A DNA stretch of 64,000 nucleotides, from the NCBI GenBank assembly GCA_021805775.1, contig JAJZED010000005.1, positions 65,001 to 129,000 on the forward strand, in the 5' to 3' direction. This document shows, one piece after another, positions 1-64,000 of this stretch (its first letter is position 1; the number at the start of each line of letters is the position of its first letter). The position numbers were made by a program, and so were the translations under genes. The notes under the pieces were generated by a model. That model made no database searches and was not told the origin of the DNA. It worked only from the letters and a program-made list of their open reading frames with translations. The stretch comes from a bacterium (GTDB lineage: Bacteria > Vulcanimicrobiota > Vulcanimicrobiia > Vulcanimicrobiales > Vulcanimicrobiaceae).

Positions 1-1057
1 GGATGTGTAAACATCGGTAGGGGAGCGTTGTGGCGTAGGCTGAAGCACGACCGCGAGGACGTGTGGACGAACCACAAGTGCGAATGCAGGTATAAGTAGC
101 GATAAAAGAGAGTGAGAACCTCTCTCGCCGGAAGTCTAAGGTTTCCTGAGCTACGTCAATCGTCTCAGGGTGAGTCGGGAGCTAAGCCGAGGCTGAGAAG
201 CGTAGGCGATGCACAAGCAGTTCATATTCTGCTACCACCGACGACCGTTAAGACTCTGTCGAACAGCATTCTCGATCGTGAAAGCGATCGGTGGTGCCGT
301 TCGTCATGGTCTTTGAATTGATGGGGTGACGCAGGAAGATATGTCATCGCGCTGTTGGATATGCGCGTCTAAGCCGGTAGGTGTTGCTGTAGGTAAATCC
401 GCAGCATTTAACACCGAGAAGCGAATGCGAGGCTCTTCGGGGCCGAAGTGACAGACTCTACGCTGCCAAGAAAAGCCTCTAAATAGGATCGTAGGTGCCC
501 GTACCGTACACCGACACTGGTAGACTGGCAGAGCATGCTAAGGCGACGGGAGAACCCCTGTTAAGGAACTCGGCAAATTGACCCCGTAACTTTGGGAGAA
601 GGGGTGCCTTCGTCGGACTAGACATTACGTCGAAAGCTGATGGAGGTCGCAGAAAATAGGCCCAAGCGACTGTTTAACAAAAACACAGGTCTCTGCGAAT
701 GCGAAAGCAGACGTATAGGGGCTGACTCCTGCCCGGTGCTGGAAGGTTAAAGGGACGGGTTAGCGCAAGCGAAGCTCGGAACTGAAGCCCCAGTAAACGG
801 CGGCGGTAACTATAACCGTCCTAAGGTGACAAAATCGTTGCCTCGCCGCGTAGTAATATGCGGCTGTACACTTGGCTATATGCGGGAACATCCTGAGAGC
901 CCACGCCTACTCGTCGGCGATTCGCCGGCAGTAACAATGGCTGGGATTGGACAATCCGCAGGAAACGTTTTCTTCGATCGCTTCACGGCGTTCGCAGGGA
1001 GCGGATCCTCAGAGACTATACGCCAGGCATCCAACGGTATCGAAAGGTACGATAAAG

Positions 1058-1575
<518 letters not shown>

Positions 1576-1833
1576 AGTAACGACTTGGGCGCTGTCTCGA
1601 TGGGGGGCCCGGCGAAATTGCAGTACCAGTGAAGATGCTGGTTACCCGCAGCAGGACGGAAAGACCCCGTGAAGCTTTACTGTATCCTGATCTTGGGTTT
1701 TGAGACTGTCCGTACAGGATAGGTGGGAGTCGATGAGACGAGGGCGCTAGCTTTCGTGGAGACAACGTTGGGATACCACCCTGATAGTCTTGGGATTCTA
1801 ACCGGCCGCCGTTATCCGGTGGCGGGACAGGGT

Positions 1834-1901
<68 letters not shown>

Positions 1902-2041
1902 AACGGTCAGAAACCGTTCTCACAGAGTGCATAGGCATAAGGGAGCTTGACTGCGAGACGGACAGGTCGAGCAGGTGCGAAAGCAGGGCTAAGTGATCCG
2001 GCGGTACCGAATGGAAGGGCCGTCGCTTATCGGATAAAAGC

Positions 2042-2113
<72 letters not shown>

Positions 2114-2137
2114 ATCGTCGCATCCTGGGGCTGTAGT

Positions 2138-2174
<37 letters not shown>

Positions 2175-2182
2175 TACGCGAT

Positions 2183-2223
<41 letters not shown>

Positions 2224-2644
2224 TGTGGGCGTAGGAGATTTGAGGAGCGTGGACTCTAGTACGAGAGGACCGAGTCGAACGAACCGCTGGTGAACCGGTT
2301 GTTCCGCCAGGAGCATGGCCGGGTAGCTACGTTCGGATCAGATAAACGCTGAAAGCATATAAGCGTGAAACTGACTCCAAGATGAGATCTCAATCCCGTA
2401 AGGGTGAAGAGCCGTGGGAGACTACCACGTTGATAGGCCGGGGGTGGAAGCGCCGTAAGGTGTGGAGCTGACCGGTACTAATAGCTCGGAAATTTTTTAC
2501 TACGCACCGCTTGTTTGGCACGGGAAGTTCTTCTTTATGTAGCTTTCCCGCCGCGATTGGCTTCGAGCCCAGGCTCGTCATCGCGGTTGGGGATCCGGTT
2601 TGGGTGGCTTGGACGGTATCTCCGTTCGAGCAACCCTCCAAGTT

Positions 2645-2760
2645 TCTGGCGCCCATGGCGGCGGGGTCCCACCCGTTCCCATCCCGAACACGGCAGTTAA
2701 GCCCGCCAGCGCCGATGATAGTCGGACCGCAGGGTCCCTCGAAAGTAGGACGGTGCCAGA
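2645..2760 (+). rRNA. rrf: 5S ribosomal RNA
   Basis: A 116-nt 5S rRNA about 150 nt after the 23S gene. The ends pair as helix I (tctggc at the start, gccaga at the end). The conserved internal segment cccatcccgaacacgg and the loop E-like region cgaaagtagg are present. It was co-transcribed with the 23S in all probability; no tRNA lies between them. Confidence 0.95.
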
Positions 2761-2769
2761 TTATATAAA

Positions 2770-2806
2770 CGAAGAGCTCGCTAGCGTAACGCCGGCGGGC
2801 TCTTCG
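2770..2806 (+). terminator. Possible terminator hairpin after the rRNA operon
   Basis: Inverted repeat cgaagagc (2770-2777) / gctcttcg (2799-2806) just downstream of 5S rRNA, with further pairing inside the loop. There is no clear T tract, so it may be a processing or Rho-assisted end rather than a classical terminator. Confidence 0.4.
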
Positions 2807-2891
2807 ACGTGTCCGGTCGGTGCCTCTTCGCCGATCTCTTTCGCTTGCGAAGGCACGAATCGACGCAAGCGTTCGCGAACGGAGGGCGCCA

Positions 2892-3350
2892 ATGGAATAT
2901 GAGGCGATACTCTTCGATCTCTTCGGCACCCTCGTCGACGACGAGGGGCGAGCGATCGAGGGCGCGGTGGAGTTACTGAGGCGCCTGCAGGGGCAGAACG
3001 TCGCCCTGGTGACCTCCTGTAGCAGAGCGCTCGCGCTCGCTCTGCTGCGGCGTGCCGGATTGCCGGAATTCGAGGTCCTCGTTACCGCCGACGATGTCGC
3101 GGCGAACAAACCGGCTCCCGATGGGTACGTCGCCGCGGCGAAACGATTCGAGCTCGCGCCGGAGCGTTGCCTGGTCGTCGAGGATTCACCGCAAGGCATC
3201 CATGCCGGGCGTGCCGCCGGCATGGACGTCGTCGCGATTCTGCGCGGGCGAGAGGGCAGCTTTGCGGCCTCGGCGACCGAGACGTTCGCGACGCTCGCTC
3301 GCTTCGCCGATGCACTGCAGGTCGACCCCGAGGGTAGAGTGCGGATATAA
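2892..3350 (+). CDS. HAD-superfamily phosphatase (beta-phosphoglucomutase-like), 152 aa
   Basis: A small haloacid dehalogenase-like hydrolase acting on an unknown phosphorylated substrate. Motif I is FDLFGTLVD near residues 8-16; the nucleophile Asp is present, but the second Asp of DxD is Phe, as in many dehalogenase-type members. Motif II is VTS (about residue 41), the motif III lysine lies in NKPAPDGY, and motif IV is VVEDSPQG. The protein is short and has only a minimal cap region. ATG 2892 is preceded by ggagg (2881-2885). Its 3' 60% is duplicated 2.2 kb downstream as a frameshifted fragment, so this copy is the intact one. Confidence 0.8.
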   Translation: MEYEAILFDLFGTLVDDEGRAIEGAVELLRRLQGQNVALVTSCSRALALALLRRAGLPEFEVLVTADDVAANKPAPDGYVAAAKRFELAPERCLVVEDSPQGIHAGRAAGMDVVAILRGREGSFAASATETFATLARFADALQVDPEGRVRI

Positions 3351-3353
3351 CGT
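3081..3353 (+). repeat. Direct repeat, copy 1 (3' part of HAD gene)
   Basis: About 272 nt, from cgttaccgccgacg to the end of the HAD gene, recur at 5308-5582 in the same orientation with only about eight differences, one of them a 1-nt insertion. The two copies bracket the two secreted-protein genes and the IS66 remnant. This suggests that the block between them arrived or was rearranged through a duplication. Confidence 0.9.
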
Positions 3354-3527
3354 AACCGCCTCGTGCCGCCTGCAGCAACTCGTTGCCGCCGACCAAGGGC
3401 GAGGCCGGCGCGCGATTCGCCTGCTGGACGGGAGTTCGGCTCGAATGATACGATGGCGGGGGTGCTGCGGCAGCGTTGGAGTAGCGTTGCGAGCAGCACG
3501 CACGTGCTGGCGTGCAGGGGGAGGACC

Positions 3528-4139
3528 GTGCAGCGCAAGATTGGCCGCACATTTTGGTTCCGCTTCGCCGTAGGTAGCCTTTGGCTCGCGGCGGCAGTCG
3601 GGCTCTGGCTGGCCGGTACGCAGATAGCGAATGCGCAAGCGCCAAGTTGTGCATGGCCCCTCAAGACCATTGGCGGTAAGCCTTTCAACGTAGCCGCCCC
3701 CGACACGAATGCAAATTACTGGACGATGCCCATCAACACGGCGTTGTATTCCAGCGTTGTGATACACGGCAGCTTCCCAATGGCGCGCTATATCTCTTTC
3801 ACGACCTATACGGCGCCGGGCAACGTCTATGGTTGGATCTCTGACGATGCGATTGCACCCGACCCCGGTAGTTCCAACCCATTCCAACCAGGCGCATCGA
3901 CCGGTCCGGGAACGAACTATAGCGTGACTGCCGAGCAAGGCCCGCAAGGTGTCGCCATAGGCAACACCATTCACCTGCCGAGCAGTCTGCTAGCCTGGAT
4001 CATCTATCGCGTGTATGTGCCGAATAAGGGGCAGAATTGCATGGGAGGCGCGTCTCTACCCACGTTGACACTCGTCGGGCCTAGCGGTACGCAAACGCTC
4101 CTGCCGGTATGTGCAATCGCTGCTTGCCCGAGCGGATGA
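3528..4139 (+). CDS. Secreted protein of unknown function, N-terminal half of a larger family
   Basis: About 203 residues with a signal peptide: a basic start, a hydrophobic stretch (residues 10-28) and an AxA-type site at NAQA. The mature part contains ARYISFTTY and APDPGSSNPF segments, which resemble the first half of large secreted proteins of unknown function that I recall from actinobacteria. The second half of such proteins appears to be encoded by the next gene. GTG 3528 is chosen because of the ggggagg upstream (3517-3523); ATG 3450 is the alternative. The region looks less GC-rich than its neighbours, consistent with transfer. The family assignment is from memory and uncertain. Confidence 0.6.
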   Translation: MQRKIGRTFWFRFAVGSLWLAAAVGLWLAGTQIANAQAPSCAWPLKTIGGKPFNVAAPDTNANYWTMPINTALYSSVVIHGSFPMARYISFTTYTAPGNVYGWISDDAIAPDPGSSNPFQPGASTGPGTNYSVTAEQGPQGVAIGNTIHLPSSLLAWIIYRVYVPNKGQNCMGGASLPTLTLVGPSGTQTLLPVCAIAACPSG

Positions 4140-4152
4140 ACGACGTCGCGAT

Positions 4153-4932
4153 ATGGACTGCATCGTGACAGGCACACGCTTCCAACCGTACATGGCTCGG
4201 CTGGCCCTCGGGCTGCTTGCGTTGACGATCACGTCCTGTGCTCGCTCGGCAATGGCACCAGCGATCGTGGTTCCAGCGCCGCAGCAGATATACTTTTTTG
4301 CAGCGCAACGTCAAGGGTTGAGTTTGTTTCCAAATCCCGCGAATAGCTACTTAGCGGCCGCGGCAACCTTTCAACCAGGTGTCGCGGTGGTGATCCGCGG
4401 CAAAGCGCCGGTCTTCCCAAACACCTTCAATGGATCGAGTATTGCGGTCCCGGCCTTCGGCAGTTCTCCGGTCCAGCTTCGCTACTGGTCGCTCTGCAAT
4501 AATAATAACGGCAGTCCGTTTCCCGTCGTTGCATGTGCTGCTGATTTTCAGACCACGCTGGATCCCAGCGGTTACTACACGTATGTCATCTCCCCGGAAG
4601 CAGTGCGGCCAGCCGAGTTGCCTGCTTCGATAACCTGGCTGACGGCAGGCTCGCTGACCGTTGCGAAACTGCTCCTGCTTCGCAACATGCTACCGGCCGC
4701 ATCGTTTACGCAATCGATCCAGCAGGCGATCTCCGCCGGGTGCGAAGTCACGGTGACCCCCGGCGTCCCGGTTCCACCAGCACAACAAACCAGCGCTGGG
4801 ATCTGTGCGGCCGCAGTAATGGGTTCCTATTATCCCCGCGCCGTGTACTGCAACGAACAAGTGCTTTTCCAGCAAGGCTACGCGGCATGCTTCGTGCTCG
4901 CCGGTCTCACATTGCCTACCGCAACATCCTAG
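4153..4932 (+). CDS. Secreted lipoprotein-like protein, partner of the preceding gene
   Basis: About 259 residues. A hydrophobic N terminus ends in a lipobox-like ITSC, so export and lipidation are likely. The body carries VVIRGKAP, LRYWSLCNNN and LLLRNMLP segments, which resemble the C-terminal half of the same secreted family as the preceding gene. It lies 13 nt downstream. Because it has its own export signal, the pair looks like a gene fission or a two-subunit arrangement rather than a simple frameshift. The start is uncertain: 4111 and 4192 are alternatives and none has a strong ribosome site. Confidence 0.55.
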   Translation: MDCIVTGTRFQPYMARLALGLLALTITSCARSAMAPAIVVPAPQQIYFFAAQRQGLSLFPNPANSYLAAAATFQPGVAVVIRGKAPVFPNTFNGSSIAVPAFGSSPVQLRYWSLCNNNNGSPFPVVACAADFQTTLDPSGYYTYVISPEAVRPAELPASITWLTAGSLTVAKLLLLRNMLPAASFTQSIQQAISAGCEVTVTPGVPVPPAQQTSAGICAAAVMGSYYPRAVYCNEQVLFQQGYAACFVLAGLTLPTATS

Positions 4933-4957
4933 ATCGCATTCGCCAGATGGTGCGAAA

Positions 4958-4983
4958 ATAATCCGGCCGTGCGGCGGATTTAC
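4958..4983 (+). terminator. Possible terminator hairpin after the secreted pair
   Basis: Inverted repeat aatccg (4960-4965) / cggatt (4975-4980) with inner ccg/cgg pairing, 26 nt after the stop codon of the secreted lipoprotein gene. Only a short T run follows, so termination efficiency is doubtful. Confidence 0.35.
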
Positions 4984-5029
4984 CATACCGAGCACGTGAT
5001 TTGCGCTGATGACATAACGCCAACGTGAC

Positions 5030-5307
5030 GTAAGCGTAGTTTAGTGGCCGTCTTGACATCGAGCGGGCGAGTGCGTTGCGGCGGGCCGTTCAGCTCCTCG
5101 CCGAAAGTCGGGGCGCGAGGTCGGCAGCCGCGAGCGCCTGGCCGCGCGTCAGCTGCAAATTCCACGGCAGCAACTCGGCGATGCGGTTGATCGGCGATGC
5201 GGGCTGCCTGCGAACAGGAAGTTCTTGCGTGCCAGCGCGACGCAGCGCAACTCGCGTTCGGCAGCGTTGTTGTCGATCTCGATGCGTCCGTCGTCGCAAA
5301 AGCGGCA
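5030..5307 (-). mobile_element. IS66-family insertion sequence remnant (tnpC 3' end)
   Basis: On the minus strand the sequence encodes CDDGRIEIDNNAAERELR and ARKNFLFAGS, the signature C-terminal part of the IS66 TnpC transposase. After a deletion or frameshift near 5195 comes PINRIAELLPWNL in another frame. The DDE catalytic core upstream is absent, so the element is dead. A gtaagcg at 5030-5036 resembles an IS66 terminal inverted repeat (they start GTAA) and may be the surviving end. The other end is cut off exactly where the HAD gene fragment begins. Confidence 0.8.
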
Positions 5308-5579
5308 CGTTACCGCCGACGATGTCGCGGCGAACAAACCGGCTCCCGATGGGTACGTCGCCGCGGCGAAGCGATTCGAGCTCGCGCCGGAGCGTTGCCT
5401 GGTCGTCGAGGATTCACCGCAAGGCATCCATGCCGGGCGTGCCGCCGGCATGGACGTCGTCGCGATTCTGCGCGGGCGAGAGCGCCGCTTTGCGGCCTCG
5501 GCGACCGAGACCGTTCGCGACGCTCGCCCGCTTCGCCGAGGCACTGCAGGTCGACCCCGAGGGAAGAGTGCGGATCTAA
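5308..5579 (+). pseudogene. Truncated, frameshifted copy of the HAD phosphatase gene
   Basis: Near-identical copy of the 3' part of the HAD gene at 2892-3350, starting at cgttaccgccgacg. Motifs III and IV (NKPAPDGY, VVEDSPQG) remain, but motif I and the nucleophile Asp are missing. A 1-nt insertion (gagaccgttcg versus gagacgttcg) shifts the frame near 5512. It is joined directly to the IS66 remnant. High identity implies a recent event. It is not expected to make a functional enzyme. Confidence 0.85.
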
Positions 5580-5598
5580 CGCGCCTACGGTTGCGAGG

Positions 5599-5979
5599 TT
5601 AGGGTGTCGCTTTGGGATGCGGAGCCATCGTCGCGCGATGATTCGCGGCGCGAATCTGCGCGAGGCGTCGTTTGACCGCGGTGCGCTGCTGCGGTGTCAG
5701 CACCGCCATGATGCGCTTGCGCAGGGCTTTTATTTGCGTACGCGTCGGGCGCGTTCCCGGTGCGAGCGAACTGCGGAACTCTTGGCGGATTTTACGAATT
5801 TGCAGATGCTCTGCGCGCGTCACGTGTGCCGCCCGCATCGCTCGAGCGATCGGCGGGCGATGGTGAGCGCGATGGTAACCGGAGGGAGTTTGCGCGGCAT
5901 TGGAGATGCCGATACCGGCAAATGCAATACCGGCGATGATAGCGGCGCCGAGTGCGCCTCTGGACGTTAGGGATTTCAT
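5599..5979 (-). CDS. Spy/CpxP-like exported protein, 126 aa
   Basis: A small exported protein. The N terminus has MKS, a hydrophobic stretch (residues 9-25) and a plausible cleavage after SNA. The mature part is rich in His, Arg and Ala and mostly helical, with an LTPQQ motif near residue 94 (LTPQQRTAVKRR) as in the LTxxQ repeats of Spy/CpxP periplasmic chaperones. Only one such motif is clear, so the assignment is tentative. The role could be envelope stress or metal binding. It is monocistronic, ending 20 nt from the HAD pseudogene on the other strand. Confidence 0.65.
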   Translation of the reverse strand: MKSLTSRGALGAAIIAGIAFAGIGISNAAQTPSGYHRAHHRPPIARAMRAAHVTRAEHLQIRKIRQEFRSSLAPGTRPTRTQIKALRKRIMAVLTPQQRTAVKRRLAQIRAANHRATMAPHPKATP

Positions 5980-6057
5980 AGCGCTATCGTACGCCGCTTT
6001 CCTGGAGAGTGCCCGAGGAAAGGATGAACGTTCGATGAGCGTTCGATGAATGCTGCG

Positions 6058-7665
6058 TTAAAGCGGTGCGCGAATCGCCGCCGCGAGTACCCCCGGCGAA
6101 GCATGTGCCTCGAAGCGTTTGAAGTTCTCCTCAAAGAGCTTTGCAAGGTGCGCGGCCTGACGATCGTATGCAGCCTTGTCGCTCCAGGCATTGCGCGGAT
6201 CGAGCACCTCGGTCGGCACCCCTGGGACTTCGTGCGGGATGTGAAGGCCGAAAAACGGCTCGCGCGAGAAATGCTCGGGGATGCGTCCTTCGATCGCCGC
6301 GTTGACCATCGCGCGCGTATGAGCGATCGCCATGCGTTTGCCGACGCCGTAGGCGCCCCCGCTCCACCCGGTATTGACGAGCCAGCATCGCACTTCGTGA
6401 CGTGCAATTTTCTCGCCGAGCAGCCGTGCGTACACCGTCGGGCGATGGACCATGAACGGAGCGCCGAAGCAGGTCGAAAACGTCGCGCTCGGTTCGGTGA
6501 CGCCGCGCTCGGTGCCGGCGATCTTCGCGGTGTACCCGGAGAGAAAGTGATACATTGCTTGGTCGGGGCTCAACATACTGATCGGCGGGAGAACGCCGAA
6601 GGCATCGGCGGTAAGCATGACGATCGTCTGCGGATGGCCGCCTTTGCTTCCCGGTACGACGTTCGGAATATATTCCAGCGGATATGCGGCGCGGGTGTTC
6701 TCGGTCTTCGCCTCCGAATCGACGTCGAGCGCGCGCGTGGCGTTATCGTACGAGACATTTTCCAACACCGTCGCAAAACGGTTTGTCGCCGCCCAAATCT
6801 CGGGTTCGGCACTCGCCGAGAGCCGAATCACCTTCGCGTAGCAGCCGCCTTCGAAATTAAAGACTCCATCATCGGACCACCCATGTTCGTCATCGCCGAT
6901 GAGCGGACGATTGGGGTCGGAGGAGAGCGTGGTCTTGCCGGTGCCGGAGAGGCCGAAGAAGATCGCCGTGTCGCCATCGCGGCCGACATTCGCCGAGCAG
7001 TGCATCGGCAAGGTCGATCGTAACGGAAGGAGATAGTTCATCACGGTGAAGATCGATTTCTTGATCTCGCCCGCATATTTCGTTCCGCCGATGAGGATGA
7101 TGCGGCGTTGAAAATTGACTAAAACAAAGGTACTGCTGCGCGTACCGTCACGTTGCGGATCGGCCTCGAATGTCGCGGCATCGACGACCGTAAACTCCGG
7201 CACGAATCGGGAATCGGGGGCTTCCGGCGTGATGAAAAGGTGGCGAGCGAAGAGGCTGTGCCAAGCGAATTCCGTGTAGACCCGCACCGGCACGCGATAG
7301 CGCTCGTCGGCACCGACATAGCAATCGAGACTATAGAGATCGCGCTGGGCGAGAAAGGTTTCGACGCGGTCGAAGAGCGCGTCGAAAAGCTCGGGAGCGA
7401 TGCCTTGGTTCGTATCGCCCCAATCGATATGCGGCTCGCTCGCCGGCTCGCGGACGAAGAACTTGTCCTTCGGAGAGCGACCGGTATGAGGGCGCGTATC
7501 GACGATAACCTGCCCGTCCCGGCCAAGCGCCCCCTCGCCGCGGCGAACGATATGTTCGACGAGCTCTGCGGCGGTGAGGTTGTCGTACTGGGCTTTCCCT
7601 TTGAGGCGTTCCGATACGGTGAGAATGGCTGCTACCCCCTGCGTCAATGGATCTGTTGCGTCCAT
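6058..7665 (-). CDS. pckA: Phosphoenolpyruvate carboxykinase (ATP)
   Basis: Cytoplasmic enzyme converting oxaloacetate and ATP to PEP, CO2 and ADP, the first step of gluconeogenesis. The 535 residues match the usual length of the ATP-dependent class. Visible landmarks are the P-loop [11 protein letters not shown], the conserved [16 protein letters not shown] segment before it, RSPKDKFFV near residue 60, and [14 protein letters not shown] in the C-terminal domain. ATG 7665 is chosen because the longer frame upstream lacks family similarity and would overlap the divergent peptidase gene. The two genes are separated by 60 nt, which must hold both promoters. Confidence 0.96.
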
Positions 7666-7725
7666 TTCTCGGGTTTTGCGGACGAGCCTGCAGGCCGCCG
7701 GGGGAACGGAGTCGCAGGAATCGCT

Positions 7726-8892
7726 ATGAGACTTCGTACGATTGCATTTGCCGCAACCCTCGCGGCCCTGCTCGCCGCGCCCGCCGCGGCGGCGCTCCCA
7801 TTTCATGTCGGGTCGCTGCCCGCAGGGCCGCTCGATGCCATCACCGATATCGCCGGCGTACGCGTTGCTAACCTCACGTTGCAGCAGGGGAGTTCGATTC
7901 GCACCGGCGCGACGGCAATTCTGCCCGACGGCGATCCTTGGGACCGCAAGGTCGCGGCCGCCTTTCTGCGATTCAACGGCAACGGCGAGATGACGGGAAC
8001 GCATTGGATCGACGAATCGGGGTATCTCGAGGAACCGATCGTGCTGACCGATACGCTCGATATCGGGCTCGCCGATGACGGCGTGGTGAGTTGGATGATC
8101 TCAAAACATCCGCAACTCGGAATCACCGACGACGTTCCGCTCCCGGTCGTCGCCGAATGCGACGATCAATTGCTCGACGATATTCAGGCGCGCGCGGTAT
8201 CTCCCAGCGATATCGTAGCGCTCTTAAATCGCGCTCATTCGGGGCAATTCCACCGGGGGAGCGTCGGCGCAGGCACCGGAATGAAGGCCTTCGGATTTAA
8301 GGCCGGGATCGGTTCGGCATCGCGCGTACTTCCGGCCTCGATGGGGGGATATCGCGTCGGGGTACTCGTGAACGATAATACCGGCATGTCGCACGCGCAC
8401 CTGAAGATTATGGGCGTGCCGGTTGGACGCGCACTCCAGCATCGCTATCTACCGAAGTTCCCGCAACCGCTCGCGTTGCACGGACGGATGAGCTCGGGGA
8501 GTATCATCATCGTCATCGCGACCGATGCGCCGCTCGACAACCGACAATTGCGGGCGCTTGCGCTCCGCGCGGGAATGGGAATGGCGCGGACGGGGTTGAT
8601 CTCCTCGGTCGGTAGCGGCGATCTCTTCATCGCGTTTTCGACGCGGTACGTCTATCGGCGGACCGGCGACTTTCGCGTGCACGCGCCGCGCATTGCAACT
8701 GTCGAGAGCGACCGCGTTCTCGACACGCTCTACCGCGCGACGAGCGACGCGGTCGAGGCCTCGATCGACGACGCGCTCTGGTCGTCGTCGACGATGGTCG
8801 GGCGGCACGGAATTACGGTCTACGGCCTACCGCACGCGCCGGTCTTGCGCATGTTGCGAGCGGCCGGGGTTCCGTTAACCGCGCATCGCTAG
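7726..8892 (+). CDS. P1-family aminopeptidase (DmpA-like), exported
   Basis: Self-processing N-terminal nucleophile peptidase; DmpA-type enzymes release N-terminal L- or D-amino acids. The 388 residues begin with a signal peptide (hydrophobic residues 5-22, AAA cleavage area), unlike the classical cytoplasmic DmpA. The autoproteolysis site is Gly258-Ser259 in [15 protein letters not shown], with Ser259 becoming the nucleophile. The upstream [19 protein letters not shown] region is typical of the family. ATG 7726 has agga upstream (7716-7719). The 3' end overlaps the convergent aldehyde dehydrogenase gene by 18 nt. Confidence 0.88.
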
Positions 8893-10602
8893 CAGCGCGA
8901 CGCGAAGCGCGGTTAACGGCGAGCGACGGTATTCGAACTCGCAGAGCGCCGGCCCGATGCTCGCCGCAGTCTTATTCGTAACGAACCATGGCGGCTTCGG
9001 CAAGAGCGTTCCGCCGAAACCAAAGAGACTGCGGGGGAAGGGTGCGAAGGGCGCGCGGAGGACGGTTTTTTCTGCGTGCGAGAAAAGAAAACTGTTGTGG
9101 ACGACACCGATGCCGCTGCCGACGTCGACGAGCGAATGCCCGGGGAACGCGCCCCAGGTTGCCTCGGTCAGCAGAAAACCGACGCCGGTCCATGCGTTGA
9201 TCGCGATGCATCCGTAGCGCAGATCGGCGACGGCGCGCTCGATTCTTTGCGCGTGTTCGCGTTCGCTCCTCGGATGCACGATAATGTTCGCTCCGAGCGT
9301 TCCGCGCAGTCTATCGTTTGCGAAGGCCACCGCGTCGAGGGCATAGCGTTCGAACTCCCCCGGAATCGTTACGTAGGCTAGGAAACTCGAGAACGCCTCG
9401 ACCGCGAATGCCGGATCCGCTCGATCGGTAAAATCTGCGCGGCGGATCGTCCGCGCGGTATAACCATCGTCGGTGCGCCCTGCAGCGACGCTCTCGCCGA
9501 CCTGGGAGAGCCGCTCGCAGCGATTGGCAGCTCCAGGATAATAGGCGGGGCGATCCGGGAGGCTGCGAAGGACCGCTTCGATCGCCGCGATCAGCCGCGG
9601 CGTCCCGGCCCAGTCCTGCGGAAGAATCAGTACTTGAGCGGCGATGCAATTGAAACCGTTGTTATGCAGTTTTTGCGTGACGATATTTTCGGCTTGAAAT
9701 AGGAGATCGGCATCGCTCCAATCGCCGGGAAAGACGATCGTCGGGCTGACGTTCCCTAACTCGCTGGTAATCGGTTTTTTTAGGAGCGGCTCTCCGGCCC
9801 GCTTGCGCGCTGCCCCCTCCTCACCGAGCCCGAAGACGATCGCATCGTGCGTTGCATCGCTGCCGGTGATATGAATCTCGTCGATCGCCGGGGAGGCGCA
9901 GAGATGCTGCCCGACCTCCGGGCCGCCGTAGGCAAAACGCAGGAAGCCCTCATCGACCAACGGCGCAAAGGCGCGCTCGAAGATCGGGCCGAGATAGTCG
10001 TTGACCGGATTCATTTTCAGCATGCAGACGGCGCCGTCGGCGAGGAGCTTGTAGAGCACGTCGAGCGGTGGAATCGAGGCGATGTTGCCGGCGCCGAGGA
10101 CGAGGGCTACCCGCGGCTGCGGGTCGTGTTCCCGATACCAGGTCGCCATCGTCGCGGGAAGCTCGACGGGAGAAAGACCCGGCTCCATCCAGACCTCGGC
10201 GCTGATGCCGTTGAGAAGCAGTCGGTCGTAGGGCCCGTTGGGGAATACCTGCGCGATACTCCGCCCGTCGCTCCCGACGCGAATGCGGCTCGCCGGCAAC
10301 GGCGGGGAGCCGTTTGCGGCGATGCCCTCCAGGGTCGCGATATAGCGATTGAGGGCATAGAGCACCGCCCAGGGCCCGCTGATCCACTCCTCGCCCTCGA
10401 GCCCCGTTCCACGGAGTCCCTTCGCCGCGATCGCCGCTTCGGCCCAGCGCTCGCGAACGGCATAGACGCCGTCGCGGCAGTCCTTTAAGAGTGCGACCTT
10501 CGCGAGAACGGGGAGCCGCGACCAACGCGGCGCGGCTGCGCGAAGTTCGGCGAGTTCGGCGTCGATCGCCGGAGCTTCGGTGACGGCGTGAGATGCGATC
10601 AT
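8875..10602 (-). CDS. Aldehyde dehydrogenase superfamily protein, 575 aa
   Basis: NAD(P)-dependent aldehyde dehydrogenase-like enzyme with a long N-terminal extension compared with the usual 480-500 residues. The catalytic residues are recognisable: Cys in NNGFNCIAAQ and the general-base Glu in SELGNVSPTIV. VALVLGAGNIASI forms part of the cofactor-binding fold. The substrate cannot be inferred. The tail (WFVTNKTAASIGPALCEFEY) recurs, as I recall, in a divergent ALDH subgroup of unknown function. ATG 10602 is preferred over GTG 10608. It appears to be transcribed alone, with the sdh terminator just upstream. Confidence 0.85.
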   Translation of the reverse strand: MIASHAVTEAPAIDAELAELRAAAPRWSRLPVLAKVALLKDCRDGVYAVRERWAEAAIAAKGLRGTGLEGEEWISGPWAVLYALNRYIATLEGIAANGSPPLPASRIRVGSDGRSIAQVFPNGPYDRLLLNGISAEVWMEPGLSPVELPATMATWYREHDPQPRVALVLGAGNIASIPPLDVLYKLLADGAVCMLKMNPVNDYLGPIFERAFAPLVDEGFLRFAYGGPEVGQHLCASPAIDEIHITGSDATHDAIVFGLGEEGAARKRAGEPLLKKPITSELGNVSPTIVFPGDWSDADLLFQAENIVTQKLHNNGFNCIAAQVLILPQDWAGTPRLIAAIEAVLRSLPDRPAYYPGAANRCERLSQVGESVAAGRTDDGYTARTIRRADFTDRADPAFAVEAFSSFLAYVTIPGEFERYALDAVAFANDRLRGTLGANIIVHPRSEREHAQRIERAVADLRYGCIAINAWTGVGFLLTEATWGAFPGHSLVDVGSGIGVVHNSFLFSHAEKTVLRAPFAPFPRSLFGFGGTLLPKPPWFVTNKTAASIGPALCEFEYRRSPLTALRVALLAMRG

Positions 10603-10650
10603 AACCACCGTTTCGACATCGAGGCAGCCCTCCCGGTCGCGCCTCGCCGA

Positions 10651-10691
10651 TAAAAAAACGCCGCCTCTCGGCGGAGGGCCGAGGGCGGCGT
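10651..10691 (-). terminator. Rho-independent terminator of the sdh operon
   Basis: Read on the minus strand, acgccgcc-ctcgg and ccgag-ggcggcgt form a long GC stem (about 13 pairs with one bulge), followed by seven T residues (plus-strand A run 10652-10658). It lies 20 nt after the sdhE stop codon. Confidence 0.88.
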
Positions 10692-10710
10692 CGGTTTGAA
10701 ACGAGGGTGC

Positions 10711-11661
10711 TTAGTTAATCAGATCGCGCGAAACCATGACCTCGCGCGGGTCGATAAGGTGCTTGTTGAGTCCGAGTTTCTCTGCCGGTACGCCGAGTGC
10801 GTATGCGACGAGCTGCGGAAGATGGAAGATTGGGAGATCGGTACGTCCCCAGCGTGCCGCGGCATCGGCCTGATAACCGTCGAGCGCCAGATGGCAGAGC
10901 GGGCAGGGCGTGATAACCGCCTCGGCACCGTTATCCTTCGCCATGCGCATGTTCTGCCCGACCATCGATGAAGCGATGCCATCCTTTTCCAACTGCACGT
11001 GGAAGCCGCAGCAACGCGTCTTGCCGGCATAATCGACGGCTTCGCCGCCGAGCGCGACGATGACATCTTCGAGCGAGTGCGGGTGGCGCGCCGATTCCCA
11101 ACCGTTCACCGACTCGGGGCGGATGATATGACACCCGTAGAAGGGAGCGACCTTGAGCCCGTTAAGCGGGCGCACGACCATCGCGCGCAACGCGTCGAGC
11201 CCGATATCGTCGATGAGGAGCCAGAGCAGGTGGCGTACGGTGACGCTGCCTTTATAGTTCGCGCCGAATTTACCGAGGATCGCATTGGCTTGTGCCATGT
11301 GCTCTTCGCTCTCGCGCAGCTCTTTGTTCGCCGCGCGCATGTGCCCCGTGCAGGTCGAGCAGATCGTGATGACGTCGTCGAGGCCGAGAGCCTCCGCTTG
11401 CGCGTAGGTCCGTGCGTTGAGGACGCGGGCGACGTCGCGATTGGTGTCGTTGAGCACCGAGGCACCGCAGCACGAGGCGGCGGTAAGTTCGACGAGTTCG
11501 ATCCCGAGCTTATCGGCGAGAAGCAGCGTGGAGTTGAAGAGCTCTTTACAGGATTCTTTGGCAACGCATCCTGGGAAAAATCCATAGCGTTTGCTCTTGG
11601 AGGAGTTGGTGCGAACGTGCGCGTCGAGCGCTCGCTCTTCGGGAAGAAGCGTGCTGGACAT
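10711..11661 (-). CDS. sdhE: Succinate dehydrogenase SdhE-type subunit (CCG domains, HdrB-like)
   Basis: Third subunit of a non-classical succinate:quinone oxidoreductase. The 316 residues carry two cysteine-rich CCG domains of the heterodisulfide reductase B type: FFPGCVAKES with SCCGAS, and FYGCHII with RCCGFHV, plus CSTCTGHM and CPLCHLAL. There are no transmembrane helices, unlike SdhC/D; in Sulfolobus and cyanobacterial relatives such a subunit associates with the membrane through amphipathic helices. The start overlaps the sdhB stop by one base (TAATG). The name sdhE here means the archaeal-type subunit, not the FAD assembly factor. Confidence 0.88.
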   Translation of the reverse strand: MSSTLLPEERALDAHVRTNSSKSKRYGFFPGCVAKESCKELFNSTLLLADKLGIELVELTAASCCGASVLNDTNRDVARVLNARTYAQAEALGLDDVITICSTCTGHMRAANKELRESEEHMAQANAILGKFGANYKGSVTVRHLLWLLIDDIGLDALRAMVVRPLNGLKVAPFYGCHIIRPESVNGWESARHPHSLEDVIVALGGEAVDYAGKTRCCGFHVQLEKDGIASSMVGQNMRMAKDNGAEAVITPCPLCHLALDGYQADAAARWGRTDLPIFHLPQLVAYALGVPAEKLGLNKHLIDPREVMVSRDLIN

Positions 11662-12620
11662 TATCGGACCGGTGCCTCCAATGCATCAAAGATTGTGCGA
11701 ATTTCATCGACCTTCGGTACGGGTTTGAGGAACGGAGGCGGGAGTTTACCCTTGAGCGCCATGCGCGCTCCCAACGGAGCGACCTTCAATAGGCCGCGGA
11801 TATTGAAGCGGCCGACGGTGCCTTGAATGACTTCGGTCTCGGCGAGCATGCCGGTCTGCTTGATCGTTCTCGCGACGACGAGGGCGTGACGCGGGCCGCG
11901 CTCGTTCATCATGACGCGATCGGTAATCGCGGCGCGCTTGACGTCGACGATGCGATCGTTCGGGTCGACGTGTTTCGGACAATACGAGCAGGCGTAACAG
12001 TGCGCGCAGAGCCAGAGGTAATCTTCGCTGATCTGCGCGAGCCGCTCCGGGCGTTTGCCGTCGCGAACGTCTTCGATAAAACGATAGGCGTAAGCGATGG
12101 CGGCGGGACCGGCAAAGGCAGGGTCGACGCTGACGACCGGACAGAGTGAGTAGCATGTCGCGCACATGATGCAATTCGCGACATCCACGAGCTTCTTCAT
12201 GTCGTCGGGGCTGACGCGACGTTCGGTTGCATGCGCCGAATCGGCGTCCTTTGGTTGCAAGTACGGTTTCAGGCGCGCATATTTGTCCCAGAACGGGTCC
12301 ATATGAACGACGAGATCTTTCATCGGTTGGAAGTTCGGCATCGGATCGATTTTCACCGAACCGTCCTCTTCCATCGCCGAACCGCAGGAGGTCTTGCAGG
12401 CAAGCGAGGTCACGCCGCCGATGCTCATGGAACAGGATCCGCAGATCGCCGAGCGGCACGAACGCCGGAACGAGATCGAACCGTCAACTTCAGCTTTCGC
12501 ATGCTCGAGTGCGTCGAGGACCGTCGTCGTTTCGGGAAGATCGACCGTTACCTCATCCCGGTGAGGAACCGTATCGGTCGCTTCGTCGAAGCGAAAGATA
12601 TCGAGCTTGATCTTCGCCAT
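11661..12620 (-). CDS. sdhB: Succinate dehydrogenase iron-sulfur subunit
   Basis: Electron-transfer subunit linking the flavin to quinone. At 319 residues it is longer than classical SdhB (about 240-260). The [2Fe-2S] motif is CRSAICGSCSM plus a later Cys. The C-terminal motifs are cysteine-rich: CIMCATCYSLCP, then CAHCYACSYCP in place of the usual 3Fe-4S pattern. This suggests a second [4Fe-4S] cluster, as reported for SdhE-type enzymes. The start codon shares a base with the sdhA stop (TAATG), so the subunits are translationally coupled. Confidence 0.93.
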   Translation of the reverse strand: MAKIKLDIFRFDEATDTVPHRDEVTVDLPETTTVLDALEHAKAEVDGSISFRRSCRSAICGSCSMSIGGVTSLACKTSCGSAMEEDGSVKIDPMPNFQPMKDLVVHMDPFWDKYARLKPYLQPKDADSAHATERRVSPDDMKKLVDVANCIMCATCYSLCPVVSVDPAFAGPAAIAYAYRFIEDVRDGKRPERLAQISEDYLWLCAHCYACSYCPKHVDPNDRIVDVKRAAITDRVMMNERGPRHALVVARTIKQTGMLAETEVIQGTVGRFNIRGLLKVAPLGARMALKGKLPPPFLKPVPKVDEIRTIFDALEAPVR

Positions 12621-14305
12621 TAGTAGCTCCTCACTTCAGGCTTGAATTCGGTGATCTTGACGGCTCGCGAGTAGTCAAGCCGTGGGAGCGCGTTCTCTTG
12701 CCGGAAGGCTAATGTATGTTTGAGCCAGTTCGCATCGTCGCGTTCGGGATAGTCGGTGCGCGATTGTGCGCCGCGCGATTCTTTGCGCTCGAGCGCGCCT
12801 TTCGCGAGGCAGAGCGCGGCATCGATGAGGAAATCCGTTTCGAACGTCGATACGAGATCGGTGTTGAAGGTTTTCGACTTATCCATTACGATCGCCGACT
12901 CGTCGAACTCTTTGCGGACGGCTTCGAGATCGGCGACGCCGGAGGCGAGATCTTTCTCATTCCGGAAAATGAAGGTGTTCGCGCTCATCGTTTCGTTCAT
13001 CTTCCGACGAAGGATCGGCGCTCGCGTACCTTTGCTGCGCGCGAGTAAGGCGGCGATCCGATCTTTTTCGGACTGCAGCGTTCGCGTCGAGGGCCGGACC
13101 TCACCGACCGATTTGATATAATCGACGGCGTGCGCTGCGGCGCGTGCGCCGAAGACGATCGTATCCAGGAGTGAATTTCCGCCGAGGCGATTCGAACCGT
13201 GAACGCTCACGCAGGCACATTCACCGGCGGCGTAGACGCCGGGAACGCGGGTCGCGCCGAACTTGTCGGTCTCGATCCCACCCATCGTATAGTGCGCCCC
13301 GGGCAAAATCGGAATCGGATCGTCGATTGCATCTTTGCCGGTTGCATCTAGTGCAAGCTCGCGAATCTGCGGCAGGCGTTCGAGGATTTTTTCGCGACCG
13401 AGGTGGCGCATATCGAGAAGCACGCAGCCGTCGACGCCGCGCCCTTCGAGGATCTCGGTCCACTCGGCGCGCGAGACGACGTCGCGCGAGGCGAGTTCGC
13501 CCTTGTTGGGCGCGTACTTGAACATAAAGCGCTCGCCCTCGGAGTTGAGGAGATAGGCGCCTTCGCCGCGCGCGCCTTCGGTCATCAATACGCCGTTCTC
13601 TTTCAGCGTGGTTGGATGGAATTGCATGAACTCCATATCCATCAACGGGATGCCGGCTTTATAGGCGATCGACATGCCGTCGGCGGTCGAGGCATAACCG
13701 TTCGTCGTCTTCGCATACATGCGCCCGGCACCGCCGGTCGCGAAAATCGTTGCCTTCGCGGTGATGAGTTCCAGATCGCCGTTGCGCATATTGTAGGCGA
13801 CGACACCCGAGCCGATACCATCTTCGATCGCCAACGCCATGCAAAAATACTCTTCGTAGACCTTGACGCCGAAGCGCTCGAGTTGTTCCCACAGGGTATG
13901 CAGGATCACCAGGCCGGTGACGTCGGCGGAGTAACAGGTGCGCGGGGCGCCGGCGCCGCCGAAGGGGCGCTGTGCGATGCGTCCGTCGGGGAGACGGGAG
14001 AAGATGCAGCCGCGATGCTCGAGCCAAATAATCTGTTTGGGTGCATCCTCGCACATCGCCGCGATCGCATCTTGATCGCCGAGATAATCCGAGCCCTTAA
14101 CGGTGTCGAAGGTGTGGCTCGCCGGGGAGTCCTCCTCGCGGTTGCCGAGTGCGGCATTGATGCCGCCTTGAGCGGCGCCCGAGTGACTGCGAACCGGGTG
14201 CATCTTAGAGACGATAGCGACATCTGCTCCGCGTTCGGCTGCTTCAACCGCCGCGCGCATGCCTGCTAGACCGCCACCGATGACGACGACGTCGTGCTTG
14301 ATCAC
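12620..14305 (-). CDS. sdhA: Succinate dehydrogenase flavoprotein subunit
   Basis: Oxidises succinate to fumarate in the TCA cycle. The 561 residues contain the FAD-binding [17 protein letters not shown] and the [13 protein letters not shown] segment, whose His is the usual covalent FAD site, then FATGGAGR and a C-terminal R(A/S)YESRGAH-like [11 protein letters not shown] helix region. It is the first gene of the sdhABE operon, and the promoter must lie in 14306-14396. Fumarate reductase activity cannot be excluded from sequence alone, but operon structure and neighbours fit SDH. Confidence 0.95.
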
Positions 14306-14396
14306 GTTGACCTTTCCGGGGGAGAGGCGTTTGCTTCTTTGTATACCTCCGCGCGCAGCATCGACCCCACGACCTTGGTCGGGAGTCGCCGGAGGA

Positions 14397-15563
14397 CTAG
14401 CTCACGGCACCGTCGCTCGCAGGGGGCGCCTCGCTCTCGTGCCCCTTCTTGCGCTCGAAGAAAACGTAGCAATTTTTCCCGCGCTGCTTCGCCTTGTAGA
14501 GGGCCTCGTCGGCGGCATGAAAGAGCGTCTGCCCGTCGACGCCGTCGCTCGGAAACATCGAGACGCCGATCGAGGTGGAGAGGCCGCTGCGGCGCATCGC
14601 GGCGAGCATGCGTTGGACGCCCTGCTGGGCGTGCTCGCGATCGCTCTGGGCCATCACCAGCACGAACTCGTCACCGGCGTAGCGAGCGATAATATCGCCC
14701 TTCCGAGCGTTCTTTTTTAGGACCTGGGCGAAGCGCTTCAGCGCGAGATCGCCGAGGCCGTGGCCGCCGGTGTCGTTGATTTTTTTAAGGTCGTCGAGGT
14801 CGAGAATGACGTAGGCAAAGGGCGTGTCGTAGCGCTCGGAGGTGTGCAACTCACGATCCAACAACTCGTTGAGCGCCCGCCGGTTCGGGATTCCCGTGAG
14901 GCTATCGGTGAGAGCGAGGCGCTGCGACTCCTCAAGCAAGCGGCGCGTCTCTTCGTGCAGGCGTGCGTTTTCAACGGCAACAGCGGCCTGCGAGGCGAAG
15001 TCGAGCATCATGCGCAACTGGTTCTCGGAGACCTCCTCGCCGGGGGGAGCATCGGCATACAGTATGCCGCGAACCACTTCGCGGGCGATCAACGGCACGG
15101 CACAGTACGGTCCGCGTCCATCCTCAAGGGGATGGTCGGGATCGCCCTCGCTCCCGAACGCGAGCTCGATGCTCCGCGAGACGAGATCGTCCATCGTCGA
15201 AGGAGAACGATATTCACGCGGATCGGTAGCATGCAGGACGGTCCCGGAGCTGTCGCATTCGAGGCGACGGATCAGGCTGCCGCCTTCAATCGCGTCGAAG
15301 AGGATGACGCGTTTGAAGCGAAGCGCCTCGCTCACACCGCGCATAACCGTCGAGAGGATATCGTTGATTTCGAGCGTCGAATTCAACGTTGTGAAAACTT
15401 GCTGGAGGACAAAGAGTTCCGCGTTCTGTGCGGCGTATTCATCCCTCTCTGCTTCGACCATCGCCAGCCGAGAGCGCAAACGGGCAACCTCCTCGGCTAG
15501 GGCCTCGGGGTCGGAGGATGACAGGGCGCTCCCAGCCTCGCCGGGGGAGAGGCTACTCTCCAT
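14397..15563 (-). CDS. GAF-GGDEF diguanylate cyclase
   Basis: Cytoplasmic signalling protein of 388 residues that would make c-di-GMP. Order: a short coiled coil (about 20-48), a GAF sensor domain (about 50-200), a linker helix, then a GGDEF domain (about 215-370). The signature is RYAGDEF; the AGDEF variant retains the essential residues and is active in some enzymes. [12 protein letters not shown] and [18 protein letters not shown], the metal and substrate segments, are intact. It is divergent from dnaE and has no transmembrane segments. Confidence 0.9.
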
Positions 15564-15626
15564 CTCTTAAGGTTACGTCAGGCATCTGTAGAAGTTTAGG
15601 TGGCTCGTGTTAAGGGTTTGTATAGG

Positions 15627-18600
15627 TTGAGTCAGTTCGTTCATCTCCACGTTCACTCCGAATATTCCTTACTCGACGGCGCCTGTCGGGTTGATGACCT
15701 CTGCCGCCGGAGCGCCGATGACGGGGCGCCGGCAGTTGCGCTCACCGATCACGGCGTTATGTACGGCGCGATGGAGTTTTACTACGCCGCTCGCGAACAT
15801 CGGCTGACGCCGATCCTGGGCTGCGAGGCCTATATCGCCCCCCGCGGGAGGCTCGACCGTAGCGTCCGCGACGAAGCCCACGTCACGCTCCTCGCGGCCG
15901 ACCCCACGGGCTATCGCAATCTCAGCACGCTGATCTCGAAGGGCTTCCTCGAGGGCTTTTATTACAAGCCGCGGATCGACATGGACCTGCTCGAGCAATA
16001 TCACGACGGTTTGATCGTGCTCTCGGGCTGCATGTCGGGAATGGTTGCCGCGCCGCTGCTCGCCGACGATCGAGAGCGCGCAGTGCGCAACGCGCGGCAT
16101 TTCCAGCAAATTTTCGGCGACCGTTTCTACATCGAAGTAATGCGCCACGGCATGCCCGAAGAAGAGAAGATCAACGAAGGTTTAGTCGGCGTGGCACGCG
16201 AGCTCGGTTTGCCCATCGTGGCGACGAACGACTCGCACTATCTCACCCAGCGCGATGCCCCCGCGCATGACGTGCTGCTCTGCATACAGACCGGAAAGAC
16301 CGTTGCCGACACGAGTCGGATGAAATTTCACGGCGACCAGTTTTACGTGAAATCCGCTGAGGAAATGTCCGAACTGTGGCAAGATCTTCCCGAGGCGGTT
16401 GAAAATACCGTTGCGATCGCCAAACGCATCGATATGCGCATCCCCGAGCGCGTCTTCCATCTTCCGCACTATCCCGTGCCGAAGAGCGACCTCGCGAACC
16501 ACGACGATGCGTCCTATCTGCGCGAACTCTGCGAGCGCGGGCTGATCGAACGGTACGGAAAAGAGCGCGTCGCCGAAGACGAATCGTTGCGCGAGAGACT
16601 CGATTACGAACTCTCGATTATCACGAAAATGGGTTTTGCTTCCTATTTTCTCATCGTCTGGGATTTCATCAAGTTCGCTCGCGACCGCGATATCCCGGTC
16701 GGGCCGGGACGCGGTTCGGCGGTCGGATCGATCGTCGCCTACTCGTTGCGCATTACCGACCTCGACCCGTTACGATTCAACTTGATCTTCGAACGATTTC
16801 TCAACCCCGATCGCATTTCGATGCCCGATATCGACACCGATTTTTGCGTCGAACGACGCGACGAAGTCATCGCTTACGTTCGCGAAAAATACGGTGAGGA
16901 CCGCGTTGCCCAGATCGTTACCTTCGGGAAAATGCTGGCGCGAGCGGCCGTGCGCGACGCGGGCCGGGCCTTAGGGGTTCCGCTCCCGGATGTCGATAAA
17001 GTCGCCAAGCTTATTCCATCGGGACCTGGAGGAATGACGATCGGTGAGGCGCTCGAGCAGATTCCCGAATTGAAAATGCTCAACGACCATCGACCGGAGA
17101 TTCGCGAGTTGCTCAAGACCGCGCGCGCGATCGAAGGGCTGGCGCGGAGCGCCGGCACGCACGCCGCCGGCGTGGTAATCGGGGCGGAGCCGTTGGTCGA
17201 ACACGCTCCGTTGGTGAAGTTAAACGACGGCGGCGTAAACACGCAATACGACATGACCTGGATCGAGAAGATCGGCCTGCTGAAAATGGATTTTCTTGGG
17301 CTGCGAAACCTCACGGTCATGCACGCGGCGGTACGAGAAATTCGGCGAACCGGCGATCCGCTATTTTCGCTCGAAGGCATTCCGCTCGACGATCGCCTCA
17401 CTTTCGAGATGCTTTCGCGCGGCGATACCGCCGGTGTCTTTCAACTCGAGAGTGAAGGAATGAAGCGCGTCTGCACCGAGCTGCGTCCTTCGCGCTTCGA
17501 AGATATCATCGCCTTGGTCGCTCTCTATCGTCCCGGGCCTATGGACTGGATACCGCAGTACATTGCGATCAAACACGGTCGACAGAAACCAACGTACTTG
17601 CACCCGATTCTCGAACCGATCCTTTCCGAAACCTATTCCATCGCCTGTTATCAAGAGCAGGTCATGCAAATCGCGCGGGATTTTGCCGGCTTTTCCATGG
17701 GGGAAGCGGACGAATTACGCAAGGTGATGGGGAAAAAACAGAAGGAGAAGATACCGGTCTATCGGCAAAAGTTCGTCGAGGGAGCGGTCGCTCGTGCGGG
17801 CGTTAGCGTCGCGCTCGCCGAACAAGTATTCACTTTCATCGAACCGTTTGCCGGCTACGGATTTAATAAATCGCACGCCGCTGCATACGCATTGATTTCG
17901 TATCAAACCGCATATCTCAAAGCGAATTATCCGCTTCCGTACCTCGCGGCGCTTATGGGTTCGGTGCGCGACAAAACGGAAAAACTCGTTGAATATATCG
18001 ACGTCGCTCGTCGCTTGGGTATCGAGGTGCTTCCGCCCGACGTGAATGAATCGATAAGCGATTTCGGTGTGGTAGGGCAAGCGATACGCTTTGGATTAAG
18101 CGCGATTAAAGGCGTAGGTGAGGGCGCGGTTGCGTCGATAGTATCGGCGCGAGAACGCGGCGGGCGCTTCGGCGACCTCTTCGAGTTTGTCGACCGGATC
18201 GACGGTAAACAAGCGAACAAGCGCATACTCGAGGCGCTGGTGAAGTGCGGCGCCCTCGACACGTTGCCGGGAAATCGCGCGGAGAAGTTAGCGGGGATCG
18301 AACGGGCGGTCAGCCTCTCGGCGACGCGCGCTCGAGAGAATGCCTTGGGCCAAACGTCGCTCTTCGGAGAGGCGGTGGGTGACCCCGGCATTACTCCGTC
18401 CTTGACGCGTTCGTTACCGCCGTCTCAGCGGCAGATTCTGAAGTGGGAACGGGAGACGTTGGGGATATTCGTCTCCGGGCATCCGCTCGCCGAGCACGAA
18501 GAGCGCTTCGGGCGCATGGGGGTGACCCCGATTCGCGATCTCGCGTCGTGCGGGGACGACGCGGAGGTGAAAATCGCCGGCCTCGTTGCCTCGGTGCGGC

Positions 18601-19067
18601 GTACGATGACGCGTAACGGAGCGCAAATGCTGATCGCGCAAATCGAAGATACGACCGGTTCGTGCGAGGCGATCGTCTTTGCGAAACTCTATCCGACGCT
18701 TTCGCCGATCTTCGTCGCCGACGATATACTCGTTTTGCGCGGTCGGGTGCGCGTGCGCGAAAGGCCCGGCGACGGCGAAGATTCCGCACCATCGGTTTCG
18801 TTGTCGGTCGACGAAGCTTCGGTTTTCAACGCACCGGCGGTCGACGCATTGCCGCCCGTCCGCAGTTGGTTGCTCGATCTTCGCACGCGCGAACAAGTCG
18901 ATCGACTCACGGCGCTGATGGAGCGTTGCCCCGGGGATGCACGGGTTGTCTTGCGGAGTAAAAATCGCGAACGGGAGTTGCCGCGACGGCTCGGCGGAGA
19001 GCGACGCGTGCACGCAGAACTCATTGCGATCTTCGGTGACGAAGGCGTTCACCCGAAGGCCGAGTAG
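15627..19067 (+). CDS. dnaE: DNA polymerase III alpha subunit
   Basis: Replicative polymerase, about 1146 residues, of the DnaE1 type. It begins with the PHP domain ([16 protein letters not shown]). The C-family polymerase core has the catalytic Asp pair in PDIDTDFC and the conserved [12 protein letters not shown] and [11 protein letters not shown] segments. A helix-hairpin-helix region follows, then an OB fold ([15 protein letters not shown]) near residue 985. TTG 15627 is preferred as start because aaggg precedes it at 15612-15616 and SQFVHLHVH aligns with the family start; GTG 15600 would add nine residues and lacks a ribosome site. Confidence 0.96.
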
Positions 19068-19079
19068 CAGAGGAGAGGC

Positions 19080-20276
19080 ATGAGGCTCCCACCCGGAGTT
19101 CGAGATTGGCTGCCGCAAGAATTTGCGTTCAAGCAGCGCGTTGAAGATCGCATCGGCGTCGTCTTCGACCGTTGGTCCTATGCGCGCATCGCAACGCCGA
19201 CCTTCGAGAGCTACGAGTCTTTGGAGCGAGGACTCGGCGAGAAGCTCATGCGACAGACCTTTCGTTTCAGCGATCCGCTCGGTGAGGAGCTTGCCCTTCG
19301 TACCGAGATGACGACGCCGATCGCGCGCGTGGTCTCGACGCGGTTACGTAAGGCGAGCCTCCCCATCCGTCTGTCGTATATCGCTCCCGCCTTCCGTTAC
19401 GAAGAACCTCAACTCGGGCGGATGCGTGAATTCACGCAAGCGGGGGCAGAGTTAATCGGTGCGGCCGGAGCGGACGCCGATGCCGAGACGCTTTTCATGG
19501 CGATCGAGACGCTCGATGCCGTCGGGCTCGCCGACGCGCACTTCGACATCAACGATTCGGCGATCGTCGATGGAGCGCTCGTTGCTCTCGGGATATCGTC
19601 GCCGCGGGCTCGGCTCTGGAAAGAAGCGATCTCGGCTCGCAATCTCGTTGCTCTCGATGAGTTGGCGAGCCGCGACGAACTCCGAACCGATGGTTATGCC
19701 CTCTTGCGCCGCTTGATCGTGACGCGGGGAACCGATGAGGTCTTAGCGATAGCGCGGGAGCTCGCAACGAATCCCGAGGCGCAAGCGGCGATCTATCGCC
19801 TCGAACGAATTCTCTCGCGCGCGGCCGAGATCGGTTTCGGCACGCGCGTGGCGATCGATCCGGCCCTTTTGCGCGACCTCGAATACTACACCGGATTCGT
19901 CTTTGAAGGATTTCTTGACGATCTTGGCTTCTCGCTCTGTGGAGGCGGTCGCTACGACACGCTCTTGCCGCGATTCGGGTACGACGTGCCCGCAGTCGGC
20001 TGGATGGTTGGTGTCGAACGGATTTTGCTCGCGCTCGAACGGCGCCGTATCGGCGAACGGCGTCGGCGAGAGGTCGACGTCTTCGTCGTCGGCTCCGATG
20101 CAGTGGCGATGGCCGAGCGCGCGAGAGGGCACCGCGTTCGCGTCGACGTGCGCGGTCTCGACCGAGATGCGGCTATCGCATACGCGCGACACAAGGCGAT
20201 CCCGCGTCTGCTCGTTGCGCGCGGCGAGGAGGTCGAAGAGATTCTCCTTGAGGCCGACGAACGTTCTGCGCCGTGA
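19080..20276 (+). CDS. hisZ: ATP phosphoribosyltransferase regulatory subunit
   Basis: HisS-like protein without tRNA ligase activity that activates the short HisG in the first step of histidine synthesis. The class II synthetase fold is evident: [10 protein letters not shown] at the start, the motif 2 region [23 protein letters not shown], and [15 protein letters not shown] with GGGRYD. The 398 residues fit HisZ. Context is decisive, because the next gene is a short-form HisG overlapping by 4 nt. The start follows the dnaE stop by 12 nt with agaggag upstream. Confidence 0.92.
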
Positions 20277-20908
20277 GCGAGTTGACGATCGCGCTGCCGA
20301 AGGGAGCTCTCTACGATCTTAGCGCAGCGGCTCTTGCCGCGATCGGCATCGAGGTGCCGGCCGATACCGGGCGCCGGTTGACGATGGCGAGTTCCGACGG
20401 CTCCGCAAAGCTGCTCTTGTTACGCCCGACCGACGTTCCGGCTTACGTAGAATTCGGCGCCGCCGATTGCGGCATCGTCGGGAAAGATACGCTTTGGGAG
20501 AGCGAACGCTCGGTGAGCGAGGCGGTCGACTTGCAGTTCGGGGCGTGTCGCCTCGTGGTCGCCGCCCGTCGTATAGATGGTTTTCACGAAGGTGCGCGTT
20601 ATCCGACCTTCTTGCGCGTGGCTACAAAATTCAAACGCATGGCGACGCAGTATTTTTCAGAGCGCGATATTCCATGCGAGATTATCGCGTTGCACGGATC
20701 GGTAGAACTCGCTCCAATTGTCGGGCTTTCCGACGTGATCGTCGACCTCGTTGCAACGGGAAGCACGCTGCGCGAACACGACATGGTCGTCGTCGACGAT
20801 ATTGCAACCTCGACCGCGCGCTTCGTTCTCAACCCGGTCGCCTACCGCAGCAAGTACGCGCAGCTCTCCGCGCTCTGCGAGCGCTTGCAAGCGAGCCTCG
20901 CCTCGTGA
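20273..20908 (+). CDS. hisG: ATP phosphoribosyltransferase, short form
   Basis: Catalyses ATP plus PRPP to phosphoribosyl-ATP, committing carbon to histidine. The 211 residues lack the C-terminal regulatory domain of the long form, so HisZ is required. Typical segments are LTIALPKGAL at the start, GAADCGIVGKDTL, and the PRPP loop VDLVATGSTLRE. The GTG start overlaps hisZ (GTGA), and the end overlaps hisD in the same way, giving a tightly coupled hisZGD unit. Confidence 0.96.
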   Translation: MSELTIALPKGALYDLSAAALAAIGIEVPADTGRRLTMASSDGSAKLLLLRPTDVPAYVEFGAADCGIVGKDTLWESERSVSEAVDLQFGACRLVVAARRIDGFHEGARYPTFLRVATKFKRMATQYFSERDIPCEIIALHGSVELAPIVGLSDVIVDLVATGSTLREHDMVVVDDIATSTARFVLNPVAYRSKYAQLSALCERLQASLAS

Positions 20909-22191
20909 GGTTCGTGCGGGCCGACGATCGCTTCGGCATGGCCGCCGTTTTGCGACGCGGTTGGAGGCCCGACCCGGCGCTGGCGGCACGCGTCGCCGAG
21001 ATCGTCGCCGACGTGGAGACGCGAGGCGACCGGGCGATACGGGAGTATTCTCGTCGATTTGACGCTCCCGAGTATAGCCTCACGCATTTGCGAGTGCCGA
21101 TCCCAATGCCGTCGGTCGCTCGATCGGCCCTACCGGAGGATCTCGCTGCCGCGATCGAGCTCGCCGCCGAGCGTATCGCCGATTTCCACCGTCGCCAGCG
21201 ACTCGATGACATCGCCTTTCGCTGCGACGACGGAACGGAGTATGCGTTTCGGCGAGAGGCGCTGGGATCGGTCGCGATCTATGCACCTGGGGGAAGCGCC
21301 GCATTGCCGTCATCGGTGCTCATGGGAGCAATTCCGGCGAAGATAGCCGGCGTACGCCGGAGGATCGTCCTTACGCCGCCGCAGCGCGACGGACGCATGC
21401 ACCCGGCGGTGCTCTTTGCCGCGAGCCTTTGCGAAGTCGACGAACTCTATGCCGTCGGCGGGGCGCAGGCGATTGCCGCCGCAGCTTTCGGCACGGCGAG
21501 CATCGCAGCGGTCGATAAAATCGTCGGCCCGGGAAACTCGTACGTTACCGAAGCGAAACGGCAGCTCTTCGGAATCGTCGGTATCGACGGACTTGCGGGT
21601 CCCTCCGAAGTGTTGGTGGTCGCCGATGCGGCGGCATCCTCGGAACTCGTCGTGGCCGAGCTCTTGGCACAGGCCGAGCACGACGCGCAGGCGCGCGTTG
21701 CGGTTCTCAGCGACTCCTTCGAACTTTTGGAGAGTTGCGCCCAATTGCTCGAGGCGATCGACGTGAAGCGTTTGCCGCGCGGGGAAACCATCGCCGCAGC
21801 CTTGGAGTACGGTGGCTTTTTTATCGAGGCGAAATCGAAGGGCGAGATCGCGACGACGATAGCGGCGTTCGCTCCGGAGCATTTAAGCCTTCAGGTCGTC
21901 GATCCGGAATTTTATCTCGCGCATTTACGCTGCGTCGGCGCGGCATTCGTCGGCGAAGCGAGCCCGGTTGCATGTGGCGACTACGTAGCGGGGACGAACC
22001 ACGTGCTGCCGACCTCGGGATCGGCGCGTTTCGCCTCGGGGCTCTCGCTCGCAGATTTTATGCGAACCTATAGCGTCGTCCGAAACTCGCCCGAGCGGAT
22101 GCGCCACGATGCGGCGTCGATCGCGTCGTTCGCCGCTTTTGAGGGGCTCGACGCGCACGCGCAGAGCGCGCGCCTGAGAATGAAGCCCTGA
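20905..22191 (+). CDS. hisD: Histidinol dehydrogenase
   Basis: Oxidises L-histidinol to histidine in two NAD-dependent steps. The 428 residues fit the family. Conserved segments are YAPGG near residue 130, VDKIVGPGNSYVTEAK, IDGLAGPSEVLV, ELLAQAEHD (zinc region) and GTNHVLPTSGSARF. The GTG start at 20905 overlaps the hisG stop (GTGA). The remaining his genes are not in the window. Confidence 0.96.
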   Translation: MRFVRADDRFGMAAVLRRGWRPDPALAARVAEIVADVETRGDRAIREYSRRFDAPEYSLTHLRVPIPMPSVARSALPEDLAAAIELAAERIADFHRRQRLDDIAFRCDDGTEYAFRREALGSVAIYAPGGSAALPSSVLMGAIPAKIAGVRRRIVLTPPQRDGRMHPAVLFAASLCEVDELYAVGGAQAIAAAAFGTASIAAVDKIVGPGNSYVTEAKRQLFGIVGIDGLAGPSEVLVVADAAASSELVVAELLAQAEHDAQARVAVLSDSFELLESCAQLLEAIDVKRLPRGETIAAALEYGGFFIEAKSKGEIATTIAAFAPEHLSLQVVDPEFYLAHLRCVGAAFVGEASPVACGDYVAGTNHVLPTSGSARFASGLSLADFMRTYSVVRNSPERMRHDAASIASFAAFEGLDAHAQSARLRMKP

Positions 22192-22985
22192 GTATCGAGT
22201 ACGTCGCCTTCGATCTCGACGGCACGCTCGTGGGGCGAGAGACGCGCCTTTCGGATCGCGTGCGTTCTTCCGTGGCGGCGATGCTCGCTCAAGGAACGAT
22301 GGGTGGTATCGTTACCGGGCGCATGTTCCAAGCCGCCCGCCCCTTCGTCCGGGAGCTCGGCCTACTCGGGCCGACGATCTGCTATCAGGGTGCGTGGGTT
22401 GTCGATACCGCAAGCGAACGTCGCTTGCTCGACCGGCCGATAGCACCCGATCTCGTCCGCGAGATTCTCGAGGAATTCAACGTGGTAGATCTCCATCTGC
22501 AGCTCTATTCCGACGACCGTTACTATTGCGAGCGCAGCAATCGATTCTCCGAACTCTACGCATCTCTCGCCGGGATCGCTCCGGTCGTTGGGCCGCTCGC
22601 CGAGCGCTTTCTCAACCGCAGCGCTACGAAGGCCGTCGTCGTCGCCGATCCCGCGCGCGCCGAACGCGTCGAGGAGCACGCGCGACGTCATTTTGGCGAC
22701 CGACTCTATATTACGCGAAGTTACCCGGAATTCGTTGAGATGCTCGATCCGGGCGTCGATAAAGGCAGAGCGTTGGAATTCGTAGCGCACTCCCTCGGTC
22801 TTTCGATGGATCGAGTCTTGGCGATCGGCGACTCCTGGAACGATCTCCCGCTGCTGGAGCGAGCCGGTATCGGAGTCGCCATGGGGAATGCGCCGGCAGA
22901 AGTACGCGAGCGTGCCGATGCGGTCGTCGGCGATGTCGCCGACGACGGTGTCTGCGAAGCGCTCGAGCGGTTCGTCCTTCGATGA
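22188..22985 (+). CDS. Cof-type HAD-IIB phosphatase with probable CTG start
   Basis: Phosphatase of the Cof/YbiV type; such enzymes act on sugar phosphates or phosphorylated cofactors, and the substrate is unknown. Motif I FDLDGTLV lies at residues 8-15, motif II is TGRM, the catalytic Lys lies in GVDKGRAL and motif IV is GDSWNDLPLLE. No ATG, GTG or TTG occurs in frame between the upstream stop codon at 22140 and motif I. CTG 22188, overlapping the hisD stop as CTGA, gives LSIEYVAFDLDGTL. The first conventional start (GTG 22230) would delete the nucleophile. It overlaps ftsQ by 4 nt. Confidence 0.8.
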   Translation: MSIEYVAFDLDGTLVGRETRLSDRVRSSVAAMLAQGTMGGIVTGRMFQAARPFVRELGLLGPTICYQGAWVVDTASERRLLDRPIAPDLVREILEEFNVVDLHLQLYSDDRYYCERSNRFSELYASLAGIAPVVGPLAERFLNRSATKAVVVADPARAERVEEHARRHFGDRLYITRSYPEFVEMLDPGVDKGRALEFVAHSLGLSMDRVLAIGDSWNDLPLLERAGIGVAMGNAPAEVRERADAVVGDVADDGVCEALERFVLR

Positions 22986-23899
22986 AAAACGAGCGTATGA
23001 GTCGGCGTCGCGGGCGTCGATCGCGGCTTCGCCCATTCGCGCTCGTCGCGGCGTTCGCGTTGCTGGTTCTCGCGGCGGGCGTAGCGTGGGCGGCTTCGTG
23101 GAAGGGCTTCCGGCCGGGAAGCATCGCGGTTCTCGGAAACACGCGCGTCGCTACCTCGCGTATTCTCGTCGTCGCCGCAATCGATCCGCGCGTCAATATC
23201 TGGTTGCAGTCGTCGGCCGGTATCTCCGCACGGCTGCGCCGCATTCGGAGCATCGTGCAGGTCGCCGTACATCGCTCCCTTCCCAATCGCATAGCGCTCG
23301 TCGTTCGAGAGCGCATCCCGGCGGCGCGGCTCGTCGCCGGCGACGGAACCTGCGCGATCGACCGCCGGGGTTATCTCTTCCCGCTGCTTCCAAGCGATGA
23401 ACGGTTGCCCGCGATTCTCGCAAAGCAACGAAACTGCGCGGCGCGGCGCATTCCGCCGAGCTCGCAGACGATGCGCTTGCTATCCGTACTCGGGCGCGCC
23501 GATGCCGCCGGCATCCGTTTAGCCGCTCTATCGCTCGACCGCTATGGTGAGGTACGCGGGGTTCTCGCCGATGGGACGCAGATCTTTATCGGCGACGGAA
23601 CGCAGCTCGAGCGAAAATTCGCCGAGGTACGCGCGCTCGAGCAGCGTCTACGCTCCGGGTGGGGGAATATAAAAGCCCTCGACCTACGGGCTCCATCGAC
23701 TCCGGTAATCGTCGATGGGAAGAAGATCGAGGGCGGAGGCGCGTTTTCGATTAATGCGATGAAAGGTCGAGATAAACGAGCACTTGACCGTTCGCAAGAG
23801 AAAACTTCATCGAATCATTTGCGTGAAGTTTCGAAAAGTCGACGGTCGGGCGACCCGCCGCGAGCGTCGTCTCCAAACCATTCTGCATCGTCACCGTGA
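22982..23899 (+). CDS. ftsQ: Cell division protein FtsQ/DivIB
   Basis: Single-pass membrane protein of the divisome. Order: a basic cytoplasmic tail (residues 1-18), a transmembrane helix (about 19-39), a POTRA domain beginning FRPGSIAVLGNTRV, and an FtsQ domain with RIALVVRERIPAARLV and GYLFPLLP. The position before ftsA and ftsZ supports the call, although a minus-strand block separates them. The last 50 residues or so are low-complexity and read antisense through a small convergent gene. The functional domain probably ends near VIVDGKK (about residue 246). Confidence 0.87.
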   Translation: MKNERMSRRRGRRSRLRPFALVAAFALLVLAAGVAWAASWKGFRPGSIAVLGNTRVATSRILVVAAIDPRVNIWLQSSAGISARLRRIRSIVQVAVHRSLPNRIALVVRERIPAARLVAGDGTCAIDRRGYLFPLLPSDERLPAILAKQRNCAARRIPPSSQTMRLLSVLGRADAAGIRLAALSLDRYGEVRGVLADGTQIFIGDGTQLERKFAEVRALEQRLRSGWGNIKALDLRAPSTPVIVDGKKIEGGGAFSINAMKGRDKRALDRSQEKTSSNHLREVSKSRRSGDPPRASSPNHSASSP

Positions 23900-24044
23900 C
23901 GTGTTTTGCGTCGACGACCTTGATGACTTTGGCGGTATAGGTTCCGTCGGGAATCATCGCAGCGCTGACGACGTTCGCGGCGATCGCCGTTGCGCCCAGC
24001 GCGAGGGTTGCGAGCACGGTGGTGAAAAACGTACGAATCTTCAA
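23751..24044 (-). CDS. Small exported protein of unknown function, 97 aa
   Basis: Starts MKIRTFF with a hydrophobic signal (residues 5-25) and a cleavage site near ANVVSAA. The mature part (about 70 residues) is predicted beta-rich: DGTYTAKVIKVVDAKHVTVTMQNG has an OB/SH3-like feel, with alternating hydrophobic residues. I do not recognise a family. Half of the gene overlaps the 3' end of ftsQ on the other strand. A good signal peptide and periodic pattern argue that it is real. Confidence 0.7.
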   Translation of the reverse strand: MKIRTFFTTVLATLALGATAIAANVVSAAMIPDGTYTAKVIKVVDAKHVTVTMQNGLETTLAAGRPTVDFSKLHANDSMKFSLANGQVLVYLDLSSH

Positions 24045-24086
24045 AGTGGGGTACCTTATCTTCAGGGGGTGCGAGGGGGCAGTAGT

Positions 24087-26129
24087 CTAGGATTCTAGCG
24101 CAAGTGCTGCCCGCTCATCAAGCCCCGTCTTCTGGTTCGCCTCGCCGACGAGCCCGTGGGCCTCGTCGATTTCGAACTGATCGACCAGCTCCTCGAGCCC
24201 CCCGGACTGCTCCTGGAGCAGGAGCGCTTCCTCGGCGAGCCTCGTCGCCGCGTCGGCATTCTGGGAGCCCAGGGTGCTCGAGCGCTCGATGCGGGTCCCG
24301 AGGGCCTCGATCGCCGACTGCTGTTCGGTGGAGGCGCGCGCGACGTCCGCGGTCCGTTGCTCGATCTCCGAGACGCTCTCGAGAATTTGGTTGGCGGTGA
24401 TGGTCTGTTCGCGCATCGTTGCCGCCGCTTCGTGGGTCATCGCGCCCATCTGTTCGCTCGCCTTTGCGAGCTCCTCCGAGGCGCGGGCCTGTTCGTTCGT
24501 CGCCAAGCTGATCTCGCTCATCAACGTTGCGACCTCAGAGACGCGTTTCGAGACATCCGACATCATCGCGTTGACCGACTGCGCGAGCGTCGCGCTCTCT
24601 TTTACTTGAACGTTGGCGCGCCCGGTCCGTTCGAGTACCGCCGAGGTGCGGCGCTGAATATCGGCAACGAGCGAGGCGATCTGCTTGACGGAGCTGGCCG
24701 AGTTCTCAGCAAGCTTTCGCACTTCGTCGGCGACGACGGCGAAGCCGCGACCGTGCTCCCCGGCACGCGCCGCTTCGATTGCAGCATTGAGCGCAAGGAG
24801 GTTCGTTTGATCGGCGATCTCTTCGATCAGACCGAGGATCTCGCCGATCTGCCGAGATGCGCCGTCGAGACTCTCCATCTCCACGACGACCGAGCTGACC
24901 AAGGAGGTCATTTGATCGATGCCGGTCGAGAGCCGCGAAATTTCGTTCTGTCCGGTGCGGACGTGCTGGTCGGTCTCCGTTGACTCCGTGCCGACGCGCT
25001 TGGCATTGCCCGCCACTTGGACGATCGAGGCCGACATCTCTTGGGTATTTGCGACGGCCTGCTCGACGACCGTAGCGAGGTTGAGAAGATTTTGGTCCAT
25101 CTCTTGGATCGATGCGGTCATCTCGGCGATGGAACTCGATATATCCGATACGCGGCGAGCGACCGCTTCGGCGTTATCGGCGACCGTTCCCGAGCCGCGG
25201 GCGACGTCGGCCGAATAGCGCAACGCATCTCCAAGCGTCGCGAGTTCGTCCTGAACCCGGCGGTCGACGTCGCGCGAAACCTCGGTACTCGTCGCGCTCG
25301 CGGCCTTGACCGAACGGGTGGCGATTTGGATCCGACCGACGAGCGAACTAAGCCGGTCGCCCAATTCGTCGATCGATTGCCCGAGCCGTCCGAGGACATC
25401 GTTTCCGCTCCATCCGGTGCGAGCGGTAAGATCGCCGCGACCCATAGCCTCGAAGACCGTGACGCAGCGAGTGATATTGCGCAGCAACCGCATCCGAAGC
25501 AGCGAAAACGCAATTACGACGACGATAAGCGCAAAGACCGCACCGGCGATCAGCACGATGAGTGCGCTGTTTTTCGCTTGAATCAATGCCGCATAACGAA
25601 TATCTGCCGCGCGATTGAGCGCCTCGAGAACGGCGCGGCCGTCGGTATTTTGCTGCGTGTATGCATCGGCGAGCGAGCTCTGAAGTTGAACCAACGCTTC
25701 GGCTTTTTTCCCTTGTTGCAGCAGGCCGATCGTCGCGAGCGACTCAAAATCATAAGCGCCGGCGCTCTTTGTGAACGCTGCGACTTGCTTGCTGGTGCTG
25801 GAATCTTTTCCCGTCAGCTTGGCGAGTAGTCGCTCGTCTTTCGGAAACTTACTTACGAGCTCGACGGCGGATTTTAGCGCTGCGGCGGCTCGCACCGGAT
25901 CGGTGTTCGTCGCGGCTTCTAGCGATGCCGCGCGCAAGCCGTTTGCATCGTCGGCAACGCGCGCGTATGCAAGTTCGCCTTTTACAATTTTGTCATGCAA
26001 TGTGGCTGCTTGCGTTGCAATGCTATTCGTAACAACAATCGCTGCTGGAATTACCATCAATACGACGACAAAGACGATAATAGCTGAGATCACGAGGCCG
26101 CGCTCGATGGAGGTTCGCTTCTGGCTCAT
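24087..26129 (-). CDS. Methyl-accepting chemotaxis protein
   Basis: Membrane chemoreceptor of about 680 residues. A transmembrane helix (about 11-33) is followed by an extracytoplasmic helical sensor (about 35-185), a second transmembrane helix (about 190-212), a HAMP domain ([24 protein letters not shown]), then a long coiled-coil signalling domain. The hairpin tip [21 protein letters not shown] and [15 protein letters not shown], where CheA and CheW bind, are near-perfect. The ligand is unknown. ATG 26129 is preferred to TTG 26168. No che or flagellar genes occur in the window. Confidence 0.94.
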
Positions 26130-26289
26130 CCCGGGCAGGCTTCGTCCTACTCGGGGCGTTCTCCTCAAGAGGAGCTGCGCGAGGAGGCGCCAAGATGCTC
26201 GAAAGAGGTATTTTCGGCAGGGATAGTAGGGGTTCTTACCTGTTAGCCCAATATATGGTGGATACCGACGTTAATAATTTAGGATGTGA

Positions 26290-27504
26290 ATGAAACACGG
26301 CACCCTCTGCGGCCTGGACATCGGCACCACGAAAACGTGCGTGGTCGTTGCCGCCGAAGGGCCTAACGGCCTCGAGATCCTCGGCTTCGGCGAGGCGCCC
26401 TCCCTCGGGATGCGTCGCGGCGTCGTCGTCGATCTCGAACAGACAGTCAAGTCGATCGAGGCAGCGACCGAGAAAGCCGAGCGGATGTCGGGGGTTCACA
26501 TCGAGGAAGCGATCGTCGGCATCACCGGCGAGCACGTTCGTAGCGTCAATAACCGCGGCGTGGTCTCGGTCGCGAACGACGATCGAGAAGTCGAAGCGAT
26601 CGATGTCGAGCGCGTCATCGATGCCAGCAAGATCATCAATGTCCCGAGCGATCGCCAGATCGTGCACGCCCTTCCTCGTTTCTTTACCGTCGACGGCCAA
26701 GACGGCATCGTCGATCCCGTCGGCATGGCCGGCGGGCGGCTTGAAGTGGACACGCATATCGTTACCGCGGCGAGCAGTTTTCTCTCCAACGTGCTCAAGT
26801 GCGTCCATCGGGCGGGCATTGAGTCGGCGGGCGTCGTTTTCGAGCCGCTCGCGAGCGCGGCGGCAACGTTATTGCCGGAGGAGCAGCATGTAGGCGTTCT
26901 ACTGCTCGATATCGGCGGCGGGACGACCGATATCGCGGTCTTCACCGGCGGGAGTGCGATCTATACCGCGACGATACCGGTCGGAGGGCAGATCCTCACC
27001 AACGATATCTCGCTCGGGCTCAAAACCTCGCTCGCTCAGGCGCAGGAGGTCAAGCATCGGTTCGGCGTCGGCGACGAACAGGGAGCTCCGGTGCGTACCT
27101 TCTCGGTGCAGTCTCTCGATGGGAGATCGCAGCGTGAGGCGAGCACGCAGGAACTCAACGCGATCGTCGTTCCGCGCATCCTCGAAACGCTGCGGATGGC
27201 GCGGGCGAAGGTCCTCGAAAACGTGCCCCGCGACCTCGTGGTCGGCGAGGTCGTACTCACCGGCGGCGGCGCGTGCTTACCCGGGCTCGAGGCGCTCGCG
27301 GAAAAGACATTCGACGCGCCGGTGCGCATAGGCGTTCCGGCAAACTTGGCCGGAACGATCGACGCATTGGCATATCCGCAATATGCGACGGCGATCGGGC
27401 TCGTACTCTTCGCGCGCAAGAGCGAGCTCGCCGGTGTCGAATCGGCGCGGAACGGTTCGTTCATGACTCGGCTACGCGGGTGGCTCGCGGCGCTGTGGAA
27501 CTAG
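26290..27504 (+). CDS. ftsA: Cell division protein FtsA
   Basis: Actin-like ATPase that tethers FtsZ to the membrane. The 404 residues show the nucleotide-binding signatures GLDIGTTKTCVVV (phosphate 1), LLDIGGGTTDIAVF (phosphate 2) and VLTGGGACLPGLE (adenosine). The ITGEHVRSVNNRG segment marks the 1C subdomain. The C terminus RLRGWLAALWN is an amphipathic membrane-targeting helix. It is followed after 23 nt by ftsZ. Confidence 0.96.
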   Translation: MKHGTLCGLDIGTTKTCVVVAAEGPNGLEILGFGEAPSLGMRRGVVVDLEQTVKSIEAATEKAERMSGVHIEEAIVGITGEHVRSVNNRGVVSVANDDREVEAIDVERVIDASKIINVPSDRQIVHALPRFFTVDGQDGIVDPVGMAGGRLEVDTHIVTAASSFLSNVLKCVHRAGIESAGVVFEPLASAAATLLPEEQHVGVLLLDIGGGTTDIAVFTGGSAIYTATIPVGGQILTNDISLGLKTSLAQAQEVKHRFGVGDEQGAPVRTFSVQSLDGRSQREASTQELNAIVVPRILETLRMARAKVLENVPRDLVVGEVVLTGGGACLPGLEALAEKTFDAPVRIGVPANLAGTIDALAYPQYATAIGLVLFARKSELAGVESARNGSFMTRLRGWLAALWN

Positions 27505-27527
27505 ATCTCTTTCATACGGAGGAAACG

Positions 27528-28598
27528 ATGGCTGAAGCAAAACGCTATGTCCCCGAGCACGCCGCGACGATTCGCGTTATCGGCGTCGGCGGGGGCGGAT
27601 GCAACGCGATCAATCGCATGATCGAAGCGGGGTTGACGGGCGTGGATTTCTTCGCCGTGAACTCCGACGTACAAGCGCTGCGCAATTCGCTGACCGAGAA
27701 TACCGTGCAGATCGGTACCGGAATGTCGCGCGGCCTCGGTGCGGGTGCGAACCCGACCTTGGGGCGCGATGCCGCCGAGGAATCGCGCGAAGATCTTGCG
27801 ATGATCGTCGACGGTGCGGACCTCGTCTTTATCGCGGCGGGAATGGGCGGCGGAACCGGAACCGGGGCCGCACCGGTGCTCGCCGAACTGGCGCGTGAAT
27901 CCGGCGCGTTGACGATTGCGGTGGTGACGAAACCCTTCGCTTTCGAAGGGCGCAAACGCATGGAGGCCGCCGAACGCGGTATCGCCCAACTCGAAGCGAA
28001 GGTCGATACGCTGATCACGATTCCCAACGAGCGCATCTTTCAGGTCATCGAGAAGAAGACGCCGTTGAACGAAGCCTTTAGTTTTGCCGACGATGTCTTG
28101 CGCCAAGGAATCGCCGGCATCAGCGATCTCATCACGCAACCGGGGCTCATCAATCTCGATTTCGCCGACGTGAAGGCGGTGATGACCGATGCCGGCACCG
28201 CGATGATGGGTATCGGCGAGGGATCGGGGGAGCATCGCGCTGCCGATGCCGCGCAAAAGGCGATCGCCTCGCCGTTGCTCGACACCACGATCGACGGTGC
28301 GCGGGGTGTCATTCTCAATATTACCGGCGGAAGCGATCTATCGATGTACGAGGTCAACGAAGCGGCCGAGATGATCAGCCGGAGCGTCGATCCCGACGCC
28401 CAGATCATCTTCGGTGCGAGCCTCGACCCGAATCTTCAAGGGCGCGTTCGCGTAACGGTGCTCGCTGCAGGGTTCGGCCCGATCCGGCGCCCGGAATCGA
28501 CCGGTTTTGCATTTGAGAACACGCGCATCGAGACGGTCGCGCCGGTAAATATGGATGATATCGAAGTCCCGGCATTCCTCCGCTATCGCGGGGGCTGA
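27528..28598 (+). CDS. ftsZ: Cell division protein FtsZ
   Basis: Tubulin-like GTPase forming the division ring. The 356 residues include VIGVGGGGCNAINRM, the tubulin signature GMGGGTGTGAA and the T7-loop region NLDFADVKAVM. The conserved C-terminal peptide DDIEVPAFLRYR binds FtsA. The linker between core and peptide is unusually short (about 25-30 residues). A strong ribosome site, ggagga (27518-27523), precedes ATG 27528, consistent with high expression. Confidence 0.98.
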   Translation: MAEAKRYVPEHAATIRVIGVGGGGCNAINRMIEAGLTGVDFFAVNSDVQALRNSLTENTVQIGTGMSRGLGAGANPTLGRDAAEESREDLAMIVDGADLVFIAAGMGGGTGTGAAPVLAELARESGALTIAVVTKPFAFEGRKRMEAAERGIAQLEAKVDTLITIPNERIFQVIEKKTPLNEAFSFADDVLRQGIAGISDLITQPGLINLDFADVKAVMTDAGTAMMGIGEGSGEHRAADAAQKAIASPLLDTTIDGARGVILNITGGSDLSMYEVNEAAEMISRSVDPDAQIIFGASLDPNLQGRVRVTVLAAGFGPIRRPESTGFAFENTRIETVAPVNMDDIEVPAFLRYRGG

Positions 28599-28602
28599 CG
28601 TC

Positions 28603-29409
28603 TTGCCGGGCTATAGCGCGAAAATTCTGCTCGATTCACTCGCACCGACCGGGGAACGCTTGACCACCATGGAGGTCTGCTTTCCCCGCTTCGTGCTTGC
28701 GGAGTTCAACACGCATCGGCAGTTTTCAAGGAACAGCGCGAGTTCTCGCGCGATTCCTACTTCGAAGCTCATCGAACGCGTGCTAACCGATCCGGTTTTG
28801 CCTCTCGAATGGGGGCGGAATCAGCCGGGGATGGCGGCAGCGTCGTTGCTCGATATGGAGGCCGTGCGGATCGCCGAACGAGCCTGGTTGCGCGCGCGCG
28901 ATGAAGCCGTCGAGGCCGTGCGCGAGCTCCAAACGCTGCAAGTGCATAAACAGGTTCTTAATAGGTTGCTCGAACCTTTTCTTTGGCATACGGTCATCGT
29001 TACCGCGACGGAGTGGACGAATTTCTTCGCGCTCCGCTGTACGCCGCAAGCGCAGCCCGAGATTCGCGAGATCGCATTAAATATGCGGTCGGCTTACGAT
29101 AGTCACGAACCGATACCGCTGGAGCCGGGTGAGTGGCACGCGCCGTTGCTGCAAGAAGACGAACGCGATCTCGATATCGAGCTGCGCAAACGCGTGAGTG
29201 CCGCTCGATGTGCGCGCGTTTCCTATCTGACGCATGACGGTTCGAGAGATCGTTCGAAGGATATTGACCTCTGCGAACGACTCATGGAGCAGCATCACTT
29301 GAGCCCCTTCGAACATGTAGCGACGCCGGCGGTTGGGGCAAATGCGAATTTTCGCGGGTGGCGGCAAATGCGGGCGGAGGTTGAATCGCTCGCGTCGGTT
29401 ACGCGCTAA
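28603..29409 (+). CDS. thyX: FAD-dependent thymidylate synthase
   Basis: Makes dTMP from dUMP using FAD and methylene-tetrahydrofolate. The characteristic motif region is FNTHRQFSRNSASSRAIP (a divergent RHRxnS-type substrate site). HTVIVTATEWTNFFALRC and the C-terminal LSPFEHVATP complete the fold. The 268 residues fit the longer, phage/actinobacterial-like branch. TTG 28603 is chosen because it follows the ftsZ stop; the in-frame ATG 28555 would overlap ftsZ by 44 nt. The 3' end overlaps the convergent EAL gene by 11 nt. Confidence 0.88.
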   Translation: MPGYSAKILLDSLAPTGERLTTMEVCFPRFVLAEFNTHRQFSRNSASSRAIPTSKLIERVLTDPVLPLEWGRNQPGMAAASLLDMEAVRIAERAWLRARDEAVEAVRELQTLQVHKQVLNRLLEPFLWHTVIVTATEWTNFFALRCTPQAQPEIREIALNMRSAYDSHEPIPLEPGEWHAPLLQEDERDLDIELRKRVSAARCARVSYLTHDGSRDRSKDIDLCERLMEQHHLSPFEHVATPAVGANANFRGWRQMRAEVESLASVTR

Positions 29410-30202
29410 GCGAGCGCATTACTCCCAACTGCGGGTCGAAGGCCTCGGCGAAGTCGGCGGCCGGTAAGGCGCGGCCGTAGAGAAAACCCTGTGCGAGCTC
29501 GCAGCCGCAATCGCGGAGAAAGTCGGCTTGCGCTTTTGTTTCTACGCCCTCGGCTTGGACTTGAAGCCCGAGTGCGTGGCCCATGGCGATGATCGCCGTG
29601 ACGATGGCGAGATCGTTGGCGTCGTTGGGAATATCGTGAACGAAACTCTTATCGATCTTGATTTTATCGATCGGGAAGCGTTTGAGATACGAGAGCGAGG
29701 AGTACCCCGTTCCGAAATCGTCGAGCGCGAGTGAGATACCGAGATGCTTGAGCTGACGCATGATGCCGATCGAATCCTCGGCATTATGCATTGCAACCGA
29801 TTCGGTTATTTCAAATTCCAAGCGATCCGGCGAAAGCGAGGCCTGGCGGAGCGCATCCTCGATTGCGGCGACGAGTTGAAGATGGAGAAATTGCCGGCTG
29901 CTCAGATTGACGGCGAGATCGAGCCGGATTCCATACTGCGTTTCCCAGCGATGCACTTGCTCGGTAGCCGTCCGGAATACCCACTCCCCAAGCGCGATAA
30001 TAACCCCGGAGGCCTCCGCTTGCGGAATGAACGCATCGGGCAGACCGACGACGTTTCCGGATTGCGGCCAGCGGCAAAGCGCTTCAACCCCTACGATTCG
30101 ATCGTTACGAAGATCGACGACGGGCTGATAGTGAAGGCAAAATTCACCGAAATCCAAAGCACGTGCGAGACGCTGCCCCGTCGAATATCGGCGTGGATGC
30201 AT
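29399..30202 (-). CDS. EAL-domain c-di-GMP phosphodiesterase
   Basis: A stand-alone EAL domain (267 residues) expected to hydrolyse c-di-GMP. Active-site motifs are intact: VEALCRW (EAL), NLSSRQF, EITESVA, LDDFGTGYSSLSYL (the DDFGTG metal site), KIDKSFV, AEGVET and QGFLYG. No sensory domain or membrane segment is present, so regulation must come from expression or partners. Confidence 0.92.
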   Translation of the reverse strand: MHPRRYSTGQRLARALDFGEFCLHYQPVVDLRNDRIVGVEALCRWPQSGNVVGLPDAFIPQAEASGVIIALGEWVFRTATEQVHRWETQYGIRLDLAVNLSSRQFLHLQLVAAIEDALRQASLSPDRLEFEITESVAMHNAEDSIGIMRQLKHLGISLALDDFGTGYSSLSYLKRFPIDKIKIDKSFVHDIPNDANDLAIVTAIIAMGHALGLQVQAEGVETKAQADFLRDCGCELAQGFLYGRALPAADFAEAFDPQLGVMRSLSA

Positions 30203-30210
30203 TCGATGCG

Positions 30211-30873
30211 TTAGAAGATCGCGCGATGCGGCGGCATGGGGCCTCCTTCATCCCCGAGCTTCCGCTTACCTTGCAAGGAGGGATCGGCGAGCGAGGAGAG
30301 CGCCGTTCCCAGTGCGATGCGCGCGCTCTCCTCGGCGAGGTCGGTGAGGATGAACGCTCGTTCGAGCGTTGCGGCGATCGTCGAGAGTCCGTGACGCTCC
30401 ATGAGGATCGCATCGACGCCGCGTTTGAATATCTCGGCCCCGGAGGCGGCGAGCATCGAACTACCGGCAGGGGCATAAGGCACCCAACCGACGGCTCCTA
30501 GGCTCTCGATCGCGCCGACGGTATTCCGCGGAAAGAGTCGGCCACGCAGACTCCAGGTTACGCAGGCCGTTGGATGTGTGTGTACGAGGTATGCCGCGTC
30601 GGGACGCACCCGATAGGCAGCAAGGTGAAGCGGAAGCTCGCTGCTGGGGCGCGCCCCGGAGAGACGCGGAGTACCATTGCGGTCGACGAGGACGATATCG
30701 CTCTCGCCGAGTCGCTCGAACGAGCGACCCGACGGCGTCACCAACAACTCTCCATCCTCGATTTTTGCGCTGATGTTTCCGCTGCTGCCGGTGACGAGGC
30801 CTCGTTGCCAGAGGCGCCGCGCACAATCGACGATCTCGGCTCGCAACCGCCGCTCGACCTCGCTCCACTCCAC
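30211..30873 (-). CDS. Class II aldolase/adducin-family protein
   Basis: Zinc-dependent aldolase or epimerase related to L-fuculose-phosphate aldolase. In 220 residues it shows TGSSGNIS (phosphate-binding loop), LLVTPSGRSFERL, the catalytic Glu in SSELPLHLAAY, zinc ligands in VHTHPTACVTW and a later His in MERHGL. The substrate is unknown. It starts 7 nt after the stop of a short aldehyde dehydrogenase-like gene, so they form an operon. An aldehyde product passed to a dehydrogenase would make sense, but that partner appears catalytically incomplete. Confidence 0.82.
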   Translation of the reverse strand: MEWSEVERRLRAEIVDCARRLWQRGLVTGSSGNISAKIEDGELLVTPSGRSFERLGESDIVLVDRNGTPRLSGARPSSELPLHLAAYRVRPDAAYLVHTHPTACVTWSLRGRLFPRNTVGAIESLGAVGWVPYAPAGSSMLAASGAEIFKRGVDAILMERHGLSTIAATLERAFILTDLAEESARIALGTALSSLADPSLQGKRKLGDEGGPMPPHRAIF

Positions 30874-30880
30874 GATTCGC

Positions 30881-31726
30881 TTAGAGCCCGACCGGATGCC
30901 AGATTGTTTTAATTTCGCAGAAATCGGCGATGCTATCGAGCGATTGCGCGCGATCGTTAAAATAGTCGGCGGCGCGATCGATCTCGAAAGGACGAATGCG
31001 TTTTATCGAAGCCGCGGATTCGCGCTCGATCTCACCCCACTGCGCGAGATCTTCGCGACCGCACGCGATCGCCTCGATGCCGTCGTGTTTTGCCATAGCG
31101 GGCCCGATCTCGCTGCGAAATCCCGTTAAGATACTGACGACTCCCGAGGGAATATCGGAGAGCGCAATCGCTTCGGCGAGCGCTATTGCCGGGCGCGGAT
31201 CGCGCTCGGAGGCGAGGAGGACTATCGCGTTGCCGGCAACGAGAGGCGGCAGCAGCGTAGAGATAATTCCGAGAAAGAGCGGCGACTGCGGAGCGAGGAT
31301 GCCGACGACGCCCATCGGTTCGGGTGTCGAACAGTTGAAATGCGGCCCCGCAACGGGGTTTTTCGATGAAAGAAGGGCGGAATATTTGTCGCACCAGCCG
31401 GCGTACCAAAGAACGCGATCTATCGAACTATCGATCTCCGCGCGCGCGCTGCGAATATCGGTTCCATCGCCGCCCGAGAGAAGATCGATATACTCCGAGC
31501 GCCGCGCCTCGATCATCTCTCCGAGGCGATAGAGCATCAATCCACGGAGTTGCGGATCTTGCGCCCACCAGCGACCTTGAGCCGCGCGCGCGGCGGTTAC
31601 CGCATCGCGAAGGTCTTTACGGGATGCCTGCGCGATATTGGCAAGAAATGCTCGCCCGTCCCAGAGCGGCGTGCTGCGGGCTGATTCGGAGCGAACGAAT
31701 GCGCCGTTGATAAAGAGCTTATACAT
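30881..31726 (-). CDS. Short aldehyde dehydrogenase-like protein lacking the catalytic half
   Basis: The 281 residues align with the N-terminal, NAD-binding part of aldehyde dehydrogenases: YKLFINGAFVRSE at the start, the VVGILAPQSPLFL equivalent of the cofactor loop, and PPLVAGNAIVLLAS. The frame ends after EAIACGREDL where a normal enzyme continues for about 230 residues, so the catalytic Cys domain is missing. It closes with its own tail, FCEIKTIWHPVGL. As I recall, similarly short ALDH paralogues sit beside full-length ones in some actinobacterial deoC clusters; here the full-length one is 6 kb away. ATG 31726 is chosen by the family start. Confidence 0.7.
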   Translation of the reverse strand: MYKLFINGAFVRSESARSTPLWDGRAFLANIAQASRKDLRDAVTAARAAQGRWWAQDPQLRGLMLYRLGEMIEARRSEYIDLLSGGDGTDIRSARAEIDSSIDRVLWYAGWCDKYSALLSSKNPVAGPHFNCSTPEPMGVVGILAPQSPLFLGIISTLLPPLVAGNAIVLLASERDPRPAIALAEAIALSDIPSGVVSILTGFRSEIGPAMAKHDGIEAIACGREDLAQWGEIERESAASIKRIRPFEIDRAADYFNDRAQSLDSIADFCEIKTIWHPVGL

Positions 31727-31822
31727 CTTTCGAACGTCCACGCGCCGTTCGCGCGCCACCGCCGTTTCCTCACCCATGCCGGCCCGCTTTCGACGTGCAG
31801 GAAGGGCAATGCTGCAGCGAGC

Positions 31823-32446
31823 ATGGGGCAGGCCGTGGAACTCTTGCTGGTCCGGCACGGACTCACCGCATGGAACAGCTCGGGACGCTTCCAAGGGCGC
31901 AGCGATATTCCGCTCTCGCCCGCCGGTCACGAACAAGCTCGCGCGGTCGCCGAAGCGCTTGCCGAGGTGCCGATCGACGCCGCCTTCTCGAGCGACCTCG
32001 CACGCGCTGCATCGACGGCAACCACGATTCTTGCGGGGCGCTCGGTTCCGCTGACGTTCGATGCCCGCCTTCGAGAATTCGATTTTGGCGCTTGGGAAGG
32101 TAAGACGTGGGCGGAGATCGTCGCTACGTTTCCCGGCGAAAGCGGGACGCAGCGTACCTCGGCGCGCGATTACCAGCCTCAGGGAGGCGAAACATTCGAC
32201 GACGTGCGGCGACGCGTTCGCGCTTGGCTCGACGATATCGCCCCATTCGATCGCCGTCGCATACTTGCAGTCGCGCACGCCGGGACGCTTCACGCACTCG
32301 TCGCCGAACTGTTGGGTGAGGGTTTCGATGCGTTAAAGTTGCGTTTTTCGCATGCATCGATCACGCGAATCGAGTACTCCGGGCGCGACGGACGGATAAT
32401 TACGCTCGACGAGAGCGCGCATCTCCAAGTTCCACGAGCGCATTGA
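31823..32446 (+). CDS. Histidine phosphatase family protein
   Basis: Phosphoglycerate-mutase-like phosphatase (207 residues). The phosphohistidine motif is LLLVRHGLTAWN; the second catalytic His lies in AVAHAGTLHAL, and FSSDLARAASTA and LREFDFGAWEGKTW are typical of the CobC/PhoE/GpmB branch. The substrate is not determined. The convergent neighbour is a cobalamin-binding-like protein, so a CobC-like role is conceivable but unsupported. The 3' end overlaps that neighbour by 47 nt. Confidence 0.88.
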   Translation: MGQAVELLLVRHGLTAWNSSGRFQGRSDIPLSPAGHEQARAVAEALAEVPIDAAFSSDLARAASTATTILAGRSVPLTFDARLREFDFGAWEGKTWAEIVATFPGESGTQRTSARDYQPQGGETFDDVRRRVRAWLDDIAPFDRRRILAVAHAGTLHALVAELLGEGFDALKLRFSHASITRIEYSGRDGRIITLDESAHLQVPRAH

Positions 32447-33293
32447 GAAGCTTCTCCGCTCCTTCAACGAGTCGTACCCCGGGGCGATTGAAATACGCAT
32501 TCCCGTCGAGCGCGATAACCCGCCCTTCGGCTACGGCGCGAAGTTGACGCCACGCCGCATGGTGCTCCAACTCGGCGATGGCGCGGCGCGCCCTCGGCAG
32601 GTCGAAGCCGCATGGCGCGATGACGATGACGGCGGGCTCCTTTTCGGCGATCTCCTCCCACGTCACCGCCCGTGCCGGTGCGTTCGGAAAATCGATCGCC
32701 GAGCGCATGCCGAGCATTGCGAGCATATCGGGCGTCCAGTGACCCGGGGGAAACGGCGGATCGCTCCACTCGAGAAAGATCAGGCTCGGCGGATTGGGCA
32801 ATTCGCGCCGAGCGCGCTCGCGGAGCCGTTCCGCCGCATCGGCAAGTTGCGCGGCGACGCTCGCTGCCGCCGTTTCGCGCCCGGTTGAAGCGCCGAGAAT
32901 TCGTATGGTATCGAGCACCTCTTCGAACGAGGATGGTTCGAGCGCGAGTATGCGAGTATCGCCGCGCATTCGCCGCGCGGCCGAACTCACGCGGTCGTAT
33001 GAGACTGCGCAGACGTCGCAGAGCTCCTGCGTGACGATGAGGTCGGGTGCGAGTCGCTCTAAAAGCGATGCGTCGAGATGGTAGATGCTCGAGCCTTGGT
33101 GAATGCCGCTGCGAACGTGTCGATCGATCGCAGCGGCATCGCTCTCTGCAGGGAGCGCCGAAGAGGTGAGAACCGGGAGCGTCGCCGCTTGCGCTGGAAA
33201 ATCGCATTCGTGCGTGACGCCGACCAGATCGTCGCCGGCCCCGATTGCAAAAAGTATCTCCGTTGCGCTCGGTAGCAGGCTGACGATCCGCAC
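32400..33293 (-). CDS. BtuF-like cobalamin-binding protein, apparently cytoplasmic
   Basis: Periplasmic-binding-protein fold of the BtuF type, starting RIVSLLPSATEIL with later DLIVTQELCDVCAVSY and PDMLAMLG. It has no signal peptide in any frame start, so it is probably cytoplasmic or exported by another route, and no transporter genes are near. GTG 33293 is chosen because aagga (revcomp of 33302-33306) precedes it 8 nt upstream, one base beyond the icd stop. A cobalamin-binding role rests on family resemblance only. Confidence 0.78.
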   Translation of the reverse strand: MRIVSLLPSATEILFAIGAGDDLVGVTHECDFPAQAATLPVLTSSALPAESDAAAIDRHVRSGIHQGSSIYHLDASLLERLAPDLIVTQELCDVCAVSYDRVSSAARRMRGDTRILALEPSSFEEVLDTIRILGASTGRETAAASVAAQLADAAERLRERARRELPNPPSLIFLEWSDPPFPPGHWTPDMLAMLGMRSAIDFPNAPARAVTWEEIAEKEPAVIVIAPCGFDLPRARRAIAELEHHAAWRQLRAVAEGRVIALDGNAYFNRPGVRLVEGAEKLLNALVELGDARSRRA

Positions 33294-33294
33294 G

Positions 33295-34740
33295 CTATTG
33301 TCCTTGGGCGAGTGAGTATCCGCGCTCCCCGTCAAACGTATAGAGTCCTTCGGTCTTAATAACGTCGAAACCGGCAGTTGAGAGCGCGGCGATCAGTTCG
33401 GCGACGCGCTGCCCGGAAAACGGTTTCCCTTCGAATCGAAGCGACCATTGATCGCTCCAGAAGGTATCCGGATTCCCGTCGGGCCACACTTTACTGCCGC
33501 GGTTTGCGATCACGACGAGCTTCGCTCCATCGGTCGCGACGCTTTTTGCACGAGCGGCAATTTCGTCGGGATTACCGTTGCGCTGATCGATGAAAATATC
33601 GACCCCGACGTGCTCTTTTTTCGGCGGTTCGCCGCCGGGGCGAATCGAAAGGTCCATCTCGACGCCGACTGCGTAACGGGCCGGTGGAAGAACGTGAGGC
33701 TCGCGTCCGAGACGAGCGATCACCGCATCGGCGAACTCCCGCGTGCCGACCTTTTCCTTCGATACTCCGTCTTTGTAAATATCGTAGGTATGAAGACCGT
33801 CCTCAATCGTCGATAACCACGCATTGTGAACGCGTTCGGCAACGTCGCCCTGGCCGATATGTACGAGCATCAGCAACGCACCGTGGAGCAAACCCGACGG
33901 GTTAGCGAGATTTTGCCCGGCACGCCGCGGCGCCGAACCATGAATCGCTTCGAACATCGAGCAATGGTCGCCGATATTTGCCGACCCGGCGAGACCGACC
34001 GAGCCGGTAATTTGGGCTGCGACGTCGGAGAGAATATCGCCGTAGAGATTCGGCATGACGATCACGTCGAAAGCCTCCGGAGTATCGGCGAGTTTGGCGG
34101 CACCGATATCGACGATCCAGTGTTCGTGTTCGATGTCGGGATACTCCAACGCGATCTCTTCGAAGGTCCGGTGGAAGAGTCCATCGGTGATCTTCATGAT
34201 GTTATCTTTGGTAAAACAGGTGACTTTTTTGCGCTTGTTCGCACGCGCGTATTCGAATGCGTAGCGCACGATCCGTTTGCTCGCCGGTCGAGAGATAAGC
34301 TTTAAGCATTGCGCGACTTGGTTGGTCTGTCGATGCTCGATGCCGCCGTACACGTCTTCTTCGTTCTCGCGGACGATGACGATGTTCATCTTCGGGTGCT
34401 TGGTGGAAACGAAGGGATGCAGGGATGCGCACGGACGCACGTTGGCATACATTCCCAGCGTCTTGCGCACGGTCACGTTCAGGCTTTTAAATCCCCCGCC
34501 TTGAGGCGTGGTTATCGGGGCTTTTAGGAAAACCTGGGTTCGCCGAAGCGATTCCCAGGACGATGGTTCGATGCCGCTGTCGAGGCCTCGTTTGTAAACC
34601 GCCTCGCCGATTTCAATTTTTTCAATGTCGATGCGGGCGCCCGCTGCGGTAATAATGCGCAGGGTTGCATCCATAATTTCAGGGCCGATGCCGTCGCCGT
34701 CGGCGACGGTGATTGGAACGCGTTTTTCTTGTGCAGTCAT
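33295..34740 (-). CDS. icd: Isocitrate dehydrogenase (NADP), long Thermus-like form
   Basis: TCA cycle enzyme, 481 residues. It carries ITVADGDGIGPEIM, the substrate loop SLNVTVRKTLGMYANVRP, TCFTKDNIMK, the metal/substrate site NLYGDILSD and the cofactor region IHGSAPRRAG. The extra 140-residue C-terminal domain (after LPPARYAVGVEMD) is typical of Thermus/Rickettsia-type enzymes rather than the 415-residue E. coli type. It is translationally linked to the BtuF-like gene downstream. Confidence 0.94.
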   Translation of the reverse strand: MTAQEKRVPITVADGDGIGPEIMDATLRIITAAGARIDIEKIEIGEAVYKRGLDSGIEPSSWESLRRTQVFLKAPITTPQGGGFKSLNVTVRKTLGMYANVRPCASLHPFVSTKHPKMNIVIVRENEEDVYGGIEHRQTNQVAQCLKLISRPASKRIVRYAFEYARANKRKKVTCFTKDNIMKITDGLFHRTFEEIALEYPDIEHEHWIVDIGAAKLADTPEAFDVIVMPNLYGDILSDVAAQITGSVGLAGSANIGDHCSMFEAIHGSAPRRAGQNLANPSGLLHGALLMLVHIGQGDVAERVHNAWLSTIEDGLHTYDIYKDGVSKEKVGTREFADAVIARLGREPHVLPPARYAVGVEMDLSIRPGGEPPKKEHVGVDIFIDQRNGNPDEIAARAKSVATDGAKLVVIANRGSKVWPDGNPDTFWSDQWSLRFEGKPFSGQRVAELIAALSTAGFDVIKTEGLYTFDGERGYSLAQGQ

Positions 34741-34847
34741 AGCGATGCTACGTTAGACGCCTCCGGTGGGGTGCCTCTTCGGCCGGCAATTTATCGAACG
34801 CGATGGAGCCCTCCCATAAAAAAGGGCGGGCGGGTCACCTCGATGAT

Positions 34848-37739
34848 TCAGGTCGAGCGCGCAGCAAGAAGCTGCTCGACCTCGTGAGCGGGGAGGGGGG
34901 CGGAGTAGAGAAATCCCTGCGCGAAGCGACAACCATAGTCGCGCAAAAAGACCGCTTGCTCGGCGCGCTCGATGCCCTCGGCTACGGTTTCCAACGCGAG
35001 GTTGCGGGCCATTCCAACCAACGTCTTTACGATCGTTTCGTCTTCGCGTTCTCGACCGATTCCTTGGATAAAGGAGCCGTCGATCTTCAGCACGTTGAAG
35101 GCAAACCGCCGAAGGTATGCAAGCGAAGAGTATCCCGTCCCGAAATCATCGACCGCAGTTCGCACCCCGTAACCTTTTATCTCGCGGACGATGGAAATAG
35201 CTTGCTCGACATCACTCATTGCGACGCTTTCGGTGATTTCGAGCTCCAAGAGACTCGGATCGAGACCGGAGCGGTCGAGCGCCGAGACGATTTCACGGGA
35301 GAGGTGTCGATGGTGTAATTGCCGCGCAGAGAGGTTCACTGCAATGCGGAGCGGTCCGTAGCGCTTCACCCATCGAGCAGCCTGATGCGTTGCCGTTTCG
35401 AGGACCCAGCGGCCCAAGGCAACGATGAGTCCCGATATCTCCGCACTTGGGATGAAGCGCCCCGGCTCGATAAGTCCGGTGCCGGGATGTTGCCAGCGAA
35501 CGAGCGCTTCGAGCCCGACGATGCTTCCGTCCATTAAGTCGATCTGCGGCTGATAGTAAACGACGAACTCGTTTTTCTCTAGGGCATGTCGCAAAAGTCT
35601 TTCCTGCGAGAGGCGCATGAGTATCGGCGATTCCAGCGTCGCATTGTAGAAGTAGAAGCCCCCCCGGCCGCGATCTTTAGCACGCGACATGGCGATATCG
35701 GCATTTTTGATCAGAACGTCGCCGTCGGTCCCATCCTCGGGATAGACGGCGATGCCGATACTCGCGGAAAGAAATTGCTCGAAATCATCGACGGAGAATG
35801 CTTCTTCCAGGGCGGCGATCGTTTGTTCGGCGATATCGCGCAGGCGATCGTTCGATCCGGCATCGTCGATCGCGATGGCGAATTCGTCGCCGCCCATGCG
35901 TGCCACAGTCCCGATGGAAGAGAAGAGCCCCTCGATTCGCGTCGCCACTGCTTGTAATAGATGATCGCCCAGTCTGTGCCCGAGCGTTTCGTTGATGTCC
36001 TTAAATCGGTCGAGGCCGAAGAAAAGGACGGCGACTCGTTGCATGCGGAGCGGAGCGGCTTCGATCGCGGTGCGAAGGTGATCCCGAAAACCGCTACCGT
36101 TTGGGAGACCGGTAAGAACGTCTACGTACGCTCGGCGCTGGAGATGTTCTCGCACGCGCATGCGTTCGAGAAAGGTTTGAAGCAAGGTCGCAATGAGGCC
36201 GAGAAATTCGATATCGGTACTCGTAAAAACGCGATGGCCGGAGAGGTGGGTGAAAATTGCAGCACCGGTACGCACCCCGCCGACGTCGATCGGCACGACG
36301 ATTGAATCGGCATCTATGGCCGGGGCGGCATCGGAGCCGCGTTCGGAAGCTCTCCGAGCGAGGTCGAGGATCTCCGATTCTACCGACGCTTCGGAGACGG
36401 AGAGGGTCGAGGCCTCGATTCTCGGGCTTCGACCGCTCGTATCGACCACCGCTCCGTAGCGAGCCTCAAAGACTCGGCAACCGAGTTGGAGCGCTTCGAG
36501 CATGCCGGCAATCGGTTCGCTCGCCGTGCTGGCGATACCGTATAAGTCGCGCACGCGCCGGCTCTGTACGCGCGACTGCTCCTGCGCCTCGAGTTGGAGC
36601 GTAATATCCTGGAGAACGGCATAGGCACCGATAATGTCGTCGCCGCTGTATTGGGGAATCAGCGTCGCGTCGATGGAGACGACGCTTTTATCGGAACGAT
36701 AGCAGCGCACGGCAAAAGACGAGCCTTTACCGGCAATAGCTTTAATGAAGCGGCGGCGCGCCGTTACCTGAAATTCCTCGGCGATGAAATCTTCAAACGA
36801 GCGCCCGAGAAAGCGATCCGCTTCATATCCGCCGATCTTCATCGCCGCTGCATTCGCCGCCGTGATCGTTCCCCGAAGATCGACGGCGATAACCCCGTCG
36901 GGATTCGCTTCGAAGAGCGAGCGCAGGCGCCGCGCGTTTTCGTAACGCTCGCGCTCGGTGGCGGCGAGTGCCTCCTGTTCGTTCCGCCGGATCGTGTCAT
37001 CGTGGAGAATCGAATAGGCGCCGGCAAAGGCTCCACCGTCAAAAAGCGGCACCGTCTTCACTGAAAGGTAGCGCGGATTCGACAGATTATCGAAAATCGT
37101 TGCTTCGTATTCTTGGGTAATCCCCGAACGAGCGCGTTGAAAGTATCCTTCGTGCTCCGTGCGTTTTTCCGCGGGAAGAAAATCCCGGAAATGGTGACCG
37201 ATGGGATCGGGGAACGAGAGCCCCGCGAGATTGCGAGCCGCTTCATTGACGTCGGTTATGAAACCGTCTCGGTCGAGCATCAGAATCGGGTCGGGACTAT
37301 CGGCAAAGAGGCCGCGAAAGCGGGCCTCGCTTTCGAGGATACTGTCGCGCGCGGCGTATTCGCGCGTAATATCTTCCACGATCGATACGATCGCTATATC
37401 GTCGTCGTCTTGCTCGATCGCACGCGTCCATCGGCAGACGATCGATCTACCGTCGCCGCGTCTGTTTCTGTTGATGTTAACGCGCTCGTGCTGTCGTCCT
37501 TGCTCGAGCCGTTCGCTCCGTTCGATGACGGCGTTGCGGTCCGCTTCGTGAACCAGGGCGCTATCGGCGACGGTTTTGCCAAGCATATCCTTCGCTTCGA
37601 GATGAAAAAGTTTGCCGGCGCTCTGCGACCAGTAGGAAATGCGTAGGCGTCTATCCCACCCGACGATCGCGGATTGCGAGTGAAGAAGAAGCGGCTCGAG
37701 CCGTTCGAGAAAATCGGCGTTATACGGTCCTTCTGCCAT
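34848..37739 (-). CDS. PAS-PAS-PAS-GAF-GGDEF-EAL c-di-GMP signalling protein
   Basis: Large soluble sensor-output protein of 963 residues. Three PAS domains (about 10-130, 135-260, 275-395) are followed by a GAF-like domain (about 405-540), a GGDEF domain with intact MGGDEF (about 550-705) and an EAL domain with intact EALVRW, NLSARQL, DDFGTGYSSLAYL, KIDGSF and QGFLYS. Both synthesis and breakdown of c-di-GMP are possible. PAS domains suggest redox, light or small-molecule sensing; no cofactor can be assigned. It begins 6 nt after the stop of the ALDH gene. Confidence 0.93.
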   Translation of the reverse strand: MAEGPYNADFLERLEPLLLHSQSAIVGWDRRLRISYWSQSAGKLFHLEAKDMLGKTVADSALVHEADRNAVIERSERLEQGRQHERVNINRNRRGDGRSIVCRWTRAIEQDDDDIAIVSIVEDITREYAARDSILESEARFRGLFADSPDPILMLDRDGFITDVNEAARNLAGLSFPDPIGHHFRDFLPAEKRTEHEGYFQRARSGITQEYEATIFDNLSNPRYLSVKTVPLFDGGAFAGAYSILHDDTIRRNEQEALAATERERYENARRLRSLFEANPDGVIAVDLRGTITAANAAAMKIGGYEADRFLGRSFEDFIAEEFQVTARRRFIKAIAGKGSSFAVRCYRSDKSVVSIDATLIPQYSGDDIIGAYAVLQDITLQLEAQEQSRVQSRRVRDLYGIASTASEPIAGMLEALQLGCRVFEARYGAVVDTSGRSPRIEASTLSVSEASVESEILDLARRASERGSDAAPAIDADSIVVPIDVGGVRTGAAIFTHLSGHRVFTSTDIEFLGLIATLLQTFLERMRVREHLQRRAYVDVLTGLPNGSGFRDHLRTAIEAAPLRMQRVAVLFFGLDRFKDINETLGHRLGDHLLQAVATRIEGLFSSIGTVARMGGDEFAIAIDDAGSNDRLRDIAEQTIAALEEAFSVDDFEQFLSASIGIAVYPEDGTDGDVLIKNADIAMSRAKDRGRGGFYFYNATLESPILMRLSQERLLRHALEKNEFVVYYQPQIDLMDGSIVGLEALVRWQHPGTGLIEPGRFIPSAEISGLIVALGRWVLETATHQAARWVKRYGPLRIAVNLSARQLHHRHLSREIVSALDRSGLDPSLLELEITESVAMSDVEQAISIVREIKGYGVRTAVDDFGTGYSSLAYLRRFAFNVLKIDGSFIQGIGREREDETIVKTLVGMARNLALETVAEGIERAEQAVFLRDYGCRFAQGFLYSAPLPAHEVEQLLAARST

Positions 37740-37745
37740 CGAAAG

Positions 37746-39179
37746 TTACGCCAAATACTCTCGTAAGCCATGGACGCCGCCCTCGCGCCCAAAACCGCTT
37801 TCGCGAAAACCTCCGAACGGCGATGAAGGATCGAAGCGATTGAACGTATTGCACCACACGACACCTGCTTTGAGTTGTTGCGCGACTGCCATGTTCTTGC
37901 TGCCGCGCTCCGTCCAGACGCCTGCGGAAAGGCCGTAGGGAGTATCGTTCGCTTTTTCAATCGCTTCGTCGGGCGTGCGAAATGTCATAACCGCAAGCAC
38001 GGGGCCAAATATCTCCTCGCGCGCTATTCGGTGCGAACTTTCGACGTTTGTGAAGAACGAAGCGCGATAAAAATAGCCTTGCTCGGGTAGGTCGCAGCGC
38101 TGCTGGCGCAACGTGGCGCCTTGCTCCACTCCGCTACGGACGAGCTCGTCGATCTTATCGAGTTGAGCGCGTGAATTGATAGCTCCGATATCGGTGTTCT
38201 TATCGAGCGGGTCGCCGACGCGGAGCCGATCGATCCGCTGCTGGAGCCGGTCGACGACTTCGTCGAGGATCGATTCTTCGACGAGTAAGCGCGAGCCCGC
38301 GCAACAGACGTGTCCTTGGTTAAAGTAGATGCCGCGCACCACTCCTTCGATCGCTTGATCGAGCGGCGCGTCGGCGAATAAAATGTGGGCGGCCTTCCCG
38401 CCGAGTTCGAGCGTTAAGCGAGTTTTGCGGCCGACGAGAGCGCGGGCGATCTCGCGACCGACCTCGGTCGAGCCGGTAAATGCGAGCTTATCGAGGTTGC
38501 TTTGGGCGACCACGGCGGCGCCGGTCGTTTCGTCGCCGGTGACGACGTTGAGGACGCCCGGTGGAAGGTCGGCATCTTGCGCGATTTGGGCGAGCAGCAG
38601 CGCCGTGAGCGGGGTCGTCTCCGCGGGCTTGAGGACGATGGTATTTCCACAGGCAAGAGCGGGGGCGATCTTCCAGGCGGCCATCAAAAGGGGAAAATTC
38701 CAAGGTACGATAGCGCCGCAGAGGCCGAGCGGCTGCGGCATCTGCCCCGCGCGAGCGATCCATTCTAATTTATCGGCCCAACCGGCGTGATAAAAGAAAT
38801 GCGCCGCTGCGGTGGGAACGTCGAAATCGCGCGCTTCGCGAATGGGCTTCCCGCCATCGATCGATTCGAGAACCGCTATTTCACGCGAGCGTTCGGTGAT
38901 CGCTCGCGCGATGCGAAAGATATATTTCGCGCGACTTGAAGGTTTCATCGGCGCCCACCACCGTTCGTAGGCTTTCCGCGCGCTTCGGACCGCGCGCGCG
39001 ACATCTTCGGAATCCCCATGAGCGATGCCGGCGATGACCGTTTCGCGAGCGGGATCGATGCTCTCGTAGTAGCGGCCACTCTGCGGTGCAACCCATTTGC
39101 CGCCGATGAAAAGGCCGTATTCGCTGCGAATGACCGGTCGCACGCTCTCGGGAGCGGGTGCGTAAGCAAAGGAACTCAT
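37746..39179 (-). CDS. Aldehyde dehydrogenase, full-length
   Basis: NAD(P)-dependent aldehyde oxidation, 477 residues. Catalytic Cys292 lies in GHVCCAGSR and general-base Glu258 in LELGGKA. The cofactor-binding PWNFPLL, LKPAETTP and FTGSTEVG are all present. It lies 6 nt after deoC on the same strand, so the acetaldehyde or glyceraldehyde 3-phosphate released by deoxyribose-phosphate breakdown is a plausible substrate; this is an inference from context. Confidence 0.92.
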   Translation of the reverse strand: MSSFAYAPAPESVRPVIRSEYGLFIGGKWVAPQSGRYYESIDPARETVIAGIAHGDSEDVARAVRSARKAYERWWAPMKPSSRAKYIFRIARAITERSREIAVLESIDGGKPIREARDFDVPTAAAHFFYHAGWADKLEWIARAGQMPQPLGLCGAIVPWNFPLLMAAWKIAPALACGNTIVLKPAETTPLTALLLAQIAQDADLPPGVLNVVTGDETTGAAVVAQSNLDKLAFTGSTEVGREIARALVGRKTRLTLELGGKAAHILFADAPLDQAIEGVVRGIYFNQGHVCCAGSRLLVEESILDEVVDRLQQRIDRLRVGDPLDKNTDIGAINSRAQLDKIDELVRSGVEQGATLRQQRCDLPEQGYFYRASFFTNVESSHRIAREEIFGPVLAVMTFRTPDEAIEKANDTPYGLSAGVWTERGSKNMAVAQQLKAGVVWCNTFNRFDPSSPFGGFRESGFGREGGVHGLREYLA

Positions 39180-39185
39180 AGGTCC

Positions 39186-40064
39186 TCAATCCTTGGGAAT
39201 GCGCTCGGGGCGGGTGTAGTGCCCGGTACGCAGGCGTTCGCGCTGCAAGAGGAGATCGTCGAGTAAGCCGCTGGCGCCAAATCGAAACGAGTATGGATCC
39301 ATCCACTGCGGCGGGAGCGTCTCGTTAAGAATCGCGAGGTAGCCCAACGCCTGCTTTGTAGTACGAATGCCTCCGGCAAGTTTTAGACCGCGCCGGAGGC
39401 CCGTGCGGCGAAAGAATGCGGCGAGCGCCTCGCACATCGCCAAGGCCGTCGGGAAAGTAGCGTTGATGCCTATTTTCCCAGTCGAACTTTTGATGGTATC
39501 GGCTCCGGCCTCGAGCGCGAGGTCGCAAGCACGACGGATCGCCGTATAACTCCCGAGCTCGCCGGTTTCGAGGATGACTTTGAGGTGGCGATCCGCGCAG
39601 CGTTCCTTGACGGCCGCAATCTCCGTTGCGACGCAACGCTCGTCACCGCTCAGAAATGCCCCCCGGTCGATGACCATGTCGATCTCATCGGCACCCGCTT
39701 CCAGCGCTTGCTCGGTGTCGGCGAGCTTTACCGAGAGCCCGGCTTGCCCTGCCGGAAACGACGTCGCTACCGAAGCGATGCGGACGGAACTCCCCGCGAG
39801 GGCATCGCGGGCGATTCGCACGAAATTGGGGTAGACGCACACGGCGGCGACGGGCGGAGCATCGCTTCCCGGAAGCGGAGCGCGAGCCTTCGCGCAGAGC
39901 GAGCGCACGCGCCCCGGAGAGTCGCGTCCTTCCAGCGTCGTGAGGTCGATGCAAGATATTGCAAGATCGATCCACGCGCGTTTCGTCTCACCTTTTATCG
40001 ATCGTCCTGCCAGTTCGGCGGCACGCGATTCGAGCATCACGGCATCGACGCAGACCGATTGCAT
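39186..40064 (-). CDS. deoC: Deoxyribose-phosphate aldolase
   Basis: Cleaves 2-deoxyribose 5-phosphate to acetaldehyde and glyceraldehyde 3-phosphate in deoxynucleoside salvage. The 292 residues include the Schiff-base Lys192 in TIKSSTGK, the EIDMVID acid region (Asp129) and LKLAGGIRT. The N-terminal extension beyond the E. coli enzyme resembles the longer actinobacterial/animal type. The start ATG immediately follows the hppD stop codon (TAG-ATG), so the gene is co-transcribed with tyrosine catabolism, an unusual partner. Confidence 0.93.
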   Translation of the reverse strand: MQSVCVDAVMLESRAAELAGRSIKGETKRAWIDLAISCIDLTTLEGRDSPGRVRSLCAKARAPLPGSDAPPVAAVCVYPNFVRIARDALAGSSVRIASVATSFPAGQAGLSVKLADTEQALEAGADEIDMVIDRGAFLSGDERCVATEIAAVKERCADRHLKVILETGELGSYTAIRRACDLALEAGADTIKSSTGKIGINATFPTALAMCEALAAFFRRTGLRRGLKLAGGIRTTKQALGYLAILNETLPPQWMDPYSFRFGASGLLDDLLLQRERLRTGHYTRPERIPKD

Positions 40065-41192
40065 CTACAATGTGCCGCGCTTCTCTTGTTCTTTTTCGAT
40101 CGAGACGAAGAGCGCTTTGAAATTTCCTTTACCAAACGAGAGGCTGCCCTTGCGTTGGATGATCTCAAAAAACACCGTCGGCCGGTCCTGTAACGGTTTG
40201 GTGAATATTTGTAACATGTACCCCAAATCGTCGCGGTCGACGAGAATTTTACGATTGCGTAAAACTTCGATATCTTCGTCGATTTCGCCGACGCGGTTCT
40301 GCAGATCTTCGTAGTATGCATCGGGCGTGTCGAGAAATTCCACGCCGTTATCGCGCAAGGCGTCGATCGTTGCGACGATGTCGTCGGTGCGGATGGCGAG
40401 GTGCTGGACGCCCGCACCGCGATAGAAATCGAGATACTCCTCGATCTGCGATTTCTTTTTTCCGTGAGCGGGCTCGTTAATGGGGAATTTGACGCGATGG
40501 CGAGCGTCGCTCATCACTTTGGATTTGAGGGCGGTAAATTCGGTCGAGATATCTTTGTCGTCGAACGACACGAGTTGGGAAAATCCGAAAACTTTTTCGT
40601 AGAACGAACCCCAGGCATCCATCTCGCCCCAGCCGACGTTGCCGACGCAGTGATCGATCGCCAGCAGATGCGGCTTCGCGGCGCGTGGGGCGCTTTTCGC
40701 TAGCTCAACGTAGCCGGGCAGGAAGGCGCCGCCGTAACCGTCGCGCTCCACGAAGGTATGAACGGTATCTCCATAGGTGGCGATCGTGGCCAGGACGACG
40801 CGGCCGTTTTCGTCTTGTCGTTCGACGGGCTCGAGCACGCTGCGCGCTCCGCCGCGTATCGCCATCTCCCAAGCGCTACGGGCGTCGCGCACGCGAATGG
40901 CGACGTCGCGCACGCCGTCCCCGTGCTGCTTGACGTGTTCGGCGATGGCGTCGTCGCCGCGCAAGCTGGAGGTTAGGACAAAGCGGATATCGTGTTGTTC
41001 GAGGACGTAACTCGCGCGATCGTGGAGCCCCGTCTCGGGGCCTGCGTACGCTATCTGTTCGAACCCGAACGTGCATTGATAGAACTGCGAAGCCTGCTTG
41101 GCATTCCCGACATAGAACTCGATGTGATCCCAGTCGATCGTCGAGAGCGGAGTCGATGAATCGGGGGCCTGCGACGAGTGCGTTATGCTCAT
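40065..41192 (-). CDS. hppD: 4-hydroxyphenylpyruvate dioxygenase
   Basis: Fe(II) enzyme turning 4-hydroxyphenylpyruvate into homogentisate in tyrosine degradation. The 375 residues carry two vicinal-oxygen-chelate domains. The three iron ligands are His181 (IDHCVGNV), His264 (QHLAIRT) and Glu343 (FFEIIQRKG). ATG 41192 gives the usual N terminus; the longer frame would overlap the divergent gene. It heads the hppD-deoC-ALDH operon, while the later pathway genes lie on the other side. Confidence 0.96.
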   Translation of the reverse strand: MSITHSSQAPDSSTPLSTIDWDHIEFYVGNAKQASQFYQCTFGFEQIAYAGPETGLHDRASYVLEQHDIRFVLTSSLRGDDAIAEHVKQHGDGVRDVAIRVRDARSAWEMAIRGGARSVLEPVERQDENGRVVLATIATYGDTVHTFVERDGYGGAFLPGYVELAKSAPRAAKPHLLAIDHCVGNVGWGEMDAWGSFYEKVFGFSQLVSFDDKDISTEFTALKSKVMSDARHRVKFPINEPAHGKKKSQIEEYLDFYRGAGVQHLAIRTDDIVATIDALRDNGVEFLDTPDAYYEDLQNRVGEIDEDIEVLRNRKILVDRDDLGYMLQIFTKPLQDRPTVFFEIIQRKGSLSFGKGNFKALFVSIEKEQEKRGTL

Positions 41193-41257
41193 AGCCCAAC
41201 GTCTTGGCGGGCATGTCGGCAGGGCCCTTGTGTTCGCTCGGGCAAACCGCGCGAACG

Positions 41258-42190
41258 ATGATGACCGAGGGCTTCGCGCGGGCAACGTTGAGCGAACTGA
41301 TCGATTACGCCGGGCTCTTCCCGCCGGCGCAGCTTGCCTTAGAGCGAGCCTACGAAGAGTACCGGCGCCTCCGAGATTCGCGGCACGCGTGGATGGTAGG
41401 GCGCTTTATCGTCCCCTTTTCGCGCCTCGACGCCCTGCTCGAAATTCATGGAGAAGCGCCGCGATTTGCAGTCTCCGTCATTTTCGATGGAGGGCGCGAT
41501 TCGGTACGCTGGTTAAACGAGCTCTCCGATCGGCTCGCTGCGCTCGCCGGGCACCTCCGCGAGCGTTCGCCCATCGAAATATCGGCTATAGAGATTCCGT
41601 TGCCCTCGCTCAAGGCGGCCCGAGAGAGCTACGGGGCCGCGCTCTCGCAGGTCGGCGCGCTACTCGAGCATACCGGGCTGCGATCCATTCCGTGTTACGT
41701 TGAATTTCCGCGCGACGCTCGTTGGAGCGCGGAGATGCCCGATGCGATTGCCTCGCTCGCGCGCACGCGTTTGCGTTCAAAAATTCGTTGTGGCGGCCCC
41801 ACAGCCGATGCGTTTCCGTCGCCGGCCGAGCTCGCAGCGCATCTGCAAACCTGCGTCGAGCACGGAGTCGCGTGGAAAGCGACCGCAGGCCTGCACCATC
41901 CGGTGGCGCGCAGAGATTCTGCGACCGACTTCGAGATGCACGGCTTCGTGAACCTTCTCGTCGCTTCGTGCATCGCCCTCGATCGCGCACCCTTCGAAGA
42001 GATCGAAGCCGTCCTCGCCGAGCGGGCTCTCGGTGCGTTTGTAGTTGGCGAAAGCGGCCTCTCGTGGCGCGGTCGGGAATGCTCGGTACGAGCGATGGAG
42101 CTGACGCGCCGCACGGGTTTGATCTCGTATGGGAGTTGCAGCGTCGACGAGCCGGTGGAGGATCTCATGGCAATGGGGTGGCTGGCATGA
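41258..42190 (+). CDS. Unknown protein coupled to fumarylacetoacetase, about 310 aa
   Basis: I do not recognise a characterised family. The protein is soluble, with no signal or membrane helix. It starts with ATLSELIDYAGLFPPAQL and has conserved-looking motifs KIRCGGPTADAFPSP and WKATAGLHHPV, with Arg, Cys, Lys and paired His that could form an active site; the spacing suggests an alpha/beta barrel. Its stop overlaps the fumarylacetoacetase start (ATGA), which argues for a role in tyrosine or phenylacetate breakdown. The one missing pathway enzyme is maleylacetoacetate isomerase. The start is uncertain (41204, 41258 or 41261). Confidence 0.7.
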   Translation: MMTEGFARATLSELIDYAGLFPPAQLALERAYEEYRRLRDSRHAWMVGRFIVPFSRLDALLEIHGEAPRFAVSVIFDGGRDSVRWLNELSDRLAALAGHLRERSPIEISAIEIPLPSLKAARESYGAALSQVGALLEHTGLRSIPCYVEFPRDARWSAEMPDAIASLARTRLRSKIRCGGPTADAFPSPAELAAHLQTCVEHGVAWKATAGLHHPVARRDSATDFEMHGFVNLLVASCIALDRAPFEEIEAVLAERALGAFVVGESGLSWRGRECSVRAMELTRRTGLISYGSCSVDEPVEDLMAMGWLA

Positions 42191-43530
42191 GCGCCCTCGA
42201 TCTCGACGAGACGCACGATCCCGCGCGCACGAGTTGGGTCGATGTGGACGAGCGCAGCGATTTTCCGATCCAAAATCTTCCCTTCGCGATCTTTTCGATC
42301 GACGGGCGAACGCCGCGCATCGGCGTCGCAGTCGGCGGGCGCATCGTCGATATGCGCGCGCTCGCGGAGGCCGGGCATCTCGACGACTCTATCGATCGCA
42401 GCGTCCTTTGCAGCTCGTCGCTCAACGCAATGATGTCCGTAACGCGCCCGCGACGGCGAGCGTTGCGTCGCAGATTGAGCGACCTGCTTCGTAACGGCGG
42501 CGATCCGGTGCTTCGCGAGATGCCCGGCGCGCTCTGCGATACGCGCGATGCGAAGCTGCACCTTCCGGCGGTCGTCGGCGATTACGTCGATTTTTATTCG
42601 TCGTTGGAGCATGCGAGCAATCTCGGACGGCTCTTTCGGCCGCAGGGCGAACCGTTGTTGCCGAATTGGCGCTGGATACCGATCGGCTACCACGGGCGCT
42701 CGGCGAGCATCGTTCCGAGCGGCACGGATATTCGGCGGCCGTGCGGCCAGCGCAAGCCTCCCGATGCCGATGCGCCGATCTTCGGGCCGAGCGCGCGCTT
42801 GGACATCGAATTGGAGCTCGGGTTTTTCGCCGGACCGGGCAACGAACTCGGTGCGTCGATTCCCATAGATCGCGCTCGCGAGCATATCTTCGGCTGCGTT
42901 TTAGTCAACGATTGGAGCGCGCGCGATATTCAAGCTTGGGAGTACCAACCGCTGGGGCCCTTTCTCGGAAAATCCTTTGCCACGACGATCTCACCGTGGG
43001 TCGTGACGCTCGAAGCGCTCGAGCCCTTCCGGGTTCCCGGCCCGACGCAGACGCCACCGCCGCTTTCGTATCTCGCGCAACGAGAGCCCGAGAATTACGC
43101 TATCGCATTAGCCGTCGATCTGAGCGATGCGCGAATGCGCGAACGCGGCATGGCATCGGCGACGATCTCGCGCACATCCTTTGCAGCAATGTATTGGAGC
43201 CAGGCGCAACAACTCGCGCACGCATCGAGCAACGGGGCGGCCGTCGCTGCGGGGGATCTTTTCGCATCGGGAACGGTCAGCGGCTCGCTCGACGGTACGC
43301 AGGGGAGTTTGATCGAGCTTACGGAGAACGGGACGCGCCCGTTACATCTGCCCGACGGTGGTGAACGTCGCTTCCTCGAGGATGGCGACGAGGTCACGCT
43401 GCGCGGACGCTGCGAGCGCGCCGGATATCGTTCGATCGGGTTTGGGTGCGCGCGCGGAACCGTGCTTCCGGCGCTCCCCCAGAGTGCGGCGCGCGGCGAT
43501 GCTTACGGCGAACTCGCCCAAGAACGATAG
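42187..43530 (+). CDS. fahA: Fumarylacetoacetase
   Basis: Last step of tyrosine breakdown: fumarylacetoacetate to fumarate and acetoacetate. The 447 residues match eukaryote-like FAH, with an N-terminal SH3-like domain (FPIQNLPFAIFS) and the catalytic C-terminal domain. DYVDFYSSLEHASNLG contains the catalytic His and a metal Asp; IGYHGRSASIVPSG and LVNDWSARDIQAWEY are the signatures. It is translationally coupled to the unknown gene before it. The 3' end overlaps hmgA by 28 nt. Confidence 0.96.
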   Translation: MSALDLDETHDPARTSWVDVDERSDFPIQNLPFAIFSIDGRTPRIGVAVGGRIVDMRALAEAGHLDDSIDRSVLCSSSLNAMMSVTRPRRRALRRRLSDLLRNGGDPVLREMPGALCDTRDAKLHLPAVVGDYVDFYSSLEHASNLGRLFRPQGEPLLPNWRWIPIGYHGRSASIVPSGTDIRRPCGQRKPPDADAPIFGPSARLDIELELGFFAGPGNELGASIPIDRAREHIFGCVLVNDWSARDIQAWEYQPLGPFLGKSFATTISPWVVTLEALEPFRVPGPTQTPPPLSYLAQREPENYAIALAVDLSDARMRERGMASATISRTSFAAMYWSQAQQLAHASSNGAAVAAGDLFASGTVSGSLDGTQGSLIELTENGTRPLHLPDGGERRFLEDGDEVTLRGRCERAGYRSIGFGCARGTVLPALPQSAARGDAYGELAQER

Positions 43531-44660
43531 TAGCTCTCATCCTCGCAGAGCGTCGCCGCGCGCGCGAGCTTCAGCGGTTTGAACGTATCGACCATAATGG
43601 CGATTTCATCGGTCTCGCGTTTGCCGAGACTCGCTTCGACCGCGCCCGGCTGCGGGCCATGCGGTGCGCCGGCGGCGTGCAAGGTGATCGAGCCTTCGAC
43701 CACTCCGCGACGACTCATGAAGTTTCCGCTCACGTAATAGAGCACTTCATCGCAGTCGACGCTCGAGTGATTGTAGGGAACCGGGATGGCGAGGGGATGA
43801 TAATCGAAGAGCCGCGGCACGAACGCGCAGAAAGCCGCGCCGGGGGCCTCAAAGGTTGCATGTGCGGTCGGCGGCTGATGGAGTTTTCCGGTGATCGGCA
43901 TGAAATCTTGTAGATTGAAAGCGTAGGGATAGCAATACCCGTCCCAGCCGATAACATCGCAGGGGTGATTCTCGACGACGTAGATTGCATTGCGTCCGCG
44001 GTTCGTCACCCGAATTTCATACGAGCCGAGCTCGGTGTTCGGTGGGGCGAGCACGGGAGCGCGAAAATCGCGTTCGTAATAAGGTGCGTGCTCTTCGAGT
44101 TGGCCGAATTCGTTGCGGTATTTTCGCGGAATCGTCACCATGCCGACCGACTCGTGCACGACCATATCGGTCGGTTCGTCGGGATGGATCCGCCAGGTCG
44201 TCCCGGTCGGCATCAGCACGTAATCGAGCGGGCGATACGCGAGCCGACCGAACGGCGTCTCGAACGTTCCCGTACCCCGATGAATGAAGAGAAGTTCGTC
44301 GCCGCCGACGTTACGGTAGAAGTTCGCCATCGGTTCGCGAGCGGTCGCCATCGATAGTAAGATGTCGTCGTTTCCGAGAATCGGCGTGCGCGAATCGACG
44401 GCATCGCCGGCGAGCGTTAATTTGCCGGTAAGAAAATGACGGTTTCGCAACGGGTCGTTTTCGTGAAACTCGACGCGCGAACGATGCCACTGACGGACTT
44501 CACGCGTTGCCGTCGGCGGGCGCTCGTGATAGAGCAGCGAGTAGATGCTCTCGAATCCTCGCGTTGAAAAAAGTTCTTCGGCGTAGAGCCCGCCGTCGGG
44601 TCGGCGAAATTGAATGTGTCGTTTCTCCGGTAGCTCGCCGGCTCGCTGATAACTCGGCAT
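43503..44660 (-). CDS. hmgA: Homogentisate 1,2-dioxygenase
   Basis: Ring-cleaving iron enzyme forming maleylacetoacetate. At 385 residues it is shorter than the 430-445 usual in proteobacteria and animals, missing N-terminal sequence but keeping the core: FDYHPLAIPVPYNHSS, VLYYVSGNFMSR and HAAGAPHGPQPG, which supply the iron ligands. LPTG-type loops (VLMPTGTTWRI) mark the cupin fold. Gene order with fahA and hppD confirms the pathway. A CDGSH protein gene lies 3 nt upstream. Confidence 0.95.
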   Translation of the reverse strand: MPSYQRAGELPEKRHIQFRRPDGGLYAEELFSTRGFESIYSLLYHERPPTATREVRQWHRSRVEFHENDPLRNRHFLTGKLTLAGDAVDSRTPILGNDDILLSMATAREPMANFYRNVGGDELLFIHRGTGTFETPFGRLAYRPLDYVLMPTGTTWRIHPDEPTDMVVHESVGMVTIPRKYRNEFGQLEEHAPYYERDFRAPVLAPPNTELGSYEIRVTNRGRNAIYVVENHPCDVIGWDGYCYPYAFNLQDFMPITGKLHQPPTAHATFEAPGAAFCAFVPRLFDYHPLAIPVPYNHSSVDCDEVLYYVSGNFMSRRGVVEGSITLHAAGAPHGPQPGAVEASLGKRETDEIAIMVDTFKPLKLARAATLCEDESYYRSWASSP

Positions 44661-44663
44661 CCC

Positions 44664-44870
44664 CTAGGCCTCCGGGGCGCGTTCGGTCGCGATGAAGCCG
44701 TCGCGGTGCGAGCCGTCGCAGAACGGCTTGCTCTTGGAGCGGCCGCAACGGCAGAGTGCGACGTTCTCGCCCTCGACCCGATACGGACGTCCGTCGACAT
44801 CGGTGATGCTCACCGGGCCCTTGACCAGATAGGGGCCGCTCTCGCGGACTTTGATCGTTACGTCAGCCAT
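44664..44870 (-). CDS. CDGSH-type iron-sulfur protein, 68 aa
   Basis: A small redox protein with one [2Fe-2S] CDGSH motif, CRCGRSKSKPFCDGSH, near residues 40-55 (three Cys and one His ligands). The N-terminal half is a beta-rich segment (GPYLVKGPVSITDVDG). The length agrees with single-domain bacterial members. It is upstream of hmgA in the same direction and could supply or sense electrons or iron; function is inferred only. ATG 44870 is chosen because the frame upstream has no similarity. Confidence 0.88.
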   Translation of the reverse strand: MADVTIKVRESGPYLVKGPVSITDVDGRPYRVEGENVALCRCGRSKSKPFCDGSHRDGFIATERAPEA

Positions 44871-44974
44871 GGCGGCGCTGTTCTTCTCACCGGTTCGGGA
44901 GCCCCGCAACGAGCAGGGAGCGGGCGCGCCGTTTCGAAGCAGAACGGCAAATCAAGCAAGGGGGTATTCTTTCG

Positions 44975-46033
44975 ATGAACTCTTTCAAAATCTCGGGAAT
45001 CCTTGTCGCCGTCGCATTGCTCGCGGTCGCGGCGGGGGTACCCGGTACCACCTCGGCTCGCGCCGACGCGGCAAGCGCAGCGAAGCCGACCCCGACCCCG
45101 ACGCCGGTCGCTCTTCAATACGACCAGATCGTGCGCATGGTCATGCCGTCGGCGACCGCACCGCCCCCGGGGAGCTTCGATGAAAGTTATCGTCAGCTCA
45201 TGGCCATCGCCGATGCGACTCCGTCGCCGGCGCCGGCGCATCACGGATTTCCGAGTTTCGGAGGATTGATCGCTCGCGGCATAATGAAGCACGCGATGGG
45301 CAATGTGGCTTCGATGCAGTCGATGATGGCGATGATGCGCGACGGCAGCCTCGAGCGTCTGACCTTCTACAAAAATTGGGTGCGTACCGATCTTCCGGTC
45401 GCGCATACGGCGACGATCGTAAAATGCGACCAGCACGAGACGATCGAACTCGATCTAGCGAAGAAAACCTATAGCATCATCGTCGATCGCAATGGCTGCA
45501 CGGGTGCCTCGTCCGCCGCGCCGGCTCCCAATATGCCCGGCAACATGACGAATATGGCTCCCGGGACGGGCGATATGTCGCTCTCCGCGAAGAGCGAAAA
45601 TCTCGGTAGCAAAGAGCTCGAAGGCTACAGGACGCAAGGCTCCCGCGCCACGATCTCGATGAAGATGACCGGCGCGACCGGCTCTTGCCGTAACGGCTCG
45701 TCGAAGATGACGATCGTGCGTTATATCTCGGAGATCGATAAATGGCGTGCCTACTGCCCGCTACCGCCGGTCGCGGGGGCTCCGCCGAGTTCGATTCGGG
45801 CATCGATCGGGCGCGGAGGCTGCAAACCGCACTTCGTTCGGAATGTCGGCACTACCGACGCGCTGAGGAATGACGGGACGAAACTCACGCTCTACCGCTT
45901 GATGGAGATGCAGAGCGCTTCCGGAGGGAGTGTCGGCTCGCTCACCGAGCGCGGCAATATCCGCTGGCTCTATCGCCCCGAGGCCGAGCGGCTCTTTTCG
46001 ATCCCCGCGGGATTCACGAAGGCGCGCTCGTAG
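44975..46033 (+). CDS. Exported protein of unknown function, 352 aa
   Basis: Signal peptide: MNSFKISG, then a hydrophobic stretch (7-22) with likely cleavage near SARADA. A Pro/Thr-rich spacer (KPTPTPTP) follows. The mature region has a Met-rich stretch near residues 105-125 (SMQSMMAMM), a likely beta-sheet domain and scattered Cys. I recognise no family. A role in metal handling is possible given the Met runs, but this is speculation. It is monocistronic. Confidence 0.7.
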   Translation: MNSFKISGILVAVALLAVAAGVPGTTSARADAASAAKPTPTPTPVALQYDQIVRMVMPSATAPPPGSFDESYRQLMAIADATPSPAPAHHGFPSFGGLIARGIMKHAMGNVASMQSMMAMMRDGSLERLTFYKNWVRTDLPVAHTATIVKCDQHETIELDLAKKTYSIIVDRNGCTGASSAAPAPNMPGNMTNMAPGTGDMSLSAKSENLGSKELEGYRTQGSRATISMKMTGATGSCRNGSSKMTIVRYISEIDKWRAYCPLPPVAGAPPSSIRASIGRGGCKPHFVRNVGTTDALRNDGTKLTLYRLMEMQSASGGSVGSLTERGNIRWLYRPEAERLFSIPAGFTKARS

Positions 46034-46342
46034 CGGGGGTGGCCTCGGTGCCGCCGAGAGCCGTGGTGAGGGGAGCGCTTCCGCCGTATCGTCGCTCGAG
46101 TGAATATCCGGCGCGCTCTCCGGGGCTCGGCAATCATCGAATCATCGATCGATGGCGGGAGAGGCGTCGGGGGGAGCAAGAGAACCCTCCCCAATGCCAT
46201 CGCCCTGGCTTGGGAGGGGCTTCAGCGAGCGTTGCCTCCTCGGTTGCTCGGCAGGAGCAACGCGACCCCTGAGGCGACCCGTTGCGACTTCTCTCGCTTT
46301 ACCGGCGCTGGCGGCCGCGTGCTATCATGCGCAGGCCATGAT
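46034..46342. other. Structured intergenic region upstream of the SRP RNA
   Basis: No convincing gene in these 309 bases. It holds a strong hairpin, cgttgcc-tcct / agga-gcaacg (46230-46262). It also holds competing pairs: ggggag (46171-46176) with ctccc (46187-46192), or ccctcccc (46185-46192) with gggaggg (46212-46219). The hairpin could terminate the upstream gene, but it has no T tract. Confidence 0.45.
46298..46328 (+). promoter_or_regulatory. Possible sigma70-type promoter of the SRP RNA
   Basis: A good -10 box, tatcat (46323-46328), lies 15 nt before the predicted RNA start. The best -35 (tttacc, 46298-46303) is at a long 19-nt spacing, so the assignment is weak. Confidence 0.35.
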
Positions 46343-46442
46343 GGGGGCCGGGCCTCGCGCGGCGCGCCCTCGTCAACCCCGCCAGGCCCGGAAGGGAGCA
46401 ACGGTTCGCGAATCGGCGCGGGTGCCGCGAGTCAACCCGGCT
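46343..46442 (+). ncRNA. ffs: Signal recognition particle RNA, 4.5S type
   Basis: RNA scaffold that binds Ffh for membrane-protein targeting. The conserved domain IV tetraloop region gtcaaccccgccaggcccg, then gaagggagcaacgg, matches bacterial 4.5S RNA. The two arms pair along their length (gccggg/cccggc, ctcgcg/cgcgag, cggc/gccg), giving a single long hairpin of about 100 nt without the Alu domain. Ends are approximate. Confidence 0.93.
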
Positions 46443-46483
46443 TCCGTCGTGGTATTCAGAAAAAGAGTGAACCTAAGGAGAAG

Positions 46484-47026
46484 ATGCTGTCGTCGAATTT
46501 TTCGCCCGACCTGATCGCGGCGCTCGCACTCGGTGGAGTAATTCTCGGCGCGATCGCGCTGGTGGCGGCAATTCTCGCCTTCGTGCGGCTTGGGAAGAGC
46601 GTCCCGGCGCTGGTAAAATTAGTCGGAATTCACGACGATCTGCTCGGCGGTCCGGGTGGACGCGCCTCGGAGCGGATCGCCGCTCTGGAAGCGGCTCTGA
46701 GAGCCGCCGAGCTTCGCGCCGATGAAAGCGCGGCGCGAATTACCACGCTCGAGGGGCTCTCGCGGCTCGATCTCTCGCTCGTCGGCTTCGTTCGCTACGA
46801 TGCTTATGAAGATACCGGCTCTACGCTCTCCTATGCGCTCGCGCTCCTCAATCGCGTCGGCGACGGCGTCGTGCTGAACAGCATTTACTCGCGCACCGAC
46901 ACGCGAACGTACGGCAAGAGCGTGCGCGGATTTCGCTGCGAGAGCAACGCCTCCGACGAAGAGATCGCCGCCATCGAGCAGGCAAAGGAGTCCTCGACGC
47001 GCGGTGCGCTCTCGGTGACCGGGTAA
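46484..47026 (+). CDS. DUF4446-family membrane protein
   Basis: A 180-residue protein with one N-terminal membrane helix (about 8-34), a helical/coiled-coil segment (about 55-90) and a C-terminal domain with FVRYDAYEDTGSTLSYALALLN and NSIYSRTDTRTYGK, typical of DUF4446. The function is unknown; members often lie near sporulation or chromosome-segregation genes. ATG 46484 has aaggag (46475-46480). It is followed directly by an M23 peptidase. Confidence 0.82.
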   Translation: MLSSNFSPDLIAALALGGVILGAIALVAAILAFVRLGKSVPALVKLVGIHDDLLGGPGGRASERIAALEAALRAAELRADESAARITTLEGLSRLDLSLVGFVRYDAYEDTGSTLSYALALLNRVGDGVVLNSIYSRTDTRTYGKSVRGFRCESNASDEEIAAIEQAKESSTRGALSVTG

Positions 47027-47028
47027 CG

Positions 47029-47949
47029 ATGTTCCTCGATCGCTATCATGTAAAACTCGTGCCGCAGAACGGCGAGCGCATTTGGCGTTTCGTGCTCTCG
47101 CGGCGCGCGATCGTTCTCGCATGCACGCTCGTTGCGGTCATCGTAATGGGTTCGGCGATCTTCGCTCTCGTTACCGCCGGAATGGCGCATCACGAAGTCT
47201 CCCGCCTGCAGGTGGCGACGCAGCATCAGCGCCGCAAGGTCAGCTCGATCGATCGTCAGGCCGATCGACTCCGCGTGACGCTCGAACGTGTCGAGCGCGA
47301 GAACCGGCGTATCGAGGCGGCGATCGGCATGCCCGTTCGCGCGGTAAAGCCCATACGCCTCGAGAAAAAGGCGCCGCGCGGCGTTTCGAAGGTGAGTCTC
47401 GTGCGCGAGCGCTTACGGGAGATCGCCGCTCTTGCCGGGCGCGCCGCATCGCTCTCGCAGCGCACGCGAAGGCAGGCAACGCGCGTGCTTAACCTCGGGA
47501 ACATTACCGCGTTAGCGCAGGCGGCGATCGTCGCTCATATTCCCTCGATCGACCCTGTGGCCGGGGCGCCGATCGTCGGATGTTTTTGCTACCGCACCTA
47601 CCCCGACGTCGAGTTTCACGAAGGCGTCGATCTCGGTGCCGATTGGGGCGAGCCGGTCCGCGCGACGGCAGCCGGCGTCGTTACGGCCGCCTCGTATAAC
47701 GGCGGATACGGGCTCATGGTCGATATCGACCACGAGAACGGGTACGCGACGTGGTACGCGCATCTCTCCAGCACCGAGGTTCGCATCGGCGAACACGTGC
47801 TCAAGGGGCAAGTGATCGGTCGGGTCGGGATGACCGGATTCGCTACCGGTCCGCACGTGCATTACCAAGTCATGCACGATGGAACGCCGATCGACCCGAC
47901 GCCTTTTCTCGACGGCATTCCTCGGAATGTCATCGCCGACAAGTCGTAG
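47029..47949 (+). CDS. M23-family metallopeptidase, membrane-anchored
   Basis: Predicted peptidoglycan endopeptidase (306 residues). A cytoplasmic stub is followed by a membrane helix (about 28-50), a coiled coil (about 55-98) and a LytM domain at the C terminus. Zinc ligands are visible: HEGVDLG (H and D) and HVHYQV (H), with GYGLMVDIDHENGYATWYAHL between. The catalytic set appears complete, so it may cleave cell-wall crosslinks. It lies 2 nt after the DUF4446 gene. Confidence 0.92.
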   Translation: MFLDRYHVKLVPQNGERIWRFVLSRRAIVLACTLVAVIVMGSAIFALVTAGMAHHEVSRLQVATQHQRRKVSSIDRQADRLRVTLERVERENRRIEAAIGMPVRAVKPIRLEKKAPRGVSKVSLVRERLREIAALAGRAASLSQRTRRQATRVLNLGNITALAQAAIVAHIPSIDPVAGAPIVGCFCYRTYPDVEFHEGVDLGADWGEPVRATAAGVVTAASYNGGYGLMVDIDHENGYATWYAHLSSTEVRIGEHVLKGQVIGRVGMTGFATGPHVHYQVMHDGTPIDPTPFLDGIPRNVIADKS

Positions 47950-47961
47950 AAGAGAGCTCGC

Positions 47962-48243
47962 GTGAACGCTATCGCCTGCACGCTCGGCCCGCTCTTGCTT
48001 CAGTTGCTCAACATTTATATGATCGTGTTGGTCGTGTACGCGGTTATTTCGTGGATTCCCGATCTCCAAGGAGCGTGGGTTCGCTACCTTGCCGCCGTCA
48101 TCGAGCCGGTTCTCAATCCCATTCGGCGCGTTATCCCGCCGATGGGCGGCTTCGACATCGCGTTCATCGTCCTCATTTTGCTCCTGCAGTTCGTCGTTCG
48201 CCCGGTGATCTTCTCGGCAACGCTTCACGCCTGCGCCTTCTAG
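47962..48243 (+). CDS. YggT-family membrane protein
   Basis: A 93-residue integral membrane protein with two hydrophobic segments (about 8-32 and 66-86) and the conserved loop [18 protein letters not shown]. The function is not well established; homologues are associated with cell division, osmotic stress or chloroplast-like complexes. It starts at GTG 47962, 12 nt after the M23 gene, with agagag upstream. It is probably co-transcribed with lepA. Confidence 0.88.
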
Positions 48244-48253
48244 CGACTCCCGC

Positions 48254-50083
48254 ATGGAAAAAGCCACCGACCACGCGCATCGGCTGCAGACGATCGCGAA
48301 TACGCGAAACTTCTGTATTATCGCGCATATCGATCACGGGAAGACGACGCTCTCCGACCGCTTGCTCGAAATGACGAAGACGATCGAGTCGCGCGTCTTA
48401 GAAGAGCAGCAACTCGATGCGATGGACCTCGAGCGCGAACGCGGCATTACGATTCGCATGCACCCGGTGACGTTGCGTTATCCGGCGCTCGACGGCGAAA
48501 TCTATCGACTCAACCTTATCGATACCCCCGGGCACGTCGATTTTTCGTACGAGGTCTCTCGCTCGTTGGCCGCCTGCGAAGGGGCCTTGCTGATCATCGA
48601 TGCGGCGCAGGGCATCGAAGCGCAGACCTTGGCGAATTACCATCTGGCCCTGGAGCACAATCTTACCATCATTCCGGTGATCAATAAGATCGATTTGCCG
48701 GCGGCGGACCCCGAGCGCGTGATGGCCGAGATCGAAGAGCTGCTCGTTATCGAGCGAAGCGAGTGCATTCTCGCCAGCGCGAAAAACGGCATCGGAATAG
48801 AAAATATTCTCGAAGCGATCGTCGCGCGCATACCGGCACCGCAAGGGCACACCGATCTCGTTCGCGGGCTGGTCTTTAACGCGCAATTCGATCCCTACCG
48901 CGGCGTAGTGAGCTACGTTCGCGTGGTCGACGGTGCGATCGAGAGCGGAACGAAATTTATGTCGATGGCGCACGAGCGGGTCTACGAATGCACCGAAGTT
49001 GGGCTCTTCGCCCCGCAGATGCGCCCGACGAAGCGGCTGAGCATCGGCGACGTCGGATACGTCATCGCAAACGTGAAGTCGTTAGGCGATATCGACGTCG
49101 GCGACACGATTACCGCGGCGAACAATCCCGCCCACGTTGCTCTGCCCGGCTATCGCAAGGCGGTTCCGATGGTGTTCTGCGGGCTCTATCCCAACGAAGG
49201 TGCCGCTTATGACGCGCTCCGCGATGCGTTGGAGAAGCTAAAGCTCAACGACGCGGCGCTGGTATTCGAACCGGAAACGTCGATCGCCTTAGGCTTTGGG
49301 TTTCGTTGCGGGTTTCTCGGGTTGTTGCATATGGAGATCGTGCAAGAGCGCCTCGAACGCGATTATACGCTCGATCTCATTGCCACCTCGCCCTCGGTGG
49401 TCTTTCGCGTGACGCGAACCGACGGAACGGTGGAATTGGTCGACAACCCTTCGAAACTGCCGCCGGCGAATCTCATCGCTCAACTCGAAGAGCCGTACGT
49501 GAAAGCGACGATCATCTCCCCGCCGGATTATGTCGGAGCGATCATGGAGATCATTCAGGTGCGTCGCGGTACGTTGCTCAATATGGAATATCTCCACGAC
49601 GGGCGCGTCATTTTGAGTTACGAGATGCCGTTAATCGAAGTCATCGTCGATCTCTTCGATCAGTTGAAATCGCGTACCAAGGGCTATGCCTCGCTCGATT
49701 ACGAACCGATCGGCTACCGTCAAGGCGACCTCGTGAAGTTAGAAATTCTTCTCAACGGCGAGGCCGTCGACGCGCTCTCCTTTATCGTCGCTCGCGATAA
49801 AGCATCGAATCGCGGCCGCCTTTTGGCGGAGAAACTCAAAGAGCTCATCCCGCGACAGATGTTTGAGGTGCCGATTCAGGCTGCGATCGGCGGGAAAATC
49901 GTCGCTCGCGAAACCGTGAGTGCGATGCGTAAAAACGTTCTTGCAAAATGCTACGGCGGCGACATCAGCCGGAAACGTAAACTCCTGGAGAAGCAGAAGG
50001 CCGGTAAAGAACGGATGCGTCGCGTCGGCCGAGTGGAGTTGCCGCAGGAGGCATTTATGGCGGTGCTCCAGCTCGAATCATGA
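48254..50083 (+). CDS. lepA: Elongation factor 4 (LepA)
   Basis: Ribosome-associated GTPase with a role in translation initiation or back-translocation, 609 residues. Motifs: P-loop [14 protein letters not shown] (G1), RGITI (G2), DTPGHVDF (G3) and NKIDL (G4). The LepA-specific C-terminal domain is present ([22 protein letters not shown]). The end overlaps rdgB by 4 nt (ATGA). Confidence 0.98.
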
Positions 50084-50673
50084 GCGAGAAGATTTTTCTC
50101 GCGAGTACGAACGCCGGGAAGCGCGCGGAGTTCGCAGCGCTCCTCGCCGCGCACGGCCTCGAACTGGGGCCGGCGATCGAGTATCCCGAGGTCGAGGAGA
50201 GCGCGGCCGACTATCTCGGGAATGCGGCATTGAAAGCCGAGGCGCTCCAGCACGAACTCCGCAGCCGGGGAATTGCGGCGATCGTACTCGCCGACGATAG
50301 CGGCTTGGAGATCGACGCGCTTGCCGGTGCGCCTGGAATTCGTTCGGCGCGTTACGGCGGCGCCGAGCTCTCGTGGCCGCAACGGCGCGCGTTGATACTC
50401 GCCGAACTTGCTCGGGTGCCCGATGCGTCGAGAACGGCAACCTTTCACTGCGCGCTCGTCGCGATCGACGACGCGGGGAATCGCTATCGCGGGCTCGGTG
50501 AAACGCGGGGATGCATCGTGCGCGGCGAACGAGGCGAGGGCGGATTTGGCTACGACCCGCTCTTTCTGCCCGAGGGGCAGAGCAGAACGTACGCCGAGGC
50601 GAGCGCAGCCGAAAAGGCGATCACGAGCCATCGCGCGCGTGCATTGCAAGCCCTGGTCGCGGCGATGCACTGA
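50080..50673 (+). CDS. rdgB: XTP/dITP diphosphatase (RdgB/HAM1)
   Basis: House-cleaning enzyme hydrolysing non-canonical purine triphosphates (ITP, dITP, XTP). The 197 residues start with [14 protein letters not shown] and contain [28 protein letters not shown] and the [14 protein letters not shown] terminus. The start overlaps lepA (ATGA), and the stop overlaps the next gene (TGATG). Confidence 0.96.
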
Positions 50674-51539
50674 TGAACGAGTCGTCGGTCGAATTTCGCA
50701 TCGCTACGCCGCACGAAGCCGAACGGCTGCTCGGCGCCGCAGCGTTTACTTCGACGATCGCTGCCTTGGCGCTGAGGGAGCGCGCGCTAATGGCCATCGT
50801 CGACGGCGAGCCGGCGGCGTTGACGATCTTCACCGGCGACGATCTCGTCGTCGAGATTGGGGAGATGGTCGTTGCGTCGGCGCTTCGCGGACGCGGCATC
50901 GCCAAGCGCGCAATCGAGTTTTTGCGCGGGCCGGAGGGACGGAGCGTCCGCGCGCTGGTGCCCGCCGAGCCTGCCGCATTCGCTCCGCTGTTCGGCGCTC
51001 TCGGCGGCGCTCTCGAACTCGTCGCCGGGTACTCGGTCGCCCTTCCCGTCGCCGATCGATTGGCGGCGGAGCTCGACGGCACCGCGCCGCTCGCCGTCCG
51101 TCCGATTCAACTCGAGAGCGATCTCCGCGATCTCTTCGAGATCGATCGGCTCGCCGGAAACCCCTGCGATCGCGCGCTCCATGAAGCGCTCGGAGCGATC
51201 GCGCAAGGGTTGCTCTTCGCGCGCCCCGACGGAGAGCTCGCCGCGTATCTCTACGTCTTCCCAGACGGCGAGATCGGCCCCGGTGCTGCGGCCGGCTCGG
51301 CGCTCCTGGGCGACGCAATACTCTACGCGCTCTCGCGCTTGCGCGGCATCGGGCGCGATCTGGCTCGACTGCGCGTTCCGCTCTCGAGCCCGCGGCTAAC
51401 GCAGATGCTCCGGCGTTGCGGGGGGAGTATCGTCGATCTTTCGGTGGCGATCGGCGAGCCGCTACAGAGTCGTGCGGTGTGCTTGCCTCGTTGTGGTATG
51501 CTCCGCGGGGAGTCGGCGGGACGTAGCTCAGCTTGGTAG
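50673..51539 (+). CDS. GNAT-family acetyltransferase-like protein
   Basis: A 288-residue protein with an N-terminal GNAT fold. Acetyl-CoA-binding signs are VVEIGEMVVASALRGRGIAKRAIEF (RGRGIA loop). A second, less clear repeat follows (LARLRVPLSSPRL). The substrate is unknown. ATG 50673 overlaps the rdgB stop. The annotated frame ends inside the tRNA-Pro gene (last 8 codons), so the C terminus may be trimmed or the transcript processed; see findings. Confidence 0.75.
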   Translation: MNESSVEFRIATPHEAERLLGAAAFTSTIAALALRERALMAIVDGEPAALTIFTGDDLVVEIGEMVVASALRGRGIAKRAIEFLRGPEGRSVRALVPAEPAAFAPLFGALGGALELVAGYSVALPVADRLAAELDGTAPLAVRPIQLESDLRDLFEIDRLAGNPCDRALHEALGAIAQGLLFARPDGELAAYLYVFPDGEIGPGAAAGSALLGDAILYALSRLRGIGRDLARLRVPLSSPRLTQMLRRCGGSIVDLSVAIGEPLQSRAVCLPRCGMLRGESAGRSSAW

Positions 51540-51590
51540 AGCGCTTGCTTTGGGAGCAAGAAGTCGCAGGTTCAAATCCTGTCGTCCCGA
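51517..51590 (+). tRNA. tRNA-Pro (UGG)
   Basis: Acceptor stem cgggacg/cgtcccg, D-loop region agctcagcttggtaga, anticodon TGG at 51551-51553 in loop tttggga, and T arm ggttcaaatcc. CCA is not encoded. The first 23 nt overlap the end of the upstream acetyltransferase frame. Confidence 0.95.
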
Positions 51591-51617
51591 TAGGGTTTTG
51601 CATGCCGAAGGGCTCGC

Positions 51618-51691
<74 letters not shown>

Positions 51692-51708
51692 TACCGACGC
51701 GCATGCGT

Positions 51709-51786
51709 GGTGATTGTAGCTCAGCTGGTTAGAGCGCCTGACTGTGACTCAGGAGGTCGCCGGTTCGAACCCGGTCAGTCACCCCA
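51709..51786 (+). tRNA. tRNA-His (GUG)
   Basis: Acceptor gtgattg/cagtcac with the extra G at position -1 (51709) paired to C73, anticodon GTG in loop ctgtgac, T arm ggttcgaaccc. CCA is encoded (51784-51786). Confidence 0.95.
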
Positions 51787-51877
51787 CTCTGACGTGCGAG
51801 GGGGCTCCGCTTGAAAAAGTGGGGCCTCGCGTTCGCGGGTAGGAGTTATTCCCGGCTCGCCGTCGTATGCTTCGGGT

Positions 51878-54673
51878 ATGGCCGAGCGTACGCGATGGGA
51901 ACAGCGGGTTCCCAGCATCCTCGCTATCGTGCTGCTTCTGGTCGGAGCCGCCGCCGCGGTTTCACAGACGCTCGCTTTCGCGCGTTTAACCGAGCGGGGA
52001 ACCGCACCGGCGATTACGTCGCGCGAACGGATCGCCATCGCGGCGTTTCAACTCTCGCAACCGCTTGCCAACGCGCTGCTCGATTATCGCGACGCGGTCG
52101 TCTATCGTCATCCGTCGGCGCGAGCTCGAGCCGCAATCGCGGTCGATCGCAATATCGCTGCGTTGAAGCGCGTGCTCCTCGCACCCGACGCGCGCGCGCT
52201 CGATGCGGCCAGTTCGTTCGCTGCGTTCGATAAGGCTTGGGTGCGGGCGCAGCGCGCCCCGATGGGTTGGAAAGGCTTCGCGCCGGTAAGCGCACCGCTC
52301 AATCCGCTCACCATCATCATTGAGAACATCGGCGACACCTCGAATTTTAATTACGAACGCTCGGAAACCACGCAGAATCTTGCCGATATAGCCTTCAACG
52401 ATCTGCCGGGTGCGTTGATGTTTCCGCGCCGCGCCGCGATCGTCGTCCGGCACGTTCTCGGTGCGACCGGCATCTCGCTCGCGCTCCGCATCGGCTTCAA
52501 TACCGTCTCGGGCGAGGTCGGCGATCAGTTTAGCCTGACGCAAGATCACATCGCGCGGACGACGGCATCGCTGCGCGCGGCATTGCCGCGCCGCGATATT
52601 CCCGCAATCGCACGCTTCGTCGCCCGGGCGAAGGCGTACACTACGGCGGGCAATGCGCTCGCCAATGCGCTCGGAAATGCGGTGATGCTGCCGCGCATGG
52701 ATCCGGCGTCGGCACGCAAGCTGACGGAACTGAGCATCGCCGCCGAGCGAAGCGCGGACGGGCTCTACGGCGCGACGACGGCGATGCTCGTCGCCGATCT
52801 CAATTATCGAGCGGCGAATTTTGCCGCCGCGCAGCGAGCGCGCCTCCTGATCGTTCTCGGCATTCTCTTCGTACTCGTAGGCGCGTTGCTCCTCGCGTGG
52901 TCGATCGCCAACGTACGCGGGCGGCGCGCGCTCGATGAGGCGCAGCGCGAACGCGAACGGTTGGCCAGCGAACTCGCGCGCCAGGATGCCGAGCGGGCGC
53001 TCCACCTCAGCGAAGCGCAGTTTCGCGCCGTCTTCGACGGCTCGACGATGGGCATTGCCATTCTCGACCGCAACGGAAAGGCGATCGACGCGAATGCCGT
53101 CTACCGCAGCGTGATCGACGTGCAGCACCACCTGCTCGACGGGCACGAGCACGAGTTTGCCGAGGTGATGACCGGCACGCGCGACGCATTTACGGTCGAG
53201 CGTCGCATCTCCGGTCTGAGCGAGGAGATGTGGGTCGATGTTACGATCTCCGGCGTCACCGACGCCGCGGGCGAGCACCCGTTTGCGATGTGCACCTTCG
53301 CCGATAAGACCACGATCAAGCAGCAGGAGCGCCGTCTGAACTTCCAGCGTCTTCACGACGCGCTCACCGGGTTGCCGAATCGACAGGCCTTCGAGGAGCA
53401 GCTTGCAGTGCGCTTCGATCGCTCCCGAAATGAAGCGGGTGCGCTTTTCTCGGTGATCTTCGTCGATCTCGAGCATTTCAAAGATGTGAACGAGAGCCTC
53501 GGGCACTCAGGTGGCGACGCCGTGCTTCGTCAAATCTCCACGCGCTTGCGGGGATCGCTCAATGCCGACGACACCGTCGCCCGCCTTGGAAGCGATGAGT
53601 TTGCCATTCTCGTCGGTACGCTTGGCGATGTCATTCACGTCGAGTCGCTGGCGCGTCGCTTGCTTGAAAATCTCTCGAAACCGTTTCTCGTCGAGGGCCG
53701 ACCGATTTTTCTCGGCGCGAGTATCGGCATCGCGATCGGGCCGGAGAAGTACGACGGCGGGGACGAGGTGCTGCGCGATGCGGAGATCGCGATGCAATAT
53801 GCGAAGACCGTGGGGCGGGAGCGCTTCGCGGTCTTCGATACCGAGATGCAGACCGCTGCGGCCGAGCGCGTCGCGTTGGCCGCCGACCTTCGCTTCGCGG
53901 TCGAGCGGCGCGAATTTCGCGTCCTCTATCAACCGGTCGTCGATCTCCGCAACGGAGCGATTAAAGGGGCCGAGGCGCTGCTCCGTTGGGACCATCCGAC
54001 GCGCGGCGTCATCTCGCCGATGCTCTTTATCCCCCTCGCCGAGCGCGGCGGATTCGCGCGGAGTATCGGCGCCTTCGTTCTCGATACCGGGTGCTCTCAG
54101 CTCGCCGCTTGGAGGCGCGCCGGTATCGATATCAGCACGTTTACGTTGCATTTCAACGCAACGCCGACGGAGTTGCTCGAACCGGGCTTCGATCGTACCC
54201 TCAGCGCGGCGATCGACGAATATGCGTTGAAGCCCAGCAATCTCGCCATCGAAATTACCGAGAACTCGATGCTCGACGATACCGAGCTGGCGATGGAGCG
54301 GATCGAGCGGGTACGCGAGCGCGGCTTCGCCGTCTGCATCGACGATTTCGGTACCGGATACTCGTCGATGCGGTACATGCAGCACTTCAAGATCGACGCG
54401 ATCAAAATCGATAAAGGCTTCGTTGCCGGCGCGAACGGAGAGATCGCCAGCGAGCCGATCGTCCATACGCTCGTCCGGCTCTCCGAGGCGTTCGGAGTAC
54501 GCGTCGTCGCCGAAGGGGTTGAGACGGAACGGCAGCGCGAGGTCCTCATCGCTGCGGGATGTATCGACGCGCAGGGCTTTCTCTTCGCCGAACCGCTGAC
54601 CGCAGCGGAGTTCCGCGAGCGACTGGTAGCCCAGGCCGAAAACCTCACCTCGATGGCGGCGACTGGGGCATAG
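51878..54673 (+). CDS. Membrane-bound PAS-GGDEF-EAL protein, degenerate GGDEF
   Basis: A 931-residue protein. An N-terminal helix (about 13-32) and a second (about 320-345) flank a large extracytoplasmic domain. A PAS domain (about 380-490), a GGDEF domain (about 495-655) and an EAL domain (about 665-920) follow. The GGDEF signature is LGSDEF, suggesting weak or lost cyclase activity, with a possible GTP-sensing role. The EAL motifs are intact: EALLRW, EITENSM, IDDFGTGYSSMRYM, KIDKGF and QGFLFA. The net output is probably c-di-GMP breakdown, triggered by an extracellular signal. Confidence 0.93.
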   Translation: MAERTRWEQRVPSILAIVLLLVGAAAAVSQTLAFARLTERGTAPAITSRERIAIAAFQLSQPLANALLDYRDAVVYRHPSARARAAIAVDRNIAALKRVLLAPDARALDAASSFAAFDKAWVRAQRAPMGWKGFAPVSAPLNPLTIIIENIGDTSNFNYERSETTQNLADIAFNDLPGALMFPRRAAIVVRHVLGATGISLALRIGFNTVSGEVGDQFSLTQDHIARTTASLRAALPRRDIPAIARFVARAKAYTTAGNALANALGNAVMLPRMDPASARKLTELSIAAERSADGLYGATTAMLVADLNYRAANFAAAQRARLLIVLGILFVLVGALLLAWSIANVRGRRALDEAQRERERLASELARQDAERALHLSEAQFRAVFDGSTMGIAILDRNGKAIDANAVYRSVIDVQHHLLDGHEHEFAEVMTGTRDAFTVERRISGLSEEMWVDVTISGVTDAAGEHPFAMCTFADKTTIKQQERRLNFQRLHDALTGLPNRQAFEEQLAVRFDRSRNEAGALFSVIFVDLEHFKDVNESLGHSGGDAVLRQISTRLRGSLNADDTVARLGSDEFAILVGTLGDVIHVESLARRLLENLSKPFLVEGRPIFLGASIGIAIGPEKYDGGDEVLRDAEIAMQYAKTVGRERFAVFDTEMQTAAAERVALAADLRFAVERREFRVLYQPVVDLRNGAIKGAEALLRWDHPTRGVISPMLFIPLAERGGFARSIGAFVLDTGCSQLAAWRRAGIDISTFTLHFNATPTELLEPGFDRTLSAAIDEYALKPSNLAIEITENSMLDDTELAMERIERVRERGFAVCIDDFGTGYSSMRYMQHFKIDAIKIDKGFVAGANGEIASEPIVHTLVRLSEAFGVRVVAEGVETERQREVLIAAGCIDAQGFLFAEPLTAAEFRERLVAQAENLTSMAATGA

Positions 54674-54694
54674 CGAAAGGCGTACCTTTTTCGC

Positions 54695-54723
54695 TTGCAA
54701 AAGCTCGAGCGGCCGTTTACACT
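54695..54723 (+). promoter_or_regulatory. Sigma70-type promoter of the second tRNA group
   Basis: ttgcaa (54695-54700), 17-nt spacer, tacact (54718-54723). Predicted start near 54730, just before the tRNA-Lys gene at 54737. Confidence 0.75.
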
Positions 54724-54736
54724 GGTACGCGCCTCT

Positions 54737-54809
54737 GCGCCTTTAGCTCAGTCGGTAGAGCAGCGGACTTTTAATCCGTTGGTCCTGGGTTCGAGTCCCA
54801 GAGGGCGCA
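54737..54809 (+). tRNA. tRNA-Lys (UUU)
   Basis: Acceptor gcgcctt/agggcgc (one G.U pair), anticodon TTT in loop cttttaa, T arm ggttcgagtcc. CCA not encoded. Confidence 0.95.
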
Positions 54810-54815
54810 AAATGT

Positions 54816-54891
54816 GCACCGCTAGCTCAATTGGTAGAGCAGGTGACTCTTAATCACTTGGTTGGGGGTTCAAGTCCCTCGCGGTGCACCA
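54816..54891 (+). tRNA. tRNA-Lys (CUU)
   Basis: Acceptor gcaccgc/gcggtgc, anticodon CTT in loop ctcttaa, T arm ggttcaagtcc. CCA encoded (54889-54891). It lies 6 nt after the other tRNA-Lys and is probably co-transcribed. Confidence 0.95.
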
Positions 54892-54963
54892 AATTTATCT
54901 CGCTCCGTGCTCGGCGGCGCAGGATTTGGTCGGTTCCCGTTATAGTATGGGGCGTTCGCCTGA

Positions 54964-55048
54964 GGGCAAGTGGCGAAACTGGTAGACGCGCTGGATTTAG
55001 GTTCCAGTGGGGAGACCCGTCAGAGTTCGAGTCTCTGCTTGCCCACCA
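54964..55048 (+). tRNA. tRNA-Leu (UAG)
   Basis: Class II tRNA with a short variable stem. Acceptor gggcaag/cttgccc, anticodon TAG in loop atttagg, T arm agttcgagtct. CCA encoded (55046-55048). Confidence 0.95.
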
Positions 55049-55074
55049 TCCCCGCGTGCGGCGGGCCGTTCGAT

Positions 55075-55149
55075 GCGGAAGTAGCTCAGTGGTAGAGCAT
55101 CGCCTTGCCAAGGCGAGGGTCGCGAGTTCGAATCTCGTCTTCCGCTCCA
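55075..55149 (+). tRNA. tRNA-Gly (GCC)
   Basis: Acceptor gcggaag/cttccgc, anticodon GCC in loop ttgccaa, T arm agttcgaatct. CCA encoded (55147-55149). Confidence 0.95.
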
Positions 55150-55189
55150 TCGCAATGCGCCGGCCCCCCACCCATGAAGTAAGGATTCC

Positions 55190-56482
55190 GTGACGACCTC
55201 AACCCTCACCCGACTCGACGCGACCAGCGTTGAAATCGTTATCCCGGTGCTGCCCGATGCTCTCGACCGTGCTCGCGAGGTCGCGTTCCGGCGTTTGAGC
55301 AAGAATGCGCGCATTCCGGGCTTTCGCAAAGGGCATATTCCGCGTCGCGTCTTCGAGCAGACCTACGGTACCGCCGGGATCGAATCCGAGGCGATGGAGG
55401 ATCTGGTGCCGGAACTCTACAGCACGGCGCTGCGCGAGCACGAGCTCGCGCCGGTCGCCCGCCCGAAGTTGGAGATGCTGCCGAGCGCCGAGAACGAGCC
55501 GATGCGGGTGAAGGCGCGCGTTGAAGTGCGCCCGACGCTCGAACTCGGTGCCTATGAAGGGCTCTCTGTCTCGGTTCCCGAGCGCACGGTCAGCGATGAG
55601 GAGGTAGAGCGGACGCTCGAAGGGCTTGCGCGCGACCGCGGGACGCTTGCTCCGGTCGATCGTCCAGCCGTACTCGGTGATATCGTAACGATCGATTTTA
55701 TCGGACGGATCGACGGGACGCCGTTCGAGGGAGGCAGCGCCGAAGGGCAGGTCGCCGAATTGCTTGAGGATCGTTTTATTCCCGGTTTCGCAACCGGTAT
55801 CGTCGGAATGAGTGCGGGCGAACGGCGTGAGATCGAGACGCAATTTCCCGAGGCCTACCACGCAAGCGATCTGGCCGGGAAAAGCGCGACATTCGAGGTC
55901 GTTCTGCACGACGTGAAGCACCTCGAAATGCCGACGCTCGACGATGCTTTCGCCGCCGAGGTCAGCGATTTTGCGACCCTCGGCGAGCTCCGGGCCGAGA
56001 TCCGCAAACGCCTCGAGGGAATTGCCGCGGCTCGGGTGCGCCGCGAGATCGGCAATGCCGTTATGGAACAACTCGTCGCAGCGCACGATATCCCCGTCCC
56101 GCCGAGCTTACTGGTTGCCGAACGCGAGCAGCTTCTCGAAGAGGCCCGCCGTATGGCTCAGGAGCAAGGCACGGAGTTCCACGAATACCTCGCCTCGATC
56201 GGCAAGACCGAGGAGGAGCTTCGCGACGAACTGACCGGCGATGCCGAGCGTCGCGTGAAGGGCACGCTGCTCGTCGAGGCGATCGCCGATGCCGAGGGGA
56301 TCGAGGCGAGCCCGGCGGAGATTCAGAGCGAACTCGCTCTCCTCGCCCGCCGATACGGGCAGCCTATCGACCGCGTGCGAGCGGCGCTCGCCGAGAACAT
56401 GCAGTCGGTCTACGATGGAATCGTCCGAAATAAAACGCTCGAATTTCTCATCGACAAGGCGCATCGCGTTGCAGCGCCGTAG
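55190..56482 (+). CDS. tig: Trigger factor, ribosome-associated chaperone/prolyl isomerase
   Basis: Binds nascent chains at the ribosome exit. The 430 residues show the ribosome-binding signature FRKGHIPRRVFEQTYG (near 43-58), a PPIase domain (DIVTIDFIGRIDGTPFEGG through FIPGFATGIVGM) and a helical C-terminal domain. GTG 55190 has aagga at 55181-55185. It stands at the head of the conserved tig-clpP-clpX order. Confidence 0.96.
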   Translation: MTTSTLTRLDATSVEIVIPVLPDALDRAREVAFRRLSKNARIPGFRKGHIPRRVFEQTYGTAGIESEAMEDLVPELYSTALREHELAPVARPKLEMLPSAENEPMRVKARVEVRPTLELGAYEGLSVSVPERTVSDEEVERTLEGLARDRGTLAPVDRPAVLGDIVTIDFIGRIDGTPFEGGSAEGQVAELLEDRFIPGFATGIVGMSAGERREIETQFPEAYHASDLAGKSATFEVVLHDVKHLEMPTLDDAFAAEVSDFATLGELRAEIRKRLEGIAAARVRREIGNAVMEQLVAAHDIPVPPSLLVAEREQLLEEARRMAQEQGTEFHEYLASIGKTEEELRDELTGDAERRVKGTLLVEAIADAEGIEASPAEIQSELALLARRYGQPIDRVRAALAENMQSVYDGIVRNKTLEFLIDKAHRVAAP

Positions 56483-56563
56483 AAACCTTCTACATGCGTT
56501 TAGCACGGCTAGCACGGCGCTCGGGAACGAGACGCCGGTGAAGAAGGGATAGGTCGTTCTCCG

Positions 56564-57175
56564 ATGGGGCATTTGGTACCGATGGTTGTCGAGCAGTCGT
56601 CGCGCGGAGAACGCGCGTACGATATCTATTCGCGACTGCTAAAGGATCGTATCGTCTTCGTCGGCGGCCCGATCGACGACTCCATCGCAAGTCTCACGAT
56701 CGCGCAGCTTCTTTTTCTCGAAAAAGAAGATCCCGATAAAGATATCGATATGTACGTCAACAGCCCCGGCGGTAGCGTGACCGCCGGTCTTGCGATCTAC
56801 GACGCGATGCGCTTTATTAAGCCCGACGTCGCGACGATCTGCATGGGGATGGCCGCTTCGATGGGATCGATTCTCTTGACCGGCGGCGCTCAGGGTAAGC
56901 GCTTCGCTCTACCGCACGCGAAGATCCTCATCCACCAGCCCTGGGTCTCGCAGCTCGGAGGGCAGGCCACCGACGTTGAAATCGCGGCTCGCGACCTGAT
57001 CGCGACCCGTCTGACCGTGGCGAAGATCTACGAAGCGACCTGCAAGAAGCCGCTCGACGACGTCCTCAAGGACATCGATCGCGATTACTATATGACCGCC
57101 CAGGACGCCAAAGAGTACGGGATAATCGATAGCATCATCGAAGACCGTAGCTCGATGCCGTCTCCGGCACCGTAG
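56564..57175 (+). CDS. clpP: ATP-dependent Clp protease proteolytic subunit
   Basis: Serine protease that forms the barrel core with ClpX. The 203 residues have the catalytic Ser99 (MGMAASMGS), His124 (LIHQPW) and an Asp near 172-174 (DIDRDYYM). The propeptide is short. It is followed by clpX after 21 nt. Confidence 0.98.
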
Positions 57176-57196
57176 CCCAGGGAGGCGCCCGCCGCC

Positions 57197-58465
57197 ATGT
57201 TTCGATTCGGGGATGAAAAGGGGCAGCTCAAGTGCAGCTTCTGCGGAAAATCGCAGGAGAACGTGCGGAAATTGATCGCCGGCCCCGGCGTCTATATCTG
57301 CGACGAATGCATCGAGCTTTGCAATGAGATCATCGAAGAGGAGCTCTACAAGGCTGCCGACGATGGCGCGCGCCTTCGTACCCTGCCGAAACCGCGCGAA
57401 ATCAATCAAATTCTCGACACCTACGTTATCGGGCAGGATCGCGCTAAAAAAGCCCTCGCCGTTGCGGTCTACAATCACTACAAGCGCATCAACGCCGGCC
57501 CCGTCGGAACGGGAGCCGAAGAGGTCGAACTCCAGAAGTCGAATATTCTCCTCGTCGGTCCGACCGGCTCCGGGAAGACCTACCTCGCGCAGACGCTCGC
57601 AAAAATTCTCGACGTTCCGCTGGCGATGGCCGATGCCACCTCGCTCACGGAAGCCGGCTACGTCGGCGAAGACGTTGAGAATATTCTGCTCAAGCTCATT
57701 CAAGCCGCCGATTACGATGTCAAGCGCGCGGAGCGCGGGATCATCTATATCGACGAGATCGACAAAATCGCGCGCAAGAGCGAAAATCCGTCGATCACGC
57801 GGGACGTCTCGGGCGAGGGAGTCCAGCAGGCGCTGCTGAAAATTCTCGAAGGCACGACGGCTAACGTGCCGCCGCAGGGCGGGCGCAAGCATCCGCATCA
57901 GGAATTCATTCAGATCGATACCACGAACGTACTGTTCATTTGCGGCGGCGCCTTCGACGGCTTAGAGCGCATCGTGGAATCGCGCGTTGCGGCGAACAAC
58001 ATGGGTTTCCGCGCGAATCCCGAGAGCAAGCGCGTCGCGCGCGCGAGCAAGATGCTCGGTCAACTCTTACCCGAGGATTTGCTGAAGTTCGGCCTCATTC
58101 CGGAATTTATCGGACGGTTACCGATCGTCGTTACGCTCGATGCGCTCGACGATCTCACCCTCCGTCGCATCCTCACCGAGCCGCGCAATGCCCTGGTCAA
58201 ACAGTTTCAACGCATCCTTGCAATGGACGGGGTCGACCTGCAGTTCACGAAGGACGCCCTCGTTTCCATCGCCGCGAAGGCGCAGGGTCGCAAGACCGGT
58301 GCGCGCGGTCTGCGCTCGATCCTTGAAGAGATCATGCTCGACGTGATGTACGATCTTCCGTCGCTCGTCGGGGTCAAGAAGTGCGTGGTGAACAAGGACG
58401 TGGTCGAGAAACGCGAGCAGCCGACGCTCGTCTACGGCGACCGTCAGAAAGAGATGCCGGCTTAG
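57197..58465 (+). CDS. clpX: ATP-dependent Clp protease ATPase subunit
   Basis: AAA+ unfoldase feeding ClpP, 422 residues. The N-terminal zinc-binding domain has CSFCGKSQ and CDECIELC; Walker A is [11 protein letters not shown], Walker [11 protein letters not shown], and the arginine-rich sensor 2 GARGLRS. The stop overlaps by 4 nt the end of the convergent redox protein gene. Confidence 0.98.
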
Positions 58466-58965
58466 CGAGCGAGCAATTGCTCGAGCGGCGGAAGATCGCC
58501 GGCATGCTCCCCCCGGTAGATCCAGGTCACGATGCCGTCCGCGTCGATGCGCATCGCGCCGGGAACGCGGCGGAGATCGTCGATCCGTGATTTTGCCCAG
58601 TTCTGCCGAAAACCGGCGCGATGATTTGCGCGCGCGCGTTCGATGAGCTCGCGCGAGAAAAACGAGAGGAGCGAGGCAGGGCGAAGACGCGCGGCGCGGT
58701 GCGTTCGTCGATCCGGGTCGGCGATGCATGCATCGGCTACCCCATAAGGGGTACAGAGCGAGCGCGTCGCCGCTTCGTCGGCTGCAACGACGACATAGAT
58801 GCGTTCGTCGCGATGAAGTTTTTCGAACTCACGCAACTGCGCGAGCGGTTCGCCGAAGAACGTTCAACCGGTGTGACGGGGCCAGATAACGAGCGCGGGA
58901 AGCTGAATTTCCCGCGGAAAGATGTCGATCGGCGCTCTCTCGCCGGGAGTAAAATATCGCTTCAT
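58462..58965 (-). CDS. SelL-related redox protein, probable selenoprotein with in-frame TGA
   Basis: Peroxiredoxin-like (AhpC/TSA, SelL-related) protein of 167 residues if TGA is read through. The thioredoxin fold runs from [15 protein letters not shown] to the family-typical end [20 protein letters not shown]. Codon 34 is TGA (58866-58864), in [20 protein letters not shown], where relatives have the catalytic Cys of HxGCxxC; the second Cys is Phe here. ATG 58965 overlaps the surE stop (ATGA), so translation is coupled and starts upstream of the TGA. A SECIS-like hairpin follows. Conventional calling would give only a TTG start at 58836. A pseudogene is the alternative. Confidence 0.78.
58828..58845 (-). 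promoter_or_regulatory. Bacterial SECIS-like hairpin for selenocysteine insertion
   Basis: On the minus strand CTCGCGC-AGTT-GCGTGAG forms a seven-pair stem (one G.U) with a tetraloop whose second base is G. The loop begins 25 nt after the TGA, within the 16-37 nt range known for bSECIS elements. It lies inside the coding sequence, as bacterial SECIS elements do. Confidence 0.65.
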
Positions 58966-59747
58966 GCCCCTTGAACCGGGGAAAGCCGCAAACGGTTGAG
59001 CTCGTCGCGGTCGGTTCGGTCGATGGAGATCGGTGTGATGCTGACGTAGCCGTGCACGACCGCTCCGATATCGCTATCGGGGTCCTCGCTATCTCCGCGA
59101 CCGGGAAGGTTCCATACCCGATAGTAACGGGCATCGCGGTGCTCGTCGATTCGCGAAATGGTTTCGCCGTATCTTTTGCGCCCGAGCGACGTGAAGCGGC
59201 GCCCGAGCAACTTCTCCGGGGAAAGATTTGGAACGTTCACGTTCCAGTAGCGCTCCGGCGGAAGCTCGGCAAGCGCGTGCGGAAGTATCGCGCGTACCTG
59301 CGCGGCAGCACTCTCCCAGCGGCGCACCATCGCGCGGTCGTCCGGGTCGCTCGCGAGGGAGACGGCGAGAGCGCGAACGCCGAGAAGGACTGCCTCAACG
59401 GCACCGGCGACCGTACCGGAGTAGTTGACGTCGTCGGCGAGATTCGGCCCGTCGTTGATGCCGCTGATGACGAGCGCCGGCCGCGTACCGCAGAGCTCCC
59501 CGATGCCGATGACGGCGCAGTCGGCCGGCGTTCCGGTACAAGCGTAGGCGCGAACGCCCTCGATTCCCTCGTACGGCGTCACGGCGACGGAATCGTCGGT
59601 GGTGATCGCGTGGCTCACGCCGCTGCGATTGCCGTCGGGAGCGACGACGACGATCCTCGCGAGTTCGGCGAGCTCGCGAGCGAGTGCGTGGAGGCCGGGC
59701 GAATCGACTCCATCGTCGTTCGTCAGGAGAATCGTCGGCGTGTGCAT
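58962..59747 (-). CDS. surE: 5'/3'-nucleotidase SurE
   Basis: Metal-dependent nucleoside monophosphate phosphatase, 261 residues. It starts ILLTNDDGVDSPG (metal Asp pair), then VVAPDGNRSGVSHAIT, VISGINDGPNLADDVNYSGTVAGA and VNVPNL. ATG 59747 gives the canonical N terminus. The stop overlaps the start of the redox gene (ATGA), so the two form an operon. Confidence 0.95.
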   Translation of the reverse strand: MHTPTILLTNDDGVDSPGLHALARELAELARIVVVAPDGNRSGVSHAITTDDSVAVTPYEGIEGVRAYACTGTPADCAVIGIGELCGTRPALVISGINDGPNLADDVNYSGTVAGAVEAVLLGVRALAVSLASDPDDRAMVRRWESAAAQVRAILPHALAELPPERYWNVNVPNLSPEKLLGRRFTSLGRKRYGETISRIDEHRDARYYRVWNLPGRGDSEDPDSDIGAVVHGYVSITPISIDRTDRDELNRLRLSPVQGA

Positions 59748-59820
59748 CGGTGCGCGCTTCGAGTGCGTCGACGCCCCTGCCTGCAGGCGATTCCCGCGCG
59801 TGCAGACAACAGTGCGCGCC

Positions 59821-61224
59821 GTGTCCTCCACATCCGTCGCGTCGTCGCCTTCGAACCCGACGTTGCTGTCGCGCCTCGATTCGCTCGCGTGGTCGCCGAT
59901 GCATACCCGCATCGCCGTCGCCCTCGGTATCGCCTGGGTGCTCGACGGCTTCGAGACCGCGATCGTGGGGCCGGTTCTTTCCAGCATCGCCGCGCATCTA
60001 CATTTTCAGGCGAGTTTAGCGGCCTGGGTCAACCCGATCTATACGATCGGCATGCTCGTCGGCGCCCTCGTTTTCGGCGAGCTCGCCGATCGTCTCGGCC
60101 GCAAACGCCTCTTCATGGTCACGCTTGCAATCTACGCCGCCGCGACGATCCTCACGGGATTTTCGTGGAATTATTTCTCACTTGCGTTCTTCCGATTCCT
60201 AACGGGCATCGGAATCGGCGGCGAATTTTCGGCGATTAACTGTGCGATCGACGAATTCGTGCCGGCGCGCTTTCGCGGCCGAACGGACGGCCTCATTAAC
60301 GCTTCGTGGAATATCGGCGCGATTGCGGCTTCGGGGATCGCGCTCTACGCGCTCGGGAACGTCGGCGGCGCAACGTGGCGACTCGTCTTTTGGTTCGGGG
60401 CACTGTTAGCGGTCGGAGTGTTAATCGTCCGTCGTTTCGTGCCGGAATCTCCACGGTGGTTACTCGCTCGAGGACGCGTTTCCGAGGCCCGCGATATCGT
60501 GGCGGTCGTCGAAGCCGCGAGCGGTGCGCAGGTAGTCGTCGATCCCAATCTTCCGATTGAATTTACACCGCTCGTGCCGCCGTCGGGCTATTTCGGGCAG
60601 ATCGCCGAGCTCTTCCGGGCGACGCCGCACCGGTTGTTCTTCGCCTTCGCGGTAAATCTCGCGCAGGTTATGCCGTACTACGGCATTCTTGCGATTGCCG
60701 GCATAGCGATCTTTCCCGCCGTTGGCATGCACGGGCAACAAATTCCGTTGCTCTATCTCTTGGGGGCATTCTGCGGCCTTAGCGGACAGGTCGTTTCATC
60801 GCTGCTCATGGACCGATGGGGGCGTCGTCCGACGATGTTGTTGGGATTTACGCTTGCCGCGATCGGTTCGATCGCGCTGGCGTACGCTCTCGGGAATGCG
60901 CTGCATTTCGTCCTCTCTTTTGCAGTCTTTAGCGTTTTTAGCGCGTGGGTTGGTTCGGGAGCCTACGTCATCACCAGCGAGCTCTTCCCAACGCACCTGC
61001 GGGCTACCGGCATCGGTCTCTCGGTCGCCGTGGGGCGCATCGGTGCGATTGCCGCACCGTTGGCGTTCTATGCGCTTTTCGCTCGTGCCGGCGTCGCCCC
61101 GGTCTTCGTTGCAATGGCGGTAATATTCGCGGCCGGCTCGGTTGCGCTATTGTGGTGGCTGCGTTACGGCGTCGAAGGGCGCAACCGTTCGCTCGAAGAG
61201 ATGTTAACCCAGGGCATATTATAG
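59821..61224 (+). CDS. Major facilitator superfamily transporter (sugar-porter-like)
   Basis: About 467 residues with 12 predicted membrane helices. Signature features are GELADRLGRKRLF (loop 2-3) and its repeat MDRWGRRPTMLL, RFLTGIGIGGEF, and PESPRWLLARGRVSEA after helix 6. The substrate is unknown; the sugar/metabolite:H+ branch is likely. The start is uncertain: GTG 59821 or 59812 preserves the typical LLSRLDSLAWSP N terminus, while ATG 59899 would lose it. It is divergent from surE. Confidence 0.88.
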   Translation: MSSTSVASSPSNPTLLSRLDSLAWSPMHTRIAVALGIAWVLDGFETAIVGPVLSSIAAHLHFQASLAAWVNPIYTIGMLVGALVFGELADRLGRKRLFMVTLAIYAAATILTGFSWNYFSLAFFRFLTGIGIGGEFSAINCAIDEFVPARFRGRTDGLINASWNIGAIAASGIALYALGNVGGATWRLVFWFGALLAVGVLIVRRFVPESPRWLLARGRVSEARDIVAVVEAASGAQVVVDPNLPIEFTPLVPPSGYFGQIAELFRATPHRLFFAFAVNLAQVMPYYGILAIAGIAIFPAVGMHGQQIPLLYLLGAFCGLSGQVVSSLLMDRWGRRPTMLLGFTLAAIGSIALAYALGNALHFVLSFAVFSVFSAWVGSGAYVITSELFPTHLRATGIGLSVAVGRIGAIAAPLAFYALFARAGVAPVFVAMAVIFAAGSVALLWWLRYGVEGRNRSLEEMLTQGIL

Positions 61225-61231
61225 AATTGTT

Positions 61232-63841
61232 ATGAAGAACGACGACTTACCGGCGAATTACGATCCCGCACGCGTAGAGAGGTCTCGCTATGCATGGTGG
61301 GAGGAGAAGGCGCTTTTCCACGAGGAGCCCGATCCGGCTCGGCCGCCGTTTATCATCGCAATGCCGCCGCCGAACGTCACCGGTCGCGCGCATTTAGGGC
61401 ACGGATCGACCTACACGCCGATGGATATTCTCACGCGATATCATCGCATGTTGGGAAATAACGCCGACTGGTTGCCCGGAACCGATCATGCGGCGATCGC
61501 AACGGAGTCGGTCCTGGTGCGCGAGCTCGCCAAGAGTGGGGAGAGCCGCGAATCCCTCGGACGAGAGCGGTATCTCGAACGCGCGTGGGAGTGGGCGCGC
61601 GAGTACGGCGGAACGATCGAGCAGCAGTTTCGGAGGATCGGCTTCGGCCCCGATTGGCAGCGTTCGCGATTTACCATGGACGACGGGCTTTCGGCCGCCG
61701 TTTGCAGTGCATTCGTGCGTCTCTATCGCGAAGGGTCGATCTATCGCGGTAAACGATTGATTCACTGGGATCCGAAGTCGCAGACCACGCTCTCCGACGC
61801 CGAGATCGATCGCGAAGAATGCGATGCAACGCTCTGGTTCGTTCGCTATCGCGCGCTCGACGGCGGCGACGGCATCGTCGTCGCTACGACACGCCCCGAA
61901 ACGATGCTCGGCGATGTAGCGATCGCGGTCCATCCGCGGGACGATCGCTACGCCGCCTCGATTGGATCCTCGGTGGTGATGCCGTTGACGGGGAGAGCGA
62001 TTCCGGTGATCGCCGATGAAGCGGTCGAGCCGCAGTTCGGCACCGGAGCGGTGAAGGTCACCCCCGCTCACGACGCGGTCGATTACGAAATCGGCCGTCG
62101 GCACGATCTACCGATGCCGTCGATTTTTGATCTCTCCGCGCGGATCAGCGACGCCGAGATCGAGGTCGGCGCCTATGTGGGGCTCGATCGTTACGTCGCG
62201 CGCGAACGTATTTTATCGGATCTTCGCGCGTCGGGAGCTTTGATCGAGGAACGACCGCACCGCATGGCTATCGCGCGCAGCGAGCGCAGCGGCGAGATCG
62301 TCGAGCCGATGCTCTCGCTCCAATGGTTCGTTCGGATGGAGCCGCTGGCAAAGCCCGCGCTTGAAGCGTATCGGGAAGGTCGGCTCCGCTTCGTTCCGGA
62401 GCGCTACGGCCGTACCTACGAGCAGTGGCTCGAACAGATTCGCGATTGGAATATCTCCAGGCAGGTCTGGTGGGGGCATCGACTGCCGGTTTGGTACACG
62501 CCCGACGGCGCGATCGTCGTCGCGCACGATGAAGAAGAAGCGCGCGATATCGCGCGTCGAGAGCACGGCGACGCACCGTTAACGCGCGATCCGGATACGC
62601 TCGATACCTGGTTTAGCAGCGCTCTTTGGCCGTTCTCGATCTTGGGATGGCCCTCGAAAACGCCCGAGTTGGAGCATTGGTATCCAACGAGCGTCCTCAT
62701 TACCGGTGGCGAGATCATCTTTTTATGGGTCGCGCGCATGGTCATGATGGGGCTTCACCTGCTCGATACCCTGCCTTTCCCAACGGTCTTCGTGACGCCG
62801 CTGGTCTTCGATGCACAGGGCCGCAAGATGAGTAAATCGCTCGGGAACGCTATCGACCCGATGGATTTAGTAGAGAAGTACGGGGCCGATGCGTTTCGCG
62901 TCGGCATTCTGCGGCAGATGCGGTTGGAGGGCCAGGAGATTCGCTTCCAGGAGTCGCGATGCGAGGAAGCGCGAAACTTTAATAATAAAATTTGGAACGC
63001 TCTTCGTTACGCACGAGCGCTTCCCGAGGGGTTGCCGGGAGCGATGCAGCTTCCGCCGCCCGCGCAACGAACGCTCGCCGATCGTTGGATCGTCGCGCGC
63101 CTTCGCGCCACGATCGAGAGAACGAGCGCCCTTTTCGACGGATTCGATTTCGGAACTGCGGTCGAAACGCTCTGGCGCTTTATCTGGTACGAAGTCTGCG
63201 ATTGGTATATCGAAGCGACGAAGATGGCCGACGCACGGGCAACGCGTGCTTCGGTGCTTTCTTACGTCCTCAACGCATCGATGCGTCTATTGCACCCGAT
63301 CGCGCCGTTTATCACCGAGGAAGTCTGGCAAGCGCTCCCGCACGACGGCGAGAGCATCGTCACGGCTGCCTGGCCCGACCCGTACGAGTGCGCCGAGGAT
63401 GCCGAGGCGATCGTACAATTCGAAGCGTTGCAGCGTTGTATCGAACGGCTTCGTAACGACCGGGTTACCTACGGTTTGCCGCCGCGCGGGGACATGAAGG
63501 TCAACGTGCCGCGCAATCTGCCCGAGGACCTGCGCGCGCTCGTCCTCCACTTCGGGGCGGCGACCGAAATCGCGAGCGCCGAGGAACCGGGCGATGCCGT
63601 CGCAGCGCTCGATGCGGTACGCGTTGAGGCACCGCGCGAATTGATGAGAGAGCGCTATCGGCGCGAGGTGGCGCGTCTTACCGCCGAGGTCGAGCGTTCG
63701 GAGAAGAAGCTGGGGAACGAGGCCTTCGTGGCGCGCGCCGCCGCCGAGGTCGTCAACGCCGAACGAGCGAAACTCGACGGATATCGAAGCGATCTGCAGC
63801 GTGCGCGAGAAGCGCTCGCCGCGATGGAGGCAGGCTTATGA
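61232..63841 (+). CDS. valS: Valyl-tRNA synthetase
   Basis: Charges tRNA-Val, 869 residues. HIGH motif in PPPNVTGRAHLGHGS, KMSKS motif in GRKMSKSLGN, and an editing domain (TTRPETMLGD) between. The C-terminal coiled coil (about 805-869) binds tRNA. The start is 7 nt after the MFS stop. The stop overlaps pyrR (ATGA). Confidence 0.97.
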   Translation: MKNDDLPANYDPARVERSRYAWWEEKALFHEEPDPARPPFIIAMPPPNVTGRAHLGHGSTYTPMDILTRYHRMLGNNADWLPGTDHAAIATESVLVRELAKSGESRESLGRERYLERAWEWAREYGGTIEQQFRRIGFGPDWQRSRFTMDDGLSAAVCSAFVRLYREGSIYRGKRLIHWDPKSQTTLSDAEIDREECDATLWFVRYRALDGGDGIVVATTRPETMLGDVAIAVHPRDDRYAASIGSSVVMPLTGRAIPVIADEAVEPQFGTGAVKVTPAHDAVDYEIGRRHDLPMPSIFDLSARISDAEIEVGAYVGLDRYVARERILSDLRASGALIEERPHRMAIARSERSGEIVEPMLSLQWFVRMEPLAKPALEAYREGRLRFVPERYGRTYEQWLEQIRDWNISRQVWWGHRLPVWYTPDGAIVVAHDEEEARDIARREHGDAPLTRDPDTLDTWFSSALWPFSILGWPSKTPELEHWYPTSVLITGGEIIFLWVARMVMMGLHLLDTLPFPTVFVTPLVFDAQGRKMSKSLGNAIDPMDLVEKYGADAFRVGILRQMRLEGQEIRFQESRCEEARNFNNKIWNALRYARALPEGLPGAMQLPPPAQRTLADRWIVARLRATIERTSALFDGFDFGTAVETLWRFIWYEVCDWYIEATKMADARATRASVLSYVLNASMRLLHPIAPFITEEVWQALPHDGESIVTAAWPDPYECAEDAEAIVQFEALQRCIERLRNDRVTYGLPPRGDMKVNVPRNLPEDLRALVLHFGAATEIASAEEPGDAVAALDAVRVEAPRELMRERYRREVARLTAEVERSEKKLGNEAFVARAAAEVVNAERAKLDGYRSDLQRAREALAAMEAGL

Positions 63842-64000
63842 GTGAACGCACCCGACGGCTCATCGGAGCCGAGGAGATCGAGCGGATTATCGCGCGGCTC
63901 GCCCATGAGATTCTTGAGCCGGAGGATGCGCGCAAAGGGATCGAGCTTTTCGGCATTCGTCGGGGCGGCGAGGCGCTCGCGCAACGCCTTGCAGCGCATA
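63838..64000 (+). CDS. pyrR: PyrR bifunctional regulator/uracil phosphoribosyltransferase, 5' part only
   Basis: Only the first 54 codons are in the window. ERTRRLIGAEEIERIIARLA, then HEILEP and LFGIRRGGEALAQRLAA match the N terminus of PyrR, which binds pyr mRNA and converts uracil to UMP. The start overlaps valS (ATGA). A pyr operon is likely to follow. Confidence 0.82.
   Translation, partial: MSERTRRLIGAEEIERIIARLAHEILEPEDARKGIELFGIRRGGEALAQRLAAH

Follow-up and report, generated by a model that had tools for sequence, protein, structure and literature searches.

Gene X, a candidate glutathione-independent maleylacetoacetate isomerase gene bound to fahA in four bacterial phyla

The homogentisate route requires an isomerase between homogentisate dioxygenase (HmgA) and fumarylacetoacetase (FahA). 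To our knowledge, no gene has been assigned for the isomerization of maleylacetoacetate in Gram-positive and other glutathione-free bacteria. The locus described here raises the question of which gene supplies this step where no standard isomerase is found. An earlier note on this DNA had named an uncharacterized gene, here called X, as a candidate for a non-homologous isomerase or another accessory step. This candidacy was supported by the co-occurrence of X with fahA, by their adjacency in four phyla and by the lack of maiA, the gene of the zeta-class enzyme, over its profile cut-off; from these observations we infer the isomerase activity, and seven fahA-bearing genomes have no X.

The tyrosine-pathway genes of the window

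The window, meaning the whole stretch of 64,000 nucleotides that was analyzed, contains hppD, hmgA and fahA, as had been noted before. Gene X (41258-42190, plus strand) encodes 310 amino acids and was delimited from its open reading frame, the family alignment A1 and the residue census. Its frame extends from the ATG at 41258 to the TGA at 42188-42190, and fahA begins with the ATG at 42187, which bears out the ATGA overlap reported for the two genes. The fahA gene (42187-43530, plus strand) matched TIGR01266 over the cut-off (516 bits, E = 6e-155). The hppD gene for 4-hydroxyphenylpyruvate dioxygenase (40065-41192, minus strand; scanned as 40065-41195) is divergent from X and matched TIGR01263 over the cut-off (460 bits, E = 6e-138). 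The 65-bp gap between hppD and X-fahA (41193-41257, no strand assigned) is, judging from sequence only, a probable regulatory region shared by the divergent transcripts of hppD and X-fahA. The hmgA gene (43503-44660, minus strand) converges on fahA and encodes a short, divergent homogentisate dioxygenase of 385 amino acids, with a match to HgmA_N at E = 1.4e-9 and a TIGR01015 score of only 65 bits, far below the cut-off (510). HmgA-like reading frames of similar length were seen in the X clusters of Kovacikia, Nonomuraea and Priestia. A deoC aldolase gene and an aldehyde dehydrogenase gene follow hppD on the same strand (37746-40064, minus strand).

The earlier note had found no recognizable maleylacetoacetate isomerase in the window, and this absence extends to the whole assembly (2.59 Mb, 95.9% complete), in which TIGR01262 (maiA) gave no match at E ≤ 1e-3. 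Glutathione (GSH) synthetase (PF02955) also had no match in this genome, which argues against glutathione as the cofactor of X. No match to BshC was found, and no match to MDMPI_N was over the cut-off (best E = 0.24). One match to GST_N_3 was over the cut-off; it lies in a 98-amino-acid reading frame that resembles glutaredoxin by eye and was therefore dropped as a rival isomerase. Since X stands directly before fahA and no standard isomerase was found, X probably supplies the missing step, and does so without glutathione.

X belongs to a widespread family that is unnamed in the databases searched. With X as the query, no Pfam match was obtained at E ≤ 1, and the single NCBIfam match at E ≤ 1 was unrelated (11.5 bits). 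A sequence search of the PDB gave nothing meaningful, the best E values being 1.4 for X alone and 0.13 for the profile. The alignment of 43 family members still had no relative in Pfam, NCBIfam or the PDB. The nearest named relative is on a Candidatus Eremiobacterota contig, with 83% identity, and the length of 310 amino acids was the same in every same-genus relative extracted (L001-L010, L108-L111). A peptide-pattern search of genome contigs gave one X locus, L001; most relatives were missed by these patterns and came from wider searches. No relatives were found in the viral contigs searched.

Association of X with fahA

X was detected in 92 of the 148 genomes of the phylum, and the single-sequence and profile searches gave the same 92. 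Genomes were scored as having fahA when TIGR01266 was over its cut-off (88 genomes) or when a match below the cut-off reached at least 70 bits (10 genomes); the latter were fragments, split frames and contig-edge pieces, with one full-length match of 328 bits (G027). Weaker matches to the FAH superfamily were scored as absence. On this basis, 91 genomes had both genes, 7 had fahA without X, 1 had X without fahA and 49 had neither. X was thus present in 91 of 98 fahA genomes versus 1 of 50 genomes without fahA (Fisher P = 2e-30, shared descent ignored). The X genomes are spread over 33 of 70 genera, and the seven genomes with fahA and no X belong to seven other genera. When hppD was scored at 115 bits or more, it was present in 91 of the 92 X genomes. 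Homologues of X in organisms lacking tyrosine catabolism, which the earlier note had set against the proposal, were looked for, and among the 92 X genomes G125 alone had no fahA; this genome is 82% complete, and its X is only a contig-borne fragment.

The position of X relative to fahA was surveyed at 95 loci, 9 of them on plasmids and 86 in X genomes, 85 of the 92 being represented; the X genomes outside the survey are G061, G077, G109, G111, G112, G114 and G125. The gap between X and fahA was extrapolated from the ends of tblastn matches, and fahA was counted when a match lay downstream on the same strand (largest gap, 1366 bp). The survey of neighborhoods beside fahA, proposed earlier as a check, favored the coupling: at 93 of the 95 loci fahA lay downstream of X and in the same orientation, 91 times at a distance of up to about 150 bp, the adjacency being present in four phyla. 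One gene intervenes between X and fahA at L079 and L092. At L087 and L088, X is near hppD and away from fahA, which is on another contig. The adjacency of X and fahA persisted down to 26-28% identity of X. The stop codon of X has the form NTGA in 63 of 93 cases, 31 of them ATGA; this count is no evidence by itself, because A, G or T often precedes a TGA stop.

At 67 loci the available sequence reached 4.5 kb in both directions. Of these, 65 had fahA, 48 hppD, 45 hmgA, and only 25 and 24 deoC and the aldehyde dehydrogenase gene, respectively, where these last four were counted when they matched no more than 4 kb away in either direction. The presence of fahA at 65 of 67 loci versus 48 or fewer for the others indicates that the link between X and fahA outlives the rest of the neighborhood. 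In the genome G062, X is present twice, with a separate fahA downstream of each copy, and in the second cluster a 451-amino-acid HmgA, canonical by eye, intervenes. The occurrence of X with this canonical type and, in the window, with the short divergent type indicates that X follows the chemistry and not one type of HmgA.

X was also found outside the phylum, in 24 of 72,556 plasmid records searched by tblastn: 11 from Streptomyces, 6 from Priestia, 2 each from Pseudonocardia and Rhodococcus, and 1 each from Nonomuraea, Kovacikia and Tsukamurella. In all 24, a same-strand match to fahA starts no more than 250 bp from where the X match ends. X is annotated as a hypothetical protein in 22 records, and the other two have no annotation at X. 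The gene order is hppD-X-fahA-hisC-hmgA in Priestia (a second record starts at X-fahA-hisC-hmgA), hmgA-X-fahA-CoA transferase in Streptomyces, hmgA-X-fahA in Pseudonocardia, cupin-X-fahA in Rhodococcus and hppD-hmgA-X-fahA in Tsukamurella. With reading frames judged by eye, the order is hmgA-X-fahA in Nonomuraea and X-fahA in Kovacikia, with hppD and hmgA nearby on the opposite strand in the latter.

The fahA gene itself was found in 119 plasmid records, 95 of which had no X match at E ≤ 10. Among the fahA plasmid records listed, 25 are from outside the Pseudomonadota (genus placement partly provisional), and X is present in 24 of these 25. The exception is a Nocardia farcinica record (NZ_LN868939.1), in which hmgA and fahA are contiguous without X (L131, 7793-10170). 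No maiA over the cut-off was found in the eight X-bearing plasmid records searched, a set that covered genera other than Nonomuraea. As a positive control, maiA was over the cut-off in Acinetobacter and Sphingobium plasmid records, indicating that the search detects the gene. Among the five Pseudomonadota fahA stretches viewed, one of them without annotation, maiA adjoins fahA or hmgA in three; it was not seen in the Paracoccus stretch. The Kovacikia plasmid has, despite its X, five TIGR01262 matches below the cut-off, in GST-like proteins, so X is not confined to bacteria without GSTs.

Within the phylum, maiA was over the TIGR01262 cut-off in none of the 148 genomes, and weaker matches were present in 14. 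The genomes with fahA and no X are G012, G027, G088, G098, G131, G132 and G140, of which only G027, G088 and G131 have any TIGR01262 match, those of G088 and G131 being weak. G027 has a GST match of 81 bits, below the maiA cut-off, and a GSH synthetase match of 175 bits. In the other four (G012, G098, G132 and G140), no TIGR01262 match was found, and in the stretches read no gene next to fahA looked like an isomerase by eye. This indicates that isomerization is apparently achievable in another way. In G012 and G132, an exonuclease-like gene (by eye) stands divergently beside fahA in the place of X (L132, 3642-4409; L136, 3947-4828). The second fahA of G108 (C210, L142) has no X match in the approximately 840 bp upstream of it to the contig end. 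Among the 92 X genomes, GSH synthetase was strong in G134, weak over the cut-off in G013 and below the cut-off in G034 and G065; the match in G134 is possibly contamination, and G013 also has BshC. The correlation between X and thiol genes is therefore loose.

Taken with their context, these results indicate almost beyond doubt that X is associated with the FahA step, and the evidence is about as strong as evidence from genomic context gets. X is a conserved family whose presence and position are both tied to fahA.

Conserved residues and a possible mechanism

The residue census covered 94 aligned X sequences after six duplicate loci had been dropped. Four motifs stand out, all on the plus strand of the window. 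The first, D16-YAGLFPPA (residues 16-24; 41303-41329), has D16 and P23 in 94 of 94 sequences. The KIRCGG and KATAGLHHP stretches, which had only looked conserved in the single sequence, proved to be true family motifs: in K175-I-R177-C-G-G (residues 175-180; 41780-41797), K175 is present in 94/94 and R177 in 93/94, and in K207-ATAGLHHP (residues 207-215; 41876-41902), K207 is present in 94/94, H213 in 93/94 and H214 in 90/94. The last motif, Y-G-S-C294-S (residues 291-295; 42128-42142), holds the candidate catalytic cysteine C294 (93/94). The residues invariant in all 94 sequences include D16, E149, K175, K207, G229 and P299; E112, R177, T209, H213 and C294 are each kept in 93. Eight polar residues and C294 are retained together in 93 of the 94 sequences. 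The outlier, in G060 (L099, 5881-6765), has lost R177, H213 and C294 and still stands before fahA; from its sequence, this copy looks decayed or repurposed. H228 varies in the four f13 sequences and in Kovacikia, and N232 varies in the same four f13 sequences. The X of the window matches profile A1 and carries K175, R177, K207, H213 and C294, the marks of the family, in a genome with fahA.

As the most economical reading, and with moderate confidence, we regard X as a non-homologous, glutathione-independent maleylacetoacetate isomerase in bacteria without the zeta-class GST enzyme. X would convert maleylacetoacetate, the product of HmgA, to fumarylacetoacetate, the substrate of FahA. In the known isomerase, glutathione acts by a Michael-type addition, followed by rotation and elimination. 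C294 could provide an internal thiol for addition to C2 of the enedione, in the role that glutathione has in that enzyme, after which rotation about the C2-C3 bond and elimination of the thiol would follow. K175, R177, K207 and H213 may hold the diketone as well as both carboxylates, with protons perhaps shuttled by D16, E112 or E149. The thiol chemistry of C294 is more speculative than the isomerase assignment; the conservation of a cysteine together with basic and acidic residues is compatible with Michael-type attack on the double bond of the maleyl group. The main chemical alternative would be Schiff-base formation between the diketone and K175 or K207. PMC10950700 states that the zeta-class GST is active when GSH is present.

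The zeta-class enzyme MaiA/HmgC (TIGR01262) has the same expected place in the pathway as X, beside fahA. Like X in the window, maiA shares an overlap with fahA in the two plasmids viewed from Acinetobacter and Sphingobium, but there it lies after fahA, whereas X sits before it. The two are not alike in sequence, with none of the 43 X members matching TIGR01262 at E ≤ 0.1. Maleate cis-trans isomerase, of the Asp/Glu racemase superfamily, is a cysteine-based, cofactor-free enzyme that acts on a maleyl group and has two catalytic cysteines. Its chemistry is the mode proposed for X. No Pfam match to this superfamily was found in X (E ≤ 1) or in the 43 members (E ≤ 0.1), and X has one near-invariant cysteine, C294 (93/94), in contrast to the pair of maleate isomerase. 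The mycothiol-dependent maleylpyruvate isomerase (MDMPI_N, PF11716) is the glutathione-free answer to an analogous isomerization in Gram-positive bacteria. Its DinB-type domain is absent from X (0 of 43 members at E ≤ 0.1).

The structural models are a lead only. AlphaFold2 gave a pLDDT of 49.7 for the window X with one relative and 53.8 for the relative alone. Foldseek found no match at E ≤ 1e-3 for the former model. Among the matches listed by VIA-align for the latter, most were barrel proteins with partial alignments (Z = 6.7-8.5, middling by the tool's own scale), the aldolase DERA (1n7k) being one of them at Z = 6.7. Both low-confidence models alternate strands and helices in a barrel-like manner. 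A kinship with DERA/DeoC (TIGR00126), whose motifs have the order D, K, K like X by eye, was not supported: hhalign gave no match (score 12.4, P = 0.64) to a DeoC set in which 30 new sequences were joined to at most 15 from an earlier set, and the earlier set had likewise given no match.

It is conceivable, although we lean slightly against the proposal as a whole, that X founds a new family of cofactor-free, cysteine-dependent isomerases, probably with a (beta/alpha)8 barrel, and that this family takes the place of the glutathione enzyme in the tyrosine catabolism of four or more phyla, among them Eremiobacterota, Actinomycetota, Bacillota and Cyanobacteriota.

Alternative explanations and significance

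The close coupling of X to fahA, seen at 65 of 67 loci and exceeding that of every other gene counted, would also be expected if X were a partner of FahA, as a subunit or in maturation or channeling, and isomerization were left to another enzyme or a small thiol or were bypassed by a FahA that accepts maleylacetoacetate. The four fahA genomes without X or any TIGR01262 match are in line with such a role. We consider it unlikely, because many FahA proteins manage without X (95 of 119 plasmid records), X keeps catalytic-looking polar residues (D, E, K, R, H and C) that would be unusual in a mere partner, and at L087 and L088 X is apart from fahA and near hppD. A role in which X acts on another intermediate or a side product, for example in the repair of a by-product of maleylacetoacetate or fumarylacetoacetate, is judged a little less likely again. 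The presence of X with fahA and hppD does not identify the compound acted on; this role would leave the isomerase step unfilled in the X genomes, and X is lost less often than one would expect of a repair enzyme.

The least probable of the alternatives, and in our view an improbable one, is that a mycothiol-type DinB (MDMPI_N) enzyme carries out the isomerization and X does something else. Two Streptomyces plasmids do carry a maleylpyruvate isomerase N-domain gene upstream of X-fahA (L124, 5349-6005; L183, 985-1641), and no annotated hmgA is present within the stretch viewed of either cluster. A figure legend in PMC11012174 lists a mycothiol-dependent maleylpyruvate-isomerase-family gene together with hppD, homogentisate dioxygenase and fumarylacetoacetase genes of Streptomyces. 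Against this role, the genome of the window has no MDMPI_N over the cut-off, and none is annotated in the stretches viewed of Priestia, Streptomyces Alt3, Pseudonocardia, Rhodococcus and Tsukamurella, although the gene table for plasmids is incomplete. The remaining alternative concerns the mechanism and has about the same small likelihood as a FahA partner. X could be a Schiff-base enzyme and kin to the class I aldolases, with a DERA-like barrel and its lysines on strands 6 and 7. The order and spacing of K175, K207 and D16 are DERA-like by eye, and the barrel-like matches of the low-confidence models point the same way, but no profile-profile match to DeoC was obtained, and PF01791 had no match in X (Pfam, E ≤ 1) or in the 43 members (E ≤ 0.1).

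If the preferred reading of X as a maleylacetoacetate isomerase is true, it identifies the gene for the isomerization step in glutathione-free bacteria. X would then fill this step in Streptomyces, Rhodococcus, Priestia and others, many pathway reconstructions would be mended, and X would be a thiol-free analogue of a human tyrosine-pathway enzyme. A literature search covering few subscription journals listed no title that gives a name to this isomerase gene and no report on what X does. The portions available of PMC11889516, PMC6662401, PMC10950700 and PMC11012174 name no gene for the glutathione-free step and contain no enzyme assay or knockout.

A second X cluster with the order X-HmgA-FahA is present in G062 (L144, on C29) and in G108 (L092, on C109). 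At L144, genes resembling those for an ABC transporter, a P450 and a CoA transferase (by eye) surround X-HmgA-FahA. These second clusters perhaps serve an aromatic pathway other than that of tyrosine.
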